This document shows positions 1-64,000 of a stretch of 64,000 nt of DNA, in pieces; within the stretch, counting starts at the first letter, position 1; each line of letters opens with the position of its first letter. The stretch covers positions 434,001 through 498,000 of the forward strand of contig NZ_VFQC01000002.1 in NCBI RefSeq assembly GCF_006717075.1, read 5' to 3'. Below the pieces are notes generated by a model that worked only from the letters and a program-made list of their open reading frames with translations, searched no databases and was not told where the DNA came from. This stretch comes from Haloactinospora alba. GTDB taxonomy: Bacteria > Actinomycetota > Actinomycetes > Streptosporangiales > Streptosporangiaceae. The translations under genes and the position numbers were made by a program.

Positions 1-1599
1 CGTCCGGCCAGTGGCGCTCAACGCCCCGCCAGCGGTGCGCAGCGCCCCGCCAGTGGGCAGCAGCCGCCCCCAGACTCGGCGGGGAACGCCAACCCGGCCG
101 GCGGTGGCCAGGCCCAGCCACCGTCGCACGGTCGGCCGCGGGGCGGAGCGCCGCACACGCCACCGGAACACCCCTATCCGGCTACGGGCGGACAGCAGCC
201 TCCGCAGTCGCAGCCGCCGCAAGCTCCGCAGCCTCCGCAGAACCCCCAGTCCCAACCGCAGCAGCCTCCCCATCCTCCCCAACCGCCGTGGGGGAACGTT
301 CCGCAGGCTGCTCCGCAGCAACCGCCGCAGCCGCAACAACCCCAACCCCAGCCGCCGCAACCACAGCAGCCTCCGCAGTCGCAGCCGCCGCAGCCTCCGC
401 AGACCCCCCAGTCCCAACCGCAGCAGCCTCCCCATCCTCCCCAACCGCCGCGGGGGAACGTTCCGCAGGCTGGTCCGCAACAACCGCCGCAGAACCCCTA
501 CTCCCAACAGCAGAGACAACCGGGGCCGGACGGGCTACCACCGCCCCCCGCCCCGCCCGAACAACCCCAACAACCGCAACCCCCGCAGGCACCCGGGCAG
601 CCGTTCCAGTACCAGGCCCACATGCCTGCGGCGCAGCAACCCGCCCAGCACGGGCAGGGAGCGCCGGCCGAGAACGCGGAGGCGCTGGACCCCGACTCGC
701 TGGTGCGCGGCAAGCGGGAACAGCCCGGCGGCGGCTGGCGCAAGGCGGTGCACACGCTTTCCCTGGGGATGGTGACACCGGGGGAGTCGGCCACCGAGCG
801 CCGCCGCAGGGACCTGGCCGGACGCGCGCGGACGAACGTGGTCGGAGGCCACCACCGGGTGGCGGTACTCAGTCTCAAGGGAGGAGTGGGCAAGACCACC
901 ACCACGGTCGCCCTGGGCAACACGCTGGCTTCGCTACGGGGCGACCGCGTGCTGGCCGTGGACGCCAACCCCGACCGGGGCACCCTGTCGGACAAGGTGC
1001 GGTTGGAGACGACCGCCACCATCCGCGACCTGCTCAACGAACGGGAGGTCATCTCGCGTTACGCCGAGATGCGCGGCTTCACCTCCCAGTCCGCGAGCCG
1101 GCTGGAGATCCTGGCCTCGGACCGGGACCCCGCGGTGTCCGAAGCGTTCAGTGAGAACGACTACCGGGAGGTCACGCGCATCCTCGAGCGGTTCTACTCG
1201 ATCTGCCTGACCGACTGCGGGACCGGCCTGCTGCACTCGGCGATGCGCGGGGTGCTGGGACTGGCCGACCAGGTGGTACTGGTGAGTTCGGGGTCGGTTG
1301 ACGGGGCGCGCAGTGCCAGCGCCACGCTGGACTGGCTGGAGGCCCACGAGTACGGCTACCTGGTGCGGGGAGCGGTCGTGGTGCTGTCCATGGTGCGTTC
1401 CGACGGCAAGGGCAGCGTGGACCTGGACCGGTTGGAACAGCACTTCACCGGCCGGTGCCGTTCCGTGATCCGGGTCCCGTGGGACCAGCACCTGGAAGAG
1501 GGCGCCGAAGTCGACCTGGAACGGCTGACCCCCGGAGCGCGGGACGCCTACCTGCAGCTCGCCGCCACCGTGGGGGAGGCGTTCGCCTGGCCGCAGTGA
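1..1599 (+). CDS. MinD/ParA-like ATPase with Pro/Gln-rich N-terminus, 5' partial
   Basis: The reading frame is open at base 1, so the true start lies outside the window; 532 codons are visible. The first ~210 codons are almost only Pro, Gln, Gly and Ala, including RPASGAQ repeats. After that comes a deviant Walker A motif KGGVGKTTTT (bases 877-906), then VDANPDRG and a C-terminal fold typical of MinD/ParA/SRPI ATPases. Proteins with a long proline-rich tail followed by a MinD domain include EspI of the mycobacterial ESX-1 type VII secretion locus, so a secretion-linked ATPase is possible, but no other ESX gene is in view. The internal ATG at base 622 would cut off the low-complexity part and is unlikely to be the real start. 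Confidence 0.85.
   Translation, partial: RPASGAQRPASGAQRPASGQQPPPDSAGNANPAGGGQAQPPSHGRPRGGAPHTPPEHPYPATGGQQPPQSQPPQAPQPPQNPQSQPQQPPHPPQPPWGNVPQAAPQQPPQPQQPQPQPPQPQQPPQSQPPQPPQTPQSQPQQPPHPPQPPRGNVPQAGPQQPPQNPYSQQQRQPGPDGLPPPPAPPEQPQQPQPPQAPGQPFQYQAHMPAAQQPAQHGQGAPAENAEALDPDSLVRGKREQPGGGWRKAVHTLSLGMVTPGESATERRRRDLAGRARTNVVGGHHRVAVLSLKGGVGKTTTTVALGNTLASLRGDRVLAVDANPDRGTLSDKVRLETTATIRDLLNEREVISRYAEMRGFTSQSASRLEILASDRDPAVSEAFSENDYREVTRILERFYSICLTDCGTGLLHSAMRGVLGLADQVVLVSSGSVDGARSASATLDWLEAHEYGYLVRGAVVVLSMVRSDGKGSVDLDRLEQHFTGRCRSVIRVPWDQHLEEGAEVDLERLTPGARDAYLQLAATVGEAFAWPQ
199..492 (+). repeat. Duplicated Pro/Gln-rich coding segment
   Basis: Bases 199-330 and 370-492 are near copies (132 and 123 nt) that differ mainly by one 9-nt indel and a few substitutions. 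Both encode a Pro/Gln-rich stretch ending in GNVPQA. The duplication is in frame inside the MinD-like ATPase gene, so copy-number change would lengthen or shorten the linker without a frameshift. Confidence 0.8.
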
Positions 1600-1626
1600 C
1601 CGCGGACTGTCCGCCTCCCCGGTGCG

Positions 1627-1650
1627 GCGGCGGTGCCGCGGCACCGCCGC
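1627..1650 (+). terminator. GC-rich hairpin after MinD-like gene
   Basis: A 12-bp perfect palindromic stem centred at 1638/1639 lies 27 nt after the stop codon. There is no U-tract and almost no loop, so it is only a possible terminator. Confidence 0.35.
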
Positions 1651-1733
1651 GGGAACGCCGCCGTTCCGTACGGGCGCGAATCGTCAGCTAGCATGAGGGC
1701 CGGAAGGGGACGGGTGATTCCCGCCCCGTCTGA

Positions 1734-1819
1734 GGAGGGTTCGCACAGCGGCCGAGTGCAGTGCTCTTGAAAAGCACCAAGTCCATCGGGCTTCGTGGGT
1801 TCGAATCCCACACCCTCCG
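1734..1819 (+). tRNA. tRNA-Ser (anticodon TGA)
   Basis: Acceptor arms GGAGGGT (1734-1740) and ACCCTCC (1812-1818) pair, with discriminator G at 1819. The anticodon stem GTGCT/AGCAC encloses the loop CTTGAAA, giving anticodon TGA at 1768-1770. A long variable arm, expected for serine, precedes the T arm GTGGGTTCGAATCCCAC. No CCA is encoded. A possible -10 (TAGCAT, 1688-1693) lies upstream. Confidence 0.96.
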
Positions 1820-1938
1820 CTCGTTCCCGGCGCGGGGCTGCCGGCGCGCCCACGCGCGTCGCGCACCGGCAGCCCCGTGTTGTGCCGGTCGGCGTCTCGT
1901 AGCAGACCGTCGCGGCACCGCCGGGCCTCCCCGTCGTG

Positions 1939-3078
1939 TCACGCCCGCAGCTGGTTCCAGCGCTCGCGCACGTTTCGCTCACCGGTGTCGGTGAGGCTGC
2001 CGTGGAAACGCAGCCGGGCGATACCGCCGTCGGGGAAGGTGTCCACCCGGGCGTGGGTGGCGGCTGGGGCGTTGTCCACCCGGAACCGGTGGGTCGCGTC
2101 GGGCTGCAGCGGGGTGCGGCCGATGATCTCGGTCCAGGAGGAGGGGTCCTCGGGGTCGGCCGTGGTGGCGTCACAGGTGGAGACGGTGATCCAGCCGGCG
2201 GCGTTGCCCTTGAAGTAGCTGGTGTCGATCTCGATCGCGCGGGGCTGGCTGTGGTCGGTCAGCCGCAGCCGCACCCAGTCGTTGCCGGTGTCGCGGCGCC
2301 GCCGCGTCTCCCAGCCGTCGTCCATCTTGCGGGAGCGCCCCGGCAGGATCATGTTGTTCGTGGGGGAGAAGAACGAGTCGGAGGCGGCCTCGGTGGCTCC
2401 ACCGTTCTCCAGGGCGGCCAGGTCGAAGGTGCCCAGCAGCGTGAGCCACTCGGGGTCGCAGATGACGTCCCCGTACACCCGCAGCCGGGCGATGCCGCCG
2501 TCGGGGTACTGCTTCAGGCGCAGGTGGGTCCACCGCCGCTCGGTGGTGACGGTGAAGGTGTTGGCGGCGTGCCCCTGCACGGGTGTGCGGCTGACGATCT
2601 CCTCCCAGACGGTCTCGTCGCTGAGGAGCTCCTCGGGGGACGGGGTCCCCTCGACGTGGGCGGCCTCCACACTGACCTGCTGGGGATAGTTGCCGCGGAA
2701 GTGGGCCGTGTCCACGACGATGCCGCGCACGACCCCGGGAAGGCCGAGCCGCACCAGTGCCCAGTCGTGGTCCGCGCGGGTCGAGTGCGGTTCCGCCGCG
2801 CTGGGGCCGCGGCGCCGCCGCGTCTCCCAGCCGTCCATGATCTTGCCCTTGTGCCCGAACGCCTCGGGGTCGAAGACGGGCGCGTGCGGGTTGAGCAGGT
2901 TCTCCCGTTCGGCGAAGAACTCGTCGTTGGCGGCGACGACACCCGCCCCGAGGCGCCGGTCGGACAGCTCCACCATGGCGGTGAAGTCGGTGTCGGCACC
3001 GCGGTAGTCGGCGTAGGGATCGCCGCCGCTGTAGGGCTGGGCGTCGTTGGCGTGCGGGTCACTCGACTGGTCGGTCAT
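1939..3078 (-). CDS. alc: Allantoicase
   Basis: 379 aa. Allantoicase (allantoate amidinohydrolase) splits allantoate to ureidoglycolate and urea in purine/ureide breakdown. The protein has the family's two tandem beta-jelly-roll repeats, each opening with a GK/SRKMDDGWETRRRR-like motif (near residues 90 and 260) and each containing the ...PDGGIARLR motif. Length is close to the usual ~340-380 aa. ATG at 3078 has the Shine-Dalgarno GGAAGCGAG. The LysR gene lies 92 nt upstream on the same strand and may control it; no other ureide gene is in view. Confidence 0.95.
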   Translation of the reverse strand: MTDQSSDPHANDAQPYSGGDPYADYRGADTDFTAMVELSDRRLGAGVVAANDEFFAERENLLNPHAPVFDPEAFGHKGKIMDGWETRRRRGPSAAEPHSTRADHDWALVRLGLPGVVRGIVVDTAHFRGNYPQQVSVEAAHVEGTPSPEELLSDETVWEEIVSRTPVQGHAANTFTVTTERRWTHLRLKQYPDGGIARLRVYGDVICDPEWLTLLGTFDLAALENGGATEAASDSFFSPTNNMILPGRSRKMDDGWETRRRRDTGNDWVRLRLTDHSQPRAIEIDTSYFKGNAAGWITVSTCDATTADPEDPSSWTEIIGRTPLQPDATHRFRVDNAPAATHARVDTFPDGGIARLRFHGSLTDTGERNVRERWNQLRA

Positions 3079-3170
3079 GGCTCGCTTCCGTGCTCGGCGT
3101 TGTCGCTTGCGGTTTTCACTGTGACACCCGCCAACACGTCACGTCTATCGAAAGTTCCTTCGTGGTCTGT

Positions 3171-4085
3171 TCAGTTGTACTTACTCTTCTGGTGCGCGAC
3201 GGTTTCCAGGGCGCGCAGGACCTCTGCGAGTTGCGGCCGTTCCCGCGCTCCGGCGCGTACGGCAGCCACCACATGGCGGCGCGGATGGTCGGCGCGTAGG
3301 ACGCGCACGGCCACCCCGGGGGCGGGTTCCGCCGTGACGAGCCGCGGCACCAGCGCGACCCCCATCCCGGCTTCGACGAGGGAGAGGATCGCGGGCCAGT
3401 CCGTGGCGATGTGACGCTGTTCTGGTACGAACCCGGCGTTGACGCAGGCGGTCATGGTGATGTCCCGCCACGGGCCGTCGCTGCCGAAGATCCAGGGCTC
3501 CTCGGCGAGGTCGGCGAGCCGCAGCTCGGGCACCGCCGCGAGCCGGTGGTTGACGGGCAGCGCGACGTGCAGGGGATCGGCGAGCAACGGGATCCGTTCG
3601 AACTTCCCGTCCCGCGGGGGAGGGGTGTCCGCGGCCAGTGACAGGGCGAGGTCCACGTCACCGGAGGCCAGCAGGTCGTACACGTCGGCGGCCTCCGCCT
3701 CGCGGACGCGGACCCGCAGCTGGGGGTGTGTGCGGTGCAGCTCGGCGGCGGCGGGAACCACGAGGTTCGGGATCGCCGTGGCGAACGCCCCCACGTGCAC
3801 GTCTCCGGCCTCCCCCCGGGCGAATCCGGCCAGTTCGGCCTCGGCCCGCTCCAGGTGGGCGAAGACGGCGTCCGCGTGGCGCAGCAGTACCCGTGCGGCC
3901 TCGGTGAGCCGGACCCGGCGCCCGTGGGCCTCCAGCAGGTCCACCCCGGTCTGCCGGGCGAGCGTGGAGAGCTGCTGCGAGACGGCCGAGGGGGTCATCC
4001 GGAGGGACTCCGCCGCCGCCCGCACGGTCTTGTGCTCGTCCAGCGCACGGAGCACCTGCAGTTTGCGCAGGTCCCAATCGTTCAT
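3171..4085 (-). CDS. LysR-family transcriptional regulator
   Basis: 304 aa. The N-terminal ~60 residues form the LysR winged helix-turn-helix (WDLRKLQVLRALDEHKTVRAAA, then TPSAVSQQLSTL), followed by a periplasmic-binding-like effector domain from about residue 90. It lies upstream of and co-directional with allantoicase, so nitrogen or purine catabolism is a reasonable guess for its target. LysR genes are more often divergent from their target, so this arrangement does not prove the link. The effector cannot be named from sequence. Confidence 0.9.
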   Translation of the reverse strand: MNDWDLRKLQVLRALDEHKTVRAAAESLRMTPSAVSQQLSTLARQTGVDLLEAHGRRVRLTEAARVLLRHADAVFAHLERAEAELAGFARGEAGDVHVGAFATAIPNLVVPAAAELHRTHPQLRVRVREAEAADVYDLLASGDVDLALSLAADTPPPRDGKFERIPLLADPLHVALPVNHRLAAVPELRLADLAEEPWIFGSDGPWRDITMTACVNAGFVPEQRHIATDWPAILSLVEAGMGVALVPRLVTAEPAPGVAVRVLRADHPRRHVVAAVRAGARERPQLAEVLRALETVAHQKSKYN

Positions 4086-4363
4086 GCACGCAGCTTAGGT
4101 CGTGTTCGGTGGACGCGTGCGTGGCTCTCCGGTACCGCGACGGCGGAGTCCTCTCCCCGGTGCCGTGGGAGGCGCGTGCCCCGGGGAGGCGGTGGGCAAC
4201 CGTGTTCCGTCGACCCCCGCGGGTAGGGGAAAAGCAAAAAGTGGCATTCGATTTCTTTGTGTGACGACAACAGGAGTGTTGCGCCTTACGCCAGGGCGAC
4301 GTCTGACAGATCATGAACATTCGATCGTTTTTCTCGAATCCGAAACCTGGTCGGAGGAAACGC

Positions 4364-5575
4364 ATGGTGTCGGGTGTCACTCCGCTCCCCGGGGACGCGC
4401 GGATCCTGCACGTTGGCCCGCACAAGAGCGGAACCACCGCGCTGCAGGGCGCGTTCCACCTGGCGCGTCCCCGGTTGGCGGAACAGGGCATCACTCACGT
4501 CGGTAAGGGACGCAACCCCGCGAGGCCGGTGCAGGCGGTGACGGGGCGCCCTCCGATGCTGGGCGGTCCGACGCCCCATGAGGAGGACTGGCAGGGGCTG
4601 GTGGACGAGGTCGCAGCGACGGGTGACCAGCGTGCCCTCATCAGCAGCGAGTTCTTCGCGGCCGCCACCGAGGGGACCATTCCCCGCATCGTGGAGGATC
4701 TCGGCGGTTCACGAGTGCACGTGGTGGTCACGCTGCGGCCGCTGGGCAAGGTGCTGCCGGCGCAGTGGCAGCAGTACGTGCAGAACGGCATCCGCGCTTC
4801 CTACGAGGAGTGGTTGGACGTCATGTTCAACCGCCCGCACGAGCGCCCCAACTCCAACTTCTGGCAGCGTCACCAGCAGGGGGACTTCGTGGAGCGCTGG
4901 GCCGGTGTCGTCGGGGCGGACAACCTGACGGTGATCCCCGTGGACGACTCCGACCGGGGGATGCTGCTGCGGGTCTTCGAGGGCCTGCTGGACCTGCCGG
5001 AGGGTTTCCTCGTGCCCGACGACCGGCATGCCAACCGCTCCCTCTCCTACGGGGAGGCGGAGACGCTGCGTGGCCTGAACAAGGGGTTCAAAGCCCGGAG
5101 ATTGCCGGCTTCGTTCTATTCCACCTACATCCGGCACGGGGCGGTGAAGCGGATGAAGGTGGCGTACCAGCCGCCGAAGGGCTCGGAGATCCTGACGCCG
5201 GAGTGGGCGCTGGAGCGCGCGGCGAAGCTCGGTGCGGACTCGGCGGAGCGGATCTCGGCGCTGGGGGTGAACGTCATCGGCGACCTGGAGCGGTTGAGCG
5301 ACTACCCCAGCAACCGGGCCGGAACGCCGGCCTCCGGCGTCGCTGTTCCCCCGGAGGCCGCCGCCCAGGCGCTGGTGGGTGCCGTCGGGGCGATCAGGAG
5401 AGGCGGCGTTCCGGACCCCGCCCCGTCCCGACCGGGCCCGGGGGCCGGCCGGGACCGGAGGTTGCGTGAGACCCCGGCCCGGGAGCTGGCCCGGGAGCTG
5501 TTCTCCCGCGGCCTCCGCAGGGCCCGCCGCGTGGGCGGGAGGCTCCTGGGAAGAGGGCGGAGTGCCTCGTCCTGA
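4364..5575 (+). CDS. Sulfotransferase-family protein, paralog 1
   Basis: 403 aa from ATG 4364, chosen because GGAGG sits 7 nt upstream and the same start context is found in the downstream paralog. Residues ~17-26 read GPHKSGTTAL, the 5'-phosphosulfate (PAPS) P-loop seen in bacterial sulfotransferase-like proteins (GxHKTGTT). A second conserved block around VVVTLRPLGKVLPAQW resembles the 3'-phosphate-binding region (R..P..R/K..S/A). The acceptor is unknown; cell-surface glycans or a natural product are typical. The C-terminal ~70 residues are low-complexity and Arg-rich. It forms a tandem pair with 5896-7116. Confidence 0.75.
   Translation: MVSGVTPLPGDARILHVGPHKSGTTALQGAFHLARPRLAEQGITHVGKGRNPARPVQAVTGRPPMLGGPTPHEEDWQGLVDEVAATGDQRALISSEFFAAATEGTIPRIVEDLGGSRVHVVVTLRPLGKVLPAQWQQYVQNGIRASYEEWLDVMFNRPHERPNSNFWQRHQQGDFVERWAGVVGADNLTVIPVDDSDRGMLLRVFEGLLDLPEGFLVPDDRHANRSLSYGEAETLRGLNKGFKARRLPASFYSTYIRHGAVKRMKVAYQPPKGSEILTPEWALERAAKLGADSAERISALGVNVIGDLERLSDYPSNRAGTPASGVAVPPEAAAQALVGAVGAIRRGGVPDPAPSRPGPGAGRDRRLRETPARELARELFSRGLRRARRVGGRLLGRGRSASS
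5110..5322 (+). repeat. 213-bp identical tract, copy 1
   Basis: Bases 5110-5322 match 6642-6854 exactly by eye, spanning the coding region that reads from SFYSTYIRHG to SNRAG. Flanking coding sequence diverges at many wobble positions, which suggests recent gene conversion between the two sulfotransferase paralogs. Confidence 0.9.
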
Positions 5576-5775
5576 CCGTGCGGTGCGGGATCTCCCGTCC
5601 GGACCGCCTCCCCGGCGGTGCTTCCCCGGGCTCCGCACGACCCGTGTCGCTACCGCCCACCACAACGGGTCAGGGACCCACCAGTGGCCAGGGAGGACGC
5701 TGCGTCGCGTGGAGAAGTCGCAGCTTACGCACTCCCGAACACCGGTATCCTCGGAACGAGCGCGGAAGGGGACAA

Positions 5776-5817
5776 AACACAACACTATTCTTCGTAAACA
5801 ATTTTTATTGTTGTGTT
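5776..5817 (+). promoter_or_regulatory. AT-rich inverted repeat upstream of sulfotransferase 2
   Basis: Arms AACACAACA (5776-5784) and TGTTGTGTT (5809-5817) flank a very AT-rich centre. It sits 79 nt before the ATG at 5896, in a strikingly AT-rich stretch (about 5770-5880) for this genome. It could be an operator or a promoter region. Confidence 0.5.
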
Positions 5818-5895
5818 ACATATCAGTGCGGTGTTTGTCGATCCGTGAGTGCTCGATTATTTTTCCCGAAAGCCATAACCAATCGGAGGAAACGC

Positions 5896-7116
5896 ATGGT
5901 GTCAGGCATCACGCCGCTCCCTGGAAACGTGCGGCTCCTGCACATCGGCCCGCACAAGAGCGGAACCACCGCGCTGCAGGGCGCGGCCAACCTGGCACGT
6001 TCCCGTCTGGCGGAACAGGGTGTCTCCTACATCGGCCAGGGGCGCACTCCGGTGAAGCCGGTGCAGGCGGTGACGGGGCGCCCTCCGATGCTGGGCGGTC
6101 CGACCCCCAACGAGGAGGACTGGCAGGGGCTGGTGGACGAGGTCACCGCAGCGGGTGACCAGCGTGCCCTCATCAGCAGCGAGTTCTTCGCCGACGCTCC
6201 CCCGGAGAACGTTCCCCGCATCGTGGAGGATCTCGGCGGCTCGCAGGTGCACGTGGTGGTCACGCTGCGGCCGCTGGGCAAGGTGCTGCCGGCGCAGTGG
6301 CAGCAGTACGTGCAGAACGGACTGCGCACCTCCTACGAGGAGTGGTTGGACATCATGTTCAACCGCCCGCACGAGCGCCCCAACTCCATGTTCTGGCGGC
6401 GCCACCAGCAGGGCGACATCGTGGAGCGCTGGGCCGAGGCCGTCGGGCCGCAGAACATGACGGTGATCCCCGTGGACGACTCCGACCGGGGGATGCTGCT
6501 GCGCGTCTTCGAGGGCCTGCTGGATCTGCCGGAGGAGTTCCTCGTGCCCGACGACCGGCAGGCCAACCGCTCCCTCTCCTACGGGGAGGTGGAGATGCTG
6601 CGGAGCTTCAACCGCGAGTTCAAGGACCAGCGGATGCCCGGTTCGTTCTATTCCACCTACATCCGGCACGGGGCGGTGAAGCGGATGAAGGTGGCGTACC
6701 AGCCGCCGAAGGGCTCGGAGATCCTGACGCCGGAGTGGGCGCTGGAGCGCGCGGCGAAGCTCGGTGCGGACTCGGCGGAGCGGATCTCGGCGCTGGGGGT
6801 GAACGTCATCGGCGACCTGGAGCGGTTGAGCGACTACCCCAGCAACCGGGCCGGGACACCCGATCCCGACGTGTCCCTCTCCCCGGAGGCCGCCGCCCAG
6901 GCCGTCCTGGGTGCTCTCGGTGCGGTACGGAGGCAGAACGCCGCCGCTTCCGGGAAGTCCACCAAGACCGGCAAGGCCGGTTCCAAGAAGGTCGCCCCCC
7001 AGGACCAGCAGTTGCGGGATGTCACGGGCCGCCAGTTGGCGGGGGAGCTGTTCACGCGTGGTGTCCGCAAGGGCCGCCGTGTCCGCAACCGGGTCCTGGG
7101 GAGGAAAGGGAACTAG
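5896..7116 (+). CDS. Sulfotransferase-family protein, paralog 2
   Basis: 406 aa from ATG 5896, preceded by the same GGAGGAAACGC ribosome-binding context as paralog 1. It keeps the PAPS-type loop GPHKSGTTAL near residues 17-26 and the RPLGKVLPAQW block. The two proteins agree over most of their length; they differ chiefly around residues 50-60, 100-110 and the Lys/Ala-rich C-terminus. Having its own 320-nt AT-rich upstream region means it may be expressed separately from paralog 1. Substrate unknown. Confidence 0.75.
   Translation: MVSGITPLPGNVRLLHIGPHKSGTTALQGAANLARSRLAEQGVSYIGQGRTPVKPVQAVTGRPPMLGGPTPNEEDWQGLVDEVTAAGDQRALISSEFFADAPPENVPRIVEDLGGSQVHVVVTLRPLGKVLPAQWQQYVQNGLRTSYEEWLDIMFNRPHERPNSMFWRRHQQGDIVERWAEAVGPQNMTVIPVDDSDRGMLLRVFEGLLDLPEEFLVPDDRQANRSLSYGEVEMLRSFNREFKDQRMPGSFYSTYIRHGAVKRMKVAYQPPKGSEILTPEWALERAAKLGADSAERISALGVNVIGDLERLSDYPSNRAGTPDPDVSLSPEAAAQAVLGALGAVRRQNAAASGKSTKTGKAGSKKVAPQDQQLRDVTGRQLAGELFTRGVRKGRRVRNRVLGRKGN
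6642..6854 (+). repeat. 213-bp identical tract, copy 2
   Basis: Exact partner of 5110-5322; see that entry. Confidence 0.9.
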
Positions 7117-7385
7117 GCTCTGTTTTCTGGACGCTGTTCGTCGCGAGCGGCGTCTCCGGTGCCGCCCGGCACGGCCGACAAGGAAGGCGGAGCGGATCCT
7201 CCGTCGACCGGCGGGAACGCTGCGGGGCAGTGTGCTGGAGCGGCGCGCAGCAGGACAAGCGTCCGAAAAACAGGACCCGGCCCCCTCCGGAAGCCGTGGT
7301 GGGCGTCTCCGGCGTGTTCGTCGGCGACGTGCCCTCCACCACCGGATGCCTGGAATTTTTTGTTACTCGTGAGTAATGTGGGGCC

Positions 7386-7853
7386 ATGGCAACCATGGAC
7401 GCCGAAACGGCGGAAGCAGTGAAGTCCGGGTTCCTCGCGGCGGTCCCGTTCGCGCGGACCCTGGGTGTGGAGTTCGTGGAACTGGACCACGACCGCGCTG
7501 TGCTGCGCCTTCCGGACACCCCGCAGCACCACAACCACCTTTCCGGGCCGCACGCCGGCGCGATGTTCACCCTGGCCGAGTCCGCCTCCGGCGCGATCGT
7601 GATCGGCGCGTTCAACGACCAGCTCGACCGGGCCGTGCCGCTGGCGGTGAAAGCCGAGATCCACTACCACAAGCTCGCGATGGGCGACATCACCGCCGAA
7701 GCCCGGCTGACCCGCTCTGCCGCGGACATCGTCGCGGAACTGGACGCGGGTCAGCGGCCCGAGTTCGGCGTCGACATCGACCTCCGGACGGAGGACGGGA
7801 CCACGACCGGATCGATGACCGTGGTGTGGACCCTGCGCCCCAACCAGAAGTAG
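7386..7853 (+). CDS. Hotdog-fold thioesterase (DUF4442/PaaI-like)
   Basis: 155 aa. The sequence HNHLSGPHAGAMFTLAESA is the central helix region of the PaaI/DUF4442 hotdog family, where the conserved N...G..HGG/A motif positions the thioester. Members hydrolyse acyl-CoA substrates in the cytosol; the specific acyl group is not predictable here. It stands alone, with a hairpin terminator 25 nt after the stop. Confidence 0.8.
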   Translation: MATMDAETAEAVKSGFLAAVPFARTLGVEFVELDHDRAVLRLPDTPQHHNHLSGPHAGAMFTLAESASGAIVIGAFNDQLDRAVPLAVKAEIHYHKLAMGDITAEARLTRSAADIVAELDAGQRPEFGVDIDLRTEDGTTTGSMTVVWTLRPNQK

Positions 7854-7877
7854 CCGCCAACCGACGACGTCCCCCGC

Positions 7878-7908
7878 GCGGCACCGGGGATCTCCTCTCC
7901 GGTGCCGC
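7878..7908 (+). terminator. Hairpin terminator after thioesterase
   Basis: 10-bp stem GCGGCACCGG (7878-7887) / CCGGTGCCGC (7899-7908), loop 11 nt, no U-tract. Placed 25 nt after the thioesterase stop. Confidence 0.5.
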
Positions 7909-7988
7909 GTCGTCAGCTGAAATGTCCGAGCCGCTGGGTACGGTAACCGCCACACCGGCAATCGGTACCGAGCGCTCGGGGAGGCGAC

Positions 7989-9143
7989 GTGGAATTCCGT
8001 GTGGACCGGGACGAACTGGCGGCGGCGGTCTCGTGGGCGGCCCGGGCGCTTCCGAGCCGGCCGGCCATGCCGGTTCTCGCCGGGATGAAGCTGGAACTGC
8101 CCGGGACGGGAACGGCGCAGCTGCGGGCCTCGGCGTTCGACTTCGACCTGTCCGCACAGGCCACCGCGACGGTCGAGGCGCAGAGCGGCGGTACGGTGCT
8201 CGTCCCCGGGAAACTGCTGGTGGACATCCTCCGCAACGTGCCGCCCGGACCGGTGACCGCGCGCCACGAGAGCGACCGGGTCACGTTCGCCTCCGGCGGG
8301 GCGCAGTTCACGATGCTCACGCTTCCGGTGACGGACTATCCCTCGCTGCCGGAGCTGCCGCCCGCTACGGGGCACGTGACGGGCGGGGGGTTCGCCACTG
8401 CCGTGGGCCAGGTGCGTCCGGCGGCGAGCAGGGACGACACGCTCGCGATGCTCACCGGCGTACACCTCTCCTGGTCGGGAGAGGAACTGTCCCTGGCCGC
8501 CACCGACCGTTACCGCCTCGCGATGCGGGAGCTCACCTGGAGTCCCGCGGCCCCCTGGTCCACGGGGTCGGCGCTGGTTCCCGCCCGTTCGCTGCAGGAG
8601 GCCGTCCGCTCGTTGTCGTCCGACTCCTCGGTCGCCGTCGCGCTGTCGGGCGGCGGTGGTGCGGAGGACACGCGGTCCCGCGGATCGGGAATGATCGGCT
8701 TCGCCGACGGCGGCTGGCACACCACCAGCCGGTTGCTCGACAGCGAGTTCGTCTCCTACGCGTCCCGTTTCCCCACCGACATCGCGGCCTGTGCCGAGGC
8801 GCGCACCGCGTCGTTGGCCGAGGGGGTGAAGCGGGTGGCACTGGTGGCGGACCGGAGCACGCCACTGCGCATGTCGTTCTCCCCGGAGGAGGTCGTGCTG
8901 GAGGCGGGGTCCGGGGAGGACGCGCAGGCGCGGGAGGCGGTACCGGTCACCTACGACGGTGAGCCCATGCGGGTCGCGTTCAACCCCGAGTACGTGCTCG
9001 ACGGTCTCGGCGCGGTCACCACCGACAGTGTGCGACTGGACCTCACGACCCCGACCAAGCCGGCCGTGATCTCCGAGCCGCCGGCTGCCGGGGAGGAACG
9101 CTCGCGGTTCCGGTACCTGGTGATGCCGCTACGCGTGGCGTGA
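7989..9143 (+). CDS. DNA polymerase III beta-clamp paralog
   Basis: 384 aa, the length of a sliding clamp. All three clamp domains can be followed: an N-terminal domain beginning MEFRVDRDELAAAVSWAARALP, the middle-domain LSLAATDRYRLAMRE motif, and a C-terminus ending YLVMPLRVA, matching the family YL(I/V)MP(V/M)R ending. GTG 7989 follows GGGGAGGCGAC. There is no dnaA, recF or gyrB beside it, so it is probably an accessory clamp and not the replicative dnaN. A likely role is in repair or translesion synthesis, or as an alternative clamp; this is inferred only from its isolation. Confidence 0.88.
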   Translation: MEFRVDRDELAAAVSWAARALPSRPAMPVLAGMKLELPGTGTAQLRASAFDFDLSAQATATVEAQSGGTVLVPGKLLVDILRNVPPGPVTARHESDRVTFASGGAQFTMLTLPVTDYPSLPELPPATGHVTGGGFATAVGQVRPAASRDDTLAMLTGVHLSWSGEELSLAATDRYRLAMRELTWSPAAPWSTGSALVPARSLQEAVRSLSSDSSVAVALSGGGGAEDTRSRGSGMIGFADGGWHTTSRLLDSEFVSYASRFPTDIAACAEARTASLAEGVKRVALVADRSTPLRMSFSPEEVVLEAGSGEDAQAREAVPVTYDGEPMRVAFNPEYVLDGLGAVTTDSVRLDLTTPTKPAVISEPPAAGEERSRFRYLVMPLRVA

Positions 9144-9234
9144 GGGCGGACACGCTCTCGGGGAGCGCGGGAGTTCCCGTACCCGCCGTACGAGTACCGG
9201 CGCCCCGTCCTCGGCGACGGCGACCGTGTGCCCG

Positions 9235-9288
9235 GAGCGGACCTCCCCGCCCCGGGCCGCTGGGGGACCGGGGCGGGGAGGTCCGCTC
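9235..9288. terminator. Bidirectional terminator between convergent genes
   Basis: A perfect 21-bp inverted repeat (9235-9255 with 9268-9288) with a 12-nt loop sits between the clamp gene (+) and the PPOX gene (-), whose stop codon overlaps its right arm. Confidence 0.8.
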
Positions 9289-9709
9289 AGTCGGGCCAGC
9301 CCTCGACGCTCTGGACCTCCTCGTCGTGGTCCGGGGCCAACGCGTAGTACAGCATGCGGTACCGCAGCAGCCGTTCGGAGATCGGCGCGGACCACCGTTG
9401 TGACATGGGGTGGCGGCGTCGGAGTATCCGGGCGGCGCGTTGGGCCTCGGCACCCTCCAGCTGCCGCGCCCGGCCGTGGACGGGGTTCCCGGAGGGGCGT
9501 CCGCGCGAGGTGCAGGGACGCAGGTCGGCGACCGGGTTCCGGCGCAGCCGTTGGGCCCGGTCCGAGTCCTCCCAGGCGCAGAAGAGGACGCGGCCGTTGT
9601 CCAGGGCGATGTTGACGGGTGTGTCGACGGACGTGCCGTCCTCGCCGTACGTGCTCAGTAGCGCTGTTCTCTGGCCGCGGAACGAGGTGAGGGGAGTGGC
9701 TGTGGACAT
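9287..9709 (-). CDS. PPOX-class (pyridoxamine oxidase-like/F420) flavin-binding protein
   Basis: 140 aa. The split-beta-barrel pattern of the pyridoxamine 5'-phosphate oxidase superfamily is visible: RTALLSTYGEDGTSVDTPVNIAL near the N-terminus, then VLFCAWEDSDRAQRLRRNPVADLRP. Actinobacterial members of this size usually use F420 or FMN. ATG 9709 follows GGAGACCCACG. Substrate unknown. Its promoter probably lies in the gap that holds the DnaA boxes. Confidence 0.75.
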   Translation of the reverse strand: MSTATPLTSFRGQRTALLSTYGEDGTSVDTPVNIALDNGRVLFCAWEDSDRAQRLRRNPVADLRPCTSRGRPSGNPVHGRARQLEGAEAQRAARILRRRHPMSQRWSAPISERLLRYRMLYYALAPDHDEEVQSVEGWPD

Positions 9710-9868
9710 CGTGGGTCTCCCTGCGGAAAGGCGTTACGTCCACAGTCCTTCCCACTGGTGACGTGTGCCACTCTCCGCGATTCCAGTGTGGATACGGGTG
9801 GCAGCGTAGCGGAATCGGGCTGGCCGTACCTGGGGCGGAGCGGTCCGGAATGAGCGTGAGAACCGCAG

Positions 9869-9942
9869 TTATCCACAAGTGTGGCCGGGGAAAGCGAAGT
9901 TATCCACCGGATTTCCCCAGCCTGTCCACATAGTTATCCACA
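9869..9942 (+). promoter_or_regulatory. Cluster of four DnaA-box-like sites
   Basis: Four 9-mers in the same orientation: TTATCCACA (9869-9877), TTATCCACC (9900-9908), CTGTCCACA (9922-9930) and TTATCCACA (9934-9942). Two are perfect matches to the classical DnaA box; the third resembles the actinobacterial TTGTCCACA. They occupy 74 bp of the 252-bp gap between the PPOX gene and the DUF2786 gene. Confidence 0.75.
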
Positions 9943-9961
9943 AGGTGTGTGTTGGGGCAGG

Positions 9962-10804
9962 TCACTCACCATCGGACAGTTCGGAATTGCCGCCCTGGCC
10001 GACCGCGGTGCCCGCCGAGCCCAACTCGGCCCGGCGTCCGCGGATGTAGCCAGCCCGCGCGCCGCCGCGATGGTGTGTACGCTCCGGCCGGGTTTGCGGT
10101 AGTTCCGGGAACCGCCGTTGGAAGTCCTCGCGCACTCGGTCCACATCCGTGCGCAACACGACCTCCGCGCCCTGTTTCGACTCCTCCTGGCCGGCCTCGC
10201 CGCCCTCCTCGGAGTCGGCGCCGGCCTGGGACGGATCCTCGCGCAGCCGGCTGCGGAACTCGCGGATGCGCTCCGCCACCGCGTACCCGTAGGCCCGGAT
10301 GAACGAACGGTAGAACCGGTTACGCTCCGTGGTTAGTGTCGACCGGTCGTAGTTGCGCATCTCCCGTAGGTCCGCCACGTGGTTGCGTGTCGTGAACTTC
10401 GCGGACGCTTCCATCTGCATCGTGATCGAGGGGAGCAACACCCGCAGCGCGTCGAGGGCTGTGGCGGTGCCCACGATGATCAGCGTACGTTCGGTGTTGG
10501 CGGAGGTGTTGCCGCGCACCGCCGACTGGCAGCCGTACGCCGCGGCGATGCCTGCCAGCGCCTTGACCCGCGCCTTGCCGTGTCCGCCCACGCCGGAGAC
10601 GGGGAAGTCCATCCGGGTGACGGATTCGGGATCCTCACCACGCTGCGCACGCGCCTCGGCCTCCGCGATGGCGTGGCGGGTCATGAGTTCGGCTGCTTTG
10701 GCGGTGAATGCCTGGCTCTCGGCATCAGTAACCGAGGTGTCCTCCGCCATGCGAAGGAGACCTCGGACCCGCTCGATCATCTTCTGACGATCTTTGGCTG
10801 TCAT
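9962..10804 (-). CDS. DUF2786-domain protein
   Basis: 280 aa from ATG 10804; the open frame extends further upstream but the extra residues look like random high-GC translation. The N-terminus DRQKMIERVRGLLRMAEDT, followed by SQAFTAKAAELMTRHAI, is the DUF2786 helical domain (often just after a start codon). The middle part resembles the associated DUF7168-like segment. The family is common in actinomycetes and phages and has no assigned function. The C-terminal ~70 residues are acidic then Arg-rich and probably disordered. The stop lies 20 nt from the DnaA-box cluster. Confidence 0.8.
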   Translation of the reverse strand: MTAKDRQKMIERVRGLLRMAEDTSVTDAESQAFTAKAAELMTRHAIAEAEARAQRGEDPESVTRMDFPVSGVGGHGKARVKALAGIAAAYGCQSAVRGNTSANTERTLIIVGTATALDALRVLLPSITMQMEASAKFTTRNHVADLREMRNYDRSTLTTERNRFYRSFIRAYGYAVAERIREFRSRLREDPSQAGADSEEGGEAGQEESKQGAEVVLRTDVDRVREDFQRRFPELPQTRPERTHHRGGARAGYIRGRRAELGSAGTAVGQGGNSELSDGE

Positions 10805-11054
10805 GGGTAGGTTGAGTGTCCCCCGTGATGAGTTCGGTTCGCAGCCGCCTAGAACACCCGGGCCGGGTGCGGTTGTTCCGCGCGGCCTCCACGCCGTTGT
10901 CGAGCATGGCACAGATTACGGGGCGGATACCTACCCGGGGGTCGTGAACAGGCGGAGTGTCGCGGGCCGGGACAGCCGCGCGGCGTGAGGATTCACACGT
11001 GGGGCGTTCCCACGTCCTTCCTGCTCACAGAGTCTGGTGGTGGCTTCGCGGCAG

Positions 11055-11513
11055 TTACCGGCTCCGGCCGCCGGCCACCATCCCGATCACCCCGAGAATG
11101 GCCCAGATCGCCCCGCCGGCCAGCAGTCCGACGAACGCCGCCGGGATCCATCCCAGCAGGATACTGGTGAGCAGCGGTCCGCTGAGGATCGTGGAGACGT
11201 AGGAGAAGACGCCCGTTCCCGCGGCGCCCAGCAGGGCGGGAGGCATCGCGGTCCGCCACGGGTACTGGCTGGCGTAGCGGCGGGCGCGCCGGTCGCCCTT
11301 GCTGCTGAACAGTGCCACGGCACCGCCGACCAGCGCGAAGAAGAAGATTCCCGTGCTCGCCCCGTTCAGCAGGGCCTCCAGGACGTTCGGCGACAGGTTC
11401 AGCAGGAAGGACCCGACACCGGTGACAGCTCCGGCTGCCGTGGCCGTCCCCCAGGGCCAGATCATCGTCGCCGAGGCGACGGGAGTGAATGCGTTGCCGC
11501 GCTCCAGCGTCAT
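11055..11513 (-). CDS. Small multi-pass membrane protein, unknown
   Basis: 152 aa with about four hydrophobic segments (roughly residues 20-45, 50-72, 90-115, 120-145). ATG 11513 has a strong GAGGAG Shine-Dalgarno. No family is recognised. A 7-bp inverted repeat at 11603-11621 lies upstream in its presumed promoter region. Confidence 0.65.
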   Translation of the reverse strand: MTLERGNAFTPVASATMIWPWGTATAAGAVTGVGSFLLNLSPNVLEALLNGASTGIFFFALVGGAVALFSSKGDRRARRYASQYPWRTAMPPALLGAAGTGVFSYVSTILSGPLLTSILLGWIPAAFVGLLAGGAIWAILGVIGMVAGGRSR

Positions 11514-11602
11514 GTCTGCTCCTCGATTCCGTGAGCGGTGCTCAGCCCGGTCCGGTAGGCGGGCCGGTCATACCAGCGTGCCCGGGTGGCGGCTACCAGC
11601 GC

Positions 11603-11621
11603 ATCAGGGCACACCCCTGAT
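11603..11621. promoter_or_regulatory. Inverted repeat ATCAGGG-N5-CCCTGAT
   Basis: 7-bp arms at 11603-11609 and 11615-11621, with a third partial copy CCCCTGA just beyond. It sits about 90 nt upstream of the membrane-protein gene and could be an operator. Confidence 0.35.
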
Positions 11622-11767
11622 GTACCCCTGACGTCGTCGCTCGGCACCTCACGCGCTCGTTTTCCACATGATTGGGGATTGCTTTCCCAGGGTCAACGAC
11701 TGGCGCCGCTCTCACGTGCCCGGCGAGCCGATCCCGTGGCGAGGGCGCGGCGGACAGCGTGGTGCGG

Positions 11768-12625
11768 TCACGTGCCCTGGGAGTCCGAAACGGAGAGTTC
11801 CCGCAGCCACTCCGGGGGGAGCACCCGGACGCCGTTCTGCTCGCCGCCCACGGCGGCCTCATCCCGTGTGACCACCAACGCCGGGGAACCGCCGCTGTTC
11901 AGGGCGTTCTCCACCGCTGAGCTGGTGCCGTACCCGGTCACGACCTCCACCCCGGCTTCGGGAGGCGCGGTCGGCGCGGCGCCGTCCACAGCGAGCAGCA
12001 CCCGCGGGAACCACCGGTGCAACGGTGCCTGCGGCAGGTGCTGGGGGACGGCCCTACCCGGAACACCGTGCCGGGCGAGGGCGGCGAGCGAAGCGCGCAA
12101 CTCCCGCGCGCCACCCAGCCGCGCGCTGGCGGTGTGCGCGTCCACAACCAGGACCGGGTGCCGTTCGAGCGCCGCGCGCGCCTCCGGCCAGATCCGACGG
12201 AAGGCGGGCAGCAGCGGCAGGCTCTCGACCCGGTCGGCCCGGACCCACCGGATGTCCGCGCTCTCCGCGCTCCCCGGGGAGAACGCCCGCTTTTCCGCAG
12301 CCTGCGCCAGGACCGTGTCGTAGCGCCAGACCGTGTGCTCCTGACGGTGGATGCCGGTCACGGTGATCTCGCCCAGTTCCCCGGCGACCTCCTCGCGGAA
12401 CTCCCGCAGCGCCCCCTGGACCGGGGACTCGCCGCTGTCCAGCGCCCCGCCGGGCAGTCCCCAGGTGTTGCCGTGGTGGCTCCACCACGAACGGTGCTGC
12501 AACAGGATGTGGCCGATTCCGGCCACGTCCCGTCCGCACAGCAACAGCCCGGAGGCTCCGTACCGCCCCCACCGCCGCGTTCCGTCGGGCAGGAACACCC
12601 AACCGTCCCCGTCACCTGCGCTCAC
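11768..12625 (-). CDS. NUDIX hydrolase fused to a degenerate PIN/NYN-like domain
   Basis: 285 aa. Residues ~20-155 are a NUDIX domain with a full Nudix box (G x5 E x7 REFREEVAGE at about residues 58-81), which binds metal and hydrolyses nucleoside-diphosphate-linked compounds. Residues ~157-280 contain VLVVDAHTASARL and later ALVVTRDEAAV...GVRVLPPEWL. This layout resembles the VVDGxNV...VTxDRxL...GPxWL pattern of NYN/PIN-like nuclease domains fused to NUDIX in other actinomycetes, but the metal-binding Asn and several acids appear replaced. GTG 12625 follows AAAGGAG. Confidence 0.75.
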   Translation of the reverse strand: MSAGDGDGWVFLPDGTRRWGRYGASGLLLCGRDVAGIGHILLQHRSWWSHHGNTWGLPGGALDSGESPVQGALREFREEVAGELGEITVTGIHRQEHTVWRYDTVLAQAAEKRAFSPGSAESADIRWVRADRVESLPLLPAFRRIWPEARAALERHPVLVVDAHTASARLGGARELRASLAALARHGVPGRAVPQHLPQAPLHRWFPRVLLAVDGAAPTAPPEAGVEVVTGYGTSSAVENALNSGGSPALVVTRDEAAVGGEQNGVRVLPPEWLRELSVSDSQGT

Positions 12626-12753
12626 GCCGTCCGTCTCCTTTCCGGCTCCGTCCCGTCCCGGTCGCCGTGCCGTACAACGTCGGCAACCATCACGGTCTTT
12701 CCCCGCTTCGCGCCGCGGCGGAAGCCTTGCGCCCTCTGGTTACTATTCCCTCG

Positions 12754-14025
12754 ATGGCCAGAGTGACGATGGATGCCGTGAGAATCCCGGTATACACCCT
12801 CGACCTGGTGAGGCGGTACTGGGCACCCCTGCTGTGCGTGTACACCGCTGGCACCTTCCTGCACGGGATGCTGCTGCGCGGCATGGTGTGGATCTCCGAC
12901 ATCAACGCTGTCGTGGGTCTGCTCGGGCTCGGCCTGGCGACCCTGGTGACCCTGGCGACCACCATCCTCATGTTCCACATGCTGCGTCCGGGACTTCCGG
13001 TGGTGGACACCGAGCTCGTCGGCGCCCGCCCGGTCAAGTCCCGCGGGGAACGCGTCGTGGTGGACGCCGTCGCGATGGCGATCCTGCCGTTCCTGGTGTT
13101 CTACAGCGCCTGGGGGATGTACGCCGAGGAGTTCCGGACCTACAGCCAGAACCTGGTCAACGAGCGCGGGATCACCGGCTACGTGGAAACGGCCGAACTC
13201 AGCGCGTTCGGCCTTCCCCTCGCGTTCGCGCTGGCCTGTTGGTGCCTGCGCCTCGTGGTCGAACGCTACTACAACAGCACCGGGAACACCGTGCTCGGGC
13301 TGCTGACGGCGGTCTTCGAGGCCAACTGGATGTTCCTGATGGTGTTCTCCGTGGCGCAGCTGATCGACCGCGGCCAGGCGTGGCTCGCCGACCGTGTCGT
13401 GTGGGAGGGGATGCAGCACGGCCTCCAGGACTTCCTGCGGTGGGTGAACGACGCATTCCCCCTGCCCTTCGAGGTGAGCTATCCCGCCGCGCTGGCGGTG
13501 GCCGCCGCGGTCTGGAGCGACCTGAAGGAGGGGCTGCTGGGGCCGCTGTTGTGGTTGACGATCGCCGCGGTCGTCTTCGGGGCCGAGCTGGACAAACACG
13601 AGTCGCTGTTCCGCAAGGGGTCCCGAGGGGAGCGGCTGGAGAAGGCGGTCGGCCGAACCCCCGGAATGGTGCGTGGGATCGGGAAGTTCGCGGGACGCGA
13701 CCTGCACGACAAGTACACCCCGTTCCTCAACTCCTTCCGGCTCATCCTGCGGGTCAGCCCGGTGTTCTACCTGGCGTTCTGCCTGTACTACACACTCATG
13801 GAGCTGGGCGCCGGGTGGCTGGAACGGGGGATCTACGTCCTCGTCGGCCCCGCGGACTTCCTCGGCTGGTGGTGGCAGTGGCTGGAGCCGGTCACCATCG
13901 GTGTGGACGCGCTGCACGAGCTGCTGCGGGTGTGCCTGCTCGCGGCCACGTTCGAGCTGATCCTGCGCCGGATCAGCGCCAGCAGCACCGGGCGGCGCGC
14001 CAGACGGCCGGTCCGCGCCGAGTGA
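12754..14025 (+). CDS. Multi-pass membrane protein, unknown
   Basis: 423 aa from ATG 12754. A TACTAT -10-like hexamer at 12741-12746 ends 7 nt before this ATG, which would give a leaderless mRNA; a GTG at 12667 is an alternative start. At least seven hydrophobic segments are visible (for example around residues 20-40, 45-75, 90-110, 140-165, 185-210, 270-290, 330-360). A charged central loop is rich in Lys/Arg/Glu. No family is recognised. Confidence 0.7.
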   Translation: MARVTMDAVRIPVYTLDLVRRYWAPLLCVYTAGTFLHGMLLRGMVWISDINAVVGLLGLGLATLVTLATTILMFHMLRPGLPVVDTELVGARPVKSRGERVVVDAVAMAILPFLVFYSAWGMYAEEFRTYSQNLVNERGITGYVETAELSAFGLPLAFALACWCLRLVVERYYNSTGNTVLGLLTAVFEANWMFLMVFSVAQLIDRGQAWLADRVVWEGMQHGLQDFLRWVNDAFPLPFEVSYPAALAVAAAVWSDLKEGLLGPLLWLTIAAVVFGAELDKHESLFRKGSRGERLEKAVGRTPGMVRGIGKFAGRDLHDKYTPFLNSFRLILRVSPVFYLAFCLYYTLMELGAGWLERGIYVLVGPADFLGWWWQWLEPVTIGVDALHELLRVCLLAATFELILRRISASSTGRRARRPVRAE

Positions 14026-14040
14026 GCCCGGCCCCTGACC

Positions 14041-14082
14041 GGCGGACGCCTGTCCTGCCGCGCGGCAGGACAGGCGTCCGCC
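14041..14082. terminator. Bidirectional terminator
   Basis: Perfect 19-bp stem (14041-14059 with 14064-14082), GCGC loop, between convergent genes at 12754-14025 and 14092-14904. Confidence 0.85.
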
Positions 14083-14091
14083 GAACAGTGC

Positions 14092-14904
14092 CTACTCCGG
14101 CGGCTGGTCGAACAGGGCCGCCTCGGGTTCGGGCTCGGATGCGTCGTCGCGCGTGTCCACCCGGACCTCGAACCGCAGTGAGTCCACGGCGTCCTCGGGG
14201 ACCAGGTAACTCACCACGACGCCTCGTTCGGTTCCGGCCTCGAGCTCGGGAAGTTCCAGGCCCCGGCACCCGTTCAGACCCGAGACCGCCCCGTCCGGGA
14301 GGCTGCGGGACGTGTACTCGGTCGTGGGGGTCCAGGAACGTCCCCGGTCGTCCACGGCGCGGAACCGGCAGGAGGCCTCCAGGCGTTCCCCCGCCTCGGC
14401 GCTTTCCGGGGTGGCGGTGAAGACCGCGTCGACGAGCCGCTGACCGTCGGACGGAGCGTCGAGGAACTCACCGGTCGCGTCGAGAACCACGCCCTTGATC
14501 TCCCACTGGCTCCCGGCGAGCTCGGTAGTGGTCCCGTCGACAGGGGCCGCTGACGGCGGCATCAACCCGGAGGCGAGCACGGACCGGCGCTCCAGCCACC
14601 ACGGCACCCCCAGGGTGACGGGCAGAAGCACGAGCAACGCCAGGACGTAGGGCAGGTGGAGGCGTTTCCACAGGGGCGCGGCCCGCCTCGGACCCGCGGG
14701 GGCGGGAGTGCGCGGCGGGCCGGACGGTGGTTGGTGCGGCGGGGGAGCGCCGCCGCCCGGCCCGGGTGGTGGTGGGCCAGGGGGCGGTGTCGGCGGCCGG
14801 GGAGGCTGTGTTCCCGGCGGTGCCGGTGGGGTACCCCACGCTCCGGGGTGCGGCGGTGGAGCGGGAGGAGGGTGACCGTGGTTGCGGGGATCGGGGTGTG
14901 ACAT
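14092..14904 (-). CDS. Single-pass membrane protein with Pro-rich N-terminus
   Basis: 270 aa. Residues 1-75 are almost only Pro, Gly and His. A single membrane segment (about residues 85-102, YVLALLVLLPVTLGVPWWL) is followed by an extracytoplasmic beta-rich domain of ~165 aa ending in acidic residues. It is the last gene of a three-gene set (16144 to 14092) whose products share this anchor-plus-beta-domain layout. Function unknown. Confidence 0.7.
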   Translation of the reverse strand: MSHPDPRNHGHPPPAPPPHPGAWGTPPAPPGTQPPRPPTPPPGPPPPGPGGGAPPPHQPPSGPPRTPAPAGPRRAAPLWKRLHLPYVLALLVLLPVTLGVPWWLERRSVLASGLMPPSAAPVDGTTTELAGSQWEIKGVVLDATGEFLDAPSDGQRLVDAVFTATPESAEAGERLEASCRFRAVDDRGRSWTPTTEYTSRSLPDGAVSGLNGCRGLELPELEAGTERGVVVSYLVPEDAVDSLRFEVRVDTRDDASEPEPEAALFDQPPE

Positions 14905-14918
14905 GTCCGGCGCACCAC

Positions 14919-15521
14919 CTAGCGGGTTTCGGTCGGTGGGAGTGAGACGGATTCGTCCGCCGTGTCGATCCTTCGGGTGAGTTCCTCACCTTCCAGTTCC
15001 AGGTCGGCCTCGGCCTGGGCGGCCAGCCGTGTCTCCGCGGACTCGGAGAGGGCGACGCGCAGTGCGGGGTCGGCGAGCTGGTCCTCGGGCACCTCGAAGG
15101 CGAACGCGCCGTAACGCGGTATACCGGGGTCGAAGCGCGCGGCTGTACCGCTGAGCGTGTTGTTCAACCAGGAACTGCCGCTGTAGGTGGCGCCCGTGCC
15201 GGTGTCCAGCTCCGGGTGGACGGAGGTCAGGGTCGTCCGGGTGGACTCCACCGTCGCCCAGACGATCACCCAGACCCCGTTGGCCTCGATCGGCTGCGGG
15301 CCTCCGGTGCTGTCGGCGTCCGCCGCGCTGCGGGCGAGCTGCACCTTGTCCACGGTGAGCGTGAACCGCTCGGCGTCCACCGCCGTTCCGGCGGTGCCGG
15401 AGTACGTGACCGGTTCGGTCAGCTCCTCGGCGGAGGGGATCATCCGGTGCGCGCCCATGATCGCCGCGATCAGAGTGGCGCTGATGACGGTGGTGAGGGT
15501 CCAGTGGACGAACCGGGACAT
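14919..15521 (-). CDS. Membrane-anchored DUF4352-like protein
   Basis: 200 aa from ATG 15521, chosen over GTG 15530 because AGGAG lies 8 nt upstream of the ATG. One N-terminal membrane anchor (residues ~8-25) precedes an Ig-like domain with DAERFTLTVDKVQLAR and GVWVIVWATVEST, which looks like the DUF4352/telokin-like fold of secreted accessory proteins. Five nt separate it from the upstream stop, and 14 nt from the next gene, so the set is probably one operon. Confidence 0.7.
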   Translation of the reverse strand: MSRFVHWTLTTVISATLIAAIMGAHRMIPSAEELTEPVTYSGTAGTAVDAERFTLTVDKVQLARSAADADSTGGPQPIEANGVWVIVWATVESTRTTLTSVHPELDTGTGATYSGSSWLNNTLSGTAARFDPGIPRYGAFAFEVPEDQLADPALRVALSESAETRLAAQAEADLELEGEELTRRIDTADESVSLPPTETR

Positions 15522-15526
15522 GGCCT

Positions 15527-16144
15527 TCACTCCTGAGTGACGGGAAGGGTGACCTCAGCGGCGGTGTCGCTGGTCGCGAACCAGCGGGAGCTCCGGTCGG
15601 CGAACCCCGGCTTGTGCTCGGCCTCGCTGACGGCGACCGTGATCTCCTCCAACTCCTCCGGGACGGAACCACCGGAGGGCAGCGGCCAGCGCATGAGAAC
15701 CGTCTCCGGCATGTGCGGCTGGATGCTGGTGACGGGCAGCTCGGGGGCGCGCTCGAACACCAGGGAGAACTCGTCGGGAGGTGTTCCGCCGGGGGACAGG
15801 TCGGCCTCGATGGTCGACCGCAGTTCGCTGAGGCGGAAGGGCTCGTCGTCGTGGGACGTGAGCTCGGCTCGTACCTCCACGCCCGGGGTTCCCTCGGGGC
15901 CGGCCCCAGCGGAGCTGACCGCCTCGTGCGGGGTGAGGGTGAACATCGTGTTCTTCATGGGGGAGCCGGGTTGGAGCACCCGGTCCGCGTCGGACGCGCG
16001 GGCGAGGCCACCCATGGCCCACGTGGCCAGCGTGACGGCGCCGGCGAGGACACCGGATACCGTGACGAGGACGACCCGCGCGGCGGTGCTGCGGGGCAGG
16101 ATGTGCCCCGGATCGTCGTTGGGGGTGGGTGCGTGGTGTGCCAC
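15527..16144 (-). CDS. Membrane-anchored secreted-domain protein
   Basis: 205 aa if translation begins at GTG 16144; the frame is open to 16240, where only a TTG is found, so the start is uncertain and neither has a clear Shine-Dalgarno. A membrane segment near residues 22-44 (VVLVTVSGVLAGAVTLATWAMG) precedes an extracytoplasmic beta-domain. It is first of three co-directional genes with similar layout. Function unknown. Confidence 0.65.
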   Translation of the reverse strand: MAHHAPTPNDDPGHILPRSTAARVVLVTVSGVLAGAVTLATWAMGGLARASDADRVLQPGSPMKNTMFTLTPHEAVSSAGAGPEGTPGVEVRAELTSHDDEPFRLSELRSTIEADLSPGGTPPDEFSLVFERAPELPVTSIQPHMPETVLMRWPLPSGGSVPEELEEITVAVSEAEHKPGFADRSSRWFATSDTAAEVTLPVTQE

Positions 16145-16453
16145 GGGAACGAAGTGTATGCGCAACCGTCCGGGCGTGGCTTCCGGAGTACGCGTCCGGC
16201 CGCTCCGGTGTGGACGAGGGGGTTTCCGGGAAGACAACAAGGACGCGGTCCCGCGGCTGGCGCCGGCGGGACTCTCCCCGATTCCCGGGTGTAAGCGGAC
16301 TGAAACTTGGCCACAAGGCGCTCTCTCTAGCGTGAACGGTGTTCAGCGGGAGCGGTGTCCGCGTGAGTACCTCGCGGGCGCCCGGCCCGGTCGTTACGGA
16401 TAGGACGGTCCCACACCCCCGTCCTTCACCACACGTGCGGATGGGAACGAGAG

Positions 16454-16645
16454 ATGTCGACTGCCGAGCTGACCTCCACGCCGGGGGAAGAGTTCTTGGA
16501 GATCATCGCGGATCTCGAGGGGGAGGGGCTCCTCCCACCGGTACACGCCAAACTGGACCCGATCAGCGACGACCCGCGTCCTGTCGAGGAGAGGGAACCG
16601 GCCGAGGAGGACACCGAGGAGATCGAGGAGATCGACTGGCCGTGA
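16454..16645 (+). CDS. Acidic micro-protein with AKLDP motif, copy 1
   Basis: 63 aa, ATG 16454 after GGAACGAGAG. Sequence features: a short helical-looking N-terminus (EEFLEIIADLEGEGLL), then VHAKLDPISDDPRPVEE and a run of Glu/Asp ending IDWP. There are no Cys residues and no signal peptide. The motif AKLDP, followed by Pro and acidic residues, recurs in the next small gene. A RiPP precursor or peptide signal is conceivable, but no modifying enzyme is adjacent. Confidence 0.6.
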   Translation: MSTAELTSTPGEEFLEIIADLEGEGLLPPVHAKLDPISDDPRPVEEREPAEEDTEEIEEIDWP

Positions 16646-16703
16646 TGTTCCGGTAGCCGAATCCCGCACAGCCCATGGGAAACCCAGTGTGAGGAGTGCG
16701 GAT

Positions 16704-16862
16704 ATGACCGCGACGGTTGTTGCCCCCGCGGAGAACAGAACCAGGGTCGGCGAGCCGGCAGTGGCCAAGCTCGACCCGTACGGCGAGCCGGTTCCGGACC
16801 GTAGGACGGAAACATCCCCCGAGGAGGAAACGGAAAACGAGAAAGAGGACGGCCAATCCTGA
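16704..16862 (+). CDS. Acidic micro-protein with AKLDP motif, copy 2
   Basis: 52 aa, ATG 16704 with GAGGAG 9-10 nt upstream. It reads MTATVVAPAENRT..., then PAVAKLDPYGEPVPDRR and an acidic tail ending EKEDGQS. It shares AKLDP plus downstream Pro/acidic residues with the gene 58 nt upstream, while the rest differs. A hairpin terminator follows within 15 nt, so the two small genes probably form their own transcription unit before the SARP gene. Confidence 0.6.
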   Translation: MTATVVAPAENRTRVGEPAVAKLDPYGEPVPDRRTETSPEEETENEKEDGQS

Positions 16863-16875
16863 GGGAAACCGTCAG

Positions 16876-16921
16876 CTCACCTCCGCCACCTGGAAAAACA
16901 GTCCGACGGTGGCGGGGTGAG
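16876..16921 (+). terminator. Terminator after AKLDP micro-protein genes
   Basis: Stem CTCACCTCCGCCACC / GGTGGCGGGGTGAG (one bulge), 17-nt loop, ending 41 nt before the SARP start. Confidence 0.6.
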
Positions 16922-16962
16922 TTCTTTCTTCTCCCGTACCGGAAATAAAGGGCCTTGCTACA

Positions 16963-19900
16963 GTGCCATCCGTGCAATTCGGCGTGCTCGGCCCTATTTC
17001 GGCGTGGTCCGAGGAAGGCGACGCGGTCCGCGTGGGCGGTCCGCGTCAGCGGTGTGTCCTGGGCGCGTTGCTGGTCGACCTGGGCAGGGAGGTGACAGTA
17101 GAGCGGCTGATCGACTTCCTGTGGGACGACGACCCGCCGCGGACCGCCCGTTCGGTCGTCCAGGTGCAGATCTCGCACCTGCGCCGGGCGTTCCCGGACA
17201 TGATCCAGACGACGGCGGGGGGCTACCTGGCGCGGGTCGATCCCGCGCGCGTCGACCTGCACCGTTTCCGGCAGCTGACCACGCGCGCGCAGGCGGCGTC
17301 GGGCTCCGAGGAGGCGCTGGCGCTCTGGGAGGACGCACTCGCCTGCTGGCGGGGCCACCCCTTCTCCGGGACCGGTTCGGAGACGGTCTGGTACACCGTG
17401 TGCCAGCCGCTGCTGGAGGAACGCTGGGTGGCGCTGACCTCCTGGGCCGAGTGCGCGTTCTCCCTGGGGCACTACACGGACGTCGTCACCCGGCTCACTC
17501 CCCTCGTGCGCGAGGACCCGCTGCGGGAACGGCTGCAGTACCTGCTGATCGCCTCCCTGTACCAGAGCGGGCAGCGGGCGTCCGCGCTCACCGTGTTCCA
17601 CGAGACCCAGCAGCATCTGTCCGAGGAGCTGGGGGTCGACCCGAGCTCGGAGGTCATGGAACTGCACCAGCGGATCCTGAAGGACACCGAAGCCGTGGCG
17701 GCGCCGTCCCCGGCCACGGTGGACACGGTGCCGCTGCGTGTGGAACCCGCCGCCCCTCCCTCCGACCCGGAGGCCGAGGCCGCGCCGGAGTTCGTCTCCC
17801 GCAACGACCTGCCGCGCGACATCCCCGACTTCACCGGCCGGGAGGGGGATCTGAAGAACCTGCTGGACCTCGGCCGGAAACGCAAGGAGCGGGCCGAGGT
17901 CGCGGTGGTCACCGGGCCCGGCGGCGCCGGGAAGACCACCCTGGCCGTGCACGCCGCCCACCGGTTGGACGCGGAGTTCCCGGACGGGCAGTTCTTCATC
18001 GACCTGTACGGTTACAACGTCGACCAGGACCCGCTGACGGTGTCGTCGGCGCTGGGGAGCCTGCTGCGGGCTGTCGGTGTCGAACCGGACGCCATCCCCG
18101 AGTCCGTGGAGGAGCGTTCCGCGTTGTGGCGGGCGATGCTCGCCGGCAGGAAGTGCCTCGTCGTCCTGGACAACGCGGCGAGTTTCGCCCAGGTGTCACC
18201 GCTCCTCCCGGCGGCCGCGGGGTCGTTGACCGTGGTGACGACGCGCCAGGAACTGCCCGGCCTCAGCGGGGTGCAGTACCTCTCCCTCGGGATGCTGGGC
18301 GAGGACGCCTCGCTGCGGTTGTTCTCCACCGTCCTGGGGGCGCACCGCGTGGAGGGCGAGTACGAACGCGCGCTGGCGGTGGCACGGCTGTGCGGTGGCC
18401 TCCCGCTCGCGTTGCGGATCATCGCGGGCCGGATGCTGAGCCGGCCGCGGTGGACGTTCGAACACGTCGAGAAGCGGCTGAGCGAACACCAGCGCCGCTT
18501 CCGCGAGCTGCGGGTCGACGGGCAGAGCGTCGAGGCGGTGTTCGAACTCTCTTACCAGAGCCTGGACATTCCGCACCGCAACGCCTTCCTCACGCTCGGA
18601 GCGATGCTCGGGGGCAGTATCGACCTGTACGGGGCGGCGGTGCTGCTGGACCGCGACCTGCCGGAGTCGGACGACCTGCTGCAGGAACTCGTCAGCGTGT
18701 GCCTCCTGGACGAGCTGGGGGTGGACCTCTACCGGTTCCACGACCTCATCGGGACCTACGCGCGCCACAAGGCGCTGCAGGAGCTTCCCGGCTTCGAGCT
18801 GGAGAACGCGCGGCTGCGGCTCGCGGACCACTACCTCGACATGGCGAACCGGGCGGCGGCGTGGCTGGGGCCGCGCGCGCACGAGTACGACACCGAGAGG
18901 ATCAACGCCTCCCGGTACCGGAGCGAGATCTCCAGCGTCGCCGAGGCGATCTCCTGGTTCGAACGCCACCAGGAGAACCTGGCCTCGGCCGTCGATTTCT
19001 ACGCTGTCTCGGAGGAGGGGGAGAAGGCCTGGAAGCTCGCGGACTCGCTGTGGCGGTTCTACGCCTCGCACGGCGAGACGGAGCTGCTGCTGTCCACGCA
19101 CGAGAAAGCGCTCTCCGCCAACCGCTCCCAGGGGAACCAGCGGGGCAGCGCGGTCACGCTCATCGGCTTGGGGATAGCGCACTGCCTGGCGGGGAGGTTC
19201 GACGTCTCCCTCCGGCTGCTGGTCGAGGCGCGCGACATCCTCAGTTCGCTCGGGGACCGGGAGGGTGAGGTGCGCGCCTACGGGAACCTGGTGCTGGTCT
19301 ACGAGCGGATGGGGAGGTTCCACGACGCCCTGTCGTGCTTATGGACGGTCCTCGAGTACGCCGTCTCCGTCGGGGACCGCCACCTGGAAACCCTGCAGCG
19401 GCTCAACATAAGCGTGGTCTACCACACCCTGGGGGAGTGCGAGCGGGCCGCGCGGTTCGCCGAGGAGGCGCTGCAGACCAGCTCCGAGGAGGAGCACACC
19501 ACGACCCGTTCCGGTGCCCTGCGCATCCTCGGTGAGATCAACACCACCCGCGGGCACTACGACCAGGCGCTCGCGCAGCTGGACGAGGGGCTGCAGCTGG
19601 CCCAGTTCCTGGGTGTCCAGACGCGGGAGATCTACATCCACAACAGCAGGGCTGTCGCCCTGCGGGAGTCGGGTGCGCTCGACTCCGCCATAGAGTCCCA
19701 CCTGCGCGCCCTGGAGCTGGGCGAGGAGACCGAGCAGCGCAGCGCCGAGGCGGAGGTCCGGGTGGACCTCGGCGACACCTACACGCGCGCGCACCGCCAC
19801 ACCGAGGCGTACGAGGCCCACGCGCAGGGGTTGCGGCTCGCGCGGGAACGCAACGAACGCCACATCGAGGGGCGGGCCCTGCTGGGGATCGGTTCCCTTC

Positions 19901-20025
19901 CGGAGGAGAGCGTCCCGGCCGACGACGCCCTCGCCCACGTCACAGCGGCGGCCGAGATCTTCGACGACCTCGGTGTGCCCGAGGCCCAGCGGGCGAGAGA
20001 GGCGCTGCGGAGGCTGCGCGGTTGA
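16963..20025 (+). CDS. AfsR/SARP-family regulator with NB-ARC and TPR domains
   Basis: 1020 aa. Residues 1-~95 are an OmpR-type winged helix ([36 protein letters not shown]); ~100-245 the bacterial transcriptional activation domain; ~310-600 an NB-ARC ATPase with Walker [10 protein letters not shown] (~residue 317), Walker B CLVVLDN (~396) and GLPLA (~479); the rest is TPR repeats. This is the AfsR layout; such proteins activate secondary-metabolite or developmental genes, with the TPR/NB-ARC part sensing a signal. GTG 16963 is favoured by AAGGG upstream; GTG 16972 is an alternative. No biosynthetic cluster is adjacent. The neighbouring AKLDP micro-proteins are candidate ligands or targets. 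Confidence 0.92.
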
Positions 20026-20107
20026 CGGTGGGACCGGCCGGTGGCGCGTGCTGGTCCGCCGCGTGTGCGAGCAGTCGCCACGTCCGCTACACTGGCCGAC
20101 GTTGCTT

Positions 20108-20181
20108 CGGGGTGTAGCGCAGCTTGGCAGCGCGCTTCGTTCGGGACGAAGAGGCCGGGAGTTCGAATCTCCCCACCCCGA
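20108..20181 (+). tRNA. tRNA-Pro (anticodon CGG)
   Basis: Acceptor arms CGGGGTG (20108-20114) and CACCCCG (20174-20180), discriminator A 20181. The anticodon stem CTTCG/CGAAG encloses loop TTCGGGA, anticodon CGG. The T arm is CCGGGAGTTCGAATCTCCC-like. No encoded CCA. A strong intrinsic terminator follows. Confidence 0.96.
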
Positions 20182-20211
20182 CAGAGCATTGGCGAGAGAA
20201 CCTCGCTGGTG

Positions 20212-20260
20212 AAAGGGCCACCGTCTGGGAAGCAGGACTTCCCAGACGGTGGCCCTTTTT
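20212..20260 (+). terminator. Rho-independent terminator of tRNA-Pro
   Basis: Perfect 21-bp stem (20212-20232 with 20238-20258), 5-nt loop, with a run of five T at 20256-20260, 31 nt after the tRNA. Confidence 0.92.
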
Positions 20261-20367
20261 CGTGTTCGCGCGTCACACGTGTGTCCGGCCACGCCGCTTC
20301 CGTGACGCGGCGGACCGGCCCGCCCTCGGGCGTCGAGATGCGGAGGCGGAGGCACCCGTGGGTGGAC

Positions 20368-21312
20368 GGCCTGTATCCCACATGCGTGGGGAGCATGTAC
20401 CGCCATCAAGGAAGAGAGTCTTGTAGGCGGGTCCATCCCCGCGTGCGCAGGGAGCATGAGGGCAGCTCCACCGCCCGCGGACCCAGCCGGGGTCCATCCC
20501 CGCGTGCGCGGGGAGCATTGGTTCGGCCGCGGTGCTTACACCACACACCAGGGTCCATCCCCGCGTGCGCGGGGAGCATCGCAGCTGCTCCTGGTGGGCG
20601 GCCACGGCCGGGGGTCCATCCCCGCGTGCGCGGGGAGCATTCAGCGATGCGCCGTTTCGACCGGTAGGCGTTGGGTCCATCCCCGCGTGTGCGGGGAGCA
20701 TCTGAAAGGGAGAAGCGCGAAAACGTCGCGTACTGGGTCCATCCCCGCGTGCGCGGGGAGCATGCGTGGGGCGCTCCGGTGAGCTTCCTCAACGCGGGTC
20801 CATCCCCGCGTGCGCGGGGAGCATGGGCCGTCCTCACCGCGGGCGGACCGGTAGTCGGGTCCATCCCCGCGTGCGCGGGGAGCATGGTTTGGCCGAGCTC
20901 GATTGTGGACTCCGGTCGGGTCCATCCCCGCGTGCGCGGGGAGCATTCGTTCACCGTTTGTATCGTACGCGCGGCTGGGGGTCCATCCCCGCGTGCGCGG
21001 GGAGCATGCAATTTGCAGTGCCCTCCGTGCCGCACAGCAGGGTCCATCCCCGCGTGCGCGGGGAGCATGAGGGCGGCCAGCCCGTCCAGACCCGGGCGGC
21101 GGGTCCATCCCCGCGTGCGCGGGGAGCATAAGGCGTACAAGATCTCGCCGGAGACCGCGCGGGGTCCATCCCCGCGTGCGCGGGGAGCATGAGCTCGGCA
21201 CGTCCAAAATGCAAGCCCAACCGGGTCCATCCCCGCGTGCGCGGGGAGCATGAGGCGAGTGTTGAGGGTGTTCGTCCGGCCGTGGGTCCATCCCCGCGTG
21301 CGCGGGGAGCAT
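20368..21312 (-). CRISPR. CRISPR array 1 (type I-E-like repeat), 16 repeats
   Basis: Fifteen well-conserved 29-nt repeats (on this strand GGGTCCATCCCCGCG...GGGGAGCAT) plus one decayed repeat at 20368-20396. Starts: 20429, 20490, 20551, 20612, 20673, 20735, 20796, 20857, 20918, 20979, 21040, 21101, 21162, 21223, 21284. Spacers are 32 nt (one of 33). The reverse complement, ATGCTCCCCGCG...GATGGACCC, matches the type I-E repeat pattern, so the array reads on the minus strand with its leader at the right. The decayed repeat at the low-coordinate end confirms the trailer side. No cas gene is in the window. Confidence 0.97.
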
Positions 21313-21400
21313 CCTCTCTGACCTGGTCTTCTAGGTCGCGCGCATGCCCGTGTGTGCAACTTCTGGATATTCGGACATAGCACGCACACCCCTCACAAAC
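21313..21400 (-). promoter_or_regulatory. Leader of CRISPR array 1
   Basis: On the minus strand the 85 nt before the first repeat contain ATATCCAGAAGTTGCACACAC, a GC-rich middle, then CCAGGTC and GAGG directly before the repeat. The same blocks in the same order precede array 3 (47101-47168), which identifies both as leaders and shows they share an adaptation/transcription signal. Confidence 0.8.
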
Positions 21401-21588
21401 GGACCACTGCTAGGCGGCGCGGCATCCACCACCGCGACGAGGCCAGGAGACCACATCCGTCCTCACGACGCACACCCTGCCGACTACGCCCCAGCGCGAT
21501 CCCGTTGGGACATCGAGGCTGAGAACGCGACCATACTCCCGCCCGTGTGTGTACCCGCTGCCAGCACAGCTCACAGATGACCTCACCC

Positions 21589-21801
21589 GGCCCCATCCCT
21601 ACATGCGTGGGGCTCACGCCGCACCAGTGCCGGGCCGGTTGCGCGGGACCGGGTCCATCCCCACGTGCGTGGGGCTCACGTAGATCTCCTCACCCATGGG
21701 GGGCGGCCTCCAGGTCCATCCCCACGTGCGTGGGGCTCACCCGTCCTCGAACTCCACCAGCGCGCAGACTCCGGGTCCATCCCCACGTGCGTGGGGCTCA
21801 C
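21589..21801 (-). CRISPR. CRISPR array 2, distinct I-E-like repeat, 4 repeats
   Basis: Repeats at 21589-21617 (decayed), 21651-21679, 21712-21740 and 21773-21801; spacers 33, 32 and 32 nt. On the minus strand the repeat begins GTGAGCCCCACGCACG and ends GATGGACCC, so it differs from array 1 in the 5' trinucleotide/stem bases while keeping the 3' end. The decayed copy at low coordinates again places the leader on the right. It is only 276 nt from array 1 in the same orientation. Confidence 0.93.
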
Positions 21802-22059
21802 CCTTCGCCACCTGCAACAATGCGTGGCGTTATTCTTTTGCAACCCCACATGGCCGGTGTTCCGGTGAATGCGGTCAGGATCTGACCGTACCGTTCCGCT
21901 GCTATCGACACATCCCCATGAGACCACGGAAAACCGACCACTCTCGGATGCCGAGGGGAAGACAGAAGCACCCCGGGGGATGTGGGGGTGTGCGCCGCCA
22001 CGCACACCCCCCCCCCGTTGCGCGCCCGGTCGAGAAAAGGTACGCGTTCCGTGATGGTT
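21802..22059 (-). other. Leader side of array 2 and gene-free gap
   Basis: On the minus strand the 70 nt before array 2 include GCAAAAGAATAACGCCACGC and TTGTTGCAGG, unlike the leader of arrays 1 and 3. Further right is a run of ten C (22007-22016). No gene is seen here. Confidence 0.5.
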
Positions 22060-22461
22060 CTATTCCTGGAGTTCGACCGGGATCCAGTCGGTCAGGATGC
22101 GCGGGTTGGCATGCCGCACCGGCCCACCTCTGACGGGCCGTACGAGGACGTCACCCTGAGCCGTGCCGGGCTGGGGTGTGTGGCCGGTAACCACGTGCAC
22201 GGTGGAACCGGCCGCGTGCAGCCGCACCCGCAGTCCCACGGGCCAGCGGCACTGCAGATACGACATATCCCCACCGGAAAGGCGCTCCACCGTGTCCGGG
22301 TGGACGGTGACCGTGTGGACATCGCCGATCCTGTCGCTGGGAGCGATCCGTAGCATCCCGTCAGCCTGCTGTGTGACGACATCCCACGGGGTGATGCCGT
22401 CGGGCTCCCCGCAGAACCGCACCCACATGCCGGGTTCCCACCCGGGCTCTACTCCTCGCAC
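22060..22461 (-). CDS. Hypothetical protein, last gene of small operon
   Basis: 133 aa from GTG 22461, behind a G-rich ribosome-binding region, overlapping the upstream gene by 13 nt. It has no membrane segment or recognisable motif; the content is beta-rich-looking (VRFCGEP, VHTVTVHPDTVERL, GSTVHVVTGHT). Fourth gene of the operon 23406-22060; overlap suggests translational coupling. Function unknown. Confidence 0.6.
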   Translation of the reverse strand: MRGVEPGWEPGMWVRFCGEPDGITPWDVVTQQADGMLRIAPSDRIGDVHTVTVHPDTVERLSGGDMSYLQCRWPVGLRVRLHAAGSTVHVVTGHTPQPGTAQGDVLVRPVRGGPVRHANPRILTDWIPVELQE

Positions 22462-22685
22462 GGGCCACCACCCCCAGCCTCGCGCTGGTGAGAGATCGCC
22501 CCCGTGTCCTCGTCACTTCTGTCGGTGTCGTGGTCCTCCTCGCCGAGCCAGGCGTCCAATCGGTCGCGCAGCGCGAGGATGGTCGCGCGGACCTGGTTGA
22601 GCCAGAACGCGTGACCCTCGGTAGCTTGGACGAGCTGCTCCACCAGGTCACGCAACTCCCGGCGCTCCTGCGGGGTGAGATTCAC
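22449..22685 (-). CDS. Small helical hypothetical protein
   Basis: 78 aa from GTG 22685, overlapping the upstream stop by 4 nt (22682-22685). The N-terminal 45 residues are predicted helical with heptad-like spacing (RRELRDLVEQLVQATEGHAFWLNQVRA is split by charged residues), the tail is acidic. No known family. Third gene of the operon. Confidence 0.6.
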   Translation of the reverse strand: MNLTPQERRELRDLVEQLVQATEGHAFWLNQVRATILALRDRLDAWLGEEDHDTDRSDEDTGAISHQREAGGGGPCEE

Positions 22686-22897
22686 GCCTGGCCACCTCCC
22701 TGGTCCTGGTTGGTGGCGGACATCAGGTCCTGAACCTGACCGGGCGCGAACCGGCGGTGCCCGCCCGGGGTAACCAGTACCGGGGCCAGGCGGCCCTCGC
22801 GTACCCAGGTGTTGACGGTGGAGGTGGTCACGCCGAAGGCCTCGGCCACATCACCCGGACGCAGCAACGGGGCGGGCCAGGGTGCGGGGGTACTCAC
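22682..22897 (-). CDS. MerR/excisionase-like helix-turn-helix protein
   Basis: 71 aa from GTG 22897, which overlaps the upstream stop by 4 nt and is therefore preferred over the longer frame to 22942. The core LRPGDVAEAFGVTTSTVNTWVREG followed by TPGGHRRF is the AlpA/BldC-type winged HTH seen in small actinobacterial regulators and excisionases. It probably binds DNA as a dimer. Second gene of the operon; such proteins are frequent on mobile elements. Confidence 0.8.
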   Translation of the reverse strand: MSTPAPWPAPLLRPGDVAEAFGVTTSTVNTWVREGRLAPVLVTPGGHRRFAPGQVQDLMSATNQDQGGGQA

Positions 22898-23406
22898 CGG
22901 ACCACCCCCACCGTGCTCTTCTGCTCGCGCTGGGATAGCCATTGCCGCACCAGCGGGGAGAGTTCCGCGCGCACGTCGTCCAGCCCGTCCTCGTGGGCCG
23001 GTGGGGCGGAAGGTTCCGGCGCGGGGACGGCAGCGCCACAGGCCGGACAGGCCCCCTCTTCCTCCCGCCGTTGGCGGTGACGCTCGAACTCGGTCACATA
23101 AGGCCGCACGGGGCTGTGCTCCTCAGGGTCGAGCAGCTCGGGCTCGGGAAACGCGGCTGAAGGGACCATGCCGCTGTCCATGTCCCGGCAGGGGATCCCG
23201 GCCTGGTCGTGGGTTCCACCCCGGGGCGGTGGCACGGTGAAGCGGCGTGCTGCCGCCCGACGGCGAGGCGCAAGCGGCACCGCGACGCGCGGTTCCAGGC
23301 GCTGGTAGCGATCCCGATACCGCGTGGGCGGGAACAGGGCGACAGCCAGCATCAGAAGCAGCGTCCACAGGGACGCGAGGGTGCGAATAAACTGGGGCAC
23401 TGTCAT
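22894..23406 (-). CDS. Single-pass membrane protein with CPxCG zinc-ribbon-like motif
   Basis: 170 aa from ATG 23406 (GAGGAG 3-4 nt further upstream of the start region). Residues 1-25 form one membrane helix (FIRTLASLWTLLLMLAVALF), followed by a basic stretch and a soluble region with a single CPACG pair near residue 130. A lone CxxC might bind metal as a dimer. First gene of the four-gene operon and divergent from the XRE regulator. No family recognised. Confidence 0.6.
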   Translation of the reverse strand: MTVPQFIRTLASLWTLLLMLAVALFPPTRYRDRYQRLEPRVAVPLAPRRRAAARRFTVPPPRGGTHDQAGIPCRDMDSGMVPSAAFPEPELLDPEEHSPVRPYVTEFERHRQRREEEGACPACGAAVPAPEPSAPPAHEDGLDDVRAELSPLVRQWLSQREQKSTVGVVR

Positions 23407-23524
23407 CGACTCCTCATCAGTCGGTGGCCATACCTCCGGGGAGCTCCCACTCTCGCGGAGGTCTTTCTTTGAATTCCCCAACCACGGTGCCGCTGCGGGT
23501 AGGGCGTAACCCATCCCTGCGGGA

Positions 23525-23543
23525 TATCTCAGTTAGAGATAAT
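23525..23543. promoter_or_regulatory. Inverted repeat overlapping a -10 box between divergent genes
   Basis: TATCTC (23525-23530), 5-nt spacer, GAGATA (23536-23541). The right arm overlaps GATAAT (23538-23543), a good -10 hexamer for the XRE gene. Placement between divergent units suits an operator used by the XRE protein. Confidence 0.5.
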
Positions 23544-23583
23544 GAGGGTGGTCGCAACGGTTTATGGGAGCGAGGATTCACCA

Positions 23584-25008
23584 ATGGCGGGAAAAGCGTT
23601 CGAGCCCATCACGATCCCGTCATGGGCATGGAAGCGGGAAGAGACACGTCGTATCCTGCGAGACCGCGATATGGCTGGTCTCCTGCGGTTCGCCCAGAAG
23701 TACGGCGGTGCCAGCCAGACCAAACTTGCTACGGTGACTGGAATCGCGCAGGGGCGGGTGAGCGAGATCATGAACGGTCACAAGAACATGACCGCCTTCG
23801 GCGTCATTGAGCGCGTCGCCGATGGACTGGACATGCCGGACCCGGAACGAATGCTGCTCGGTCTAGCTCCGCAGAACCCGGAAATTCGTACTGGGGAAAA
23901 CGCCTCCACCCCTACCGATATGTCCACGCCCGTTCAGCCGAGTGTGGAGATCTTCGCAGAGGAGGACCGTGTGCGACGACGCGACTTTGTCGGCCTTGCC
24001 GGTTCGGCCGCCGTCCAAGCAGCAACGAGACCACCGACCGGTATTGACGCCATCGCTAGGACGCTGACCCGCTATACCTGTGCCTCCTCCACGTCTTCAC
24101 CGCACACCACCGAACGCATCGACCTTCGGTCGCTCGTAACTGCTGTGCATACGGCGAAATCCGACTACCAGGCATGCCGACACTCCAACGTAGTCGCACG
24201 GCTACCAGAACTGCTGGGCCGACTGGAAGCTGCGGTCAGCAACTATGACGGCGATTCGCTAATGCGTGTGCGCGCGCTCCAGGCCGAGGCGTACCACACC
24301 GCCGCCAGCGTCCTACTGAAGTCCGAGGAACGCGGCCTTGCATGGCTGGCTGCCGACCGGAGTATGCGAATGGCCGAGCGTAGCGCGAGCCTCGCAACCA
24401 TCGGAGCTAGCGCCCGGGTCATTATCCGTGCCTTGACGAAGGATCGCTGCTATAGGACAGCCACGGAACTGGCCACCACGACGGCCGAACGGGTCGAGCA
24501 GGAAACCGACAATCCTTCGTCTGGATCACTCTCGGTATACGGGGCACTGTTGCTCAGCGGATCCATCGCCGCAGCACAGCACGAAGACCGGAGACAAGCC
24601 TACGCGCTGCTCGACGAAGCGGAAACGGTCGGTCGGCGCCTGGGAGGCGACCACAACCACCACTGGACCGCCTTCGGGCCGACAAATGTCCTGCTCCATC
24701 GGGTCAATGCCGCCGTCACGCTTGGCGATGCGGGAAGCGCAATCGACTACGCGCGTCGTATCCACCCTGACACCATCGATGTCATGGAACGCAAGGTCAC
24801 TCTGTTCGTCGATGCGGCCCGTGCCTACAGCCAGTGGGGCAAGCTCGACAAGGCTTACGAGTCGCTGGCGGCGGCGGAACAGTTCGCCAGCGAGGAACTC
24901 AGCGTCCGCCCCGATGTCCATGACCTCATCAACGACATCGGAACGCGGGCCTCCGGGCACCTGAGCAGCAACATCACCGGCCTCGCCCACAGAGCTGGAC
25001 TGAACTGA
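23584..25008 (+). CDS. XRE-family regulator with TPR-like C-terminus
   Basis: 474 aa from ATG 23584 (GCGAGGA upstream; the frame opens earlier at 23542). Residues ~20-75 are a Cro/C1-type HTH (LLRFAQKYGGASQTKLATVTGIAQGRVSEIMNG). Residues ~150-460 form alpha-helical repeats consistent with TPRs. This is a very common actinomycete regulator type. Its codon use and AT content are less biased to GC than neighbours, in keeping with an accessory island. Its stop overlaps the flavoprotein start by one base (TGATG), so the two are translationally coupled. Confidence 0.85.
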   Translation: MAGKAFEPITIPSWAWKREETRRILRDRDMAGLLRFAQKYGGASQTKLATVTGIAQGRVSEIMNGHKNMTAFGVIERVADGLDMPDPERMLLGLAPQNPEIRTGENASTPTDMSTPVQPSVEIFAEEDRVRRRDFVGLAGSAAVQAATRPPTGIDAIARTLTRYTCASSTSSPHTTERIDLRSLVTAVHTAKSDYQACRHSNVVARLPELLGRLEAAVSNYDGDSLMRVRALQAEAYHTAASVLLKSEERGLAWLAADRSMRMAERSASLATIGASARVIIRALTKDRCYRTATELATTTAERVEQETDNPSSGSLSVYGALLLSGSIAAAQHEDRRQAYALLDEAETVGRRLGGDHNHHWTAFGPTNVLLHRVNAAVTLGDAGSAIDYARRIHPDTIDVMERKVTLFVDAARAYSQWGKLDKAYESLAAAEQFASEELSVRPDVHDLINDIGTRASGHLSSNITGLAHRAGLN

Positions 25009-25547
25009 TGCGGGAGGGCAAGACGCTGTACGTGGTGGTCTGCGCAGCGGGCCCTGCCGATGACGTCGCAACGCTCATCAACCAGGCCCACCAGCGCGGA
25101 TGGACCGTCCAGGTCATCGCGACCCCGCAAGCGCTCGCCTTCATCAATACCGATGCCCTGCACGAGCAGACCGGTCGCGTGGTACGCAGCGCCCACGGTG
25201 GCCCCCGCTCACCCAGGGCCGACGCGATCATCATCGCCCCGGCCAGTTTCAACACCATCAACAAGCTTGCTTGCGGGATCGCCGACACCTACGCGTTGGA
25301 TGTCGTCAACGAGGCGATCGGTCTGGGTATCCCGCTGGTGGTCCTGCCGTTCGTCAATGCCGCCTACGCCAGACGCGCGCCGTTGCTGAACAGCGTTGCG
25401 GAGCTACGCGCCGAGGGCGTCTCGGTCCTCCTCGGCCCGGGCGGGTTCGAACCCCACGAACCGGGCGGAGGGACGGAAGCACGCAGCCGGTTCCCGTGGA
25501 AGCACGCCCTGGACACGCTGGACGACCGATGCGGTCCCGACGTGTGA
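25008..25547 (+). CDS. Flavoprotein (HFCD/PPC-decarboxylase-like)
   Basis: 179 aa. It begins GKTLYVVVCAAGPADD, a Rossmann-like first strand, and contains APASFNTINKLACGIADT, the FMN-contacting segment of the homo-oligomeric flavin-containing Cys decarboxylase family (Dfp/EpiD type: APASANTIAKIA.G..D). A full CoaB half is absent. Actinomycete genomes often pair such flavoproteins with XRE-TPR regulators; the reaction there is unknown. Coupled to the XRE gene by a one-base overlap. Confidence 0.85.
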   Translation: MREGKTLYVVVCAAGPADDVATLINQAHQRGWTVQVIATPQALAFINTDALHEQTGRVVRSAHGGPRSPRADAIIIAPASFNTINKLACGIADTYALDVVNEAIGLGIPLVVLPFVNAAYARRAPLLNSVAELRAEGVSVLLGPGGFEPHEPGGGTEARSRFPWKHALDTLDDRCGPDV

Positions 25548-25741
25548 CGGTTAGCAGCCGAGACGCGGAACCGCGGCCTCGGCCTGTCGTTGTCCGCATC
25601 CGAGCGGCACGTGCGTAGCGCCGTTCTCCGGAGGGCGCGTGGGTGTTCGGGACGAGTCCGGCAATCCCCGCTCCGTCCGCTGCGCGGGGCTTGCACTAAT
25701 TCCCTTTCCGGCCGTCGGCTCCGGTGGATAAGCTGTCCCGC

Positions 25742-25780
25742 GTGTTTACCGCTTCCTTGAGGCTCCGTCCCCGCGCCTGA
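25742..25780 (+). CDS. Leader peptide (12 aa) of ABC-F gene
   Basis: GTG 25742 to TGA 25780 encodes MFTASLRLRPRA. It contains overlapping Arg-x-Arg motifs (RLR, RPR). RLR is the +X+ motif at which macrolides and ketolides stall ribosomes on leader peptides such as ErmDL. A -10-like GATAAG at 25727-25732 would start the transcript only a few bases before this GTG. The ORF is too short to stand on its own; the peptide motif, hairpin overlap and position before a resistance-type gene support it. Confidence 0.65.
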   Translation: MFTASLRLRPRA

Positions 25781-25798
25781 CGGCGCGGCACTGAGCCT
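25760..25798 (+). promoter_or_regulatory. Attenuator hairpin overlapping leader peptide
   Basis: Inner stem CCGCGCC (25771-25777) / GGCGCGG (25782-25788) and outer stem AGGCTC (25760-25765) / GAGCCT (25793-25798), followed by TTTCCC. The 5' arms contain the codons for RLRPRA, so a ribosome stalled there would prevent folding. A second hairpin CCCGG/CCGGG lies around 25820-25840. Confidence 0.6.
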
Positions 25799-25883
25799 TT
25801 CCCTCGTGTGTCCGCCGTCCCGGTAGTCATGCCGGGCGGCGCGTTCGTGCTGTCCGGCTCCGCCGCGACACGTGGAGCACACC

Positions 25884-27599
25884 ATGGAAGCACTTCCCTC
25901 CCGCGGCCGGCTGTCCGGCCGCCCAACACACGAACTTCTCTCCGAACTGAGAACGGCGGGGCGACTCCCGGCCGGTGCGAGCGCCCACATCCGCGCTCGC
26001 GGTATCCGGGTCGTCCTCGGCGGCAGCCCCGTCCTGTCCGACGTCGACGCCACGATCTCCCACCGGTCGCGGATCGCGCTGGCGGGTGAGAACGGTCGTG
26101 GCAAGACGACGCTGCTGCGCGTCCTCTCCGGAGACCTCGCACCCGACGACGGCCGGGTGGAACGTGCGGGCACGGTGGGCGTCGTCCACCAGTCGCTCGC
26201 CTCCGGCGACGGTGAGACCGTCGGAACCCTGGCGGCCGCGTCGGTGCGCCTGTCCCACATGGCCCTTCGGGCGCTGGACCGCGCCACGGAAGGGCTGGAG
26301 AACGGGGACGAGGGCGCGGACGCCCTGTACGCGGAGGCGCTCGACGCCGCCACGCGGCTCGACGCCTGGGACGCCGAACGCCGGATCGACGTCGCCCTGG
26401 AAGGTCTCGGAGCGTGCACCGACCGGGACCGGGAACTCGCCACCCTGTCCGTCGGCCAGCGTTACCGGGTGCGGCTGGCGTGCGTATTGGGCGCCAACCA
26501 CGACATCCTGCTGCTGGACGAGCCGACCAACCATCTCGACTCCGGCGCGCAGGAGTTCCTCGCCGCGCGACTGCGGTCGCACCCCGGCGGTCTGGCGCTC
26601 GTCACCCACGACCGCGCCCTCCTGCGCGAGGTCATCGACGAGACCCTCGACCTGGACCCGAGCATGGACGGACGCCCCCGGTTGTTCCCCGGCGGGTACG
26701 AGGGATGGCAGGAGGGACGCCGGCGCGAACGCGAACGGTGGACCCACGAGTACGAGGCCCAGCGGGCCGAGCACGCCAGGCTGGCACAGGCGGCGCAGGA
26801 GGCGCGGAACCGGCTCTCCACCGGCTGGCGGCCGGACAAGGGGACCGGAAAGCACCAGCGCCAGTCGCACGCTCCCGGAGTGGTCCAGCAGCTCAGGCGC
26901 AAACAGGAGGCCCTGGAGGCGCACCGGATCACGGTCCCCCGGCCACCGATGTCGTTGCGGTGGCCGACCCTGCCCACCAAGAACGGAACGCCCCTGCTGG
27001 GGTGCGACGGGGTGAGCGTCGCGGAGCGCCTGCACGCACCGGTCTCCCTGGAACTCACGGGCGGTGACCGCCTGCTCGTCACGGGGCCGAACGGGGCGGG
27101 GAAATCGACGCTGCTCGGGGTCCTGGCCGGCGAGGTCACCCCGACGACCGGTTTGGTGCGCAGGGCCGGCGGCGCCCGGATCGCGTACCTGTCCCAGGAG
27201 GTCCCGTCCTGGGAGGAGAACCTCCAGGCGCACGAGATCCACCGGTCGTACACCCAGCGGCTCGTCTCCCGGGGCGAGGTGTCCGAGTCCGAGGTCGTGT
27301 CCCTGGGCGGTACGGGGCTGTTGGACGCCGAGGCGCTGCGTACGTCGGTCGGGCGGATGTCGGAGGGGCAGAAGCGCCGCCTTCACCTCGCGCTGTGCCT
27401 GGCCGAGCGGCCCGACCTGCTGATCCTGGACGAACCCACGAACCACCTGTCGTCGCTGCTCGTCGACAAGCTCACGGAGGCACTGCGCGGCACACCGGCC
27501 GCCGTCGTCGTCGCCACACACGACCGCCAGATGCTCGCCGACCTCGCTGCCTGGCCGTCCGTGGCCGTCGCCGCGGCGTCCGGAGAGTCCAACGGGTGA
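25884..27599 (+). CDS. ABC-F ATPase, antibiotic-resistance type
   Basis: 571 aa from ATG 25884 (GTGGAG 8 nt upstream; GTG 25872 also possible). Two ABC domains without membrane segments: Walker [11 protein letters not shown] (~68) and [10 protein letters not shown] (~400); signatures LSVGQ (~188, unusual Val for Gly) and MSEGQ (~492); Walker [13 protein letters not shown] (~208) and [12 protein letters not shown] (~513). A charged linker of ~100 aa lies between. ABC-F proteins bind the ribosomal E site and displace drugs (TlrC, OleB, Msr/Vga types). The upstream leader peptide with an RLR motif supports drug-inducible resistance to macrolides or similar drugs. Confidence 0.88.
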
Positions 27600-27616
27600 C
27601 CCGAGGGCTCCGTCGC

Positions 27617-27638
27617 CCCCGCCCGGTTCGGGGCGGGG
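27617..27638 (+). terminator. Hairpin after ABC-F gene
   Basis: CCCCGCCC (27617-27624) / GGGGCGGGG (27630-27638) with a 5-nt loop, 18 nt after the stop. Confidence 0.55.
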
Positions 27639-27737
27639 ACGTGTCGGAGTGCGCATCGGCTGCGCCCCCCGATGCGGGGCACCCGGTCGGAAGGAGAGCG
27701 ATCCTCCCGTCCGGGGAGCACGTGTGATTCCGGGGGC

Positions 27738-27774
27738 GGGGCGCGCGGAAGCCGGGGATCCCTCCGCGCGCCCC
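27738..27774. terminator. Bidirectional terminator
   Basis: 12-bp stem GGGGCGCGCGGA / TCCGCGCGCCCC, 13-nt loop, between the convergent ABC-F and beta-lactamase-like genes. Confidence 0.75.
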
Positions 27775-27790
27775 GTACGGGACCCTGCGT

Positions 27791-28723
27791 TCACTCCGCG
27801 GCGGTGTCGAGGGCGTCGACGACCTCGCTGGCGACGTGTTCCACCCGGGCGATCCCGGAGGAGTAGTCGCGGTGGTGGCCGGACAGGACGACGACGAGGT
27901 ACTCGCGGTCCTCACCCACGATGTGGCCGGCGCTGTTGACGACCCAGCGCCCCGAGTCGGCCCGCCAGGGGAGCCATCCGTTCTTGAGTTCCACCTCCTC
28001 GCTCGGGCCCGCCGCGGCGGAGACGCCCCACGACTGCCCGGGCGCGACGTCGGCGAGCAACTCCCGCGCGTAGTCCTGGCTCGCCTGTGTCAGGGGACTG
28101 TCGTCGGTGACCAGTGCGCGCAGGACGCGCATCTGGTCCGAGGCCGTCGTCGTCCTGACGCCCCACCGGGCGTCGCCGCTGGGTCCGCTGCGCTCCAGCC
28201 CCAGAAGGTCGTGTCCCTCGGCCATCGCCTCGGCGGCGCCGACACGGGTGTAGAGCTCGTCGGTGTCGCCGTTGTCACTGGACCGGATCATGGCCGAGGC
28301 CAGGGAGCGTTCCCGTCCGGTCAGCGCGCGGTCCTCCTCCTCGGCCCGCAGGAGCAGCAGGAACAGGATCTCCAGTTTGACCAGGCTGGCGGTGTGGAAG
28401 GCGCGGTGCTTCCCGTAGCTGTAGGTGAGACCGCTGTCCGCCTCGCGTGCCACCACGGACATGCGTCCCTCGTGTTCCGCCGTGTGGCGGTCCAGGAGGG
28501 TGGTGACGCGTTCGTGCTGCTGGCGGTCCAGCCCGGGCCCGCGCTGCGCGGCCGGGTCCGCGGAACCGCTCGGGCCCGCGGAGCCGGTGGGGGAACTGGA
28601 TCCTCCGCAGGCGGCAGCGTTGGTGAGGAGCGCGGTGGTGGCGAGGAACGCCGCCACCCGTACCGCGCGGCGCGGGTGGCGGCCGTAGCCGCTCGGGGAG
28701 TTGCGCCGACGTCCGTTGCGCAC
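27791..28723 (-). CDS. Class A beta-lactamase-like serine hydrolase, lipoprotein
   Basis: 310 aa from GTG 28723, set by a perfect GGAGGAAG Shine-Dalgarno. The twin-arginine-poor basic N-terminus plus hydrophobic stretch ends in a lipobox-like NAAAC (Cys ~39), so it is probably membrane-anchored outside the cell. Active-site motifs: SxxK as S-L-V-K (Ser ~113), SDN (~149-151) and KNG (~247-249) in place of the usual KTG/KSG. A clear class A omega-loop ExxLN is not visible. It could be a weak beta-lactamase or a related DD-peptidase-like hydrolase. Confidence 0.8.
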   Translation of the reverse strand: MRNGRRRNSPSGYGRHPRRAVRVAAFLATTALLTNAAACGGSSSPTGSAGPSGSADPAAQRGPGLDRQQHERVTTLLDRHTAEHEGRMSVVAREADSGLTYSYGKHRAFHTASLVKLEILFLLLLRAEEEDRALTGRERSLASAMIRSSDNGDTDELYTRVGAAEAMAEGHDLLGLERSGPSGDARWGVRTTTASDQMRVLRALVTDDSPLTQASQDYARELLADVAPGQSWGVSAAAGPSEEVELKNGWLPWRADSGRWVVNSAGHIVGEDREYLVVVLSGHHRDYSSGIARVEHVASEVVDALDTAAE

Positions 28724-28940
28724 GGCTCTTCCTCCGGAATCGCGGCCCCGTTTTCCGGAGGATTGCCGCGAATCCGGAAACAAACCGCATCTTCCGGCAA
28801 TCGAATGGTCAATTCCGTGTGCGGGGAAAAGTTCCTGACCGTCCGGTCCGGCTAGGTTTCCCGGCAACGGCGGCCTGTACCGCCCGGGCGTGTCCGATCC
28901 GTTCAAGACACCGTCCGCGCCCCGGCCGTAGCCTGCCGGC

Positions 28941-29342
28941 ATGACACCATCGTTCGAACTGGTCGGCCTGGTCGCGGCCGACATGGGCGCTTCCCTGGAG
29001 TTCTACCGCCGCCTCGGCCTCAGTATCCCGCCCGAGGCGGACACCCAGCCGCACGTGGAGGCGGAGCTCGCCCCCGGCGTGCGGCTCGCGTGGGACACCG
29101 TCGACACGGTCCGTTCCTTCGACCCGGACTGGGAGCCGCCGAAGGGCGGTAGCCCGCGGGCCAGCCTGGCGTTCCGCTGCGACAGCCCGGCAGAGGTGGA
29201 CCGCGTGTACCACGAGCTCGTGGGGGCCGGTTACGAGGGGAGCAAGGACCCCTGGGACGCGTTCTGGGGACAGCGCTACGCCGTGGTCCACGACCCGGAC
29301 GGCAACGGTGTGGACCTGTTCGCCGCGCTCCCGGCTACGTGA
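28941..29342 (+). CDS. VOC-superfamily (glyoxalase-like) protein
   Basis: 133 aa. Two beta-alpha-beta-beta-beta halves: ELVGLVAADMGASLEFYRRLGL at the N-terminus and YAVVHDPDGNGVDLFAAL at the C-terminus, both typical of the vicinal-oxygen-chelate fold. Function could be a dioxygenase, isomerase or drug-binding protein; no metal ligands can be assigned with certainty. It converges on and overlaps the AraC gene by 8 nt. Confidence 0.85.
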   Translation: MTPSFELVGLVAADMGASLEFYRRLGLSIPPEADTQPHVEAELAPGVRLAWDTVDTVRSFDPDWEPPKGGSPRASLAFRCDSPAEVDRVYHELVGAGYEGSKDPWDAFWGQRYAVVHDPDGNGVDLFAALPAT

Positions 29343-30018
29343 CCAGAGCGCTGGGAGATAGCCCGCTGTGGGAGCGGACCTCCCGCACCAGATGGGCCTG
29401 GTCGGAGTAGCCCGTGAGCGCAGCCACCCGGACCCACGGCACGCCGCGCCGCGCCATGTCCAACGCCTCGCACATCCGCAGGATGCGGGCCAGGGTCTTC
29501 GCGCCGTACCCGAACGCGGCCAGGCAGCGGCGGTGGAGCTGACGCTCGCTCATCCCGGCCCGCCGCGCCAGAGTGGACACCGGTAGGCCGGCGCGGGCGC
29601 CCCTGGTGACGAGCCCGGCCAGCGGGTCCGTCGGGCCGCTGGCACGCAGCAGGTCCGCGGCGAGAGCGTCCAGCAGTCCCGCCGGCGCCGTGGAATCGGC
29701 GGCGCGCTGCGTCAGGGACCGGACCCGGGCCTCGGACCAGATGTCGGACAGCCGCACCCGCTGGTCCCGTAGCTCGTGCGCGGGTGTGCCCAGCGCGGCG
29801 GGCGCTGTTCCCGGTGGGAAACGCACCCCCGTGTAGCCCGTGTCCGGGGTGCTGTCCACCAGGTGCGCCGTGGTGTCCGGGCCGGCGACGAGGAACGCCT
29901 CACCGGTCCATACGAGGTCCATGCACCCGTCCGGAAGCACCCGCAGGGGCGCACCGGCGGGAACCGTGGCGTGCCAGACGACCGCGCCGGGCAGGCACGC
30001 CGGCCTCTCCTCGTACAT
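29335..30018 (-). CDS. AraC-family transcriptional regulator
   Basis: 227 aa. The C-terminal ~100 residues hold two helix-turn-helix motifs (VSTLARRAGMSERQLHRRC and WVRVAALTGYSDQAHLVRE). The N-terminal domain (VWHATVPAGAPLRVLPDGCMDLVWTGE is split by conserved PDGCxDL) resembles the DUF6597 sensor of actinobacterial AraC regulators. ATG 30018. Target unknown; the convergent VOC gene is a possible partner only by adjacency. Confidence 0.88.
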   Translation of the reverse strand: MYEERPACLPGAVVWHATVPAGAPLRVLPDGCMDLVWTGEAFLVAGPDTTAHLVDSTPDTGYTGVRFPPGTAPAALGTPAHELRDQRVRLSDIWSEARVRSLTQRAADSTAPAGLLDALAADLLRASGPTDPLAGLVTRGARAGLPVSTLARRAGMSERQLHRRCLAAFGYGAKTLARILRMCEALDMARRGVPWVRVAALTGYSDQAHLVREVRSHSGLSPSALVT

Positions 30019-30118
30019 GCCTCCAGTATCGCCGACCGCCCGCCGTTCGTCCCGTGCTCGCCCGTCTTCGCGGCAGGCCGCGGGTTCCGGGAGCGCTCCG
30101 GCCGGCGGTGGGTGCGCG

Positions 30119-31027
30119 TTACGGGGCGGCGACGAGGTCGATCAGGCTGGCCTCGGGCCGGCAGCAGAACCGTACGGGGGCTGTGGGGGAGGTGCCCAGC
30201 CCGGCGGAGACGTCCAACCAGGCGTCCCCGTAGCGGTGCAGGCCCCGGGCGCGTCCCCGGTCGATCCCGCAGTTGGTGACCAGGGTCCCGAATCCGGGCA
30301 GGCAGAGCTGTCCGCCGTGGGTGTGCCCCGCCAGCAGCAGCTGGTAGCCGTCAGCGTCGAACCGGTCCAGGTTGGCCGGTTCCGGGGAGTGCAGCACTCC
30401 CAGGCGCACGTCCGCCCGCGCGTCGGCCGGGCCGGCGACGGCGTCGTACCGGTCCAGGCCGATGTGCGAGTCGTGGATCCCCGCCAGGGCGACATTGTGG
30501 GACTCCGTCGCGATCCGGCCCGTGTGGTTGTTCAGGTCCAGCCAGCCGGAGTCGCGCAGCCGGGAACCGAGCTCGCGCCACGGAAGGTCGGGTTCGGGGC
30601 GCTCGGAGTAGTCCTCGCTGCTGTTCCGCCACAGGTACTGTGCGGGGTTCTTGAACCGCGGCGCGAAGAGGTCGTTGGAGCCGTAGACGAAGGCTCCCGG
30701 CCGCCGCAGGAGCGGACCGAGCCCCTCCAGGAACGTGTCGACCGCTTGCGGGTGCCCCAGCGCGTCTCCCGTGTTCACCACGAGGTCGGGGGCGTAGGCG
30801 TCGAGACCGCGGACCCAGTCGACGAGGGCCCGCCGCCTCGGGGTCAGGTGGGTGTCGGAAAGGTGCAGCAGGCGCAGCCGCGGGCTCCCGGGCGCCAGCA
30901 GCGGCAGTGTGTGGTGGCGCAGTCGGAACCAGTTGCGTTCGACGAGCGAGGCGTACCCGAGCCCCGCCGCCGCGGCCGTTCCGGTGAGCGCGGCCATACG
31001 TCCGGCGGCGCGCAGGGTGCTTCCCAA
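30119..31027 (-). CDS. Metallophosphoesterase, membrane-anchored
   Basis: 302 aa from TTG 31027, which has GGAGGTGA 7 nt upstream; ATG 30997 is an alternative. Metal-binding motifs: LSDTHL (~58), VNTGDAL (~84), YGSNDLF (~115, the usual GNHD replaced by GSND), and GHTHGG (~238). The N-terminus has a weak hydrophobic segment. In actinobacteria this gene regularly sits beside the PBP gene ponA2 (Rv3683 in M. tuberculosis), as here with one gene between. Substrate not known. Confidence 0.88.
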   Translation of the reverse strand: MGSTLRAAGRMAALTGTAAAAGLGYASLVERNWFRLRHHTLPLLAPGSPRLRLLHLSDTHLTPRRRALVDWVRGLDAYAPDLVVNTGDALGHPQAVDTFLEGLGPLLRRPGAFVYGSNDLFAPRFKNPAQYLWRNSSEDYSERPEPDLPWRELGSRLRDSGWLDLNNHTGRIATESHNVALAGIHDSHIGLDRYDAVAGPADARADVRLGVLHSPEPANLDRFDADGYQLLLAGHTHGGQLCLPGFGTLVTNCGIDRGRARGLHRYGDAWLDVSAGLGTSPTAPVRFCCRPEASLIDLVAAP

Positions 31028-31166
31028 ACCCGGTCACCTCCACAGTTCTCGTGGGTCCGATGGTGCCAGATGTCGGGCGTCGCCACTGCCGGACCGCGTC
31101 CCGGGCGGCGGTGTCCGCGCGGGAAAAGGGTCGGCTCCGCCGGGGCGCACGCCGTATGATCGCGGC

Positions 31167-31619
31167 ATGGCCGAACTGAGAGACCGTCTCAAGACCGACC
31201 TCACCGCCGCGATGAAGCAGCGGGACGAGGTGCGGGTCCGTACGTTGCGTATGGCGCTGTCCGCCGTCTCCACCGAGGAGGCGTCCAAGGGGAGCCAGGA
31301 ACTCGGCGACGACGAGGTGGTGACACTGCTCACCCGTGAGGTGAAGCGGCGGCGGGAGGCCGCGGAGGCCTTCGACGCCGGCGGCGGCGGCGCGAAGGCC
31401 GAGGCGGAACGTGCCGAGGCGGACGTGCTCGCGGAGTACCTCCCGCGCCAGCTCACGGACGCCGAACTCACCGACGTCGTCTCCGCCGCCATCGCGGAGA
31501 CCGGCGCCAGCGGTATGGCGAGCATGGGCCAGGTGATGAAGGTGGTGACGCCCCGGACGACGGGGCAGGCCGATGGCTCGCGGGTGGCCGCCGAGGTGCG
31601 CCGCCAGTTGTCCGGCTGA
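31167..31619 (+). CDS. GatB/YqeY-domain protein
   Basis: 150 aa. The YqeY fold is recognisable from MAELRDRLKTDLTAAMKQRD, then RTLRMALSAV, LPRQLTDAEL and MGQVMKVV. YqeY resembles the tail domain of the GatB amidotransferase subunit and may interact with tRNA; its cellular job is not settled. Conserved neighbour of the metallophosphoesterase and PBP genes in actinobacteria, here divergent from the former. Confidence 0.92.
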   Translation: MAELRDRLKTDLTAAMKQRDEVRVRTLRMALSAVSTEEASKGSQELGDDEVVTLLTREVKRRREAAEAFDAGGGGAKAEAERAEADVLAEYLPRQLTDAELTDVVSAAIAETGASGMASMGQVMKVVTPRTTGQADGSRVAAEVRRQLSG

Positions 31620-31890
31620 ACCGTTGTGCCGGTCCGGCCGGACAGCCCGGTGAGGGCCTGGCCGGCCGCCGCGGGGCGCCTACAGCGCGGCGCCGGCCGC
31701 CGCCCCGGCCCTCCGGAGACGACGTTCGGCGGCGGCCGGTGCGACGCTGCTCCGGCTCGGCGGCGACGCCGGGATGAACCGCGTGTCCGCGCTCACCCGG
31801 ATCGGACCGCGCTTCTCCCGCCACCGCGGGTCGGGAACGTCGCCTGCGTGTCCTCCAGCCGGGCGCGGTCCTCGCCGTCGGCGAGGACCG

Positions 31891-32265
31891 TCACGGCGGG
31901 TCGATGCGGGTCTCGAGCAGGCAGAACTCGTTGCCTTCGGGGTCGGCGAGGACGCGCCGGGACTCCTCCCCGGTCCGACCGGTGTCGACGGGGGCGGCCC
32001 CGGCGGCCAGGAGGCGTTCGAGCTCGGCGCCATGGTCGCGGTCGGTGGCGCTGACGTCGATGTGCAGCCGGAGTTCCCCGTTCTGCCCGTCGTTGCGGCT
32101 GAGGACGATCGTCGGCTGCGGGCCGCCGGCCCCGTCGCGCGGCCCTATCTCGATCTCGCCCTCCTCGCGGTCGAGCACTGCGAAGTCCAGGACCTCGCAC
32201 CAGAACCGCGCCATCCCCTCGGGGTCACGGCAACCGAGCACGAGCCCACTGATACGGCATGCCAT
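31891..32265 (-). CDS. VOC-family protein
   Basis: 124 aa from ATG 32265 (GCAGGTG upstream); GTG 32274 is also possible. Starts CRISGLVLGCRDPEGMARFWCEVL and ends VLADPEGNEFCLLETR, the two halves of a glyoxalase/bleomycin-resistance-like fold. It lies between YqeY and the PBP but is not part of the usual conserved set, so it is probably an insertion here. Substrate unknown. Confidence 0.85.
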   Translation of the reverse strand: MACRISGLVLGCRDPEGMARFWCEVLDFAVLDREEGEIEIGPRDGAGGPQPTIVLSRNDGQNGELRLHIDVSATDRDHGAELERLLAAGAAPVDTGRTGEESRRVLADPEGNEFCLLETRIDPP

Positions 32266-32386
32266 TGACGACACCTGCTCTCAGCGTGGGAACCGTCGGG
32301 GCGGCCAGCGGGTCGCGCGGGCTCCCCGCGGTGCGGACACTCCCGGAACCGTACCGGGAGAGGCGATCGGGGGCGAGGTAGTTTCG

Positions 32387-32418
32387 GGCCCCGCCTGGCC
32401 GGGCCGCCAGGCGGGGCC
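32387..32418 (-). terminator. Strong hairpin downstream of PBP gene
   Basis: 13-bp perfect stem (32387-32399 with 32406-32418), 6-nt loop. Second of two hairpins after the PBP stop. Confidence 0.6.
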
Positions 32419-32453
32419 GCGGGTCACGCGGCGGGGCAGCTGACCCCAGGGCT

Positions 32454-32493
32454 TGTTGTGTGGGCGCTCGTCCCGCTGCGCGTCCACACAACA
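32454..32493 (-). terminator. Hairpin at 3' end of PBP gene
   Basis: TGTTGTGTGG (32454-32463) / CCACACAACA (32484-32493), immediately after the PBP stop codon on the minus strand. Confidence 0.65.
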
Positions 32494-32497
32494 GGTT

Positions 32498-34873
32498 CTA
32501 GCGGTTCCCGCCGCGGGGCGGGGGGAACTCCGCGGGCACGGTGCCGGGAGTGCGGCCCGGCTGCGGATCACCGCCGGCGGCGTCCCCGGAACCGTCGCTG
32601 AGGAAGACGTTGACGGTCGCGCCGTCGGGTAGCCCGGTGCCCGGGTCGGGGTTGACCGCGGCCACGGTTCCCTCCTCCTCCGAGGAGGAGATCCGTGTCC
32701 CCGACACGTTCGCCTCGAAACCGGCCTCCTCCAGCGCGGTGACGGCGTCCTCCTCCGGTCGGCCCACCACGTCGGGCACGCTGCCCTCGTTACTGGTGGG
32801 GCTGGCCTGGTTGTCCGCGGACGCCGACGTGAACTTGTCCGGAGCGGGCGGGAAGTCCTCCTCGGGGAGCTCCTCGGTGGCCTTCTCCATCGTGTCCCGC
32901 CAGATCGGTCCCGGGACGGTGGCGCCGTAGATCTGGTTGTAGTGCTCACCCCCGAGGGTGACGTCGCGCAGGGGGTACTGCTGCGGACCGCGCGGGTCGC
33001 CGACGAACACGGTGCCGGCGAGGTTGGGGGTGAACCCGGCGAACCAGGCGCTGGCGGCCCCGTCGGTGGTGCCGGTCTTGGCGGCCGCGGGGCGGCCGAT
33101 CTCCATGCCATCGGTGGTGCCGCCGTCGAACGTCTGCTGGAGCAGGTGGCTCACCCCGTCGGCGACGTCCTTGTCGATGGCGCGTTCGCACTCGTTGTCG
33201 ATCTTGATGGTCTCCCCGGCCTGCTGGTCGGTGATCGACGAGATGGCCTGGGGCTCGCAGCGGGTGCCGCCGGAGGCGAACGTGGCGTAGGCGTTGGCGA
33301 CGGTCAGCGGCGACACCTCCTCACTGCCGAGGGTGAACGAGTTGTTCCCCTGGGTCTGCGGGTTGTCGAACGACTGGCCGTCGGCGCGGTGCACTCCCAG
33401 CTTCTCGGCCATCTTGATGACGTTGCACAGCCCCACATCCTTCTGCAGCTGCGCGAAGTAGGTGTTCACCGACCCCTGGGTCCCGGAGATCATGTCATGC
33501 TGCCCGCCGTCGCTCTCCGAGGAGTTCTTCACCGGCCACGGCGCGAGCTTGCCCCCCTCGCAGTTCCGCTGCCCGTTGACGGTGGTCCGACCGGGCGAGT
33601 CGAACGAGGTGGAGAAGCCCTTGCCCTTGTCCAGGGCCGCCGCCAGGGTGAACGCCTTGAACGTCGAACCGGCCTGGAAACCGTTACTGCCGCCCCGGGA
33701 GGCGTCCGTGGCGAAGTTCACCGAGGTCTGTCCGAGCTTCCCCTCGTCGGGGCCGTAGTCGCGGCTCTGGGCCATGGCGCGGATCTCGCCCGTCCCGGGC
33801 TCGATCAGGATCTCCGCGCCGACCTTCTTGGACTCGTTCTTGCGCGGAACCCACTCGTCCACCGCGTCCTGGGCCGCCTGCTGCATGTCGCCGTCGAGGG
33901 TGGTGTGGATCTCCAGCCCGGCGGTGCGCAGCCAGCGGGCGCGTTCGGTCTCGTTCTCCCCGAAGCGGTCGTTCTTCTCGATCTCCTGCACCACGTAGTC
34001 GCAGAAGAACGGCTGGTCGCTGGGCATACACCCGTTGCTGGGCTCGGTGACGTCCAGCTCCAGCTCCGTCTGTTTGGCCTTCTCGGCCTTCTCGGAGGAG
34101 ATCATGTCGTTCTTCGCCATCCGGTCGAGGACGACGTTGCGCCGGTTGGTCGCGGCATCCGGGTTGGCGTCCGGGTTGTACAGGTAGGGGTAGCGGACGG
34201 TTCCGGCCAGCGTCGCGGCCTCCTCCAGGGAGAGGTCGGAGGCGCTCTTGTCGAAGAAGTGCTTCGCGGCCGACTCGACGCCGTAGGCGCCGTCGCCGAA
34301 GTAGGCGATGTTGAGGTAGCCCTCCAGGATCTCCTTCTTGCTCATCCGCTGTTCGATGCTGAGGGCGTAACGCAGCTCGCGCACCTTGCGGGCGATCGAC
34401 GTCTCGCGGGCCTCCTCCTGCTCCGCCTGGGAGGTCGCGCTCTCCACCAGGACGTTCTTCACGTACTGCTGCGTGATGGAGGATCCGCCCTCGGTGTCGC
34501 CGCTGAGGGTGCGCAGGGCCGCCCGGAACGTTCCCGAGATGTCGATGCCGCCGTGTTCGTAGAAGCTCGAGTCCTCCATGGCGACGATGGCGTCCTGCAT
34601 CACCGGCGCCATGCTGTCGAGCTCCACGAGCTCCCGGTTCTTGTCGTAGATCTCGGCTATGACGTCACCGTCGTTGTCGTAGATCACCGAGCGTTGCGGC
34701 GGAGGCGGGGTTTCCAGCTCGCTCGGCATGTTGAGGAAGTTCGTGGCGACGTTGCGGGCCGTGATGCCGACCCCGCCGACTGCCGGCAGCGCCAACGCTG
34801 CCACCAGCACCCCTGCGAGAGCCGCGACGCCGACCAGCTGACCGATTTTCTGTAACAATCTCCCCTGACCCAC
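32498..34873 (-). CDS. Class A penicillin-binding protein with PASTA domain
   Basis: 791 aa, GTG 34873. N-terminal membrane anchor (~12-35), glycosyltransferase domain with EDSSFYEHGGID (~90) and QQYVKNVL, then a transpeptidase with STFK (Ser ~400), SVN and KTGTTDG (~598), and a C-terminal PASTA domain (~690-755) that senses peptidoglycan or beta-lactams. It polymerises and cross-links the cell wall; ortholog position matches mycobacterial ponA2. Codon 7 (34855-34853) is TTA, the rare leucine codon read by bldA tRNA in streptomycetes. Conserved neighbours ArsA and metallophosphoesterase are present; WblA/WhiB4 is not. Confidence 0.95.
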   Translation of the reverse strand: MGQGRLLQKIGQLVGVAALAGVLVAALALPAVGGVGITARNVATNFLNMPSELETPPPPQRSVIYDNDGDVIAEIYDKNRELVELDSMAPVMQDAIVAMEDSSFYEHGGIDISGTFRAALRTLSGDTEGGSSITQQYVKNVLVESATSQAEQEEARETSIARKVRELRYALSIEQRMSKKEILEGYLNIAYFGDGAYGVESAAKHFFDKSASDLSLEEAATLAGTVRYPYLYNPDANPDAATNRRNVVLDRMAKNDMISSEKAEKAKQTELELDVTEPSNGCMPSDQPFFCDYVVQEIEKNDRFGENETERARWLRTAGLEIHTTLDGDMQQAAQDAVDEWVPRKNESKKVGAEILIEPGTGEIRAMAQSRDYGPDEGKLGQTSVNFATDASRGGSNGFQAGSTFKAFTLAAALDKGKGFSTSFDSPGRTTVNGQRNCEGGKLAPWPVKNSSESDGGQHDMISGTQGSVNTYFAQLQKDVGLCNVIKMAEKLGVHRADGQSFDNPQTQGNNSFTLGSEEVSPLTVANAYATFASGGTRCEPQAISSITDQQAGETIKIDNECERAIDKDVADGVSHLLQQTFDGGTTDGMEIGRPAAAKTGTTDGAASAWFAGFTPNLAGTVFVGDPRGPQQYPLRDVTLGGEHYNQIYGATVPGPIWRDTMEKATEELPEEDFPPAPDKFTSASADNQASPTSNEGSVPDVVGRPEEDAVTALEEAGFEANVSGTRISSSEEEGTVAAVNPDPGTGLPDGATVNVFLSDGSGDAAGGDPQPGRTPGTVPAEFPPPRGGNR

Positions 34874-35085
34874 CCCATCAGAGTACGTGCGGCCGCCCGT
34901 GGGCCGACAGTGGCGAGTAACGCGTGCTTGCGGAGCGAGTGTGGCCCGTCTTCCGGGGTTTGCCCAACCCGCCGGGACCGGCCTGCTCGCTCCATCCTTT
35001 CATGGAAGACACTGGGGGAACGGCTGCGGTTGACACGGAACGTAGCTCCATGTCGCCTACGTGGGGGATCGTCCAGGATAACGGA

Positions 35086-36246
35086 CTATGTCGTTGGCGG
35101 GTGGGCGAGGTCGGCGCCGATACCGCGCAACCCGGTGAGGTCGTGCACGTCCTCGGGACCCGCCGGAACCTCCGCCACCGGCACCGTCGGGTGGGTGGCC
35201 GCGAGGCGTTCCCGCAACCGCGTCTCGCGCTCCTGGACGGCCATGCGCTGGGCGTGCAGCCGCAGCGCCGCCTCGGCGAGCGGGTGCTCCCCGCTGTCCG
35301 CCAACCGCCGCGCGGCCTCCCGGGCGCGCTCCGCCGGAAGCCGCCGCGCCGTGGTGCGGTGCGTACGGTTCACGACGAGGCCGCCGAGCGGCATCCGGTC
35401 CTCGCCCAACCGGTCGATGAAGTGCGACGCCTCCCGCACGGTGTCGTCCTCCGGCGCTGTCACCACGAGGAAGGCGGTGCCCGGGGAGCGCAGCAGCTGG
35501 TAGGTGCGTTCGGCCCGCTCCCGGAACCCTCCGAAGACGGAGTCGAACGCTGTCATGAACGTCTGCACGTCCCTGAGGAGCTGCGCCCCCACGATCGAGC
35601 TGACGGCGGAGGTCACCGCGCCGACCCCCGCCCCGAGGAGCCGGAACGGTCCGCTTCTCCCGGGAGCGCTGAGCAGGGTGACGAGTTTGCTGTCGAGGAA
35701 CCGGCCCAGGCGTTTCGGGGCGTCGAGGAAATCCAGGGCCGAGCGGCTCGGCGGGGTGTCCACCACGATCAGGTCCCAGTCCTGGGCCTGGTGCAGCTGT
35801 CCCAGCTTCTCCATCGCCATGTACTCCTGGGTTCCGGAGAAGCTCGACGAAAGCGACTGGTAGAAGGGGTTCGCCAGTATCTGGCGGGCCCGCTCCGGAT
35901 CGGCGTGCGTCTGGACGACCTCGTCGAACGTGCGTTTCATGTCCAGGGTCATGGCGTGCAGGGTTCCGGCCGGTTCCCCGCTCTCGGCGGGCGGCAGCTC
36001 CACGCGCCGCGGCGTGTTGTCGAGCTCGGCCAACCCCATCGACTGCGCGAGACGTCGCGCCGGGTCCACGGTGATGACGACCGCGTGCCGTCCCCGGTCG
36101 GCGGCGCGCACGCCGAGAGCCGCCGCGGTGGTGGTCTTGCCCACCCCGCCCGAACCGCAGCACACGATTATGCGGGTCCGGGGGTCGTCGAGCAGCGCGT
36201 CCGTGTCGAAGGTGGGAGGGGTCACCTGCTGGGATCCGTGGTTCAC
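35086..36246 (-). CDS. ArsA/Get3-family ATPase, second of pair
   Basis: 386 aa, GTG 36246 overlapping the upstream stop by 4 nt. Deviant Walker A GSGGVGKTT (~32-40), switch motif VDPARRLAQSMGL, and DTPPSRSALDFLDAP (switch II). Actinobacteria carry two adjacent half-size ArsA-like genes (Rv3679-Rv3680) that form a hetero-oligomer; a role in tail-anchored or cell-envelope processes has been proposed but arsenite transport is unlikely without ArsB/ArsC. Confidence 0.92.
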   Translation of the reverse strand: MNHGSQQVTPPTFDTDALLDDPRTRIIVCCGSGGVGKTTTAAALGVRAADRGRHAVVITVDPARRLAQSMGLAELDNTPRRVELPPAESGEPAGTLHAMTLDMKRTFDEVVQTHADPERARQILANPFYQSLSSSFSGTQEYMAMEKLGQLHQAQDWDLIVVDTPPSRSALDFLDAPKRLGRFLDSKLVTLLSAPGRSGPFRLLGAGVGAVTSAVSSIVGAQLLRDVQTFMTAFDSVFGGFRERAERTYQLLRSPGTAFLVVTAPEDDTVREASHFIDRLGEDRMPLGGLVVNRTHRTTARRLPAERAREAARRLADSGEHPLAEAALRLHAQRMAVQERETRLRERLAATHPTVPVAEVPAGPEDVHDLTGLRGIGADLAHPPTT

Positions 36247-37268
36247 ACCGCCCCCTGGTTGCGGAGTTCGTCGGCCAGATGGTCCAGGGCCGCCCGGTCT
36301 ATTCCCCCTTCGACGAGGGGGAGCTCGTAACGCGTCCGTCCGGACTCCCGCAGCTGGCGGCGTATCCCGTCCGCCACCCGGGTGTGGCGGGCGTGCCGGG
36401 CGGTCTCCCGCGCCAGCTCGTCCGCCAGCCGCTGTGTGTCGTCCAGGCCGGCGGCCTCCAGGCCCCGGGAGAGGATGTCGTGGTCCAGGCCGTCGGTCTC
36501 CGCGGTGCGCAGCGTGTCCGGATCGAACAGGGGAGGGCGGACCATGGTCGTTATGAGGGAGCCCGCGTTCAGGCCCACGCTCTCCAGCGCGCCGATCCCG
36601 TCCAGTGCCTCCCGGGCCGGCATCTCCTCCAGGGTGGTCGCGACGTGCACCGCGGTGGCCGGGGAGCGGAGGGTCGCGGTGACCGTGTCGGCGTGGTTGC
36701 GGATCGGCCCGTTCCGGGCGAGGCCCGCCACCTCCGCGCTGGCGTTGAGGAACCGGTTGATCCGGCCCGTGGGCGGGGCGTCCAGCACGACGGCGTGGTA
36801 GGCGAACGGGTCCTGCCCGGGATCTCCCCCCTTCCGGTCACGGCCGCTGCCGCGGGTGCGGCGCAGCGCCTCGGTGGCTTTCCCGGTGAGGAGCACGTCG
36901 CGCATGCCGGGTGCGATCGTGGTGGCGAAGTCCACCACCCCCATCCGGGAGAGGGCCGCGCCGGCCCGGCGCATCCCGTAGAAGAGTTCCAGGTACTCCA
37001 ACAGGGCGGCCTCGGCGTCGACGGCCAGGGCGTACACCTCGCCCCCGTGCGGGGAGGCGGCGATCCTGCGCTCCTCGTACGGCAGGGGGGAGAGCCCCAG
37101 GAGCTGGGCGATGCCCTGGCGTTCCTCCACCTCGACCACGAGGACGCTTCTCCCCTCGGAAGCCAGTGCCAGCGCCAGGGAGACAGCCGTGGTGGTCTTA
37201 CCGGTTCCTCCCTTGCCGGTGACGACGTGCAGCCGCACGTTCTGCCGGTCGTGATCGCGTTCGCCCAC
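36243..37268 (-). CDS. ArsA/Get3-family ATPase, first of pair
   Basis: 341 aa from GTG 37268; the frame opens at 37307 and the start has no clear Shine-Dalgarno. Walker A GKGGTGKTTT near residue 17-26, VEVEERQGIAQLLGL, and VVLDAPPTGRINRFLNA switch II. Translationally coupled to the second ArsA gene. The pair is divergent from the DUF4177-RidA-NUDIX operon across ~70 nt. Confidence 0.9.
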   Translation of the reverse strand: MGERDHDRQNVRLHVVTGKGGTGKTTTAVSLALALASEGRSVLVVEVEERQGIAQLLGLSPLPYEERRIAASPHGGEVYALAVDAEAALLEYLELFYGMRRAGAALSRMGVVDFATTIAPGMRDVLLTGKATEALRRTRGSGRDRKGGDPGQDPFAYHAVVLDAPPTGRINRFLNASAEVAGLARNGPIRNHADTVTATLRSPATAVHVATTLEEMPAREALDGIGALESVGLNAGSLITTMVRPPLFDPDTLRTAETDGLDHDILSRGLEAAGLDDTQRLADELARETARHARHTRVADGIRRQLRESGRTRYELPLVEGGIDRAALDHLADELRNQGAV

Positions 37269-37336
37269 GCGAGGGAGTTTATGTCCGACGCCCGCCCCGG
37301 CGGCCAACCGACTGGCGAAGAATTAGGGTGGCGGTC

Positions 37337-37510
37337 ATGACGAAGTGGGAGTACGCGACAGTGCCGCTGTTGTCGCACGCGACGAAACAGATTCTGGACA
37401 ACTGGGGCGAGGATGGCTGGGAGCTGGTCTCCGTCATCCCCGGGCCCTCCGTGGACAACGACCCGCGCAACCAGCAGCTGGTGGCCTACATGAAGCGGGA
37501 GAAGGAGTGA
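37337..37510 (+). CDS. DUF4177-domain protein
   Basis: 57 aa. Begins MTKWEYATVPL and contains LDNWGEDGWELVSVIPGP, the signature of the small DUF4177 family, found next to RidA in actinobacteria. GGGTGG lies upstream of ATG 37337. One nt separates it from ridA. Function unknown. Confidence 0.88.
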   Translation: MTKWEYATVPLLSHATKQILDNWGEDGWELVSVIPGPSVDNDPRNQQLVAYMKREKE

Positions 37511-37511
37511 C

Positions 37512-37982
37512 ATGGCCACTCCCGAGGAGCGCATCGCTGCGCTCGGGATGAGCGTTCCCGAGGTGGTGCCGCCGGTGGCCGCCTACGTTCCGGCGGTGCG
37601 CACCGGGGACCACGTCTACGTCTCGGGCCAGTTGCCGATGGTGGCGGGCGAACTCGCCGGCACCGGCAAACTCGGTGCCGAGGTGACCCTGGAACGGGGT
37701 AAGGAGCTCGCGTCGACCTGCGCCCTCAACGCCATAGCGGCGCTCAGGGCCGAGGTCGGGGAGCTGTCGCTCGTCAACCGGATCGTCAAGATCGTCGGCT
37801 TCGTGGCGAGCGACCCGTCGTTCCACAACCAGCCCCAGGTCCTCAACGGTGCCAGCGAGCTGGTCGGTGAGGTCTTCGGCGACGCCGGAGTGCACGCGCG
37901 CAGCGCTGTCGGGGTGGCGGCCCTGCCGCTTGACGCCCCGGTCGAGGTGGAGCTGGTCGCCGAAGCGGCCCGTTCCGAGTGA
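37512..37982 (+). CDS. RidA-family protein
   Basis: 156 aa. Members deaminate reactive enamine/imine intermediates. The typical segments are visible: an N-terminal strand with VRTGDHVYVSGQLPM, and the C-terminal VHARSAVGVAALPLDAPVEVELVA (the conserved Arg/Ala before PxxxxVE). It is the longer ~155-aa actinobacterial subtype (Rv3678c position). Co-transcribed with DUF4177 and likely with the NUDIX gene. Confidence 0.9.
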   Translation: MATPEERIAALGMSVPEVVPPVAAYVPAVRTGDHVYVSGQLPMVAGELAGTGKLGAEVTLERGKELASTCALNAIAALRAEVGELSLVNRIVKIVGFVASDPSFHNQPQVLNGASELVGEVFGDAGVHARSAVGVAALPLDAPVEVELVAEAARSE

Positions 37983-38063
37983 CCCCGCGTCGGTCCCGGT
38001 AACCTGGCCCCGTGCCGCGGCGGCTGGCTGTCGCCGGGATCGACGCTCCCTGGAGGAGGTGAC

Positions 38064-38858
38064 GTGCCGAACCCAGGTACCGGACCGGTCGAAGCCAAGG
38101 CCGCCGCGACCGTCATGCTGGTGCGCGACGGTGAGGCGTCCGGACACGGCGGGCTGGAGGTCTACCTGCTGCGCCGGGCCGCCTCCATGCCGTTCGCGCC
38201 GGGCGCCTACGCCTTTCCGGGCGGGCGGGTGGACGAACGCGACACCGAGCGCGGGATTCCCGTGACCGGTCCCGACACTCACCACTGGAGCGAGGAGCTG
38301 GGCGCCACCGAACCCATGGCCCAGGGGCTGGTCTGCGCCGCGGTGCGGGAGACGTTCGAGGAGTCGGGGGTCCTGCTCGCCGCGCGGCCGGGGGCGGAAC
38401 CGGTCGCCGACACCAGCGGGCCCGACTGGGAGGAGGACCGCCACGCCCTCGTCGCGGGAACCCTGTCGTTCGCCCGGTTCCTGCGCGACCGCGGGCTGGT
38501 GGTGCGCGGGGACCTGCTGCGGTCGTGGGCGCGGTGGATCACGCCGCGTACGGAGCCGCGGCGCTACGACACCCGGTTCTTCGCCGCCGCGCTTCCCGCC
38601 GGGTGCGCCACCCGGGACGTGGGCGGGGAGGCGGACCGGGTCGCGTGGATGCCACCCGCCGAGGCGGTCGAACGGTGGCGCGCCGGGGAACTGAGCATGC
38701 TGCCGCCCACGGTGGCCGTGTGCGGGGAGCTGGCGGCGCACGGGTCGGTGCGTGCCATACTGCACGCCCGACGCGACGTTCGGCCGATCGAGCCCGAACT
38801 GCGCGACACCGGGGACCGGTGCCGGACCGCGCTCCCGGACAGTGTCGAGGAACCCTGA
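38064..38858 (+). CDS. NUDIX hydrolase
   Basis: 264 aa from GTG 38064, with GGAGGAGGTGAC directly upstream. Residues 10-60 contain VYLLRRA...FAPGAYAFPGGRVDERD, and REtFEESGVLL near residue 95 completes a stretched Nudix box, as in the NUDT19-like/AcrB subgroup that often acts on CoA derivatives. The C-terminal ~100 aa has WITPRTEPRRYDTRFFAAALP, also typical of that subgroup. Part of the RidA to MBL operon. Confidence 0.85.
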   Translation: MPNPGTGPVEAKAAATVMLVRDGEASGHGGLEVYLLRRAASMPFAPGAYAFPGGRVDERDTERGIPVTGPDTHHWSEELGATEPMAQGLVCAAVRETFEESGVLLAARPGAEPVADTSGPDWEEDRHALVAGTLSFARFLRDRGLVVRGDLLRSWARWITPRTEPRRYDTRFFAAALPAGCATRDVGGEADRVAWMPPAEAVERWRAGELSMLPPTVAVCGELAAHGSVRAILHARRDVRPIEPELRDTGDRCRTALPDSVEEP

Positions 38859-38881
38859 GGTTCCGGAGGGAAGAGTCCGCC

Positions 38882-39682
38882 ATGCAGATCGACGGGTACG
38901 CCACCCGGCACGCGACGTGCGTGCTGTGCCCCAACCCCGGTCCCATGACGCTGGACGGCACCAACACCTGGGTGGTGCGCGACCCGGACACGGGCGACGC
39001 CGCGGTGGTCGACCCCGGGCCCCGGGACGAGGAGCACCTGCGGCGGGTCGCCCGCACCGCGGGCGAACGCCTCGCGGTGACCCTGGTCACCCACCACCAC
39101 CCGGACCACACCGACGGGCTGCGGTACTTCCGCGAGCTCACCGGCGCCCCGGTGCGGGCCGTGGACGCCGCGCACTGCGACGGGGGAGCGGTGCTGCGGG
39201 ACGGTGAGACGGTGCCGGTGGGCGGGCTGCGGCTGCGGGTACTGGCCACCCCCGGTCACACCTCGGACTCCGCGTGTTTCCACCTGCCCGAGGACGACGC
39301 CGTCCTCACCGGGGACACGGTGCTGGGCCGCGGCACCACCGTCCTCGCCGACAGCGCCGGCCTGGCGGGCTACATGCGTTCGCTGTACCGGCTGCGCGAC
39401 CTCGTCGACAGCGCCGGCGTGAGCGTGCTGCTTCCGGGGCACGGGCCGGCCTGCAGCGAACCGTGGGCGAAACTCACGTCCTACGTCGAACACCGTGAGG
39501 AGCGGCTCTCCCAGGTCGCCGAGGCCGTGCGCGCTGGTGCGCGGGAACCCGCCGACGTGGTCGCACGCGTCTACACCGACCTCGATCCGCAGACGCGTCC
39601 CGCGGCCGAGTGGTCGGTGCGAGCCCAGCTGCGCTACCTGGCCGAGCGCGGCGACATCCCCGCCGCGGCGGGCGAGACCTGA
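38882..39682 (+). CDS. Metallo-beta-lactamase-fold hydrolase
   Basis: 266 aa from ATG 38882. The zinc motif THHHPDHTDG (~76-85), later His in PGHTSDS, Asp in TGDTVLG, and PGHGP near residue 190 all fit a two-metal MBL hydrolase of the LACTB2/RNase-like subgroup, as does PNPGPMTLDGTNTW at the N-terminus. Rv3677c is the mycobacterial equivalent by position. 23 nt from the NUDIX stop, so co-transcribed. Confidence 0.92.
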   Translation: MQIDGYATRHATCVLCPNPGPMTLDGTNTWVVRDPDTGDAAVVDPGPRDEEHLRRVARTAGERLAVTLVTHHHPDHTDGLRYFRELTGAPVRAVDAAHCDGGAVLRDGETVPVGGLRLRVLATPGHTSDSACFHLPEDDAVLTGDTVLGRGTTVLADSAGLAGYMRSLYRLRDLVDSAGVSVLLPGHGPACSEPWAKLTSYVEHREERLSQVAEAVRAGAREPADVVARVYTDLDPQTRPAAEWSVRAQLRYLAERGDIPAAAGET

Positions 39683-39707
39683 CCGCCCGCCGCCGTGCGC
39701 AGGGCGC

Positions 39708-40394
39708 TCACCTGGCCCGGCGGCGCACCCGTTCGATGTCGAGCAGGACTACGGCCTTGGCCTCGATCCGGATCCAGCCGCGCAGTGCGAACTCCGCGAG
39801 GGCCTTGTTGACGGTCTCCCGGGACGCGCCCACGAGCTGCGCCAGCTCCTCCTGGGTGAGGTCGTGGTGCACGTGCAGGCCGTCCTCGCCCTCCTTGCCG
39901 AACCGGTCGGCGAGGTCCAGGAGCTGCTTGGCGACCCGGCCCGGAACGTCGGTGAAGACCAGGTCGGACATGACGTCGTTGGTCCGCCGCATACGGGTCG
40001 CCAGAGCCTTGAGGAGCTGCAGCGACACCTGCGGCTGCGCCGCGATGAACGGCCGGAGGTCGGCGTGGCTCAGGCCCGCGAGCACGACGTCGGTGACGGC
40101 GATGGCGCTGGCCGTACGCGGCCGCGGGTCGAACAGGGAGAGCTCACCGAACATCTCGCTGGGACCGATCACGCTCAGCAGGTTCTCCCGGCCGTCGACG
40201 GCGGTCCGGGTCAGCTTGACCTTGCCGCTGAGGATCACGAACAGCCGGTCGCCCTCGTCCCCCTCGGAGAAGAGTGTCTGGCCCCGGCCAAGGCGTACCT
40301 CGCTCACTGAGGCGCGCAGCGCTGCGGCGCCCTCCTCGTCGAGCGCCTCGAAGAGAGGTGCCTTACGCAGCACCTCGTTGGTCTCGTCCACCAC
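39708..40394 (-). CDS. crp: Crp/Fnr-family cAMP-responsive regulator
   Basis: 228 aa. Residues ~10-125 are the cyclic-nucleotide-binding domain (FSEGDEGDRLFVILSGKVKL; FGELSLFDPRPRTASA includes the Glu and Arg that bind cAMP). Residues ~150-225 are the winged HTH (LTQEELAQLVGASRETVNKALAEF). GTG 40394 follows AAGGAGGAAG. Position matches Rv3676/SCO3571. A site resembling the Crp operator lies 29-44 nt upstream of the start, pointing to autoregulation. Convergent with the MBL gene. Confidence 0.95.
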   Translation of the reverse strand: MVDETNEVLRKAPLFEALDEEGAAALRASVSEVRLGRGQTLFSEGDEGDRLFVILSGKVKLTRTAVDGRENLLSVIGPSEMFGELSLFDPRPRTASAIAVTDVVLAGLSHADLRPFIAAQPQVSLQLLKALATRMRRTNDVMSDLVFTDVPGRVAKQLLDLADRFGKEGEDGLHVHHDLTQEELAQLVGASRETVNKALAEFALRGWIRIEAKAVVLLDIERVRRRAR

Positions 40395-40422
40395 TTCCTC
40401 CTTGCAACCTGATCGTCAACAG

Positions 40423-40438
40423 TGTGACGTATATCGCA
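40423..40438. promoter_or_regulatory. Putative Crp operator
   Basis: TGTGA-N6-TCGCA (40423-40438), one base off the TGTGA-N6-TCACA consensus. In the 258-bp gap between the divergent crp and nth genes. Confidence 0.6.
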
Positions 40439-40658
40439 CCCGAGTGTGAAACCAGGTCGTTACCTCGGCTTGTTGTCCGGGTGATCCCGACCCGCCACAG
40501 CCGACGTCAGCACCCCTGATCCTAGTTCCCACAACGCACCGGAGAGTGCCGACCCTGACAATTCCGACAGTTTTCGCAGTGCCGTGCGGGAACCGGTCGG
40601 TCCTGTGGAGCGGCCGCCGTGTTCGTGGTCGGTGCGCGGAAATACGTAGTCTTTGAGT

Positions 40659-41420
40659 GTGTCTGGTGACCTTTCTACTTCCTCCGCAACGCCTCCACAC
40701 GACGACGGTTCCGCCGCCCCGGCGGACGAGTCGCGCACGGATCTCGTGCGACGCGCCCGTCGCATCAACCAGGAGCTGATCCGGTTGTATCCCGAGGCGC
40801 ACTGTGAGCTTGATTTCACTAACCCGCTCGAACTACTGGTCGCTACGATCCTCTCCGCCCAGTGCACCGACAAACGCGTGAACGCGGTGACGCCGGCACT
40901 GTTCGCGCGGTACCGCTCGGCCGAGGACTACGCGGCCGCCGACCGGGCGGAACTGGAGGGAATCATCCGCTCGACCGGATTCTTCCGCTCCAAAGCCAAC
41001 AACATCATCACCCTGGGCCACGAACTCTGCGTGCGACACGGCGGTGAGGTCCCGGACAACCTAGACGACCTGGTAAAACTACCAGGCGTAGGGCGCAAAA
41101 CCGCTAACGTCGTCCTGGGCAACGCCTTCAATGTGCCGGGACTCACCGTCGACACGCACTTCGGGCGGCTCGTACGCCGGTTCGGGTGGACCGAGCAGAC
41201 CGACCCGGTCAAGGTCGAACGGGAGATCGAGGAGCTCTTCCCGCCGGAGGACTGGACCATGCTGTCGCACCGGCTGATCTGGCACGGGCGGCGCGTCTGC
41301 CACTCCCGCCGGCCCGCCTGCGGCGCCTGCGAGCTGGCCCCCTGGTGCCCCTCCTACGGTGAGGGGCCCACCGACGAGACCGAGGCCGCCGGCCTCCTCC
41401 GGAACGGACCGTTCTCGTGA
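40659..41420 (+). CDS. nth: Endonuclease III
   Basis: 253 aa from GTG 40659; TTG 40653 is also possible and no Shine-Dalgarno is clear, so the mRNA may be leaderless. Base-excision-repair DNA glycosylase/AP lyase. Helix-hairpin-helix [14 protein letters not shown] includes the catalytic Lys, VDTHFGRL the catalytic Asp, and the C-terminal C-x6-C-x2-C-x5-C ([17 protein letters not shown]) the 4Fe-4S cluster. Overlaps the next gene by 4 nt. Confidence 0.95.
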
Positions 41421-42106
41421 GCGGGACGGCAGGGGCCGGCTCCGGAACCGCACCGCCCGGCTGGGCACTGTCCCTGCTCGACGCCGCGCGCCGGGCACCG
41501 GTGCCGTCCGCCCTCAGCCCGCCCTCCCAGGGCGGGCGCCACTCCGCGGTCCTGATCCTGTTCGGACCGGGCGCCAGCGGCCCCGACATCCTGTTGATCC
41601 AACGCACGAACGGGCTGCGGCGGCACTCCGGACAACCCGCCTTCCCCGGCGGCCGGCTGGAGCCCACCGACAACGGGCCGGAGGACGCCGCCCTGCGGGA
41701 GGCCGCCGAGGAGACCGGACTGGACCCCTCCGGCGTCCGCGTCCTGGGGCGGCTCCCCGAGCTCTACATCCGACGCACCGCCTTCCGGGTGACCCCCGTG
41801 CTGGCCTGGTGGCACACCCCGTCGGAGGTGCGTCCCGCCGACCCCGCCGAGGTGTCGGGAGTCGCCCGCGTCCCGGTCGGCGAACTCGCCGCCCCGGCGA
41901 ACCAGGTGCGGGTGCGCGAACCCGACGGCGGCATCCGGTTCGCCTACCGCGTCCGCGGGATGCTGGTGTGGGGGTTCACGGCCGCGATCCTGCGCCAGCT
42001 CCTCGAACTGGGCGGGTGGGACCAACCGCGGCTCCGTGACGGCACCGAGGGGGCGGAACCCGTCGTGGTGCTGCCGCAACGGCCACCGGACAACAGGGGG
42101 GCATGA
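41417..42106 (+). CDS. NUDIX CoA pyrophosphatase-type hydrolase
   Basis: 229 aa, GTG 41417 overlapping nth by 4 nt. The UPF0035/CoAse signature [21 protein letters not shown] precedes a complete Nudix box (GGRLEP...REAAEETGL). Expected to hydrolyse CoA or oxidised CoA to 3',5'-ADP and 4'-phosphopantetheine. Coupled to nth upstream and marP downstream, as in mycobacteria (Rv3672c). Confidence 0.92.
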
Positions 42107-43302
42107 ACCTGATGGAGGGGCTCGTACTGGACCTGGTCCTCGTCATCCTGGCGCTGCTGTTCGCCGCCTCCGGGTACCGGCAGGGATTCATCGTCGGAGT
42201 ACTGAGCTTCTCCGGTTTCCTCGGCGGAGGCGTCCTCGCCGCGATCGCCGCGCCGGGTGTGATCCAACGGTTCGTCACCGATCCCACCTACCAGGCGGTA
42301 CTCGCGATCGCCGTCGTCTTCCTGTGCGCGGCCATGGGACAGTACCTCACCTCCTACCTCGGCGCCATGCTGCGCAACCGCGTCACGTGGAGCTCCGCGC
42401 GCGTGTTCGACGCGCTGGGCGGCGCGCTGGTCAACGTCGTCGCCATGCTCCTGGTGAGCTGGCTCGTCGGGAGCGCCGTGGCCAACTCCGCGTTTCCCGT
42501 CGTCACTCCGCAGGTGAACGAGTCGCGGGTGCTGCGGGCGGTCGACCGGGTGATGCCCGACTCCGCCGAGATGTGGTTCTCCACCTTCCGCAAGATCGTC
42601 GACCAGAGCTCCTTCCCGCAGGTGTTCAGCGGGCTCGGCACCGGCGAGCCGGCCGAGGTCAACCCGCCCGACCCGGACGCCCTCTCCACCCCCGAGATGC
42701 GCGAGGCGGGACAGAGCATCGTCAAGGTCCTGGGGACGGCACCGGAGTGCCAGCGGCGGGTGGAAGGTACCGGCTTCGTCTACGAGGACGGGCACGTCAT
42801 GACGAACGCGCACGTCGTGGCCGGGGTCACCCAGAACCTGCGCGTCTCCACACGCTCCGGCCAGCAGCTGCCGGCCGACATCGTGCTGTTCGACCCGCAG
42901 CAGGACATCGCCGTGCTGAACGTGCCCGACCTCGAACTCGACCCCCTCGAGTTCGACACCGAGGCCCGCAAGGGCGACGACGCCGTCGTCGCCGGCTTCC
43001 CCCGGAACAACGGCTTCACCGTGGTCCCGGCACGGGTGCGCGCGGAGCAGACCGCGCAGGGCCCCGACTTCTACCACTCGCAGCAGGTCAGCAGGGAGAT
43101 CTACCAGGTGCGGGCCGAGGTGCGCCCCGGGAACTCGGGAGGTCCGCTGCTGTCACCCGACGGAACCGTCTACGGGGTCGTGTTCGCGGCGGCGACCAAC
43201 GAGGACCAGACCGGCTACGTCCTCACCGCCGACGAGGTGGCCGACAACGCCGCCGAGGGGGCCGACGCGACCGAACCGGTCTCCCCGGGGGAGTGCGAGT
43301 GA
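42103..43302 (+). CDS. marP: MarP-like periplasmic-facing serine protease
   Basis: 399 aa from ATG 42103 (second ATG 42112). Four N-terminal membrane helices form a CvpA-type domain (residues ~5-155). The trypsin-like domain follows: catalytic His in TNAHVV (~236), Asp in QQDIAVLN (~268) and Ser in GNSGGPL (~345). In M. tuberculosis MarP (Rv3671c) protects against acid and cleaves the wall hydrolase RipA. The last gene of the nth-NUDIX-marP overlap operon, with a terminator after it. Confidence 0.93.
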   Translation: MNLMEGLVLDLVLVILALLFAASGYRQGFIVGVLSFSGFLGGGVLAAIAAPGVIQRFVTDPTYQAVLAIAVVFLCAAMGQYLTSYLGAMLRNRVTWSSARVFDALGGALVNVVAMLLVSWLVGSAVANSAFPVVTPQVNESRVLRAVDRVMPDSAEMWFSTFRKIVDQSSFPQVFSGLGTGEPAEVNPPDPDALSTPEMREAGQSIVKVLGTAPECQRRVEGTGFVYEDGHVMTNAHVVAGVTQNLRVSTRSGQQLPADIVLFDPQQDIAVLNVPDLELDPLEFDTEARKGDDAVVAGFPRNNGFTVVPARVRAEQTAQGPDFYHSQQVSREIYQVRAEVRPGNSGGPLLSPDGTVYGVVFAAATNEDQTGYVLTADEVADNAAEGADATEPVSPGECE

Positions 43303-43451
43303 CCGCCGGGAGTACCCGAACGGCCGCCGCCCGGGAAGAGCGGTAGGTGGGGAGCCGTGCCGTCCGCGACGACCGGTGCCGACACGGGAAGGCGCTCCCG
43401 GAGGGCCAACCGGAGACGGGCGGGCCGCAGAGGACCCTGGACACGACTTCT

Positions 43452-43487
43452 GCGGGGCGCCTCCATCGTCCCTGAAGGCGCCCCCGC
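43452..43487. terminator. Terminator between marP and convergent anti-sigma gene
   Basis: GGGGCGCCT (43454-43462) / AGGCGCCCC (43476-43484), 13-nt loop, extended by GC pairs; just 10 nt from the end of the minus-strand gene. Confidence 0.7.
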
Positions 43488-43496
43488 GTGGGAGAC

Positions 43497-44042
43497 TCAG
43501 CCGACGAGTTCGGTGTCCTCCGCGTCGGCGTTCCCCAGAGGCCAGCTCATCCGGACCACGGTGCCGTGCTCGTTCGGCTCGATGCTGACGTCGTCGGCCA
43601 ACCCGGCGATCACAGCGAGCCCCACCTCGGGGGAGAGGCCTGACACGCCGCCCGGGGGCGTCTGTTCGTCCATGTAGATACTGGCGCCTTCGGAGATGTG
43701 CGGGGGCACCGTCGAACTCGGCTCCTCGACCGGCGCCTGGTCCGAGACGACGACCTCGAAACGCTGGGCGGCTTGCCCGTTGTTCGACGCCGTCCCGTTG
43801 GTCTGGTCCGCTTCGGGGGGACGTGACTCGGCGCTGTCGATCAACTCCAACCGGATCGACTGGTCGGGGCAGTGCGCGCGGTGTGCCTCCACCGCACGCG
43901 AACACGCCTCACCAACCGCCAGCCGGACTTCGTCGAGGATGGATTCGGCGATGCCGGCACGCCGTGCCACGGCCGTGGCCATAAGCCGGGCCGTGCGTAC
44001 GTGCGCGGGAAGCGCACTGATCGTGAGCTGGACACGTGCCAT
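43497..44042 (-). CDS. RsbW-like anti-sigma kinase, partner of BldG
   Basis: 181 aa, ATG 44042. HATPase_c features: LDEVRLAVGEACSRAV (N box with Glu/N-like positions), and near the C-terminus LSPEVGLAVIAGLADDV followed by GTVVRMSWPL. A Ser/Gln/Asn-rich insert of ~45 aa lies between the halves. It is 18 nt downstream of bldG, as orf3 is in S. coelicolor, where it encodes an anti-sigma-factor-like protein that binds BldG. It likely controls a stress or developmental sigma factor by partner switching. Confidence 0.88.
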   Translation of the reverse strand: MARVQLTISALPAHVRTARLMATAVARRAGIAESILDEVRLAVGEACSRAVEAHRAHCPDQSIRLELIDSAESRPPEADQTNGTASNNGQAAQRFEVVVSDQAPVEEPSSTVPPHISEGASIYMDEQTPPGGVSGLSPEVGLAVIAGLADDVSIEPNEHGTVVRMSWPLGNADAEDTELVG

Positions 44043-44060
44043 CGTTCGCTCGTTACGTCG

Positions 44061-44408
44061 CTATTTGGACTGCCGCTTGTCGATCGCTTCCTGGATCGAC
44101 TCGTAAATACCGAAAACCTTGGTCAGCCCGGTGATCCTGAAGATCTTCAGAATGCGCTCCTGCGTGCAGACGAGGTCGAGGGTGCCGTCGTGCGCGCGGA
44201 CGCGCTTCAGACCGCCAACGAGCACCCCGAGACCCGTCGAGTCGAGGAACTCCACCTTCTCCATGTTCACGACGAGGTGGAAGTTGCCTTTGTTCACAAG
44301 ATCGATCAGGAGCTCGCGCAACCGTGGTGCGGTATAGACGTCGATCTCGCCCTCAACGACGACGATCTCGGTGTCGCCTTCGGTGTAATGGTCAAGCTTC
44401 AAATCCAC
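44061..44408 (-). CDS. bldG: BldG, STAS-domain anti-anti-sigma factor
   Basis: 115 aa, GTG 44408 after GGAGG. Single STAS domain with the phosphorylation-site segment [17 protein letters not shown] (Ser ~57), matching BldG of S. coelicolor in length and motif. BldG is required for aerial mycelium and antibiotic production; phosphorylation by an RsbW-like kinase switches partner binding. Forms a two-gene unit with the kinase and is divergent from the helicase gene. Confidence 0.95.
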
Positions 44409-44623
44409 GAGTCCTCCAACGCCGTACCGCGATAAACCGCGAGTGATCTTTGCCGGGCGTTACCCCGCAGGGCGGCATTCAACCACGTCTGCCCGTGGTG
44501 CCGTCCCGCCTACACAAGAAACCACGCCACCGAGCGTCTCTTCCCCCACCTGCGACACTGAAACCGGCACCGTGGCAGGTGCCGCCTCCTGTGTTGTGCG
44601 ACCCCCGATGAGGAGGGCATTGC

Positions 44624-46903
44624 GTGAGCGGGTGGGACTCGACACCGCAGCGTTCGTGGCGTGACCATATCCGGAACGCGAGAGTGACACATGTCGAACG
44701 GCTTCCCCGCAGCCGCGGTACGACCGAAAACTGGCCGGAATGGGTGCCCTCCTTCGTGCCGGAGCGGCTCGCCGGTCTGGGGATCACGCTCCCGTGGTCC
44801 CACCAGGTCACCGCAGCGGACCTCGCGCGTTCCGGTAACAATGTGATCATAGCCACCGGCACGGCGTCGGGGAAATCGCTGGCTTTCCTGCTGCCGGCCG
44901 CCGAGGCCGTCGACAGCGGGCGGACCGTGCTGTATCTCTCCCCCTCCAAGGCCCTGGCGGCCGACCAGCGGCGGTTCCTGGAGGAGCTCGACCTGCCCGG
45001 AATGCGCGCGGCGACCTACGACGGGGACACCCCCGCGGAGCAGCGCTCCTGGATACGCGCGCACGCCAACTACGTGCTCACCAACCCGGACATGCTGCAC
45101 CACTCCCTCCTGGCCCAGCACTCCCGCTGGTCGGGGTTCCTGCGGCGGCTGAGCTACGTCGTGGTCGACGAGGCCCACTACTACCGGGGCGTGTTCGGCT
45201 CCCACGTGGCACAGATCATCCGACGGCTGCGCCGACTCTGCGCGCGCTACCGCTCCGAACCCACCTTCGTCCTGGCCTCGGCCACCACCGGCACGCCGGA
45301 GGAGAGCGCGGCCGACCTCGTCGGCCTGCCCGTGCGCGCTGTCAGCGCGGACACCTCCCCGCGCCCCGCGCTGAGCTTCGCCCTGGTGGAACCGGAACTC
45401 ACCGGACAGACCGGCGAGAACGGGGCGCCACTGCGGCGCGCCGCCACCGCGGAGGCCGCGGACATCCTCGCCGGGCTGGTGGGTGACGGTGTCCACACCC
45501 TGGCCTTCGTCCGGTCGCGCCAGTCCGCCGAGGTGACGGCCCGCACCTCCCAGCGTCTCCTGGCCAACACCGGCGTCGCCGATCCGGCCCGGAAGGTGGC
45601 CGCCTACCGGGCCGGATACCTCGCCGAGGACCGACGAGAGCTGGAGGAGGAGCTGCGCAGCGGGGAACTGGTGGGCCTGGCCACCACCAGCGCGCTGGAA
45701 CTCGGCGTGGACGTCACGGGGCTGGACGCCGTCCTGATCGCCGGCTGGCCCGGAACCCGGGCCTCCCTGTGGCAGCAGGCGGGCCGCGCCGGACGCGGCG
45801 GCGGGGACGCGCTCGCCGTGTTCATCGCGCGCGACGACCCGCTGGACACCTACCTGGTCCACAACCCGGAGGCGACCCTCGGCCGTTGTGTCGAAGCGAC
45901 GGTACTCGACCCGGACAACCCCTACGTCCTGGCGCCGCACCTGTGCGCCGCGGCCTCCGAGCTTCCGCTGACCGACGCGGACCTCACCCTGTTCGGTCCC
46001 CAGGCCGAGACCGTGGTCGCGGATCTGGTGGACCGGAAATGGCTCCGTCGTCGACCACGCGGCTGGTTCTGGACACACAACGAACGCGCCAGTGGCATGA
46101 CCGATATCCGGGGCACCGGTGGGTCGCAGGTGCAGATCGTGGACGCCGCCACCGGACAGCTCCTCGGGACGGTGGACGAGGCCGCCGCGCACGGGAGTGT
46201 GCACGACGGCGCGGTCTACCTGCACCAGGAGGCCACCTACGTGGTGGACCGCCTCGACGTGGACGACGGGGTCGCCCTGGTGCGCCCGGCGGCTCCCGAG
46301 TACACCACCTGGTCGCGGGAGACGACCGAGATCAGTATCCGCGGCACCAGCCACCAGCAGCGGTGGGACAGCGCCACGGTCCACGTGGGCGATGTGGAGG
46401 TCGCCCGGCAGGTGGTGGGTTTCCTCAAACGCGATGTCCGGACCGGTGCGGTGCTGGGCGAGCAGCGCCTCGACCTGCCCCAGCGCACCCTGGTGTCGCG
46501 CGCGGTGTGGTGGACGCTGGACGCCGAGGCGACCGAGCGGCTGCGCGCCGAGGGGGTGGAGCTTCGGGGGGCGGCGCACGCGGCCGAGCACGCCGCGATC
46601 GGTCTGCTCCCGCTGTTCGCCACGTGCGACCGGTGGGACATCGGCGGGGTGTCCACGGCGTTGCACCCGGACACCGGTCTGCTGACCGTGTTCGTCTACG
46701 ACGGGCACCAGGGCGGAGCCGGGTTCGCCGAACGTGGCTACAACGCCGCGGCGGACTGGCTGCGTGCCACGCGCGACGCCGTGGCCGAGTGCGCCTGCCC
46801 CACGGGCTGCCCCTCCTGCGTCCAGTCGCCGAAGTGCGGGAACGGCAACGAACCGCTGAGCAAGGCCGGTGCGTTGCGGCTGCTGGACACACTGCTCGGC
46901 TAG
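44624..46903 (+). CDS. DEAD/DEAH helicase of the MrfA/Hrq1/YprA type
   Basis: 759 aa, GTG 44624. Superfamily 2 helicase motifs: I as ATGTASGKS (~78-86), II DEAHYYR (~183), III SATTGTPEES, and VI QQAGRAGRGG. The C-terminal part (~590-759) has the DUF1998 region with four Cys, CACPTGCPSCVQSPKCGNGN, which binds zinc in MrfA. Homologs repair mitomycin-type cross-links. SCO3550 and Rv3649 occupy the same place near bldG or tad. Length is normal. Confidence 0.92.
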   Translation: MSGWDSTPQRSWRDHIRNARVTHVERLPRSRGTTENWPEWVPSFVPERLAGLGITLPWSHQVTAADLARSGNNVIIATGTASGKSLAFLLPAAEAVDSGRTVLYLSPSKALAADQRRFLEELDLPGMRAATYDGDTPAEQRSWIRAHANYVLTNPDMLHHSLLAQHSRWSGFLRRLSYVVVDEAHYYRGVFGSHVAQIIRRLRRLCARYRSEPTFVLASATTGTPEESAADLVGLPVRAVSADTSPRPALSFALVEPELTGQTGENGAPLRRAATAEAADILAGLVGDGVHTLAFVRSRQSAEVTARTSQRLLANTGVADPARKVAAYRAGYLAEDRRELEEELRSGELVGLATTSALELGVDVTGLDAVLIAGWPGTRASLWQQAGRAGRGGGDALAVFIARDDPLDTYLVHNPEATLGRCVEATVLDPDNPYVLAPHLCAAASELPLTDADLTLFGPQAETVVADLVDRKWLRRRPRGWFWTHNERASGMTDIRGTGGSQVQIVDAATGQLLGTVDEAAAHGSVHDGAVYLHQEATYVVDRLDVDDGVALVRPAAPEYTTWSRETTEISIRGTSHQQRWDSATVHVGDVEVARQVVGFLKRDVRTGAVLGEQRLDLPQRTLVSRAVWWTLDAEATERLRAEGVELRGAAHAAEHAAIGLLPLFATCDRWDIGGVSTALHPDTGLLTVFVYDGHQGGAGFAERGYNAAADWLRATRDAVAECACPTGCPSCVQSPKCGNGNEPLSKAGALRLLDTLLG

Positions 46904-47100
46904 GCGGTGCCTTCCGGAACGCCGCGGAGCGGGCCGTCTCCGTCCGGGTCGGGTGCCCTGGTCCCGCTCGTTCCGGAACACGGTTGGGAAGGGGAGGGGT
47001 GGCAGGCTGGAGGAGTGCGGCGCCGGCTGGAGAGGGAGGTGGTCCGGATCGGGCCATGTCGTGGGAGGGGTTATCGCGGTGTGGTCAAGGGTTTTGTCCG

Positions 47101-47168
47101 TAATGCCCGTATATCAAGAAGTTGCACACACAGGGGTGCGCGTCGAGTAAAGTCCCAGGTCGATGAGG
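47101..47168 (+). promoter_or_regulatory. Leader of CRISPR array 3
   Basis: Contains ATATCAAGAAGTTGCACACAC, TGCGCG, CCAGGT and GAGG next to the first repeat, in the same order as the array 1 leader read from the minus strand. It also follows a TTTTGTCCG block (array 1: ATGTCCG). Confidence 0.8.
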
Positions 47169-47748
47169 ATGCTCCCCGCGCACGCGGGGATGGACCCTGC
47201 ATGAGCGCCGCGACCGCGCGACCCAGCGCATGCTCCCCGCGCACGCGGGGATGGACCCTCCATCGAAATCGATAGCGATGGTTCCACCGAATGCTCCCCG
47301 CGCACGCGGGGATGGACCCGGCTCCTCCAAGGTCGGCATGGCGTCGACCTCATGCTCCCCGCGCACGCGGGGATGGACCCTCTGACGAGAACGGGAGCAA
47401 CACCGACCACATATGCTCCCCGCGCACGCGGGGATGGACCCTGGGGCGACCCGGCCGACTGGTCCCTGCACAAATGCTCCCCGCGCACGCGGGGATGGAC
47501 CCGAGTTTGCCACCATCATGGGAACGGTACTCATGATGCTCCCCGCGCACGCGGGGATGGACCCGGTCCATCAACGGCATCGTGAAACCCCACTCCATGC
47601 TCCCCGCGCACGCGGGGATGGACCCCGGGGCGCGCTCGCGGCGCTGCCTCCCTCCTCATGACTCCCCGCGCACGCGGGGATGGGCCCCCAGGCCCAGTTG
47701 TCGTAGGCGTAGTTCGCCGATGCTCCCCGCGCACGCGGGGATGATCCG
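47169..47748 (+). CRISPR. CRISPR array 3 (same repeat as array 1), 10 repeats
   Basis: 29-nt repeats beginning ATGCTCCCCGCGCACG and ending GATGGACCC at 47169, 47230, 47291, 47352, 47413, 47474, 47536, 47597, 47658 and 47720. Spacers are 32 nt, one of 33. Repeat 9 carries an inserted A (30 nt) and a GGGCCC end, and repeat 10 ends GATGATCCG, so decay marks the right side as the trailer. The orientation is opposite to arrays 1 and 2. It lies between the helicase and the Tad pilus region; no cas genes. Confidence 0.97.
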
Positions 47749-48182
47749 GGTTGGCCATAGGTCGGGGATGCTTACGGCTCCCTACCCTTCCGCGCGCCTG
47801 CTGTGTCCACCCGCCGCTGATCGCGTCATGGTCGCGCTCCTCCCCGAGGGAAACCCCCGACACACGCTGCCCGCCTCTGTTTCGGGCGCTGTGTGTCTGC
47901 CTGCTGCATGGGCGCCGCGCCGTCCCCACAGCAGCCCCGAAGGCAGGCCGGGAGTGAAGGTATCCGCGCGGATTCAGCGGGGAATCCCGTCACTATAACT
48001 ACTCAGAGTAGTTGGCGAGTGCTTCGTTTTGAAGGAATGCTGGTAGTTCTTTCCAGGAAATGTCCGGTTTCGTGATCCTTGGATAAAAATCATCCCATTA
48101 CTCAGAGTGTCTGCTCCGTGTTCGTGTGGTGGCGCGGCCAGGGTGGGGTCGGAAATGCAGGCGAACGAGAAAAGGGGAGATC
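47749..48182 (+). other. 434-bp gap with palindrome before a secreted-protein gene
   Basis: No gene is seen. AACTACTC-A-GAGTAGTT (47997-48013) is a perfect 8-bp-arm palindrome, and its core TACTCAGAGT recurs at 48099-48108. The stretch 47990-48110 is AT-richer than its surroundings. These may be operator sites for the gene at 48183. Confidence 0.5.
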
Positions 48183-48416
48183 ATGCGAAACGAGCTCACG
48201 CGCGCGTCCGTCGTCACCGTGGCCCTGGGGGCTGCTGTCCTGGTCGGCCCACTGGCCGCGCCCGCCGCCGCCGTGGTCGATCCCAACGACCTCGTTGTGG
48301 TTAATGACGACGACCTCGTTGATGTTGATGACACGCTCAACAACATCAGCACCAACGTCCTCGGCGTCCAAGCTGACGACAACAATCTCGCGCTCCTGAC
48401 GAGCCTGGGACAGTAG
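48183..48416 (+). CDS. Small secreted protein, unknown
   Basis: 77 aa from ATG 48183 (GGGGAGATC upstream). A Sec signal peptide (about residues 1-29, ending APAAA) precedes a short mature part rich in Asp, Asn, Val and Leu (VVNDDDLVDVDDTLNNIS), with no Cys. It resembles no family that can be named. A nested hairpin terminator follows at once. Confidence 0.65.
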   Translation: MRNELTRASVVTVALGAAVLVGPLAAPAAAVVDPNDLVVVNDDDLVDVDDTLNNISTNVLGVQADDNNLALLTSLGQ

Positions 48417-48426
48417 TCTCTTTAGC

Positions 48427-48493
48427 GCGACGGCCGCGGATCGTTCCGGCCGGCCATGGGCGGAACGATCCGCTGACGGGAAACGGCCGTCGC
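48427..48493 (+). terminator. Nested hairpin terminator
   Basis: Inner stem 48436-48448 / 48461-48473 (13 bp), outer stem GCGACGGCCG / CGGCCGTCGC (48427-48436, 48484-48493). Confidence 0.75.
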
Positions 48494-48550
48494 CGGGCCT
48501 GTTCGGCACCGCCGAGAGCATGACACGGTGAGCACCCGCCCAGTCCGGTC

Positions 48551-49252
48551 GTGAACCTCGTGGAGGTGTTCGTGGGGCGCCGTCGCGTGGTGCTCGTCGC
48601 TCTGGTTCTGCTCGTCGGCGGTGCCGCTGTCGGCCTGGCGTCGGTGGGCGCTGACCGGGTTCCGTACACGGCGCGGGAGTCCGGGACACAACACCATACG
48701 CTGCTCGCCCTGCTCTACTTCGCGCTGGTCACGCTGGTCGACACCTACCTCGGATGGTGCACGGTCCCGGTCCTGCTGAGCTACTGGTCCGCGCGCTCGG
48801 CGAAGGGGGCAGCGGGGATCGGCGCGGCGTTCGCGCTGGTGGCGCTCACCGTCTACGCCCTCGGGGAGTACCTCACGCAGGTGTTCGATTCCGGGGAGCG
48901 GGCGACTCGTTACCCCGGGCCGGACGATCCGCCGGTTCCCGATCCCAGCATGCTGGACACCGCGATGTGGATAGTTCTGTCCCCGATGCTCCCGACGGCC
49001 GTGGTCGGGGCCGTTCTCGTTGCCATCGCCGGCTACCACGCCCGGTGGCGTCCGCCGATGCTGCTGGTGCTGGCCGCCGCGGCCGTGGTGGACCTGCGGC
49101 GGCGCGCGGACACCCCCTGGCTGAGCGTCGCCAACGGCCTTCCGAACGCGCTGCTGGCCGCGGTGGGGATCGCGGTGGTCGTCGGGACGGTGGCCGTGGC
49201 GTTCCGGACACACCGCGGCCCTCGGGCCGCGAACTCCGACGAGCCGGTGTAG
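48551..49252 (+). CDS. Multi-pass membrane protein, unknown
   Basis: 233 aa, GTG-start region at 48551 (V-NLVEVF). About five hydrophobic segments (residues ~14-34, 52-72, 80-102, 138-160, 165-185, 200-220). No family recognised. It lies between the secreted-protein gene and the pilin genes and is closed by a nested hairpin at 49298. Confidence 0.65.
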   Translation: MNLVEVFVGRRRVVLVALVLLVGGAAVGLASVGADRVPYTARESGTQHHTLLALLYFALVTLVDTYLGWCTVPVLLSYWSARSAKGAAGIGAAFALVALTVYALGEYLTQVFDSGERATRYPGPDDPPVPDPSMLDTAMWIVLSPMLPTAVVGAVLVAIAGYHARWRPPMLLVLAAAAVVDLRRRADTPWLSVANGLPNALLAAVGIAVVVGTVAVAFRTHRGPRAANSDEPV

Positions 49253-49297
49253 TCCGCGTCCGGACGTACCGCAGCGCTGTGCGCTCGTCGCGCGGAA

Positions 49298-49348
49298 CCA
49301 CCACGCCTCCGGAACGCAGCGGGGCCGTTCCGGCCAGGGGCGTGGTGG
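49298..49348 (+). terminator. Nested hairpin after membrane-protein gene
   Basis: CCACCACGCC (49298-49307) / GGCGTGGTGG (49339-49348), enclosing CCGGAACG / CGTTCCGG. Confidence 0.7.
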
Positions 49349-49476
49349 CGGACTCGCCGTGCGGTGCGTCCACAGGGTGTGGGTGGACTCTTCCGGTTCC
49401 GGGGCGGTGCGGAGAGTCTGAGGGCACAGTGCCCGGTTACCGGGACGCGACGCCACCCACTCCGCCGGAGGTTGCC

Positions 49477-49686
49477 ATGACACCGCCCCGCACCCCCGCT
49501 CGCGGCGGGCCGTGTGCGCCCGCCCCTTCCCGTCGCCGCGACGACGGTATGAGCACCGCCGAGTACGCCGTCGGCACGGCTGCCGCCGTCGCCTTCGCCG
49601 CCGTACTGTTCACGATCCTGACCAGCGACGACATCCGGGCGGAGCTCACCCGGATCATCATCGATGCGCTGCGCACCGCGGAGTGA
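49477..49686 (+). CDS. DUF4244 Flp/Tad pilin-like protein
   Basis: 69 aa, ATG 49477. The segment DDGMSTAEYAVGTAAAVAFAAVL has the Gly just before a Met-Ser-Thr-Ala-Glu-Tyr stretch, a type IV/Flp prepilin-like cleavage site followed by the hydrophobic N1 helix with the conserved Glu. DUF4244 proteins accompany TadABC in actinobacteria (Rv3656c). Probably the major pilin. 7 nt before TadE. Confidence 0.88.
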   Translation: MTPPRTPARGGPCAPAPSRRRDDGMSTAEYAVGTAAAVAFAAVLFTILTSDDIRAELTRIIIDALRTAE

Positions 49687-49693
49687 CCGCGCC

Positions 49694-50014
49694 ATGGTCA
49701 CCGCCGAGACCGCCGTTGCGCTGCCGTCCCTGATGCTGGTGCTGGGTATCGCTCTCGCCGCCTTGACCGCCGCCTCCACCCACATCGCGTGCGTGGACGC
49801 CGCGCGTCTGGGCGCGCGAGCGCTGGCGCGGGGGGACAGCGACCGTGCGGCCCGTGCCGTCGCCGCCGACGCCGCCCCGGACAACGCCGGGATCGCGCTC
49901 TCCGAAACCGACGGGTTCGTCCGGGTGGCCGTGCGCGCGTCCGTCCGGTTGGGCCCTGCGGGGGCGCTTCCCCTCAGAGTCAGCGACACCGCCACCACCC
50001 GGGTCGAACCGTGA
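49694..50014 (+). CDS. TadE-like minor pilin
   Basis: 106 aa from ATG 49694. Starts MVTAETAVALPSLMLVLGIALAAL, i.e. a short leader, then the ET motif and a hydrophobic helix, as in TadE-like proteins. The C-terminal part is a small beta-rich domain. Sits between the pilin and the TadG-like gene in a three-gene set on the plus strand. Confidence 0.85.
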   Translation: MVTAETAVALPSLMLVLGIALAALTAASTHIACVDAARLGARALARGDSDRAARAVAADAAPDNAGIALSETDGFVRVAVRASVRLGPAGALPLRVSDTATTRVEP

Positions 50015-50033
50015 GAGCCGGGAGGAGATACCC

Positions 50034-50414
50034 GTGACCGGACCGCTGAACCGAGCCACAGCGGCATCCGGCGGCGGAGCGGATTCCGGGTCCGGAACCG
50101 TGTGGGTACTGGCCCTGTGCCTCGTGCTCTGGTGCTGCGCCGCCGCCGTGCTGGTCGTGACCAGCGTCCGCGCCGACCGGCACCAGGCCGCTGCCGCGGC
50201 CGACCTGGCGGCGCTGGCGGCCGCCCACCGCGTCGACGGCGGCCCTCAGGGCGTCTGCTCCACCGCCCGCGACACGGCCGAGGCCAACGGTGCCCGACTG
50301 GCGGAGTGCACCCGCCGCGGACGCACCGTCACCGTGGAAACCCGCATGCCGACCCCGGTGTGGCCGGGCGAGGTGCGGGCCCGCTCCCGTGCTGGTCCCA
50401 GCCGACTGGAGTAG
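50034..50414 (+). CDS. Rv3654c-like TadE/TadG family protein
   Basis: 126 aa from GTG 50034 (GGGAGGAGAT upstream). One membrane segment (GTVWVLALCLVLWCCAAAVLVV, residues ~21-42) followed by QAAAAADLAALAAA, the hallmark of helicase/secretion-neighbouring Flp pilus-assembly TadE/G-like proteins in actinobacteria. Two Cys in the soluble part could pair. Last of the pilin trio. Confidence 0.82.
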   Translation: MTGPLNRATAASGGGADSGSGTVWVLALCLVLWCCAAAVLVVTSVRADRHQAAAAADLAALAAAHRVDGGPQGVCSTARDTAEANGARLAECTRRGRTVTVETRMPTPVWPGEVRARSRAGPSRLE

Positions 50415-50442
50415 CGCGCGTCCCCGCGAGGTTGGAGTGCCG

Positions 50443-51096
50443 ATGCTGACCCCGTGCTTTTCCCCTGTCCCCCTCACCCTCGTCGTGTTCTGCGCTGTCC
50501 TCGCCCTCCGGGCCGCGCCCCAGGAGGCCGGCACCGTCCCGCCCGGACCGGAACCGTCCGCGCCCGCGGCCACCCCCTCCGCTGCCGCTCCGTCCGAGCC
50601 GACGCCCGCTCCGCAAACCTCCCCCGGCACCGGACCGCAGGAGCCCCCCGCCCCCCTTCCACAGCCTGGGGAGGAGCCGGTGCGGACGCTGGTGGAACGG
50701 GAACCCCCGCCGCCGGCTCCTCCCCAACCGCCACGGGAGGAACGGGAAACAGCACCCTCCGCCACTCCCTCCCACGACGCCGCCCCCTCGCCCTCCCCGA
50801 CGGGCCCTACCCGCACCGCCCCGAGTGCCTCCGCCTCGGGCGGCGCGGCCCCGTCGCCGCCACGGCCCCAGGTACCGGAACAACCTCCGGTACCCTCCCC
50901 CTCCCACGCGTCCGACGCCCGGAAAGCGGGCGGCTCCGAACCGCGGCGGCCCTCCTCACCCACCCAACGCGCCGTGGGAACCGCGGCGACGGTGGTACTG
51001 GCGGTGCTGGCGGCGGGGACCCTGGCGTTGCGTCTCAGCGTCGGCTGGCCGCGTTTCCCGCCGCGGTACCGGGGACGCCGCAGGTCCGCACGGTGA
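50443..51096 (+). CDS. Proline-rich membrane protein, unknown
   Basis: 217 aa from ATG 50443. N-terminal signal-anchor (residues ~8-27), a ~150-aa Pro/Ala/Ser/Glu linker, and a C-terminal membrane helix (~178-197) with a basic tail. It looks like a wall-spanning or scaffold protein. It follows the pilin trio on the same strand (28-nt gap) and converges with tadC 3 nt away. Its role in pilus assembly is inferred only from position. Confidence 0.6.
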   Translation: MLTPCFSPVPLTLVVFCAVLALRAAPQEAGTVPPGPEPSAPAATPSAAAPSEPTPAPQTSPGTGPQEPPAPLPQPGEEPVRTLVEREPPPPAPPQPPREERETAPSATPSHDAAPSPSPTGPTRTAPSASASGGAAPSPPRPQVPEQPPVPSPSHASDARKAGGSEPRRPSSPTQRAVGTAATVVLAVLAAGTLALRLSVGWPRFPPRYRGRRRSAR

Positions 51097-51099
51097 CCC

Positions 51100-51840
51100 T
51101 CACCCCGGCGCGACCCCGACCAGCAGACCCGCGGCGAGCGGGACGACACCGATGAGGACGAACGCGGGAAGGAAACACACCCCCAACGGGGCCACCACCC
51201 ACACACCGACCCGCTGGGTGTGGGCGTGCGCCCGCGTCCGCGCGTCGCTGCGCAGCTCCGCGGAGTAGCGTTCCAGAACGTCGGCGGCCGGAGCCCCCGT
51301 CTCCGCCGCCCGGGCGAACGCCCGGCCGACCGCGGCCAGCTCCGCCGGGCCGTCCACCTGTTCCCACGCCGCGGCCGGTTCCTCCCCCAACCGCAGGCGC
51401 CGGGCCACACCCTCCAGGGCGGAACCGAGCGGCCCCTCCACCGCCTCCCCTACCGCGGCCACCACCCCGAGCGTCGTCCCGCCCGCCCGCAACCCCGCGA
51501 CGAGCAGGTCCACGACGAGCGGAACCCCCGCGGCGATCCGGGCGTGTCCGCGCCGGCCGTTCCCCCGGTTCCGTCGCCCCGCCCACCACCACAGCACGAA
51601 CCCCGGGAGGGCACCCGCCACGGCGCCCGGCAGCGGACCGAGGAGCACAGCGAGCGCAACGGGAGGGACACACGCCACGACCACACGGACCGTGCCCGCC
51701 GAACGGAACCGCCGTAGTCCCGGCCGCCTCCGGTCCAACAGCGCGGCGAGCCGGGCACGGCCGGTAGGCCCACCGGCGGCGGTGAGCAACCACACCGCCG
51801 CCGTACCCAGCGCGACGACAGCGATCTCCAGCACGGTCAT
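51100..51840 (-). CDS. tadC: TadC-like type II secretion F-domain protein
   Basis: 246 aa, ATG 51840. GspF-type layout: two N-terminal membrane helices, a cytosolic helical domain (VVDLLVAGLRAGGTTLGVVAAV, then LGEEPAAAWEQ), and two C-terminal helices. It should be one half of the Tad inner-membrane platform with TadB. 6 nt downstream of tadB, in the ssd-tadA-tadB-tadC operon. Confidence 0.88.
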   Translation of the reverse strand: MTVLEIAVVALGTAAVWLLTAAGGPTGRARLAALLDRRRPGLRRFRSAGTVRVVVACVPPVALAVLLGPLPGAVAGALPGFVLWWWAGRRNRGNGRRGHARIAAGVPLVVDLLVAGLRAGGTTLGVVAAVGEAVEGPLGSALEGVARRLRLGEEPAAAWEQVDGPAELAAVGRAFARAAETGAPAADVLERYSAELRSDARTRAHAHTQRVGVWVVAPLGVCFLPAFVLIGVVPLAAGLLVGVAPG

Positions 51841-51846
51841 CGGGAC

Positions 51847-52647
51847 TCACCCCGGGTCGACAGCGGTCAGAGCGCGGCGTGCCATCCGGTTGATCCAGCA
51901 CACCCCCGCCACGTTCAGGGCGGCCCCACCGAGGAGGCACCCCCACCCCGCCGGGGTAGTGAACAGGAACGCCACGGGGGAGGCCCCCACGAGGGCCGCC
52001 ATCACGACCCCGGCGCCGGGCAGCACACTCAGCAGCAGAGCGGTGCTGCGCGGCCCGGCCAACTGGGCGGAGAACTCCCGGCGCTGCGCCTCGTCGCGCG
52101 CGAGACTGTCGGCCAACCGTTCGACCACCCCGGCGAGCCCCGCTCCGGTGTCGGAGGAGACCCGCCAACAGGCGGCCAGGTAACCCAGTCCCGCGCTGCC
52201 GGACCGGTGCGCCATCGTTCCCAGCGTCAGGGTGAGGTCCTCACCCGGCCAGGCGACGTTGGCCAACGGCGCGAACTCGGCGGCCACCACCGGGTCGATG
52301 CGGGAAACACTCGACGCGAGCGCCTCCGCGGGAGTACGGCCGGCGCGCAGCTCGGCGGCGAGGATCCGGCACAGTTCGACGACCGCGCGCTGCCGGCGCC
52401 CGCGGCCGCGGCCGGAGACGGCGTCGAACCACGCGCCGGCGCGTTCCCGGAGCTCTCCCGCACGGTGGCGCGCCGCCGTGCGCCACCGCACCGTTCCCCT
52501 CCCCGGTGCCAGTGTCCGCAACCGCCACACCGACGGGGGCGGCACCGCGCCGGACAGCGCCCACCCGAGGAGCCCGACCGCCACCAGCCACCCGGCGCGC
52601 GCGGCGAGCCAGTGCGTCTCCCCGGGAAGGAGGTCCGGGAAAGGCAT
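51847..52647 (-). CDS. tadB: TadB-like type II secretion F-domain protein
   Basis: 266 aa from ATG 52647, which shares one base with the tadA stop (TGATG); the open frame extending to 53868 is a shadow of tadA. F-domain features include AVVELCRILAAELRAGRTPAEAL and GYLAACWRVSSDTGAGLAGVVERLA, with membrane helices at both ends. Partners TadC in the inner-membrane platform. Confidence 0.88.
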   Translation of the reverse strand: MPFPDLLPGETHWLAARAGWLVAVGLLGWALSGAVPPPSVWRLRTLAPGRGTVRWRTAARHRAGELRERAGAWFDAVSGRGRGRRQRAVVELCRILAAELRAGRTPAEALASSVSRIDPVVAAEFAPLANVAWPGEDLTLTLGTMAHRSGSAGLGYLAACWRVSSDTGAGLAGVVERLADSLARDEAQRREFSAQLAGPRSTALLLSVLPGAGVVMAALVGASPVAFLFTTPAGWGCLLGGAALNVAGVCWINRMARRALTAVDPG

Positions 52648-53837
52648 CACACCTCCCCGGGGGACGGGTGCCACGCGCGGCCCAACCGGGCGGCGAGCTC
52701 CTCGGCCCCCTCCCGCTCGGTGACGCCCCCGTCGGGATGGAAGCTGACGGCGGGCACCACCCGCACCATCCCGGAACCGTCCTGCCGCAGGACGCACACC
52801 TCGGCTACCCTCCGGACACCACCGGCATCCCGCACCAGGTGCACCACGAGCACCCGGGTGGCGGCGAGCTGGCTGTGCGCCGCCGTGCGGCTGAGCCCGG
52901 CGGCGCACGCCAGAGCCTCGACCCGGGCCGGCAGGTCCTGGGCCGTGTTGGCGTGCACCGTTCCGGCTCCGCCCTCGTGCCCGGTGTTCAGGGCCCCCAG
53001 CAGTTCCGACACCTCGGCTCCGCGCGCCTCTCCCACCACCAGACGGTCGGGGCGCATCCGCAACGCCTGCCGCACCAGCTGGCCCATGCTCACCTCGCCG
53101 GTTCCCTCGATGTTGGGCGGTCGCGCCTGCAACCGGACGACGTGCGGGTGTTCCGGGCGCAGCTCCGCGGAGTCCTCCACGAGCAGGATCCGTTCGCGCT
53201 GGTCCACCAGGGACAGCAGCGCGGAAAGGAGGGTGCTCTTTCCCGTCCCGGTGCCGCCGCAGATCAGGAACGCCGACCGGGAAGCCACGAGCGCCCGCAA
53301 CAACCGGGCGCCGCTGGCCGGGAGCCCGCCGCCGTCCACGAGTTCGGCGAGGGAGAACACGCGCCGTCGCCCCAGGCGCAGCGACAGGCACGTCCCCTCC
53401 GGTGCGACGGGAGGCAGCACGGCGTGGAACCGCGCCCCGGACGGCAGCCGAGCGTCCACCCACGGGGCCGCGGCGTCGAGCCGGCGCCCCGCCTGGGCGG
53501 CCAGCCGCTGGGCGAGCCTGCGCACCGCGTCCTCGCCGGGGAAACTGACCTCGCTGCGGCGCAGTCCGTGTGCGTCCTCGACCCACACCTCCGAGGGACC
53601 GTTGACGAGGACGTCGGTGGTCCCGGGATCGCCGAGGAGGGGGTCGAGCGGTCCGGTTCCGGCGAGTTCGGCGCGCAGCGAGCGGACGATCGCGAGGACC
53701 TCGGCGTCCCCGAGCACATCCCCCTCGGCGCGCAGTGCCGCCGCCACCCGGGCCGGTGTCGGTTCGGCACCGTCCCGCGCCAGCCGCGCGCGCACCGCCT
53801 CCAGCAGTTCGGGGGAGGGAGGAGCGGCCCCGTTCAC
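52647..53837 (-). CDS. tadA: TadA-like secretion ATPase
   Basis: 396 aa from GTG 53837, 4-nt overlap with ssd. GspE/VirB11 motifs: LICGGTGTGKSTLLSALL Walker A (~residue 196), LLVEDSAELRPEHPHVVRL (Asp box), GEARGAEVSELLGALNTGHEGGAGTVHAN (Walker B plus His box, split here by motif names). It drives assembly of Flp-type pili. The length is normal for the actinobacterial short TadA. Confidence 0.94.
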   Translation of the reverse strand: MNGAAPPSPELLEAVRARLARDGAEPTPARVAAALRAEGDVLGDAEVLAIVRSLRAELAGTGPLDPLLGDPGTTDVLVNGPSEVWVEDAHGLRRSEVSFPGEDAVRRLAQRLAAQAGRRLDAAAPWVDARLPSGARFHAVLPPVAPEGTCLSLRLGRRRVFSLAELVDGGGLPASGARLLRALVASRSAFLICGGTGTGKSTLLSALLSLVDQRERILLVEDSAELRPEHPHVVRLQARPPNIEGTGEVSMGQLVRQALRMRPDRLVVGEARGAEVSELLGALNTGHEGGAGTVHANTAQDLPARVEALACAAGLSRTAAHSQLAATRVLVVHLVRDAGGVRRVAEVCVLRQDGSGMVRVVPAVSFHPDGGVTEREGAEELAARLGRAWHPSPGEV

Positions 53838-54925
53838 TGCGGCACCTCGCTGTCGCCGTGTTCGGCACGTATCCGGGACACGAACGTGTCGGCGAACCGG
53901 GAGAGCGGGGTTCTCCCTCCGCAGGCCGGCGGGTCGCCGCGGTCCAGAGTGCGCGCCAGCCCGGGTTCGGCTGGTATGTCTCCCGCCAACGGGAGTCCGA
54001 GGGCGTGGCGCACGGTATCCGCGGGGAAGTCGCAGGAACTGGACCGGCAGGCGACGCGCAGGTCGCGGGCGTGCTTCCGCGCCCGCGCCGCGGCGCGCCG
54101 CGCTGCCATCACCGCGTGCAGCTCCGCGGGGACGACGAGGAGTGCGACGGTGCTGCGCCGCAGTGCCTCCTCCGCCGCGGCGTCCGGGTCGCGGGGGAGG
54201 TCCAGCACCACCAGGTCCGAGCCCCGGCTGGCCGAGGAGAGGACGGCGCGCATCGCTGGCACCGGGACGGGGGTTGCGGGGCCGTGCTCCCACGTGAGCA
54301 GGGTGATGCCGCCAGGAGCGGGAAGGGTGTCGCGCAGGGCGGGCCAGCTCATCCGACCCTCCCGGGACGTGAGGTCGTTCCAGCGCGTTCCCGGTGTCCT
54401 CTCGTGGCCGAGCAGCAGGTCCAGCCCGCCGCCGAGCGGGTCGGCGTCGATGAGCGCGGTGCGTGCTCCGGCGCGTTGGCCGGCATGGGCCAGGGCGACC
54501 GAGAGCAGGCTCGCTCCCGCTCCGCCGCGGCCGCCGAGGACCGCCACCGTCAGGGAGGAGCGGGAACGGGGTTGGGTGGCGTCGGCGAGGAGGTCGACCA
54601 GGGTGCCCTCGTCGTCGGGCAGCGCGAGGAGGGTGCGGGCCCCGATCCGGAGCGCCGCGTTGGCCAGCGCCTGGTCGTGTTGCGGTTGGTGGTCGGTTTC
54701 CCTGCTGACGGTGATGATGTTCGGGTGCGGGTCGGGGCGGAGCTCGGCGAGCTCGGGCAGGAGGTCCGTTCCCGCGATGACGAGCGGGGCCTGTGTCCAG
54801 TCGCGTGCGGCGTGCGGCGTCGTGTGCGCGACCGTGACGTCGACGGCGGCGGTCGCGGCCAACCGGAGCAGGTCGTCGAGGAGTTCGGCGTCGTCGGTGA
54901 CGAGCAGCGGGCGCGGTGCGTCCAT
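53834..54925 (-). CDS. ssd: Ssd/TadZ-like MinD-family protein
   Basis: 363 aa, ATG 54925 after GGGAGG. An N-terminal receiver-like domain (~1-120) is followed by a MinD/ParA-type domain: GGRGGAGASLLS takes the place of Walker A but has Ala where the lysine would be, then LIDADPLGGGLDLLLG. This matches the septum-site-determining/CpaE-like proteins (Rv3660c) that head actinobacterial tad operons. Likely localises the Tad machine or affects septation. First gene of the operon. Confidence 0.88.
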   Translation of the reverse strand: MDAPRPLLVTDDAELLDDLLRLAATAAVDVTVAHTTPHAARDWTQAPLVIAGTDLLPELAELRPDPHPNIITVSRETDHQPQHDQALANAALRIGARTLLALPDDEGTLVDLLADATQPRSRSSLTVAVLGGRGGAGASLLSVALAHAGQRAGARTALIDADPLGGGLDLLLGHERTPGTRWNDLTSREGRMSWPALRDTLPAPGGITLLTWEHGPATPVPVPAMRAVLSSASRGSDLVVLDLPRDPDAAAEEALRRSTVALLVVPAELHAVMAARRAAARARKHARDLRVACRSSSCDFPADTVRHALGLPLAGDIPAEPGLARTLDRGDPPACGGRTPLSRFADTFVSRIRAEHGDSEVPQ

Positions 54926-55026
54926 GGAGCCTCCCAGCGCGTGGCGTCGGTGTCTCCATGGTCGGAGGCTCGGGCCTCTGGGGGAAGCCGGGTTCGCTGG
55001 TTGTGGACGGTCACGTCACGGAAAAG

Positions 55027-55064
55027 GCGACGGCCCCCGCCGGGGGGATAGCGGGGGCCGTCGC
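55027..55064. terminator. 14-bp hairpin upstream of ssd
   Basis: GCGACGGCCCCCGC (55027-55040) / GCGGGGGCCGTCGC (55051-55064), 10-nt loop. It lies 102 nt upstream of the ssd start, so it would block transcripts entering the tad operon from the right or act in the 5' untranslated region. Confidence 0.6.
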
Positions 55065-55761
55065 GCGGTCCGGCTCCGGGGGGGTAGAGCCGGTTCCGCT
55101 TTCCGGGAAAGATCGTGTGGGTGTGCCGGGCCGTCGTACGGGAGGTCGGAACACGCTCCATCCTCGGAGCGACGTGTGTCCCGAACCGTGCTCGGGATTC
55201 GGACGGGGGCGTCCGCGCGGGACATTCCCTATCCGGATCCGGAGAGGGTGAACGGGGAAAAGGAAGCTGTCATAACGACCACCGAAGGCGCCGGAGCGGA
55301 AGTAACATATTCGATACGTAATGTTACCATAAAGCCTTGCCCGGGCGAAGGTGAAATCCTGTTTCGGCGCCCTGCCGCGCCCTTTTCCGCACCGGGTCTC
55401 TGGGGTAGAAAGAAACCAGAGGGTGGATATGCCCACCGCACACGGTATCCGGGTACCCACGCGTTACCAAGCCGTAATGGGCTAGCCCGCATCCGGGCAA
55501 TGCCAGCAGGGGCGAACCCGGTCGGGATAATATGACTCGCACGCATGATAGCCCGGTGACACGTGCTGCTGACGGTGCCTCGAGCGGTTCGGAAAGACCG
55601 CGCGGGGCACCGTTCTGTGTGACCCCTCTTCCGGAGCCTCTCCCGTCATTCCCGCCGGCGGGAAAGCCCTCGGGGGCACGGAATGACGGGGCGGACGGCT
55701 CGGCGAGGTTCAATATTCAAATTCTCGCTGCCTGGGATTCACACGGGAAGAATGTGCCAGC
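55065..55761. other. ~700-bp gene-free region with inverted repeats
   Basis: No credible gene. Seen: GTAACAT (55302-55308) / ATGTTAC (55321-55327); a -10-like GATAAT near 55525; and CCCGTCATTCC (55642-55652) / GGAATGACGGG (55680-55690), an 11-bp stem with a 27-nt loop. The part from 55255 to 55560 is AT-richer than average. It could contain promoters for ssd, a long 5' leader, or a small RNA. Confidence 0.45.
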
Positions 55762-56562
55762 TCACCCGCGCTTCAACGCCTCACAGGTCGCCAGCGAGTC
55801 CCGCGCGCCCGCCGCGACCGCCCGGCAGCAGTGCGTCACCCACGCGGCCATCCCCTCGGGGGTGCCCGTGGTGTAGTCGTGGAGCGCCCTCGCGTACTCC
55901 TCGGCCGACTCCGCGTGGCCCACTTCCGGAGGGACCAGCGACTTGGGGTCCAGGCCGCGTTCGACCAGTGTCAGCCGCTCCGCGGCACGCGCGACCAGGC
56001 CGTCCCCCCATCCGAACGGGCGCAGCGTCGCCAGCTCCCCGTGGACGACGGCGCTGACCACGAGCGCGGGGACCGTCCCCGGGGTGTTGAGCAGCGTGTT
56101 CAACGCCCTCAGCCGCGCGGGGACCTGTTCGGCGCCCGGAGCGGGTCCGACACCGAGAACGTCCTCAGAGGTCTGCTCGCGCGTCCGCGGGCGCCCGAGA
56201 GCGCCGGTGGGAACACTGTCGGCCGCCGCGAGGGTGTGCAACCGTGCCAGTACCTGGTGCGGGGCTTTGGACCATGTGTCGACCAGCGTCCCCAGCTCAC
56301 CGGAGACGCGCAGCGCACCCGTGACCCGGGGGTCGTCACTCTCGCCCGAGCGCACGTGCTCCAGCGGCGCCTCGGCTCCTTCCAGGGCCGCGGAGGCGCG
56401 GGCTCCGCGCAACGCGGACTCCAGCGACACGTCCGTACTGCGCCGTCGCAGGATGCGGTGGCCCAGCAGGCGGTCGACCACCGAACGCGTCTCCTGGACG
56501 GCCTCGTCAACACCGGGAAGCTCCGCTATCCGCTGTAGCGGGTCATCTGAAACCGAATTCAC
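55762..56562 (-). CDS. Fic-like protein with degenerate active site
   Basis: 266 aa from GTG 56562 (weak start). ALRGARASAALEGAE near the N-terminus resembles the inhibitory SxxxE(G/N) region of Fic proteins, and ELATLRPFGWGDGLVARA near residue 195 corresponds to HPFxxGNGRxxR with the catalytic His and the Asn-Gly-Arg replaced. Actinobacterial homologs beside acs are commonly annotated as oxidoreductase or Fic family. AMP transfer is therefore doubtful. Divergent from acs. Confidence 0.7.
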   Translation of the reverse strand: MNSVSDDPLQRIAELPGVDEAVQETRSVVDRLLGHRILRRRSTDVSLESALRGARASAALEGAEAPLEHVRSGESDDPRVTGALRVSGELGTLVDTWSKAPHQVLARLHTLAAADSVPTGALGRPRTREQTSEDVLGVGPAPGAEQVPARLRALNTLLNTPGTVPALVVSAVVHGELATLRPFGWGDGLVARAAERLTLVERGLDPKSLVPPEVGHAESAEEYARALHDYTTGTPEGMAAWVTHCCRAVAAGARDSLATCEALKRG

Positions 56563-56695
56563 ACCACAAAGCCTACGCGTCAGTAACAGAGGTTGTGGCC
56601 AGGCCCCACTTGTGGCTACCACTGTTCGGTTGATGAAGTGGTATGGACCACTTGTGCCTATCGGGCGCATCACAACCGACCGAGGAGGAGTAACC

Positions 56696-58672
56696 GTGGC
56701 TCAGACCCCCCAGGAACAGGGCAGCGAGACGCTGTCCAACCTGCTGCAGGAGACGCGCCGGTTCCCACCGCCTCCGGAGCTCGCCGCCCACGCGAACGTC
56801 ACGAGCGACGCCTTCGCGGCTGCGTCCGCCGATCCCCTCAGCTTCTGGGAGGAGCAGGCCCGTCGCCTGACCTGGGAACGGTCCTGGGACAAGGTCCTGG
56901 AGTGGAACCCGCCGTTCGCGGAATGGTTCGGCGGCGGCAAGCTCAACGCCGCGGTCAACTGTCTGGACCGCCACGTCGAGGCGGGACTGGGGGACCGGGT
57001 CGCCATCCACTGGGAGGGTGAACCCGGCGACAGCCGGGCCATCACCTACGCCCAGCTCACCGGGATGGTGTGCCAGGCCGCCAACGCCATGACGGAACTC
57101 GGCGTGTCCAAGGGCGACCGGGTCGCCATCTACATGCCGATGATCCCGGAGACGGTCGTCGCCATGCTGGCGTGCGCCCGACTCGGCGCTATCCACATGG
57201 TGGTCTTCGGTGGTTTCTCGGTGGACGCGCTCGGCACCCGCCTGGACGACAGCGAGGCGAAACTCGTCGTCACCGCCGACGGCGGTTACCGCCGCGGCGC
57301 GCCGAGCTCCCTCAAACCCGCCGTCGACGAGGCGGTGCGCGACCGTCCCGCGGTGGAGAACGTCCTCGTCGTACGGCGCACCGGCCAGGAGATCGACTGG
57401 TCCGAGGGGCGCGACGTCTGGTGGCACGACATCGTCGACCGCCAGGACACCCGCCACCACGCCGAGGCGCACGACGCCGAGCACCCGCTGTACATCATGT
57501 ACACCAGCGGCACCACCGCCAAACCCAAGGGCATCCTGCACACCACCGGCGGGTACCTGACCCAGGTCTCCTACACCCACTGGGCGGTGTTCGACCTCAA
57601 ACCCGAGAGCGACGTCTTCTGGACCGCCGCCGACATCGGGTGGGTGACCGGCCACTCCTACATCGTCTACGGTCCGCTCTCCAACGGCGCCACCTCGGTG
57701 ATGTACGAGGGCACCCCGGACACCCCGCACAAGGGGCGCTTCTGGGAGATCGCCGAGAAGTACGGGGTCTCACTGCTGTACATGGCCCCCACGGCGATCC
57801 GCACGTTCATGAAGTGGGGCGAGGACATCCCGGCCGGATACGACCTGTCCCGCCTGCGGGTGCTGGGTTCGGTCGGCGAGCCGATCAACCCCGAGGCCTA
57901 CATGTGGTACCGGAAGAACATCGGCGGCGACCGTACCCCCGTCGTGGACACCTGGTGGCAGACCGAGACCGGGGCGATCATGGTCTCCCCGCTGCCGGGT
58001 GTGCACTCGGGCAAACCCGGGGCCGCCATGCAGCCCCTTCCCGGTATCGCGGCCGACGTCGTGGACGAGACGGGAGCCTCCGTCCCCAACGGGGAGGGCG
58101 GCTACATCGTGGTGCGCGAGCCCTGGCCCGCCATGCTGCGCGGGATCTGGGGCGACCCCCAGCGGTACAGGGAGACCTACTGGTCCCGGTTCGAGGGCCT
58201 GTACTTCCCCGGGGACGGAGCGAAACGCGACGAGGACGGCGACTTCTGGCTGCTCGGCCGGGTGGACGACGTCATGCTCGTCTCCGGCCACAACATCTCC
58301 ACCACCGAGGTGGAGTCGGCCCTGGTCTCCCACCCCTCCGTCGCCGAGGCGGCGGTCGTGGGCGCGGCCGACCCGGTGAGCGGGCAGGCGATCGTGTCCT
58401 TCGTGATCCTGCGGGGCGAGGTCGGCAACGGCGGTGACGACCTGGTCAGCGAACTCCGGTCCCACGTCGGCGCCTCCCTGGGGCCCATCGCCAAACCGCG
58501 CCAGATCATGGTGGTTCCGGAGCTGCCGAAGACGCGCTCCGGAAAGATCATGCGTCGGCTGCTGCGTGACGTGGCGGAGAACCGCCAGCTCGGCGACGTC
58601 TCCACCCTCACCGACAGCACGGTGATGGACGTGATCTCGGCCAAGCTGCCCAACGCCAACAGCGACGAGTAG
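56696..58672 (+). CDS. acs: Acetyl-CoA synthetase
   Basis: 658 aa, GTG 56696 behind GAGGAGGAG. AMP-forming enzyme converting acetate, ATP and CoA to acetyl-CoA. Motifs: YTSGTTAKPKG (~267, adenylate loop), WWQTETG (~423), and PKTRSGKIMRR near residue 612, whose Lys is the site of regulatory acetylation. Length is normal (~650). Conserved neighbour of Fic-like, holin-like and EphE-like genes in actinobacteria. Confidence 0.97.
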   Translation: MAQTPQEQGSETLSNLLQETRRFPPPPELAAHANVTSDAFAAASADPLSFWEEQARRLTWERSWDKVLEWNPPFAEWFGGGKLNAAVNCLDRHVEAGLGDRVAIHWEGEPGDSRAITYAQLTGMVCQAANAMTELGVSKGDRVAIYMPMIPETVVAMLACARLGAIHMVVFGGFSVDALGTRLDDSEAKLVVTADGGYRRGAPSSLKPAVDEAVRDRPAVENVLVVRRTGQEIDWSEGRDVWWHDIVDRQDTRHHAEAHDAEHPLYIMYTSGTTAKPKGILHTTGGYLTQVSYTHWAVFDLKPESDVFWTAADIGWVTGHSYIVYGPLSNGATSVMYEGTPDTPHKGRFWEIAEKYGVSLLYMAPTAIRTFMKWGEDIPAGYDLSRLRVLGSVGEPINPEAYMWYRKNIGGDRTPVVDTWWQTETGAIMVSPLPGVHSGKPGAAMQPLPGIAADVVDETGASVPNGEGGYIVVREPWPAMLRGIWGDPQRYRETYWSRFEGLYFPGDGAKRDEDGDFWLLGRVDDVMLVSGHNISTTEVESALVSHPSVAEAAVVGAADPVSGQAIVSFVILRGEVGNGGDDLVSELRSHVGASLGPIAKPRQIMVVPELPKTRSGKIMRRLLRDVAENRQLGDVSTLTDSTVMDVISAKLPNANSDE

Positions 58673-58921
58673 CACCCTTCCGCACCCGCCACGGCACCCG
58701 CCAGCGCCGCCGTACCCCTGTGGAACCCGCAGTGGGCGCGGCGGCGCGCGTTATGCTGATCTCCTGCACCAACAGCTCAATGGTCCCCGGGTGCCGTTCT
58801 CCCGCCGCCGCGCGGCCACCCGGTGCCGGCCCCGCGGGTGCGGGTGCGGCGCCACGGTGCGTGGGAACGGGTGTGTGCAAGGATTCGAGAGAAACACGTC
58901 CGAACGAAGGGAGCCACCTCG

Positions 58922-59356
58922 ATGTCTGCGACCCGGTCGGGTGGCCAGGAATCCGAAACGCCCAACCCCACCGAGCGTTCGTTGGGCCAGCTCGCCTCGG
59001 AGGCCAGCGGCAACATATCGCGTCTCGTACGCCTGGAACTGGAACTGGCGAAGCTGGAACTCGCGCGAGACGCCCGGCACGTCGCCAAGGGTTCGGGGCT
59101 GTTCGTCGTAGCCGCCGTACTCGGGCACATGGTGCTGATCCTGGCCTCGGTGACGATCGGCCTGGGGCTGTGGGCTCTCGGCCTCGCCCCGTGGCTGGCG
59201 TTCCTCATCGTGACGCTGTTCTACGTGGTACTCGCCGCGGTTCTGGTGTTCGTGGGCGTGCGCCAACTCAAACGGCTCCAGGGCCTGTCCCGCACCAGTG
59301 CCACCATGGCGGACACGATGGCGGTGCTGCGGCGGGAACACCCGGACGAAGCGTGA
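58922..59356 (+). CDS. Phage-holin-superfamily/DUF1469-like membrane protein
   Basis: 144 aa from ATG 58922. An N-terminal amphipathic helix (LGQLASEASGNISRLVRLEL, then ELAKLELARDARHVAKG) leads into two membrane helices (~58-82, 88-112) and a basic C-terminus. This is the actinobacterial phage holin family (DUF1469/Rv3669 neighbourhood), a chromosomal membrane protein and not a sign of prophage. 27 nt before the hydrolase. Confidence 0.85.
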   Translation: MSATRSGGQESETPNPTERSLGQLASEASGNISRLVRLELELAKLELARDARHVAKGSGLFVVAAVLGHMVLILASVTIGLGLWALGLAPWLAFLIVTLFYVVLAAVLVFVGVRQLKRLQGLSRTSATMADTMAVLRREHPDEA

Positions 59357-59383
59357 CCACGGGCCCGTACGGTCGGTTGAACG

Positions 59384-60295
59384 ATGACTGACGAGTCGGC
59401 CGTCATGATCGACGGACCGTGGACCCACCGGACGGTGAGCGCCGCCGGCACGCGTTTCCACGTGGTGGACGCCGGCGACGGGCCACTGGTGCTGCTCCTG
59501 CACGGTTTTCCCCAGTTCTGGTGGTCGTGGCACGAGCAGCTCCCCGCTCTCGCCGCCGCCGGCTACCGGGCGGTGGCGGTGGACCTGCGCGGGTACGGGG
59601 CCAGTGACAAACCGCCCCGTGGCTATGACCTCGTCACGCTGGCGTCGGATGCCGCCGGACTGATCCGGGCGCTGGGCGAGGCGGAGGCGGTCGTCGTCGG
59701 CCACGCCACCGGCGGGCTGCTCGGCTGGACCATGGCCACCCACTTCCCGTCCGTGGTGCGACGGCTGGCGGTGCTGGCCATGCCGCATCCGCTCCGGCTG
59801 CCGTGGGCGATGCTGGCGGCGGAGCAGGGATGGGCGGCGCGGCCGCTTCTGGGGTTCCAGCTTCCGGTCCTGCCGGAACGGCGGTTGCTGGCCCGGGACG
59901 CGACCAGGGTGGGAACCCTGCTGCGCGAGTGGTCCCGTCCGGGATGGCCCGACCAAACGACCGAGCGTCTCTGCCGGGACGCGTTCCAGATCCCCGGTGT
60001 GGCGCACTGCTCGGTGGAGTGCCACCGCTGGCTGGTCCGTTCCCAGGTCCGCCCGGACGGCCGCAGGTACATGCGCCGCATGCGTCGGCCGATCGGTGCT
60101 CCCACCCTGCACATGCACGGCGGGTTGGATCCGTTCCTGCTCGCCGGTACCGCACGCGGGTCGGGGCGCTACGTCGACGCGCCCTACCGATGGCGGATGG
60201 TGGAGGGTGCGGGGCACTTCCCGCACCAGGAGCGTCCCGAACGAGTCAACGCCTCCCTGCTCAGCTGGCTCGAGGACAGCGAACCCGACATGTGA
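59384..60295 (+). CDS. EphE-like alpha/beta hydrolase, nucleophile missing
   Basis: 303 aa (ATG 59384; ATG 59405 alternative). The fold matches epoxide hydrolase-type enzymes: HGFPQFWWSWHEQLPAL (HGxP, oxyanion hole), DLRGYGASDKPPRGYD, and a C-terminal His region ... GAGHFPHQERPE. At the nucleophile elbow, however, the sequence is GHATGG, so the position normally Asp or Ser (GxDxG) is Ala108. Epoxide hydrolysis by the standard mechanism is unlikely. Corresponds by position to Rv3670 (EphE). Confidence 0.85.
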   Translation: MTDESAVMIDGPWTHRTVSAAGTRFHVVDAGDGPLVLLLHGFPQFWWSWHEQLPALAAAGYRAVAVDLRGYGASDKPPRGYDLVTLASDAAGLIRALGEAEAVVVGHATGGLLGWTMATHFPSVVRRLAVLAMPHPLRLPWAMLAAEQGWAARPLLGFQLPVLPERRLLARDATRVGTLLREWSRPGWPDQTTERLCRDAFQIPGVAHCSVECHRWLVRSQVRPDGRRYMRRMRRPIGAPTLHMHGGLDPFLLAGTARGSGRYVDAPYRWRMVEGAGHFPHQERPERVNASLLSWLEDSEPDM

Positions 60296-60334
60296 CCCCG
60301 TAGGCCGAACCCGTCGGAACCGAAGTGAGGAACC

Positions 60335-60823
60335 ATGCAGGAGAACACGTCAGCGGCCCGGGACCGCGATCCGGAGGGGCGCGCGCAGAACCAGCGCCCC
60401 CGGGACGGGTACGGGCGTCCGCTTCCCCACGGTTCACAGGGGGTGCCACGGATTCCCGAGGACGCCGTGTTCACCCCGGAGGAGGGACTGACCGAGGCGC
60501 AACGGTTGCTGGAGGGTGGTTACGCCTTCCACGCGCATGAGGTTCTGGAAGCGGTGTGGAAGTCCGCGTCCGCCCCGGACAGGGAGCTGTGGCGGGGACT
60601 GGCCCAGCTCGCTGTCGGGCTCACCCACGCCCAGCGGGGCAACCGCCTCGGTGCCGCGCGTCTGCTGCGCCGGGGCGCGCAACGGGTCGCCGAGTACGGC
60701 AGCGCGGCCCCGGACGGGGTCGACGCCGTGGGCGTGGCCCGGTACGGGAACAGCGTCGCCGAGCGGTTGGAGGCGGGCGACGACGGCCCGATCGACACCT
60801 CGGCGTTGCGGCTGCGCCGTTGA
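60335..60823 (+). CDS. DUF309-family protein
   Basis: 162 aa. Residues ~50-120 contain GGYAFHAHEVLEAVWKSA and LWRGLAQLAVGLTHAQRGN, the FHxHExxE signature of DUF309, a helical protein of unknown function with possible metal-binding His/Glu. The first 45 residues are polar and probably disordered. It lies 39 nt after the EphE-like gene and may be co-transcribed. Confidence 0.88.
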   Translation: MQENTSAARDRDPEGRAQNQRPRDGYGRPLPHGSQGVPRIPEDAVFTPEEGLTEAQRLLEGGYAFHAHEVLEAVWKSASAPDRELWRGLAQLAVGLTHAQRGNRLGAARLLRRGAQRVAEYGSAAPDGVDAVGVARYGNSVAERLEAGDDGPIDTSALRLRR

Positions 60824-61010
60824 CCCCTGGGGTGGCGGAAGGGGACCGGGGACGGTTCCCCTCCCCGCCCCGACCGGGCCGGGGCTCGGCCCCCGGAGCG
60901 CCGCCGCGCGTTTCCCCTGGTGAGCAGTTGCCGCGGTTACCCGTGTGGTGCCGGGCGCGGGGCAGCACTGGCCCGGTGGTCCCGGAGGAGTCCACGGCTG
61001 CGCGGCGGGC

Positions 61011-61439
61011 TCACCCGAGCGCCCGTAGCTGGCGCATCAGTTCCAGGTTGTCGCCGTGCGGCCAGTACTCCACGAACCGGTCGCCGTCGACCCGCATCAC
61101 GTCGACGCCCCGGTAGCGCACACTCGTGCCCGGCGGAGCGTCGAAACCGGGAACGCCTCCCGGATAGTTCGCCGCGAACTCCCAGCGCCCGACCACCCAC
61201 GCGCCGTCCACGATGGGCTCGGTCAGCAGCGCGACCCGGACGTCGCGGAACATGGTCACCGCCGTGCGTACCTGTTCGGCGATCTCCTCCGGCCCCACGT
61301 GGTCGCGTCCCTGGTCCCAGTGCGCGACGGCCCCGGGAGCGAACAGTCGCCGTGCGAGGCTGTCCATCTCCTCCGGAGCCGCGTTCCACATCCCGGGGAG
61401 CCAGCGTCGGTACAGTTCGCGTGTCGCCGTGGCGTCCAC
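61011..61439 (-). CDS. SnoaL-like (NTF2 fold) protein
   Basis: 142 aa from GTG 61439, set by GAGGGGGAACC upstream; the open frame to 61670 is not supported. NTF2-fold pattern: RELYRRWLPGMW, LFAPGAVAHWDQGRDHVGPEEI, and VDVMRVDGDRFVEYWPHGDNLELM, where the last motif is typical of SnoaL/polyketide-cyclase-like proteins. Most members are isolated, of unknown substrate. Stands alone. Confidence 0.85.
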   Translation of the reverse strand: MDATATRELYRRWLPGMWNAAPEEMDSLARRLFAPGAVAHWDQGRDHVGPEEIAEQVRTAVTMFRDVRVALLTEPIVDGAWVVGRWEFAANYPGGVPGFDAPPGTSVRYRGVDVMRVDGDRFVEYWPHGDNLELMRQLRALG

Positions 61440-62014
61440 GGTTCCCCCTCGAGTCACGGTTCTCGGTCCGACACCGCCCGAGCTTTCCAGCACGGTGCTC
61501 CCGGTGTCTTGGAGAAACGGGAACTCGCGGTGGATCCACACCCTGGGACGCGTCCGGCGGGAACGTCCGGCTCGTGGCGGCCCGCGCGGCGGACCCGCCT
61601 TTCGGGAGCGAGCTGCCTGCGCGGCGACGCGGCCCAGCGCGTTGGGAGTGCTGTTACTCCTGTGGCTCATGCCGTTTAAATACGGTTAAGCGAATTTTTT
61701 CTCAAAAATTCCAATAGTCAGTATTGCGAATTATGTATTTTATTCCTTTGTGTGGCGGTATGCCGCTATTGTTATTCCGCTGTTGGCATGAGTCGTGCTC
61801 CTTGGGGGAAGGCGCATCCCCGCCTCGCGCTTTTCGACGCAATGGTGCGTAGAATTCCGGAGCATCGTTCCCACTGCGACCTGTGGGGCCGGAGAGTTGA
61901 ATACTGAACGGCAGTGCGCGCTCGGTCGGTACGGGTTTCCGGGAGAATGTTCCATTCGGGTGTTTCCGGGATCCAGGAGCGCGGCTCCACAACGTTCCCG
62001 TCAAGGAGGACGGT
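61440..62014 (+). other. 575-bp gap, AT-rich promoter/leader of hppA
   Basis: No gene. From about 61670 to 61800 base composition turns AT-rich, with GAATTTTT (61692-61699) / AAAAATTC (61704-61711) and GTATTTTATT nearby. The rest up to the TTG at 62015 is a likely long 5' leader. Confidence 0.5.
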
Positions 62015-64000
62015 TTGTCTGGGCTCAGTCTCGCCGCTGAAGGCGGCCAGGACCTGACCCTGGGCGGCATGGACGTCACACTGGTCATCGTGGTGTCCGC
62101 GGTGGCGCTGCTCGCGCTCGCCGTCGCCGGATGGCTGGTGCGGGAGGTCCTCGCCGGCGGCCAGGGAACAGAGCGGATGCGTGACATCTCGCTCGCTGTC
62201 CAAGAAGGTGCGGCTGCTTATCTGAAACGCCAGTTTCGCACTTTGGTCATTTTCGTTATCGCTATTCCGTTACTTCTGCTATTGCTACCCGCGGACACGG
62301 AGGCCGTAAGGTACGGCCGGTCCCTGTTCTTCGCTCTTGGGGCGGTATTCTCCGCGCTCACCGGTTTCATAGGAATGTGGCTCGCCGTGCGCGGGAACGC
62401 CCGGGTCGCCGCCGCGGCGCGTGCCGGCGGTCCGGACAGTGAACGCTCGGCGATGCGGATCGCGTTCCGCACCGGCGGCGTCGCCGGAATGTTCACTGTC
62501 GGCCTGGGACTGCTGGGCGCGGCCCTCGTGGTCCTCCTCTACCAGGGGAACGCTCCCGCGGTTCTGGAGGGCTTCGGCTTCGGCGCCGCCCTGCTGGCCA
62601 TGTTCATGCGTGTCGGCGGTGGCATCTTCACCAAGGCGGCCGACGTCGGTGCCGACCTCGTCGGCAAGGTCGAACAGGGCATCCCCGAGGACGACCCCCG
62701 CAACGCCGCCACCATCGCCGACAACGTCGGGGACAACGTCGGGGACTGCGCGGGCATGGCGGCGGACCTGTTCGAGTCCTACGCCGTGGTCCTGGTGGCC
62801 TCGCTCATCCTCGGCCGGGTGGCCTTCGGCGTGGAGGGCCTCGTGTTCCCGCTCCTGGTGCCGATGATCGGTGTGATCACCGCCATCATCGGCATCTTCG
62901 TCGTGACGCCCCGCCCGCGGGACAAGAGCGGCATGGCCGCCATCAACCGGGGTTTCTTCCTCTCAGCGCTGATCTCCGCCGTACTCGTCGCCGGCGCGGC
63001 GGTGGCCTACCTGCCCACCAGCTTCGCCGGGCTGAGCGGGGTCGAGGACGCCGAGATCGCCGCTCTGGACGGCAACCCGCGAATCGTGGCGATCGGCGCG
63101 GTACTGGTCGGCCTCGTGCTCGCCGCCGCGATCCAGCTGCTCACCGGTTACTTCACCGAGACCAACCGGCGCCCCGTGCGGGACATCGGGGAGAGCTCCG
63201 AGACGGGACCCGCCACGGTCATCCTCTCGGGTGTGTCGGTCGGTCTGGAGTCGGCCGTCTACTCCGCCCTGCTGCTGGCGGGCGCGGTCTACGCCGCCTT
63301 CCTCATCGGCGGGCAGAACGTCACCGTCAGCCTGTTCGCGGTGGCACTGGCCGGCACGGGGCTGCTCACCACCGTCGGTGTGATCGTGGCGATGGACACG
63401 TTCGGTCCGGTGGCCGACAACGCCCAGGGCATCGCCGAGATGTCCGGTGACGTGGAAGGAAGCGGCGCGGACGTCCTGACCAGTCTGGACGCGGTCGGGA
63501 ACACGACCAAGGCGATCACGAAGGGCATCGCCATCGCGACGGCGGTGCTGGCGGCGACGGCGCTGTTCGGGGCGTTCCGCACCTCGGTCGAGGGCGCTCT
63601 GGCGGAGAGGGGAGTGGACACCGACACGTTCGGACTGTCCATCGACGAACCCAACGTCCTCGTCGGTGTGATCATCGGCGCCTCGGTGGTGTTCCTCTTC
63701 ACCGGCCTCGCCGTGATGTCGGTGGGCCGCGCCGCGGGACGCGTGGTGGTGGAGGTACGGGACCAGTTCCGTACCTACCCCGGCATCATGGACGGTACGG
63801 AGAAACCCAAGTACGCCCGGGTGGTGGACATCTGCACCCGCGACTCGCTGCGGGAGCTCATCACACCGGGTCTGCTCGCCGTGCTCACCCCGATCGCGGT
63901 CGGTTTCGCGCTCGGGTACGCACCGCTGGGGGCCTTCCTGGGTGGTGCCATCGCGGCCGGTGTGCTGATGGCGGTGTTCCTCGCCAACTCCGGTGGCGCG
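62015..64000 (+). CDS. hppA: K+-independent proton-pumping pyrophosphatase, 3' partial
   Basis: 662 codons are visible and the frame is open at the window end. TTG 62015 follows AAGGAGGA. Membrane-bound enzyme that couples PPi hydrolysis to H+ export, with many membrane helices. Substrate motif: KAADVGADLVGKVEQG (~209-224), then DDPRNAATIADNVGDNVGD. GNTTKAITKG (~502) has Lys where K+-dependent enzymes have Ala, indicating the K+-independent class. Codon 86 is TTA (62270-62272), a rare leucine codon. In S. coelicolor hppA adjoins the bldG locus, as here on the other side of an inversion. Confidence 0.95.
   Translation, partial: MSGLSLAAEGGQDLTLGGMDVTLVIVVSAVALLALAVAGWLVREVLAGGQGTERMRDISLAVQEGAAAYLKRQFRTLVIFVIAIPLLLLLLPADTEAVRYGRSLFFALGAVFSALTGFIGMWLAVRGNARVAAAARAGGPDSERSAMRIAFRTGGVAGMFTVGLGLLGAALVVLLYQGNAPAVLEGFGFGAALLAMFMRVGGGIFTKAADVGADLVGKVEQGIPEDDPRNAATIADNVGDNVGDCAGMAADLFESYAVVLVASLILGRVAFGVEGLVFPLLVPMIGVITAIIGIFVVTPRPRDKSGMAAINRGFFLSALISAVLVAGAAVAYLPTSFAGLSGVEDAEIAALDGNPRIVAIGAVLVGLVLAAAIQLLTGYFTETNRRPVRDIGESSETGPATVILSGVSVGLESAVYSALLLAGAVYAAFLIGGQNVTVSLFAVALAGTGLLTTVGVIVAMDTFGPVADNAQGIAEMSGDVEGSGADVLTSLDAVGNTTKAITKGIAIATAVLAATALFGAFRTSVEGALAERGVDTDTFGLSIDEPNVLVGVIIGASVVFLFTGLAVMSVGRAAGRVVVEVRDQFRTYPGIMDGTEKPKYARVVDICTRDSLRELITPGLLAVLTPIAVGFALGYAPLGAFLGGAIAAGVLMAVFLANSGGA

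Follow-up and report, generated by a model that had tools for sequence, protein, structure and literature searches.

The large SARP encoded in the 64,000-nucleotide stretch of Haloactinospora alba DNA analysed here (the window) and the two small genes directly upstream of it may form a two-tier switch resembling AfsR-afsS, in which the SARP activates an operon of intracellular microprotein effectors, a reading to which we give roughly even chances. The computed basis of this proposal is a microprotein family that invariably accompanies the SARP, constraint on the coding sequences of the peptides, a conserved SARP-type promoter before the operon, a hairpin behind it at most loci and a promoter motif of the SARP itself. 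Judged from sequence, microproteins A and B are members of this unnamed acidic family, whose layout consists of an N-terminal helix, a motif A[K/R]xxP, often EPxP, and an acidic tail. The features of the locus are the following.

16290..16333, forward strand: putative SARP-box promoter of the microprotein operon, from direct reading and conservation across loci
16290-16296, 16301-16307 and 16312-16318, forward strand: repeats TGTAAGC, TGAAACT and CACAAGG, in 11-bp phase
16328-16333, forward strand: -10 element TAGCGT of the microprotein operon
16454..16645, forward strand: microprotein A (63 aa, type 1), with helix, AKLDP, acidic tail and C-terminus IDWP
16704..16862, forward strand: microprotein B (52 aa, type 2), with AKLDP, then a Pro/acidic tail
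16876..16932, forward strand: terminator-like hairpin (about 16876-16921), then the T-rich tail TTCTTTCTTCT
16959..16971, forward strand: putative promoter of the regulator, a conserved motif with -10 TACAGT (16959-16964) and a 7-bp spacer
16972..20025, forward strand: large SARP with GTG start and DNA-binding + BTAD, NB-ARC (NOD), arm and TPR domains

The first-pass annotation had described two small ORFs of 63 and 52 aa sharing AKLDP, and both their coordinates and the motif were confirmed. ORF B encodes 52 aa from an ATG or, alternatively, 57 aa from GTG 16689, and its product is devoid of the EFxxI part of the helix that relatives have. The statement that both ORFs carry their own ribosome-binding sites is fully correct for ORF B only, where GAGGAG is clear by direct reading, because the site of ORF A is weak, with no 4-base match in a scripted score. 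The predicted peptide model contains a single helix (10-23), the remainder being extended (mean pLDDT 71). The SARP/NB-ARC/TPR assignment of the regulator was borne out by a domain scan (Trans_reg_C, 3.8e-6; BTAD, 1.4e-33; NB-ARC, 6e-13; TPR_12, 6.4e-18), and the combination of an N-terminal DNA-binding domain with BTAD, NB-ARC and TPR places it among large SARPs. GTG 16972 is its more likely start, since the alternative GTG 16963 overlaps the conserved -10 element.

Searches with each peptide as a single sequence returned, at E up to 1, little but noise, and the three genuine relatives found in this way (G010, G022 and G042) opened the way to the family. The family profile matches in 66 of the 341 genomes of the GTDB family, spread over 15 of its 68 genera, and conservation thus extends beyond close strains, the lack of which the first-pass annotation had named among the outcomes refuting its idea. 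The profile detects one copy in 44 of these genomes, two in 21 and three, in tandem, in a single one (L315). The small ORFs had been noted as standing directly before the regulator; this arrangement is kept in all 66 genomes, each with an orthologue of the SARP at most 1 kb downstream of the peptide on the same strand. The pairing occurs in one group of actinobacteria, from soil and marine habitats. Upstream of the named SARP orthologues (48-68% identity), a peptide was detected by profile at 51 of 52 loci, a count that is no independent test because most of the profile's training sequences came from these species; the last one, from Allonocardiopsis, has a diverged upstream ORF recognised by eye. 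None of seven remote SARP homologues (30-34% identity) has a family peptide, and the reverse-strand control of that profile gave no match in 59 loci. Among 296 genomes of the class, a set that overlaps with the family, the only matches outside the family were two marginal ones (E 7.9e-4 and 8.9e-4), treated as chance.

Codon evolution shows, as far as sequence comparison goes, that the microproteins are under amino-acid constraint. Indeed, dN/dS lies below 1 in 22 of 23 peptide pairs and in the range 0.2-0.6 in 17; the pairs have members in common and are not independent, and two of them reach 0.97 and 2.58. A basic N-terminal extension found in 33 loci has a pS of 0.39 and a pN of 0.057, the latter biased low because the selection pattern picks mutually similar loci. 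In this group no type-1 peptide was detected and the SARP is nevertheless retained. A C-terminal [IV][DE][WLF]P occurs in 12 of 38 aligned members. Scans of these 38 members against Pfam, NCBIfam and PHROGs gave no match better than E = 0.017, and the family is new relative to these models. No description of the SARP-microprotein pairing was found in a search of open-access literature.

The neighbours memA, memB, m270 and m452 were rejected as parts of the system, being present in four stretches that do not contain the SARP, from G059, G106, G275 and G301, genomes with no family peptide match. At L198, L201, L315 and L319, the peptide-SARP unit lies beside a nudix gene without any of these neighbours.

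The promoter upstream of ORF A did not figure in the first-pass annotation. Its layout agrees with the published rule for SARP promoters, namely 11-bp direct repeats beside the -10 element (PMC10936776, in its available part), and with AfsR acting on afsS (PMC10936776 and PMC10972967, available parts). The genome of the window contains exactly one such box, a perfect one, even with three mismatches allowed. At that stringency the reversed-pattern control gave four matches, and the search covered a single spacing, so that the one box gives no more than a provisional regulon size. At one mismatch or fewer, the box is found in 109 of the 341 family genomes and the reversed control in none; at two or fewer, it is found at 49 of the 52 named orthologous loci, where the reversed pattern always has at least four mismatches. 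Five of the 66 peptide genomes have no box at one mismatch or fewer, and the best box of one of these, G007 (named locus L243), has five mismatches. The family peptide is missing from 48 of the 109 box-bearing genomes, and eight peptide-less loci among L133-L161, those read in the forward orientation, have a small lipoprotein-like ORF behind the box, so other SARPs probably use the same type of site. As the box has the layout of a SARP promoter and is the sole site in the genome, activation of the microprotein operon by the regulator is very probable, and the promoter architecture would mark the microproteins as its foremost target.

Between operon and regulator, the terminator proposed earlier is real as a hairpin (-38.4 kcal/mol, z = -4.05, none of 200 shuffles equally stable), although it is absent from the output of a strict terminator scan. 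A hairpin with z < -2 was found in 33 of 52 operon-SARP intervals, including that of the window, and not in the other 19. Behind it, 45 of 53 loci, again including the window, carry a motif TTGnTAnn[GT]T 6-8 bp ahead of the GTG, and the regulator gene is apparently transcribed from a separate, leaderless promoter.

In the proposed switch, the large SARP would be made from this promoter, and we infer that its NB-ARC and TPR domains would hold it off until a signal or a nucleotide state frees it. The freed SARP domain would then bind the three 11-bp-phased repeats beside the -10 element and bring in RNA polymerase to transcribe the microprotein genes. These would yield between one and three small, acidic proteins of the cytoplasm, in which a short helix is combined with a conserved linear motif, A[K/R]xxP, and an acidic tail in extended form; the proteins may act on an intracellular partner, as is supposed for AfsS, and dock on it through helix and motif. 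By analogy, AfsS-like intracellular effectors are the favoured reading of the microproteins.

The leading rival to this effector role is feedback on the TPR domain of the SARP. The microproteins or their fragments would bind it and lock or release the regulator in an intracellular loop, positive or negative, without export, which we regard as rather unlikely. The strict one-to-one pairing of peptide and SARP would suit such a loop, as would the conserved free C-terminus [IV][DE][WLF]P of type-1 peptides and the precedent of NosP (see below), whereas the group of 33 loci keeping the SARP without a detected type-1 peptide argues against it. Distances of the last peptide track those of the TPR domain best (r = 0.77 versus 0.55-0.63 for the other domains) over 47 loci, a count that omits L208, L236, L238, L240, L246, L252 and L254 owing to cut contigs, frame-broken SARPs, an undetected peptide or a remote homologue. 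However, most of this excess comes from a single split, with 30 loci that carry the basic N-terminus on one side and 17 on the other: in the former group, TPR and the DNA-binding domain are level (0.58 and 0.57) and the remaining domains reach 0.41-0.47, and in the latter, NB-ARC leads with 0.60 to the 0.57 of TPR. The TPR model resembles the peptide-binding TPRs of Rap, NprR, AimR and LGN, but the resemblance is generic and non-discriminating, because the modelled superhelix also matches MalT domain III, APPBP2 and subunits of large complexes, those of APC/C included. Structure alignment A3 used 39 of 51 prepared rows. It seems unlikely that the microproteins are intracellular ligands of their own STAND activator, whose TPR superhelix would read their amount or processing state in a self-sensing loop. 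To our knowledge, no ligand has previously been defined for an NB-ARC/TPR SARP; if true, such a loop would provide the first one and hint that AfsS might likewise act on AfsR.

The idea of the first-pass annotation, under which the microproteins would be exported as a signal like an RRNPP pheromone or modified as RiPP precursors, is quite improbable. The small size of the microproteins, their leader-like helix followed by a divergent tail and the three tandem copies of L315 are compatible with it, but neither a hydrophobic nor a signal segment is present in the 38 members (hydropathy over 17 residues at most 1.32), and only one of them contains Cys. The database scans likewise speak against it, and the best NCBIfam match of the 38 members (E = 0.033) was to an unrelated enzyme, not to a known RiPP precursor family. 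The remark that no modifying enzyme is in view stands: neither such an enzyme nor a peptide transporter was seen in the 12 neighbour families scanned, out of 15 recurring in at least four of 24 loci, enzymes encoded elsewhere being outside this scope. RRNPP sensors combine HTH and TPR without a STAND ATPase, and their cognate pro-peptide, encoded by a small gene adjoining the sensor gene, carries an export signal. The small gene beside the sensor gene is indeed a likeness to Rap, NprR, PlcR and AimR, and the modelled TPR superhelix has a fold similar to those of Rap, NprR and AimR (VIA Z about 21-28). RRNPP-type signalling is nevertheless not supported, as the regulator is a STAND-type large SARP with NB-ARC and BTAD, not an HTH-TPR protein, and its peptides lack a secretion signal.

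That the small ORFs serve the SARP gene chiefly as a regulatory leader (attenuator), with products that do little, is very improbable: the hairpins stabler than shuffles in most operon-SARP intervals would agree with it, but the amino-acid constraint, including that on the basic N-terminal extension, and the SARP's own conserved -10-like motif just ahead of its start do not.

Among known systems, NosP is a SARP reported to respond to peptidyl ligands that derive from the precursor peptide of nosiheptide (Li et al. 2018, as cited in the available part of PMC10972967), an activity answering to the products of a peptide gene, as feedback by the microproteins would be; NosP, however, belongs to a thiopeptide cluster, whereas no modifying enzyme was seen in the SARP-microprotein loci. 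With other large and medium SARPs of biosynthetic clusters, the regulator has domain order and promoter logic in common (PMC10972967, available part). Unlike them, it has no biosynthetic cluster among its recurrent neighbours, and its site is unique in the genome at the stringency used.

The regulator differs from AfsR itself. It scores 502 bits against the 1430-bit cut-off of the AfsR equivalog model (NF053617), and in a quick tree, which has open forks and long branches, it lies outside the clade of 10 AfsR proteins over the cut-off and five AfsR-like proteins. The row L284 of this tree, labelled "other", is an orthologue of the window's SARP within the clade of that SARP. Homology of the microproteins to AfsS was likewise rejected: on ORFs downstream of the 15 AfsR and AfsR-like loci, the family profile gave a best E of 0.66, in a comparison where AfsS candidates were identified by position and short repetitive proteins compare poorly. 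The small genes stand upstream here, one to three being found per locus, whereas AfsS candidates are downstream in the 10 AfsR loci read, whose genomes we infer to be Streptomyces. The putative site is of the TGWAAGC type, in contrast to CGTT(T/C)ATCGNN for AfsR (PMC10972967, available part).

Actinomycete regulation leaves two questions open, the signal sensed by NB-ARC/TPR SARPs and the role of small proteins like AfsS, and the mode of action of AfsS is still given as not known in a 2024 review (PMC10972967, available part). The locus would add a second STAND SARP that is paired with microproteins of its own, an association kept throughout 66 genomes from 15 genera, and makes the question unusually testable, because it comprises a single regulator and a single promoter, its products having 50-80 residues. 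Its likeness to AfsR-AfsS is threefold: AfsR is an activator of about 1000 aa with SARP, NOD and TPR parts, as is the regulator of the window; a small-protein gene adjoins the regulator gene in both systems, AfsS of Streptomyces having 63 aa (PMC6988585); and in both, as far as the available part of PMC10936776 describes the AfsR case, the promoter of the small protein carries 11-bp direct repeats phased to its -10 element.

The arrangement recorded by the first-pass annotation, two small ORFs carrying AKLDP, then a hairpin and a SARP/NB-ARC/TPR regulator, is found at its place in the window, where the upstream part of the locus comprises the following features.

11768-16144: block of nudix, m452 (452 aa), m270, memB and memA, adjoining the module in most fetched loci
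15527-16144, minus strand: memA
16290-16333: SARP-type box TGTAAGC-N4-TGAAACT-N4-CACAAGG-N9-TAGCGT, upstream of ORF A
16454-16645: ORF A, 63 aa, with AKLDP
16704-16862: ORF B, 52 aa, with AKLDP

The small ORFs form a real protein family. Small acidic ORFs stand between memA and the SARP gene in locus after locus of the fetched stretches. Among 23 microprotein pairs, which have members in common, dN/dS stays below 1 in 22, of which 17 lie in the range 0.2-0.6; the top two values are 0.97 and 2.58, the latter resting on just 1.5 synonymous changes. The consensus of 38 aligned members reads VDxEFxxIVAGL, then AKLxP, then an acidic Pro-rich tail, the AKLDP of the window being one form of the family core A[K/R]xxP. 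Predicted pI ranges from 4.05 to 6.16, Cys occurs in one of the 38 members, and the predicted structure is a single helix (residues 10-23) in an otherwise extended chain (mean pLDDT 71). Type 1 microproteins (12 of the 38) carry a C-terminal [IV][DE][WLF]P, and type 2 end in a Pro/Glu/Lys tail. At 33 named loci, nearly all Nocardiopsis, a single detected type 2 peptide bears an added basic N-terminus around RRATLRLYTSAVRRGVRVP. This extension is probably translated, because pS there is 0.39 versus a pN of 0.057, which is biased low by the selecting pattern. The segment (within loci L214-L254) is arginine-rich, strongly conserved and absent from the two-peptide genera. Other Nocardiopsis-named species, e.g., N. 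halophila, N. potens and N. trehalosi, possess two peptides without the basic N-terminus, one genome (locus L315) has three tandem copies, and the first peptide ORF of locus L213 is apparently frame-broken.

The profile built from the family matches 66 of the 341 family genomes, in 15 of 68 genera; outside the family, a draw of 296 class genomes yielded two marginal matches only. The co-occurrence proposed as a check by the first-pass annotation is complete, a SARP gene lying within 1 kb 3' of the peptide and on the same strand in 66/66 peptide genomes, with one detected peptide at 44 loci, two at 21 and three at 1. Used as query against named genomes, the SARP retrieved 59 loci. Fifty-two of them (Nocardiopsis, Streptomonospora, Marinactinospora, Allosalinactinospora and others) encode SARPs at 48-68% identity, and 51 of these have a profile-detected peptide upstream, the training set being largely the same species; the 52nd, in Allonocardiopsis (L240), has a diverged ORF recognised by eye. 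No profile-detected peptide lies beside the seven remote homologues (30-34% identity), and the reverse-strand control of the profile gave no match in the 59 loci. No published description of this pairing was found in the open-access literature searched.

The regulator has 1017 residues and, by domain scan, DNA-binding, BTAD, NB-ARC and TPR domains; in the window, a strong hairpin ending in a T-rich tail stands between ORF B and its gene. Its start codon is best placed at GTG 16972, because TTGnTAnn[GT]T is conserved 6-8 bp 5' of that codon (45 of 53 loci, window counted). This motif looks like a -10 element, which would make the SARP transcript leaderless. A candidate inverted repeat, AAATGGC...GCCATTT, often frames this -10 in loci without a basic-type peptide (SARP promoters of L202-L213, L235, L243, L244, L249 and L251), with at most one mismatch in 12 of the 17 loci fitting the search and three in the window copy (16947-16971); in L205 the two arms carry matching changes. 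The SARP frame is apparently broken beside an intact peptide ORF in L238, L246 and L254 (and L116); the first three are Nocardiopsis records (sp. CNR-923, alborubida and eucommiae), and either sequencing error or decay may account for them.

The box upstream of ORF A is repeated in its layout 5' of the peptides at other SARP loci. In published SARP promoters, direct repeats are spaced by 11 or 22 bp and the last of them stands 8 bp from the -10 (PMC10936776); the phase of the box agrees with this rule to within one base. At up to one mismatch, the 43-base pattern occurs in 109 of the 341 family genomes (reversed pattern, 0) and exactly once in each of 61 of the 66 peptide genomes, the others being G007, G136, G172, G183 and G184. 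Even when three mismatches are tolerated, the window's genome has a single site, a perfect one; the reversed control gave 3 and 1 in that genome, so three mismatches already fall in the chance range, and no second site comes close, within a search of one spacing that misses differently spaced sites. Among the 52 named loci, 49 have the box at up to two mismatches; a contig end cuts two, and Murinocardiopsis (L243) has a peptide and a best box with five. The SARP would thus bind here, with the microprotein operon as its probable main target. Forty-eight family genomes have the box but no family peptide, which counts against an exclusive box-peptide pairing. Within loci L133-L161, the box lies 5-39 bases 5' of a small lipoprotein-like ORF in all eight read in plus orientation (L134, L142, L145, L146, L151, L157, L158 and L160, from other genera of the family). 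These ORFs, of about 120-130 aa (one example had no Pfam match), have no family peptide beside them; here the box is possibly the target of another SARP.

By analogy with AfsR, whose SARP domain is inhibited by its NOD and TPR parts and which activates the adjacent small gene afsS (PMC10936776 and PMC6988585), the SARP, once released, would turn on the microprotein genes, whose products would then act intracellularly. Activation of the operon, taken by itself, is highly probable; the full sequence of events, from released SARP to intracellular action, we put at about even chances.

The leading rival is a feedback of the microproteins on the TPR domain of the SARP. Over 47 loci, the distances of the last peptide track TPR best (r = 0.77 versus 0.55-0.63), but this correlation comes mostly from one split among the loci: for the 30 basic-type loci alone, TPR (0.58) and the DNA-binding domain (0.57) are level, and for the remaining 17 NB-ARC (0.60) is ahead of TPR (0.57). 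The TPR half has a confident predicted fold (mean pLDDT 92.5) resembling APPBP2 (Z 31), MalT domain III (28), Rap, NprR and AimR (about 21-28) and LGN (about 22), a model compatible with peptide binding without demonstrating it. NosP is described as having peptidyl ligands (PMC10972967).

An exported pheromone or RiPP precursor, as the first-pass annotation had suggested, is less likely: none of the 38 members has a detected hydrophobic segment or matches a known precursor family, and, in line with the annotation's own remark on modifying enzymes, neither such an enzyme nor a peptide transporter appears in the 12 scanned of the 15 neighbour families recurring in at least 4 of 24 loci. Apart from the SARP and nudix, these 12 are four membrane-type proteins that match no Pfam model, an MpaB-type oxygenase, an LPMO, a glyoxalase-like protein, DUF2786 and two lacking a clear match. 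The gene memA is present in 49 of the 341 family genomes; of 40 stretches fetched around it, 33 contain the SARP, mostly in the order nudix, m452, m270, memB, memA, small ORF(s), SARP. Within this block, sometimes missing or sited elsewhere, nudix alone matches Pfam, and memA, memB and m270 have a predicted membrane segment, judged by eye. In the window (20108-20800), a tRNA-Pro gene, recurrent downstream in several genera, follows the SARP, and a CRISPR-like array starts after it on direct reading.

Among known systems, the RRNPP type evoked by the first-pass annotation was rejected on its defining features. Descent from AfsR-AfsS was rejected as far as tested. Indeed, AfsR is the closest curated family, and the regulator scores 502 against a 1430-bit cut-off, far short of it; a quick tree with 44 sequences places its orthologues (support 100, including L284, an orthologue of the window's SARP) in a clade separate from that of 10 AfsR and 5 AfsR-like proteins. 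Homology to AfsS was likewise rejected, the family profile reaching at best E 0.66 beside AfsR loci. AfsS candidates 3' of AfsR (L261-L270) have repeats around LDN, e.g., TTLDNAMP and KPLDNH; any likeness of these to AKLDP falls short of significance in the profile search. The repeat published for AfsR, CGTT(T/C)ATCGNN (PMC10972967), also differs from the box of the window. The peptide-SARP module may thus be likened to AfsR-AfsS in its way of working, not in descent.
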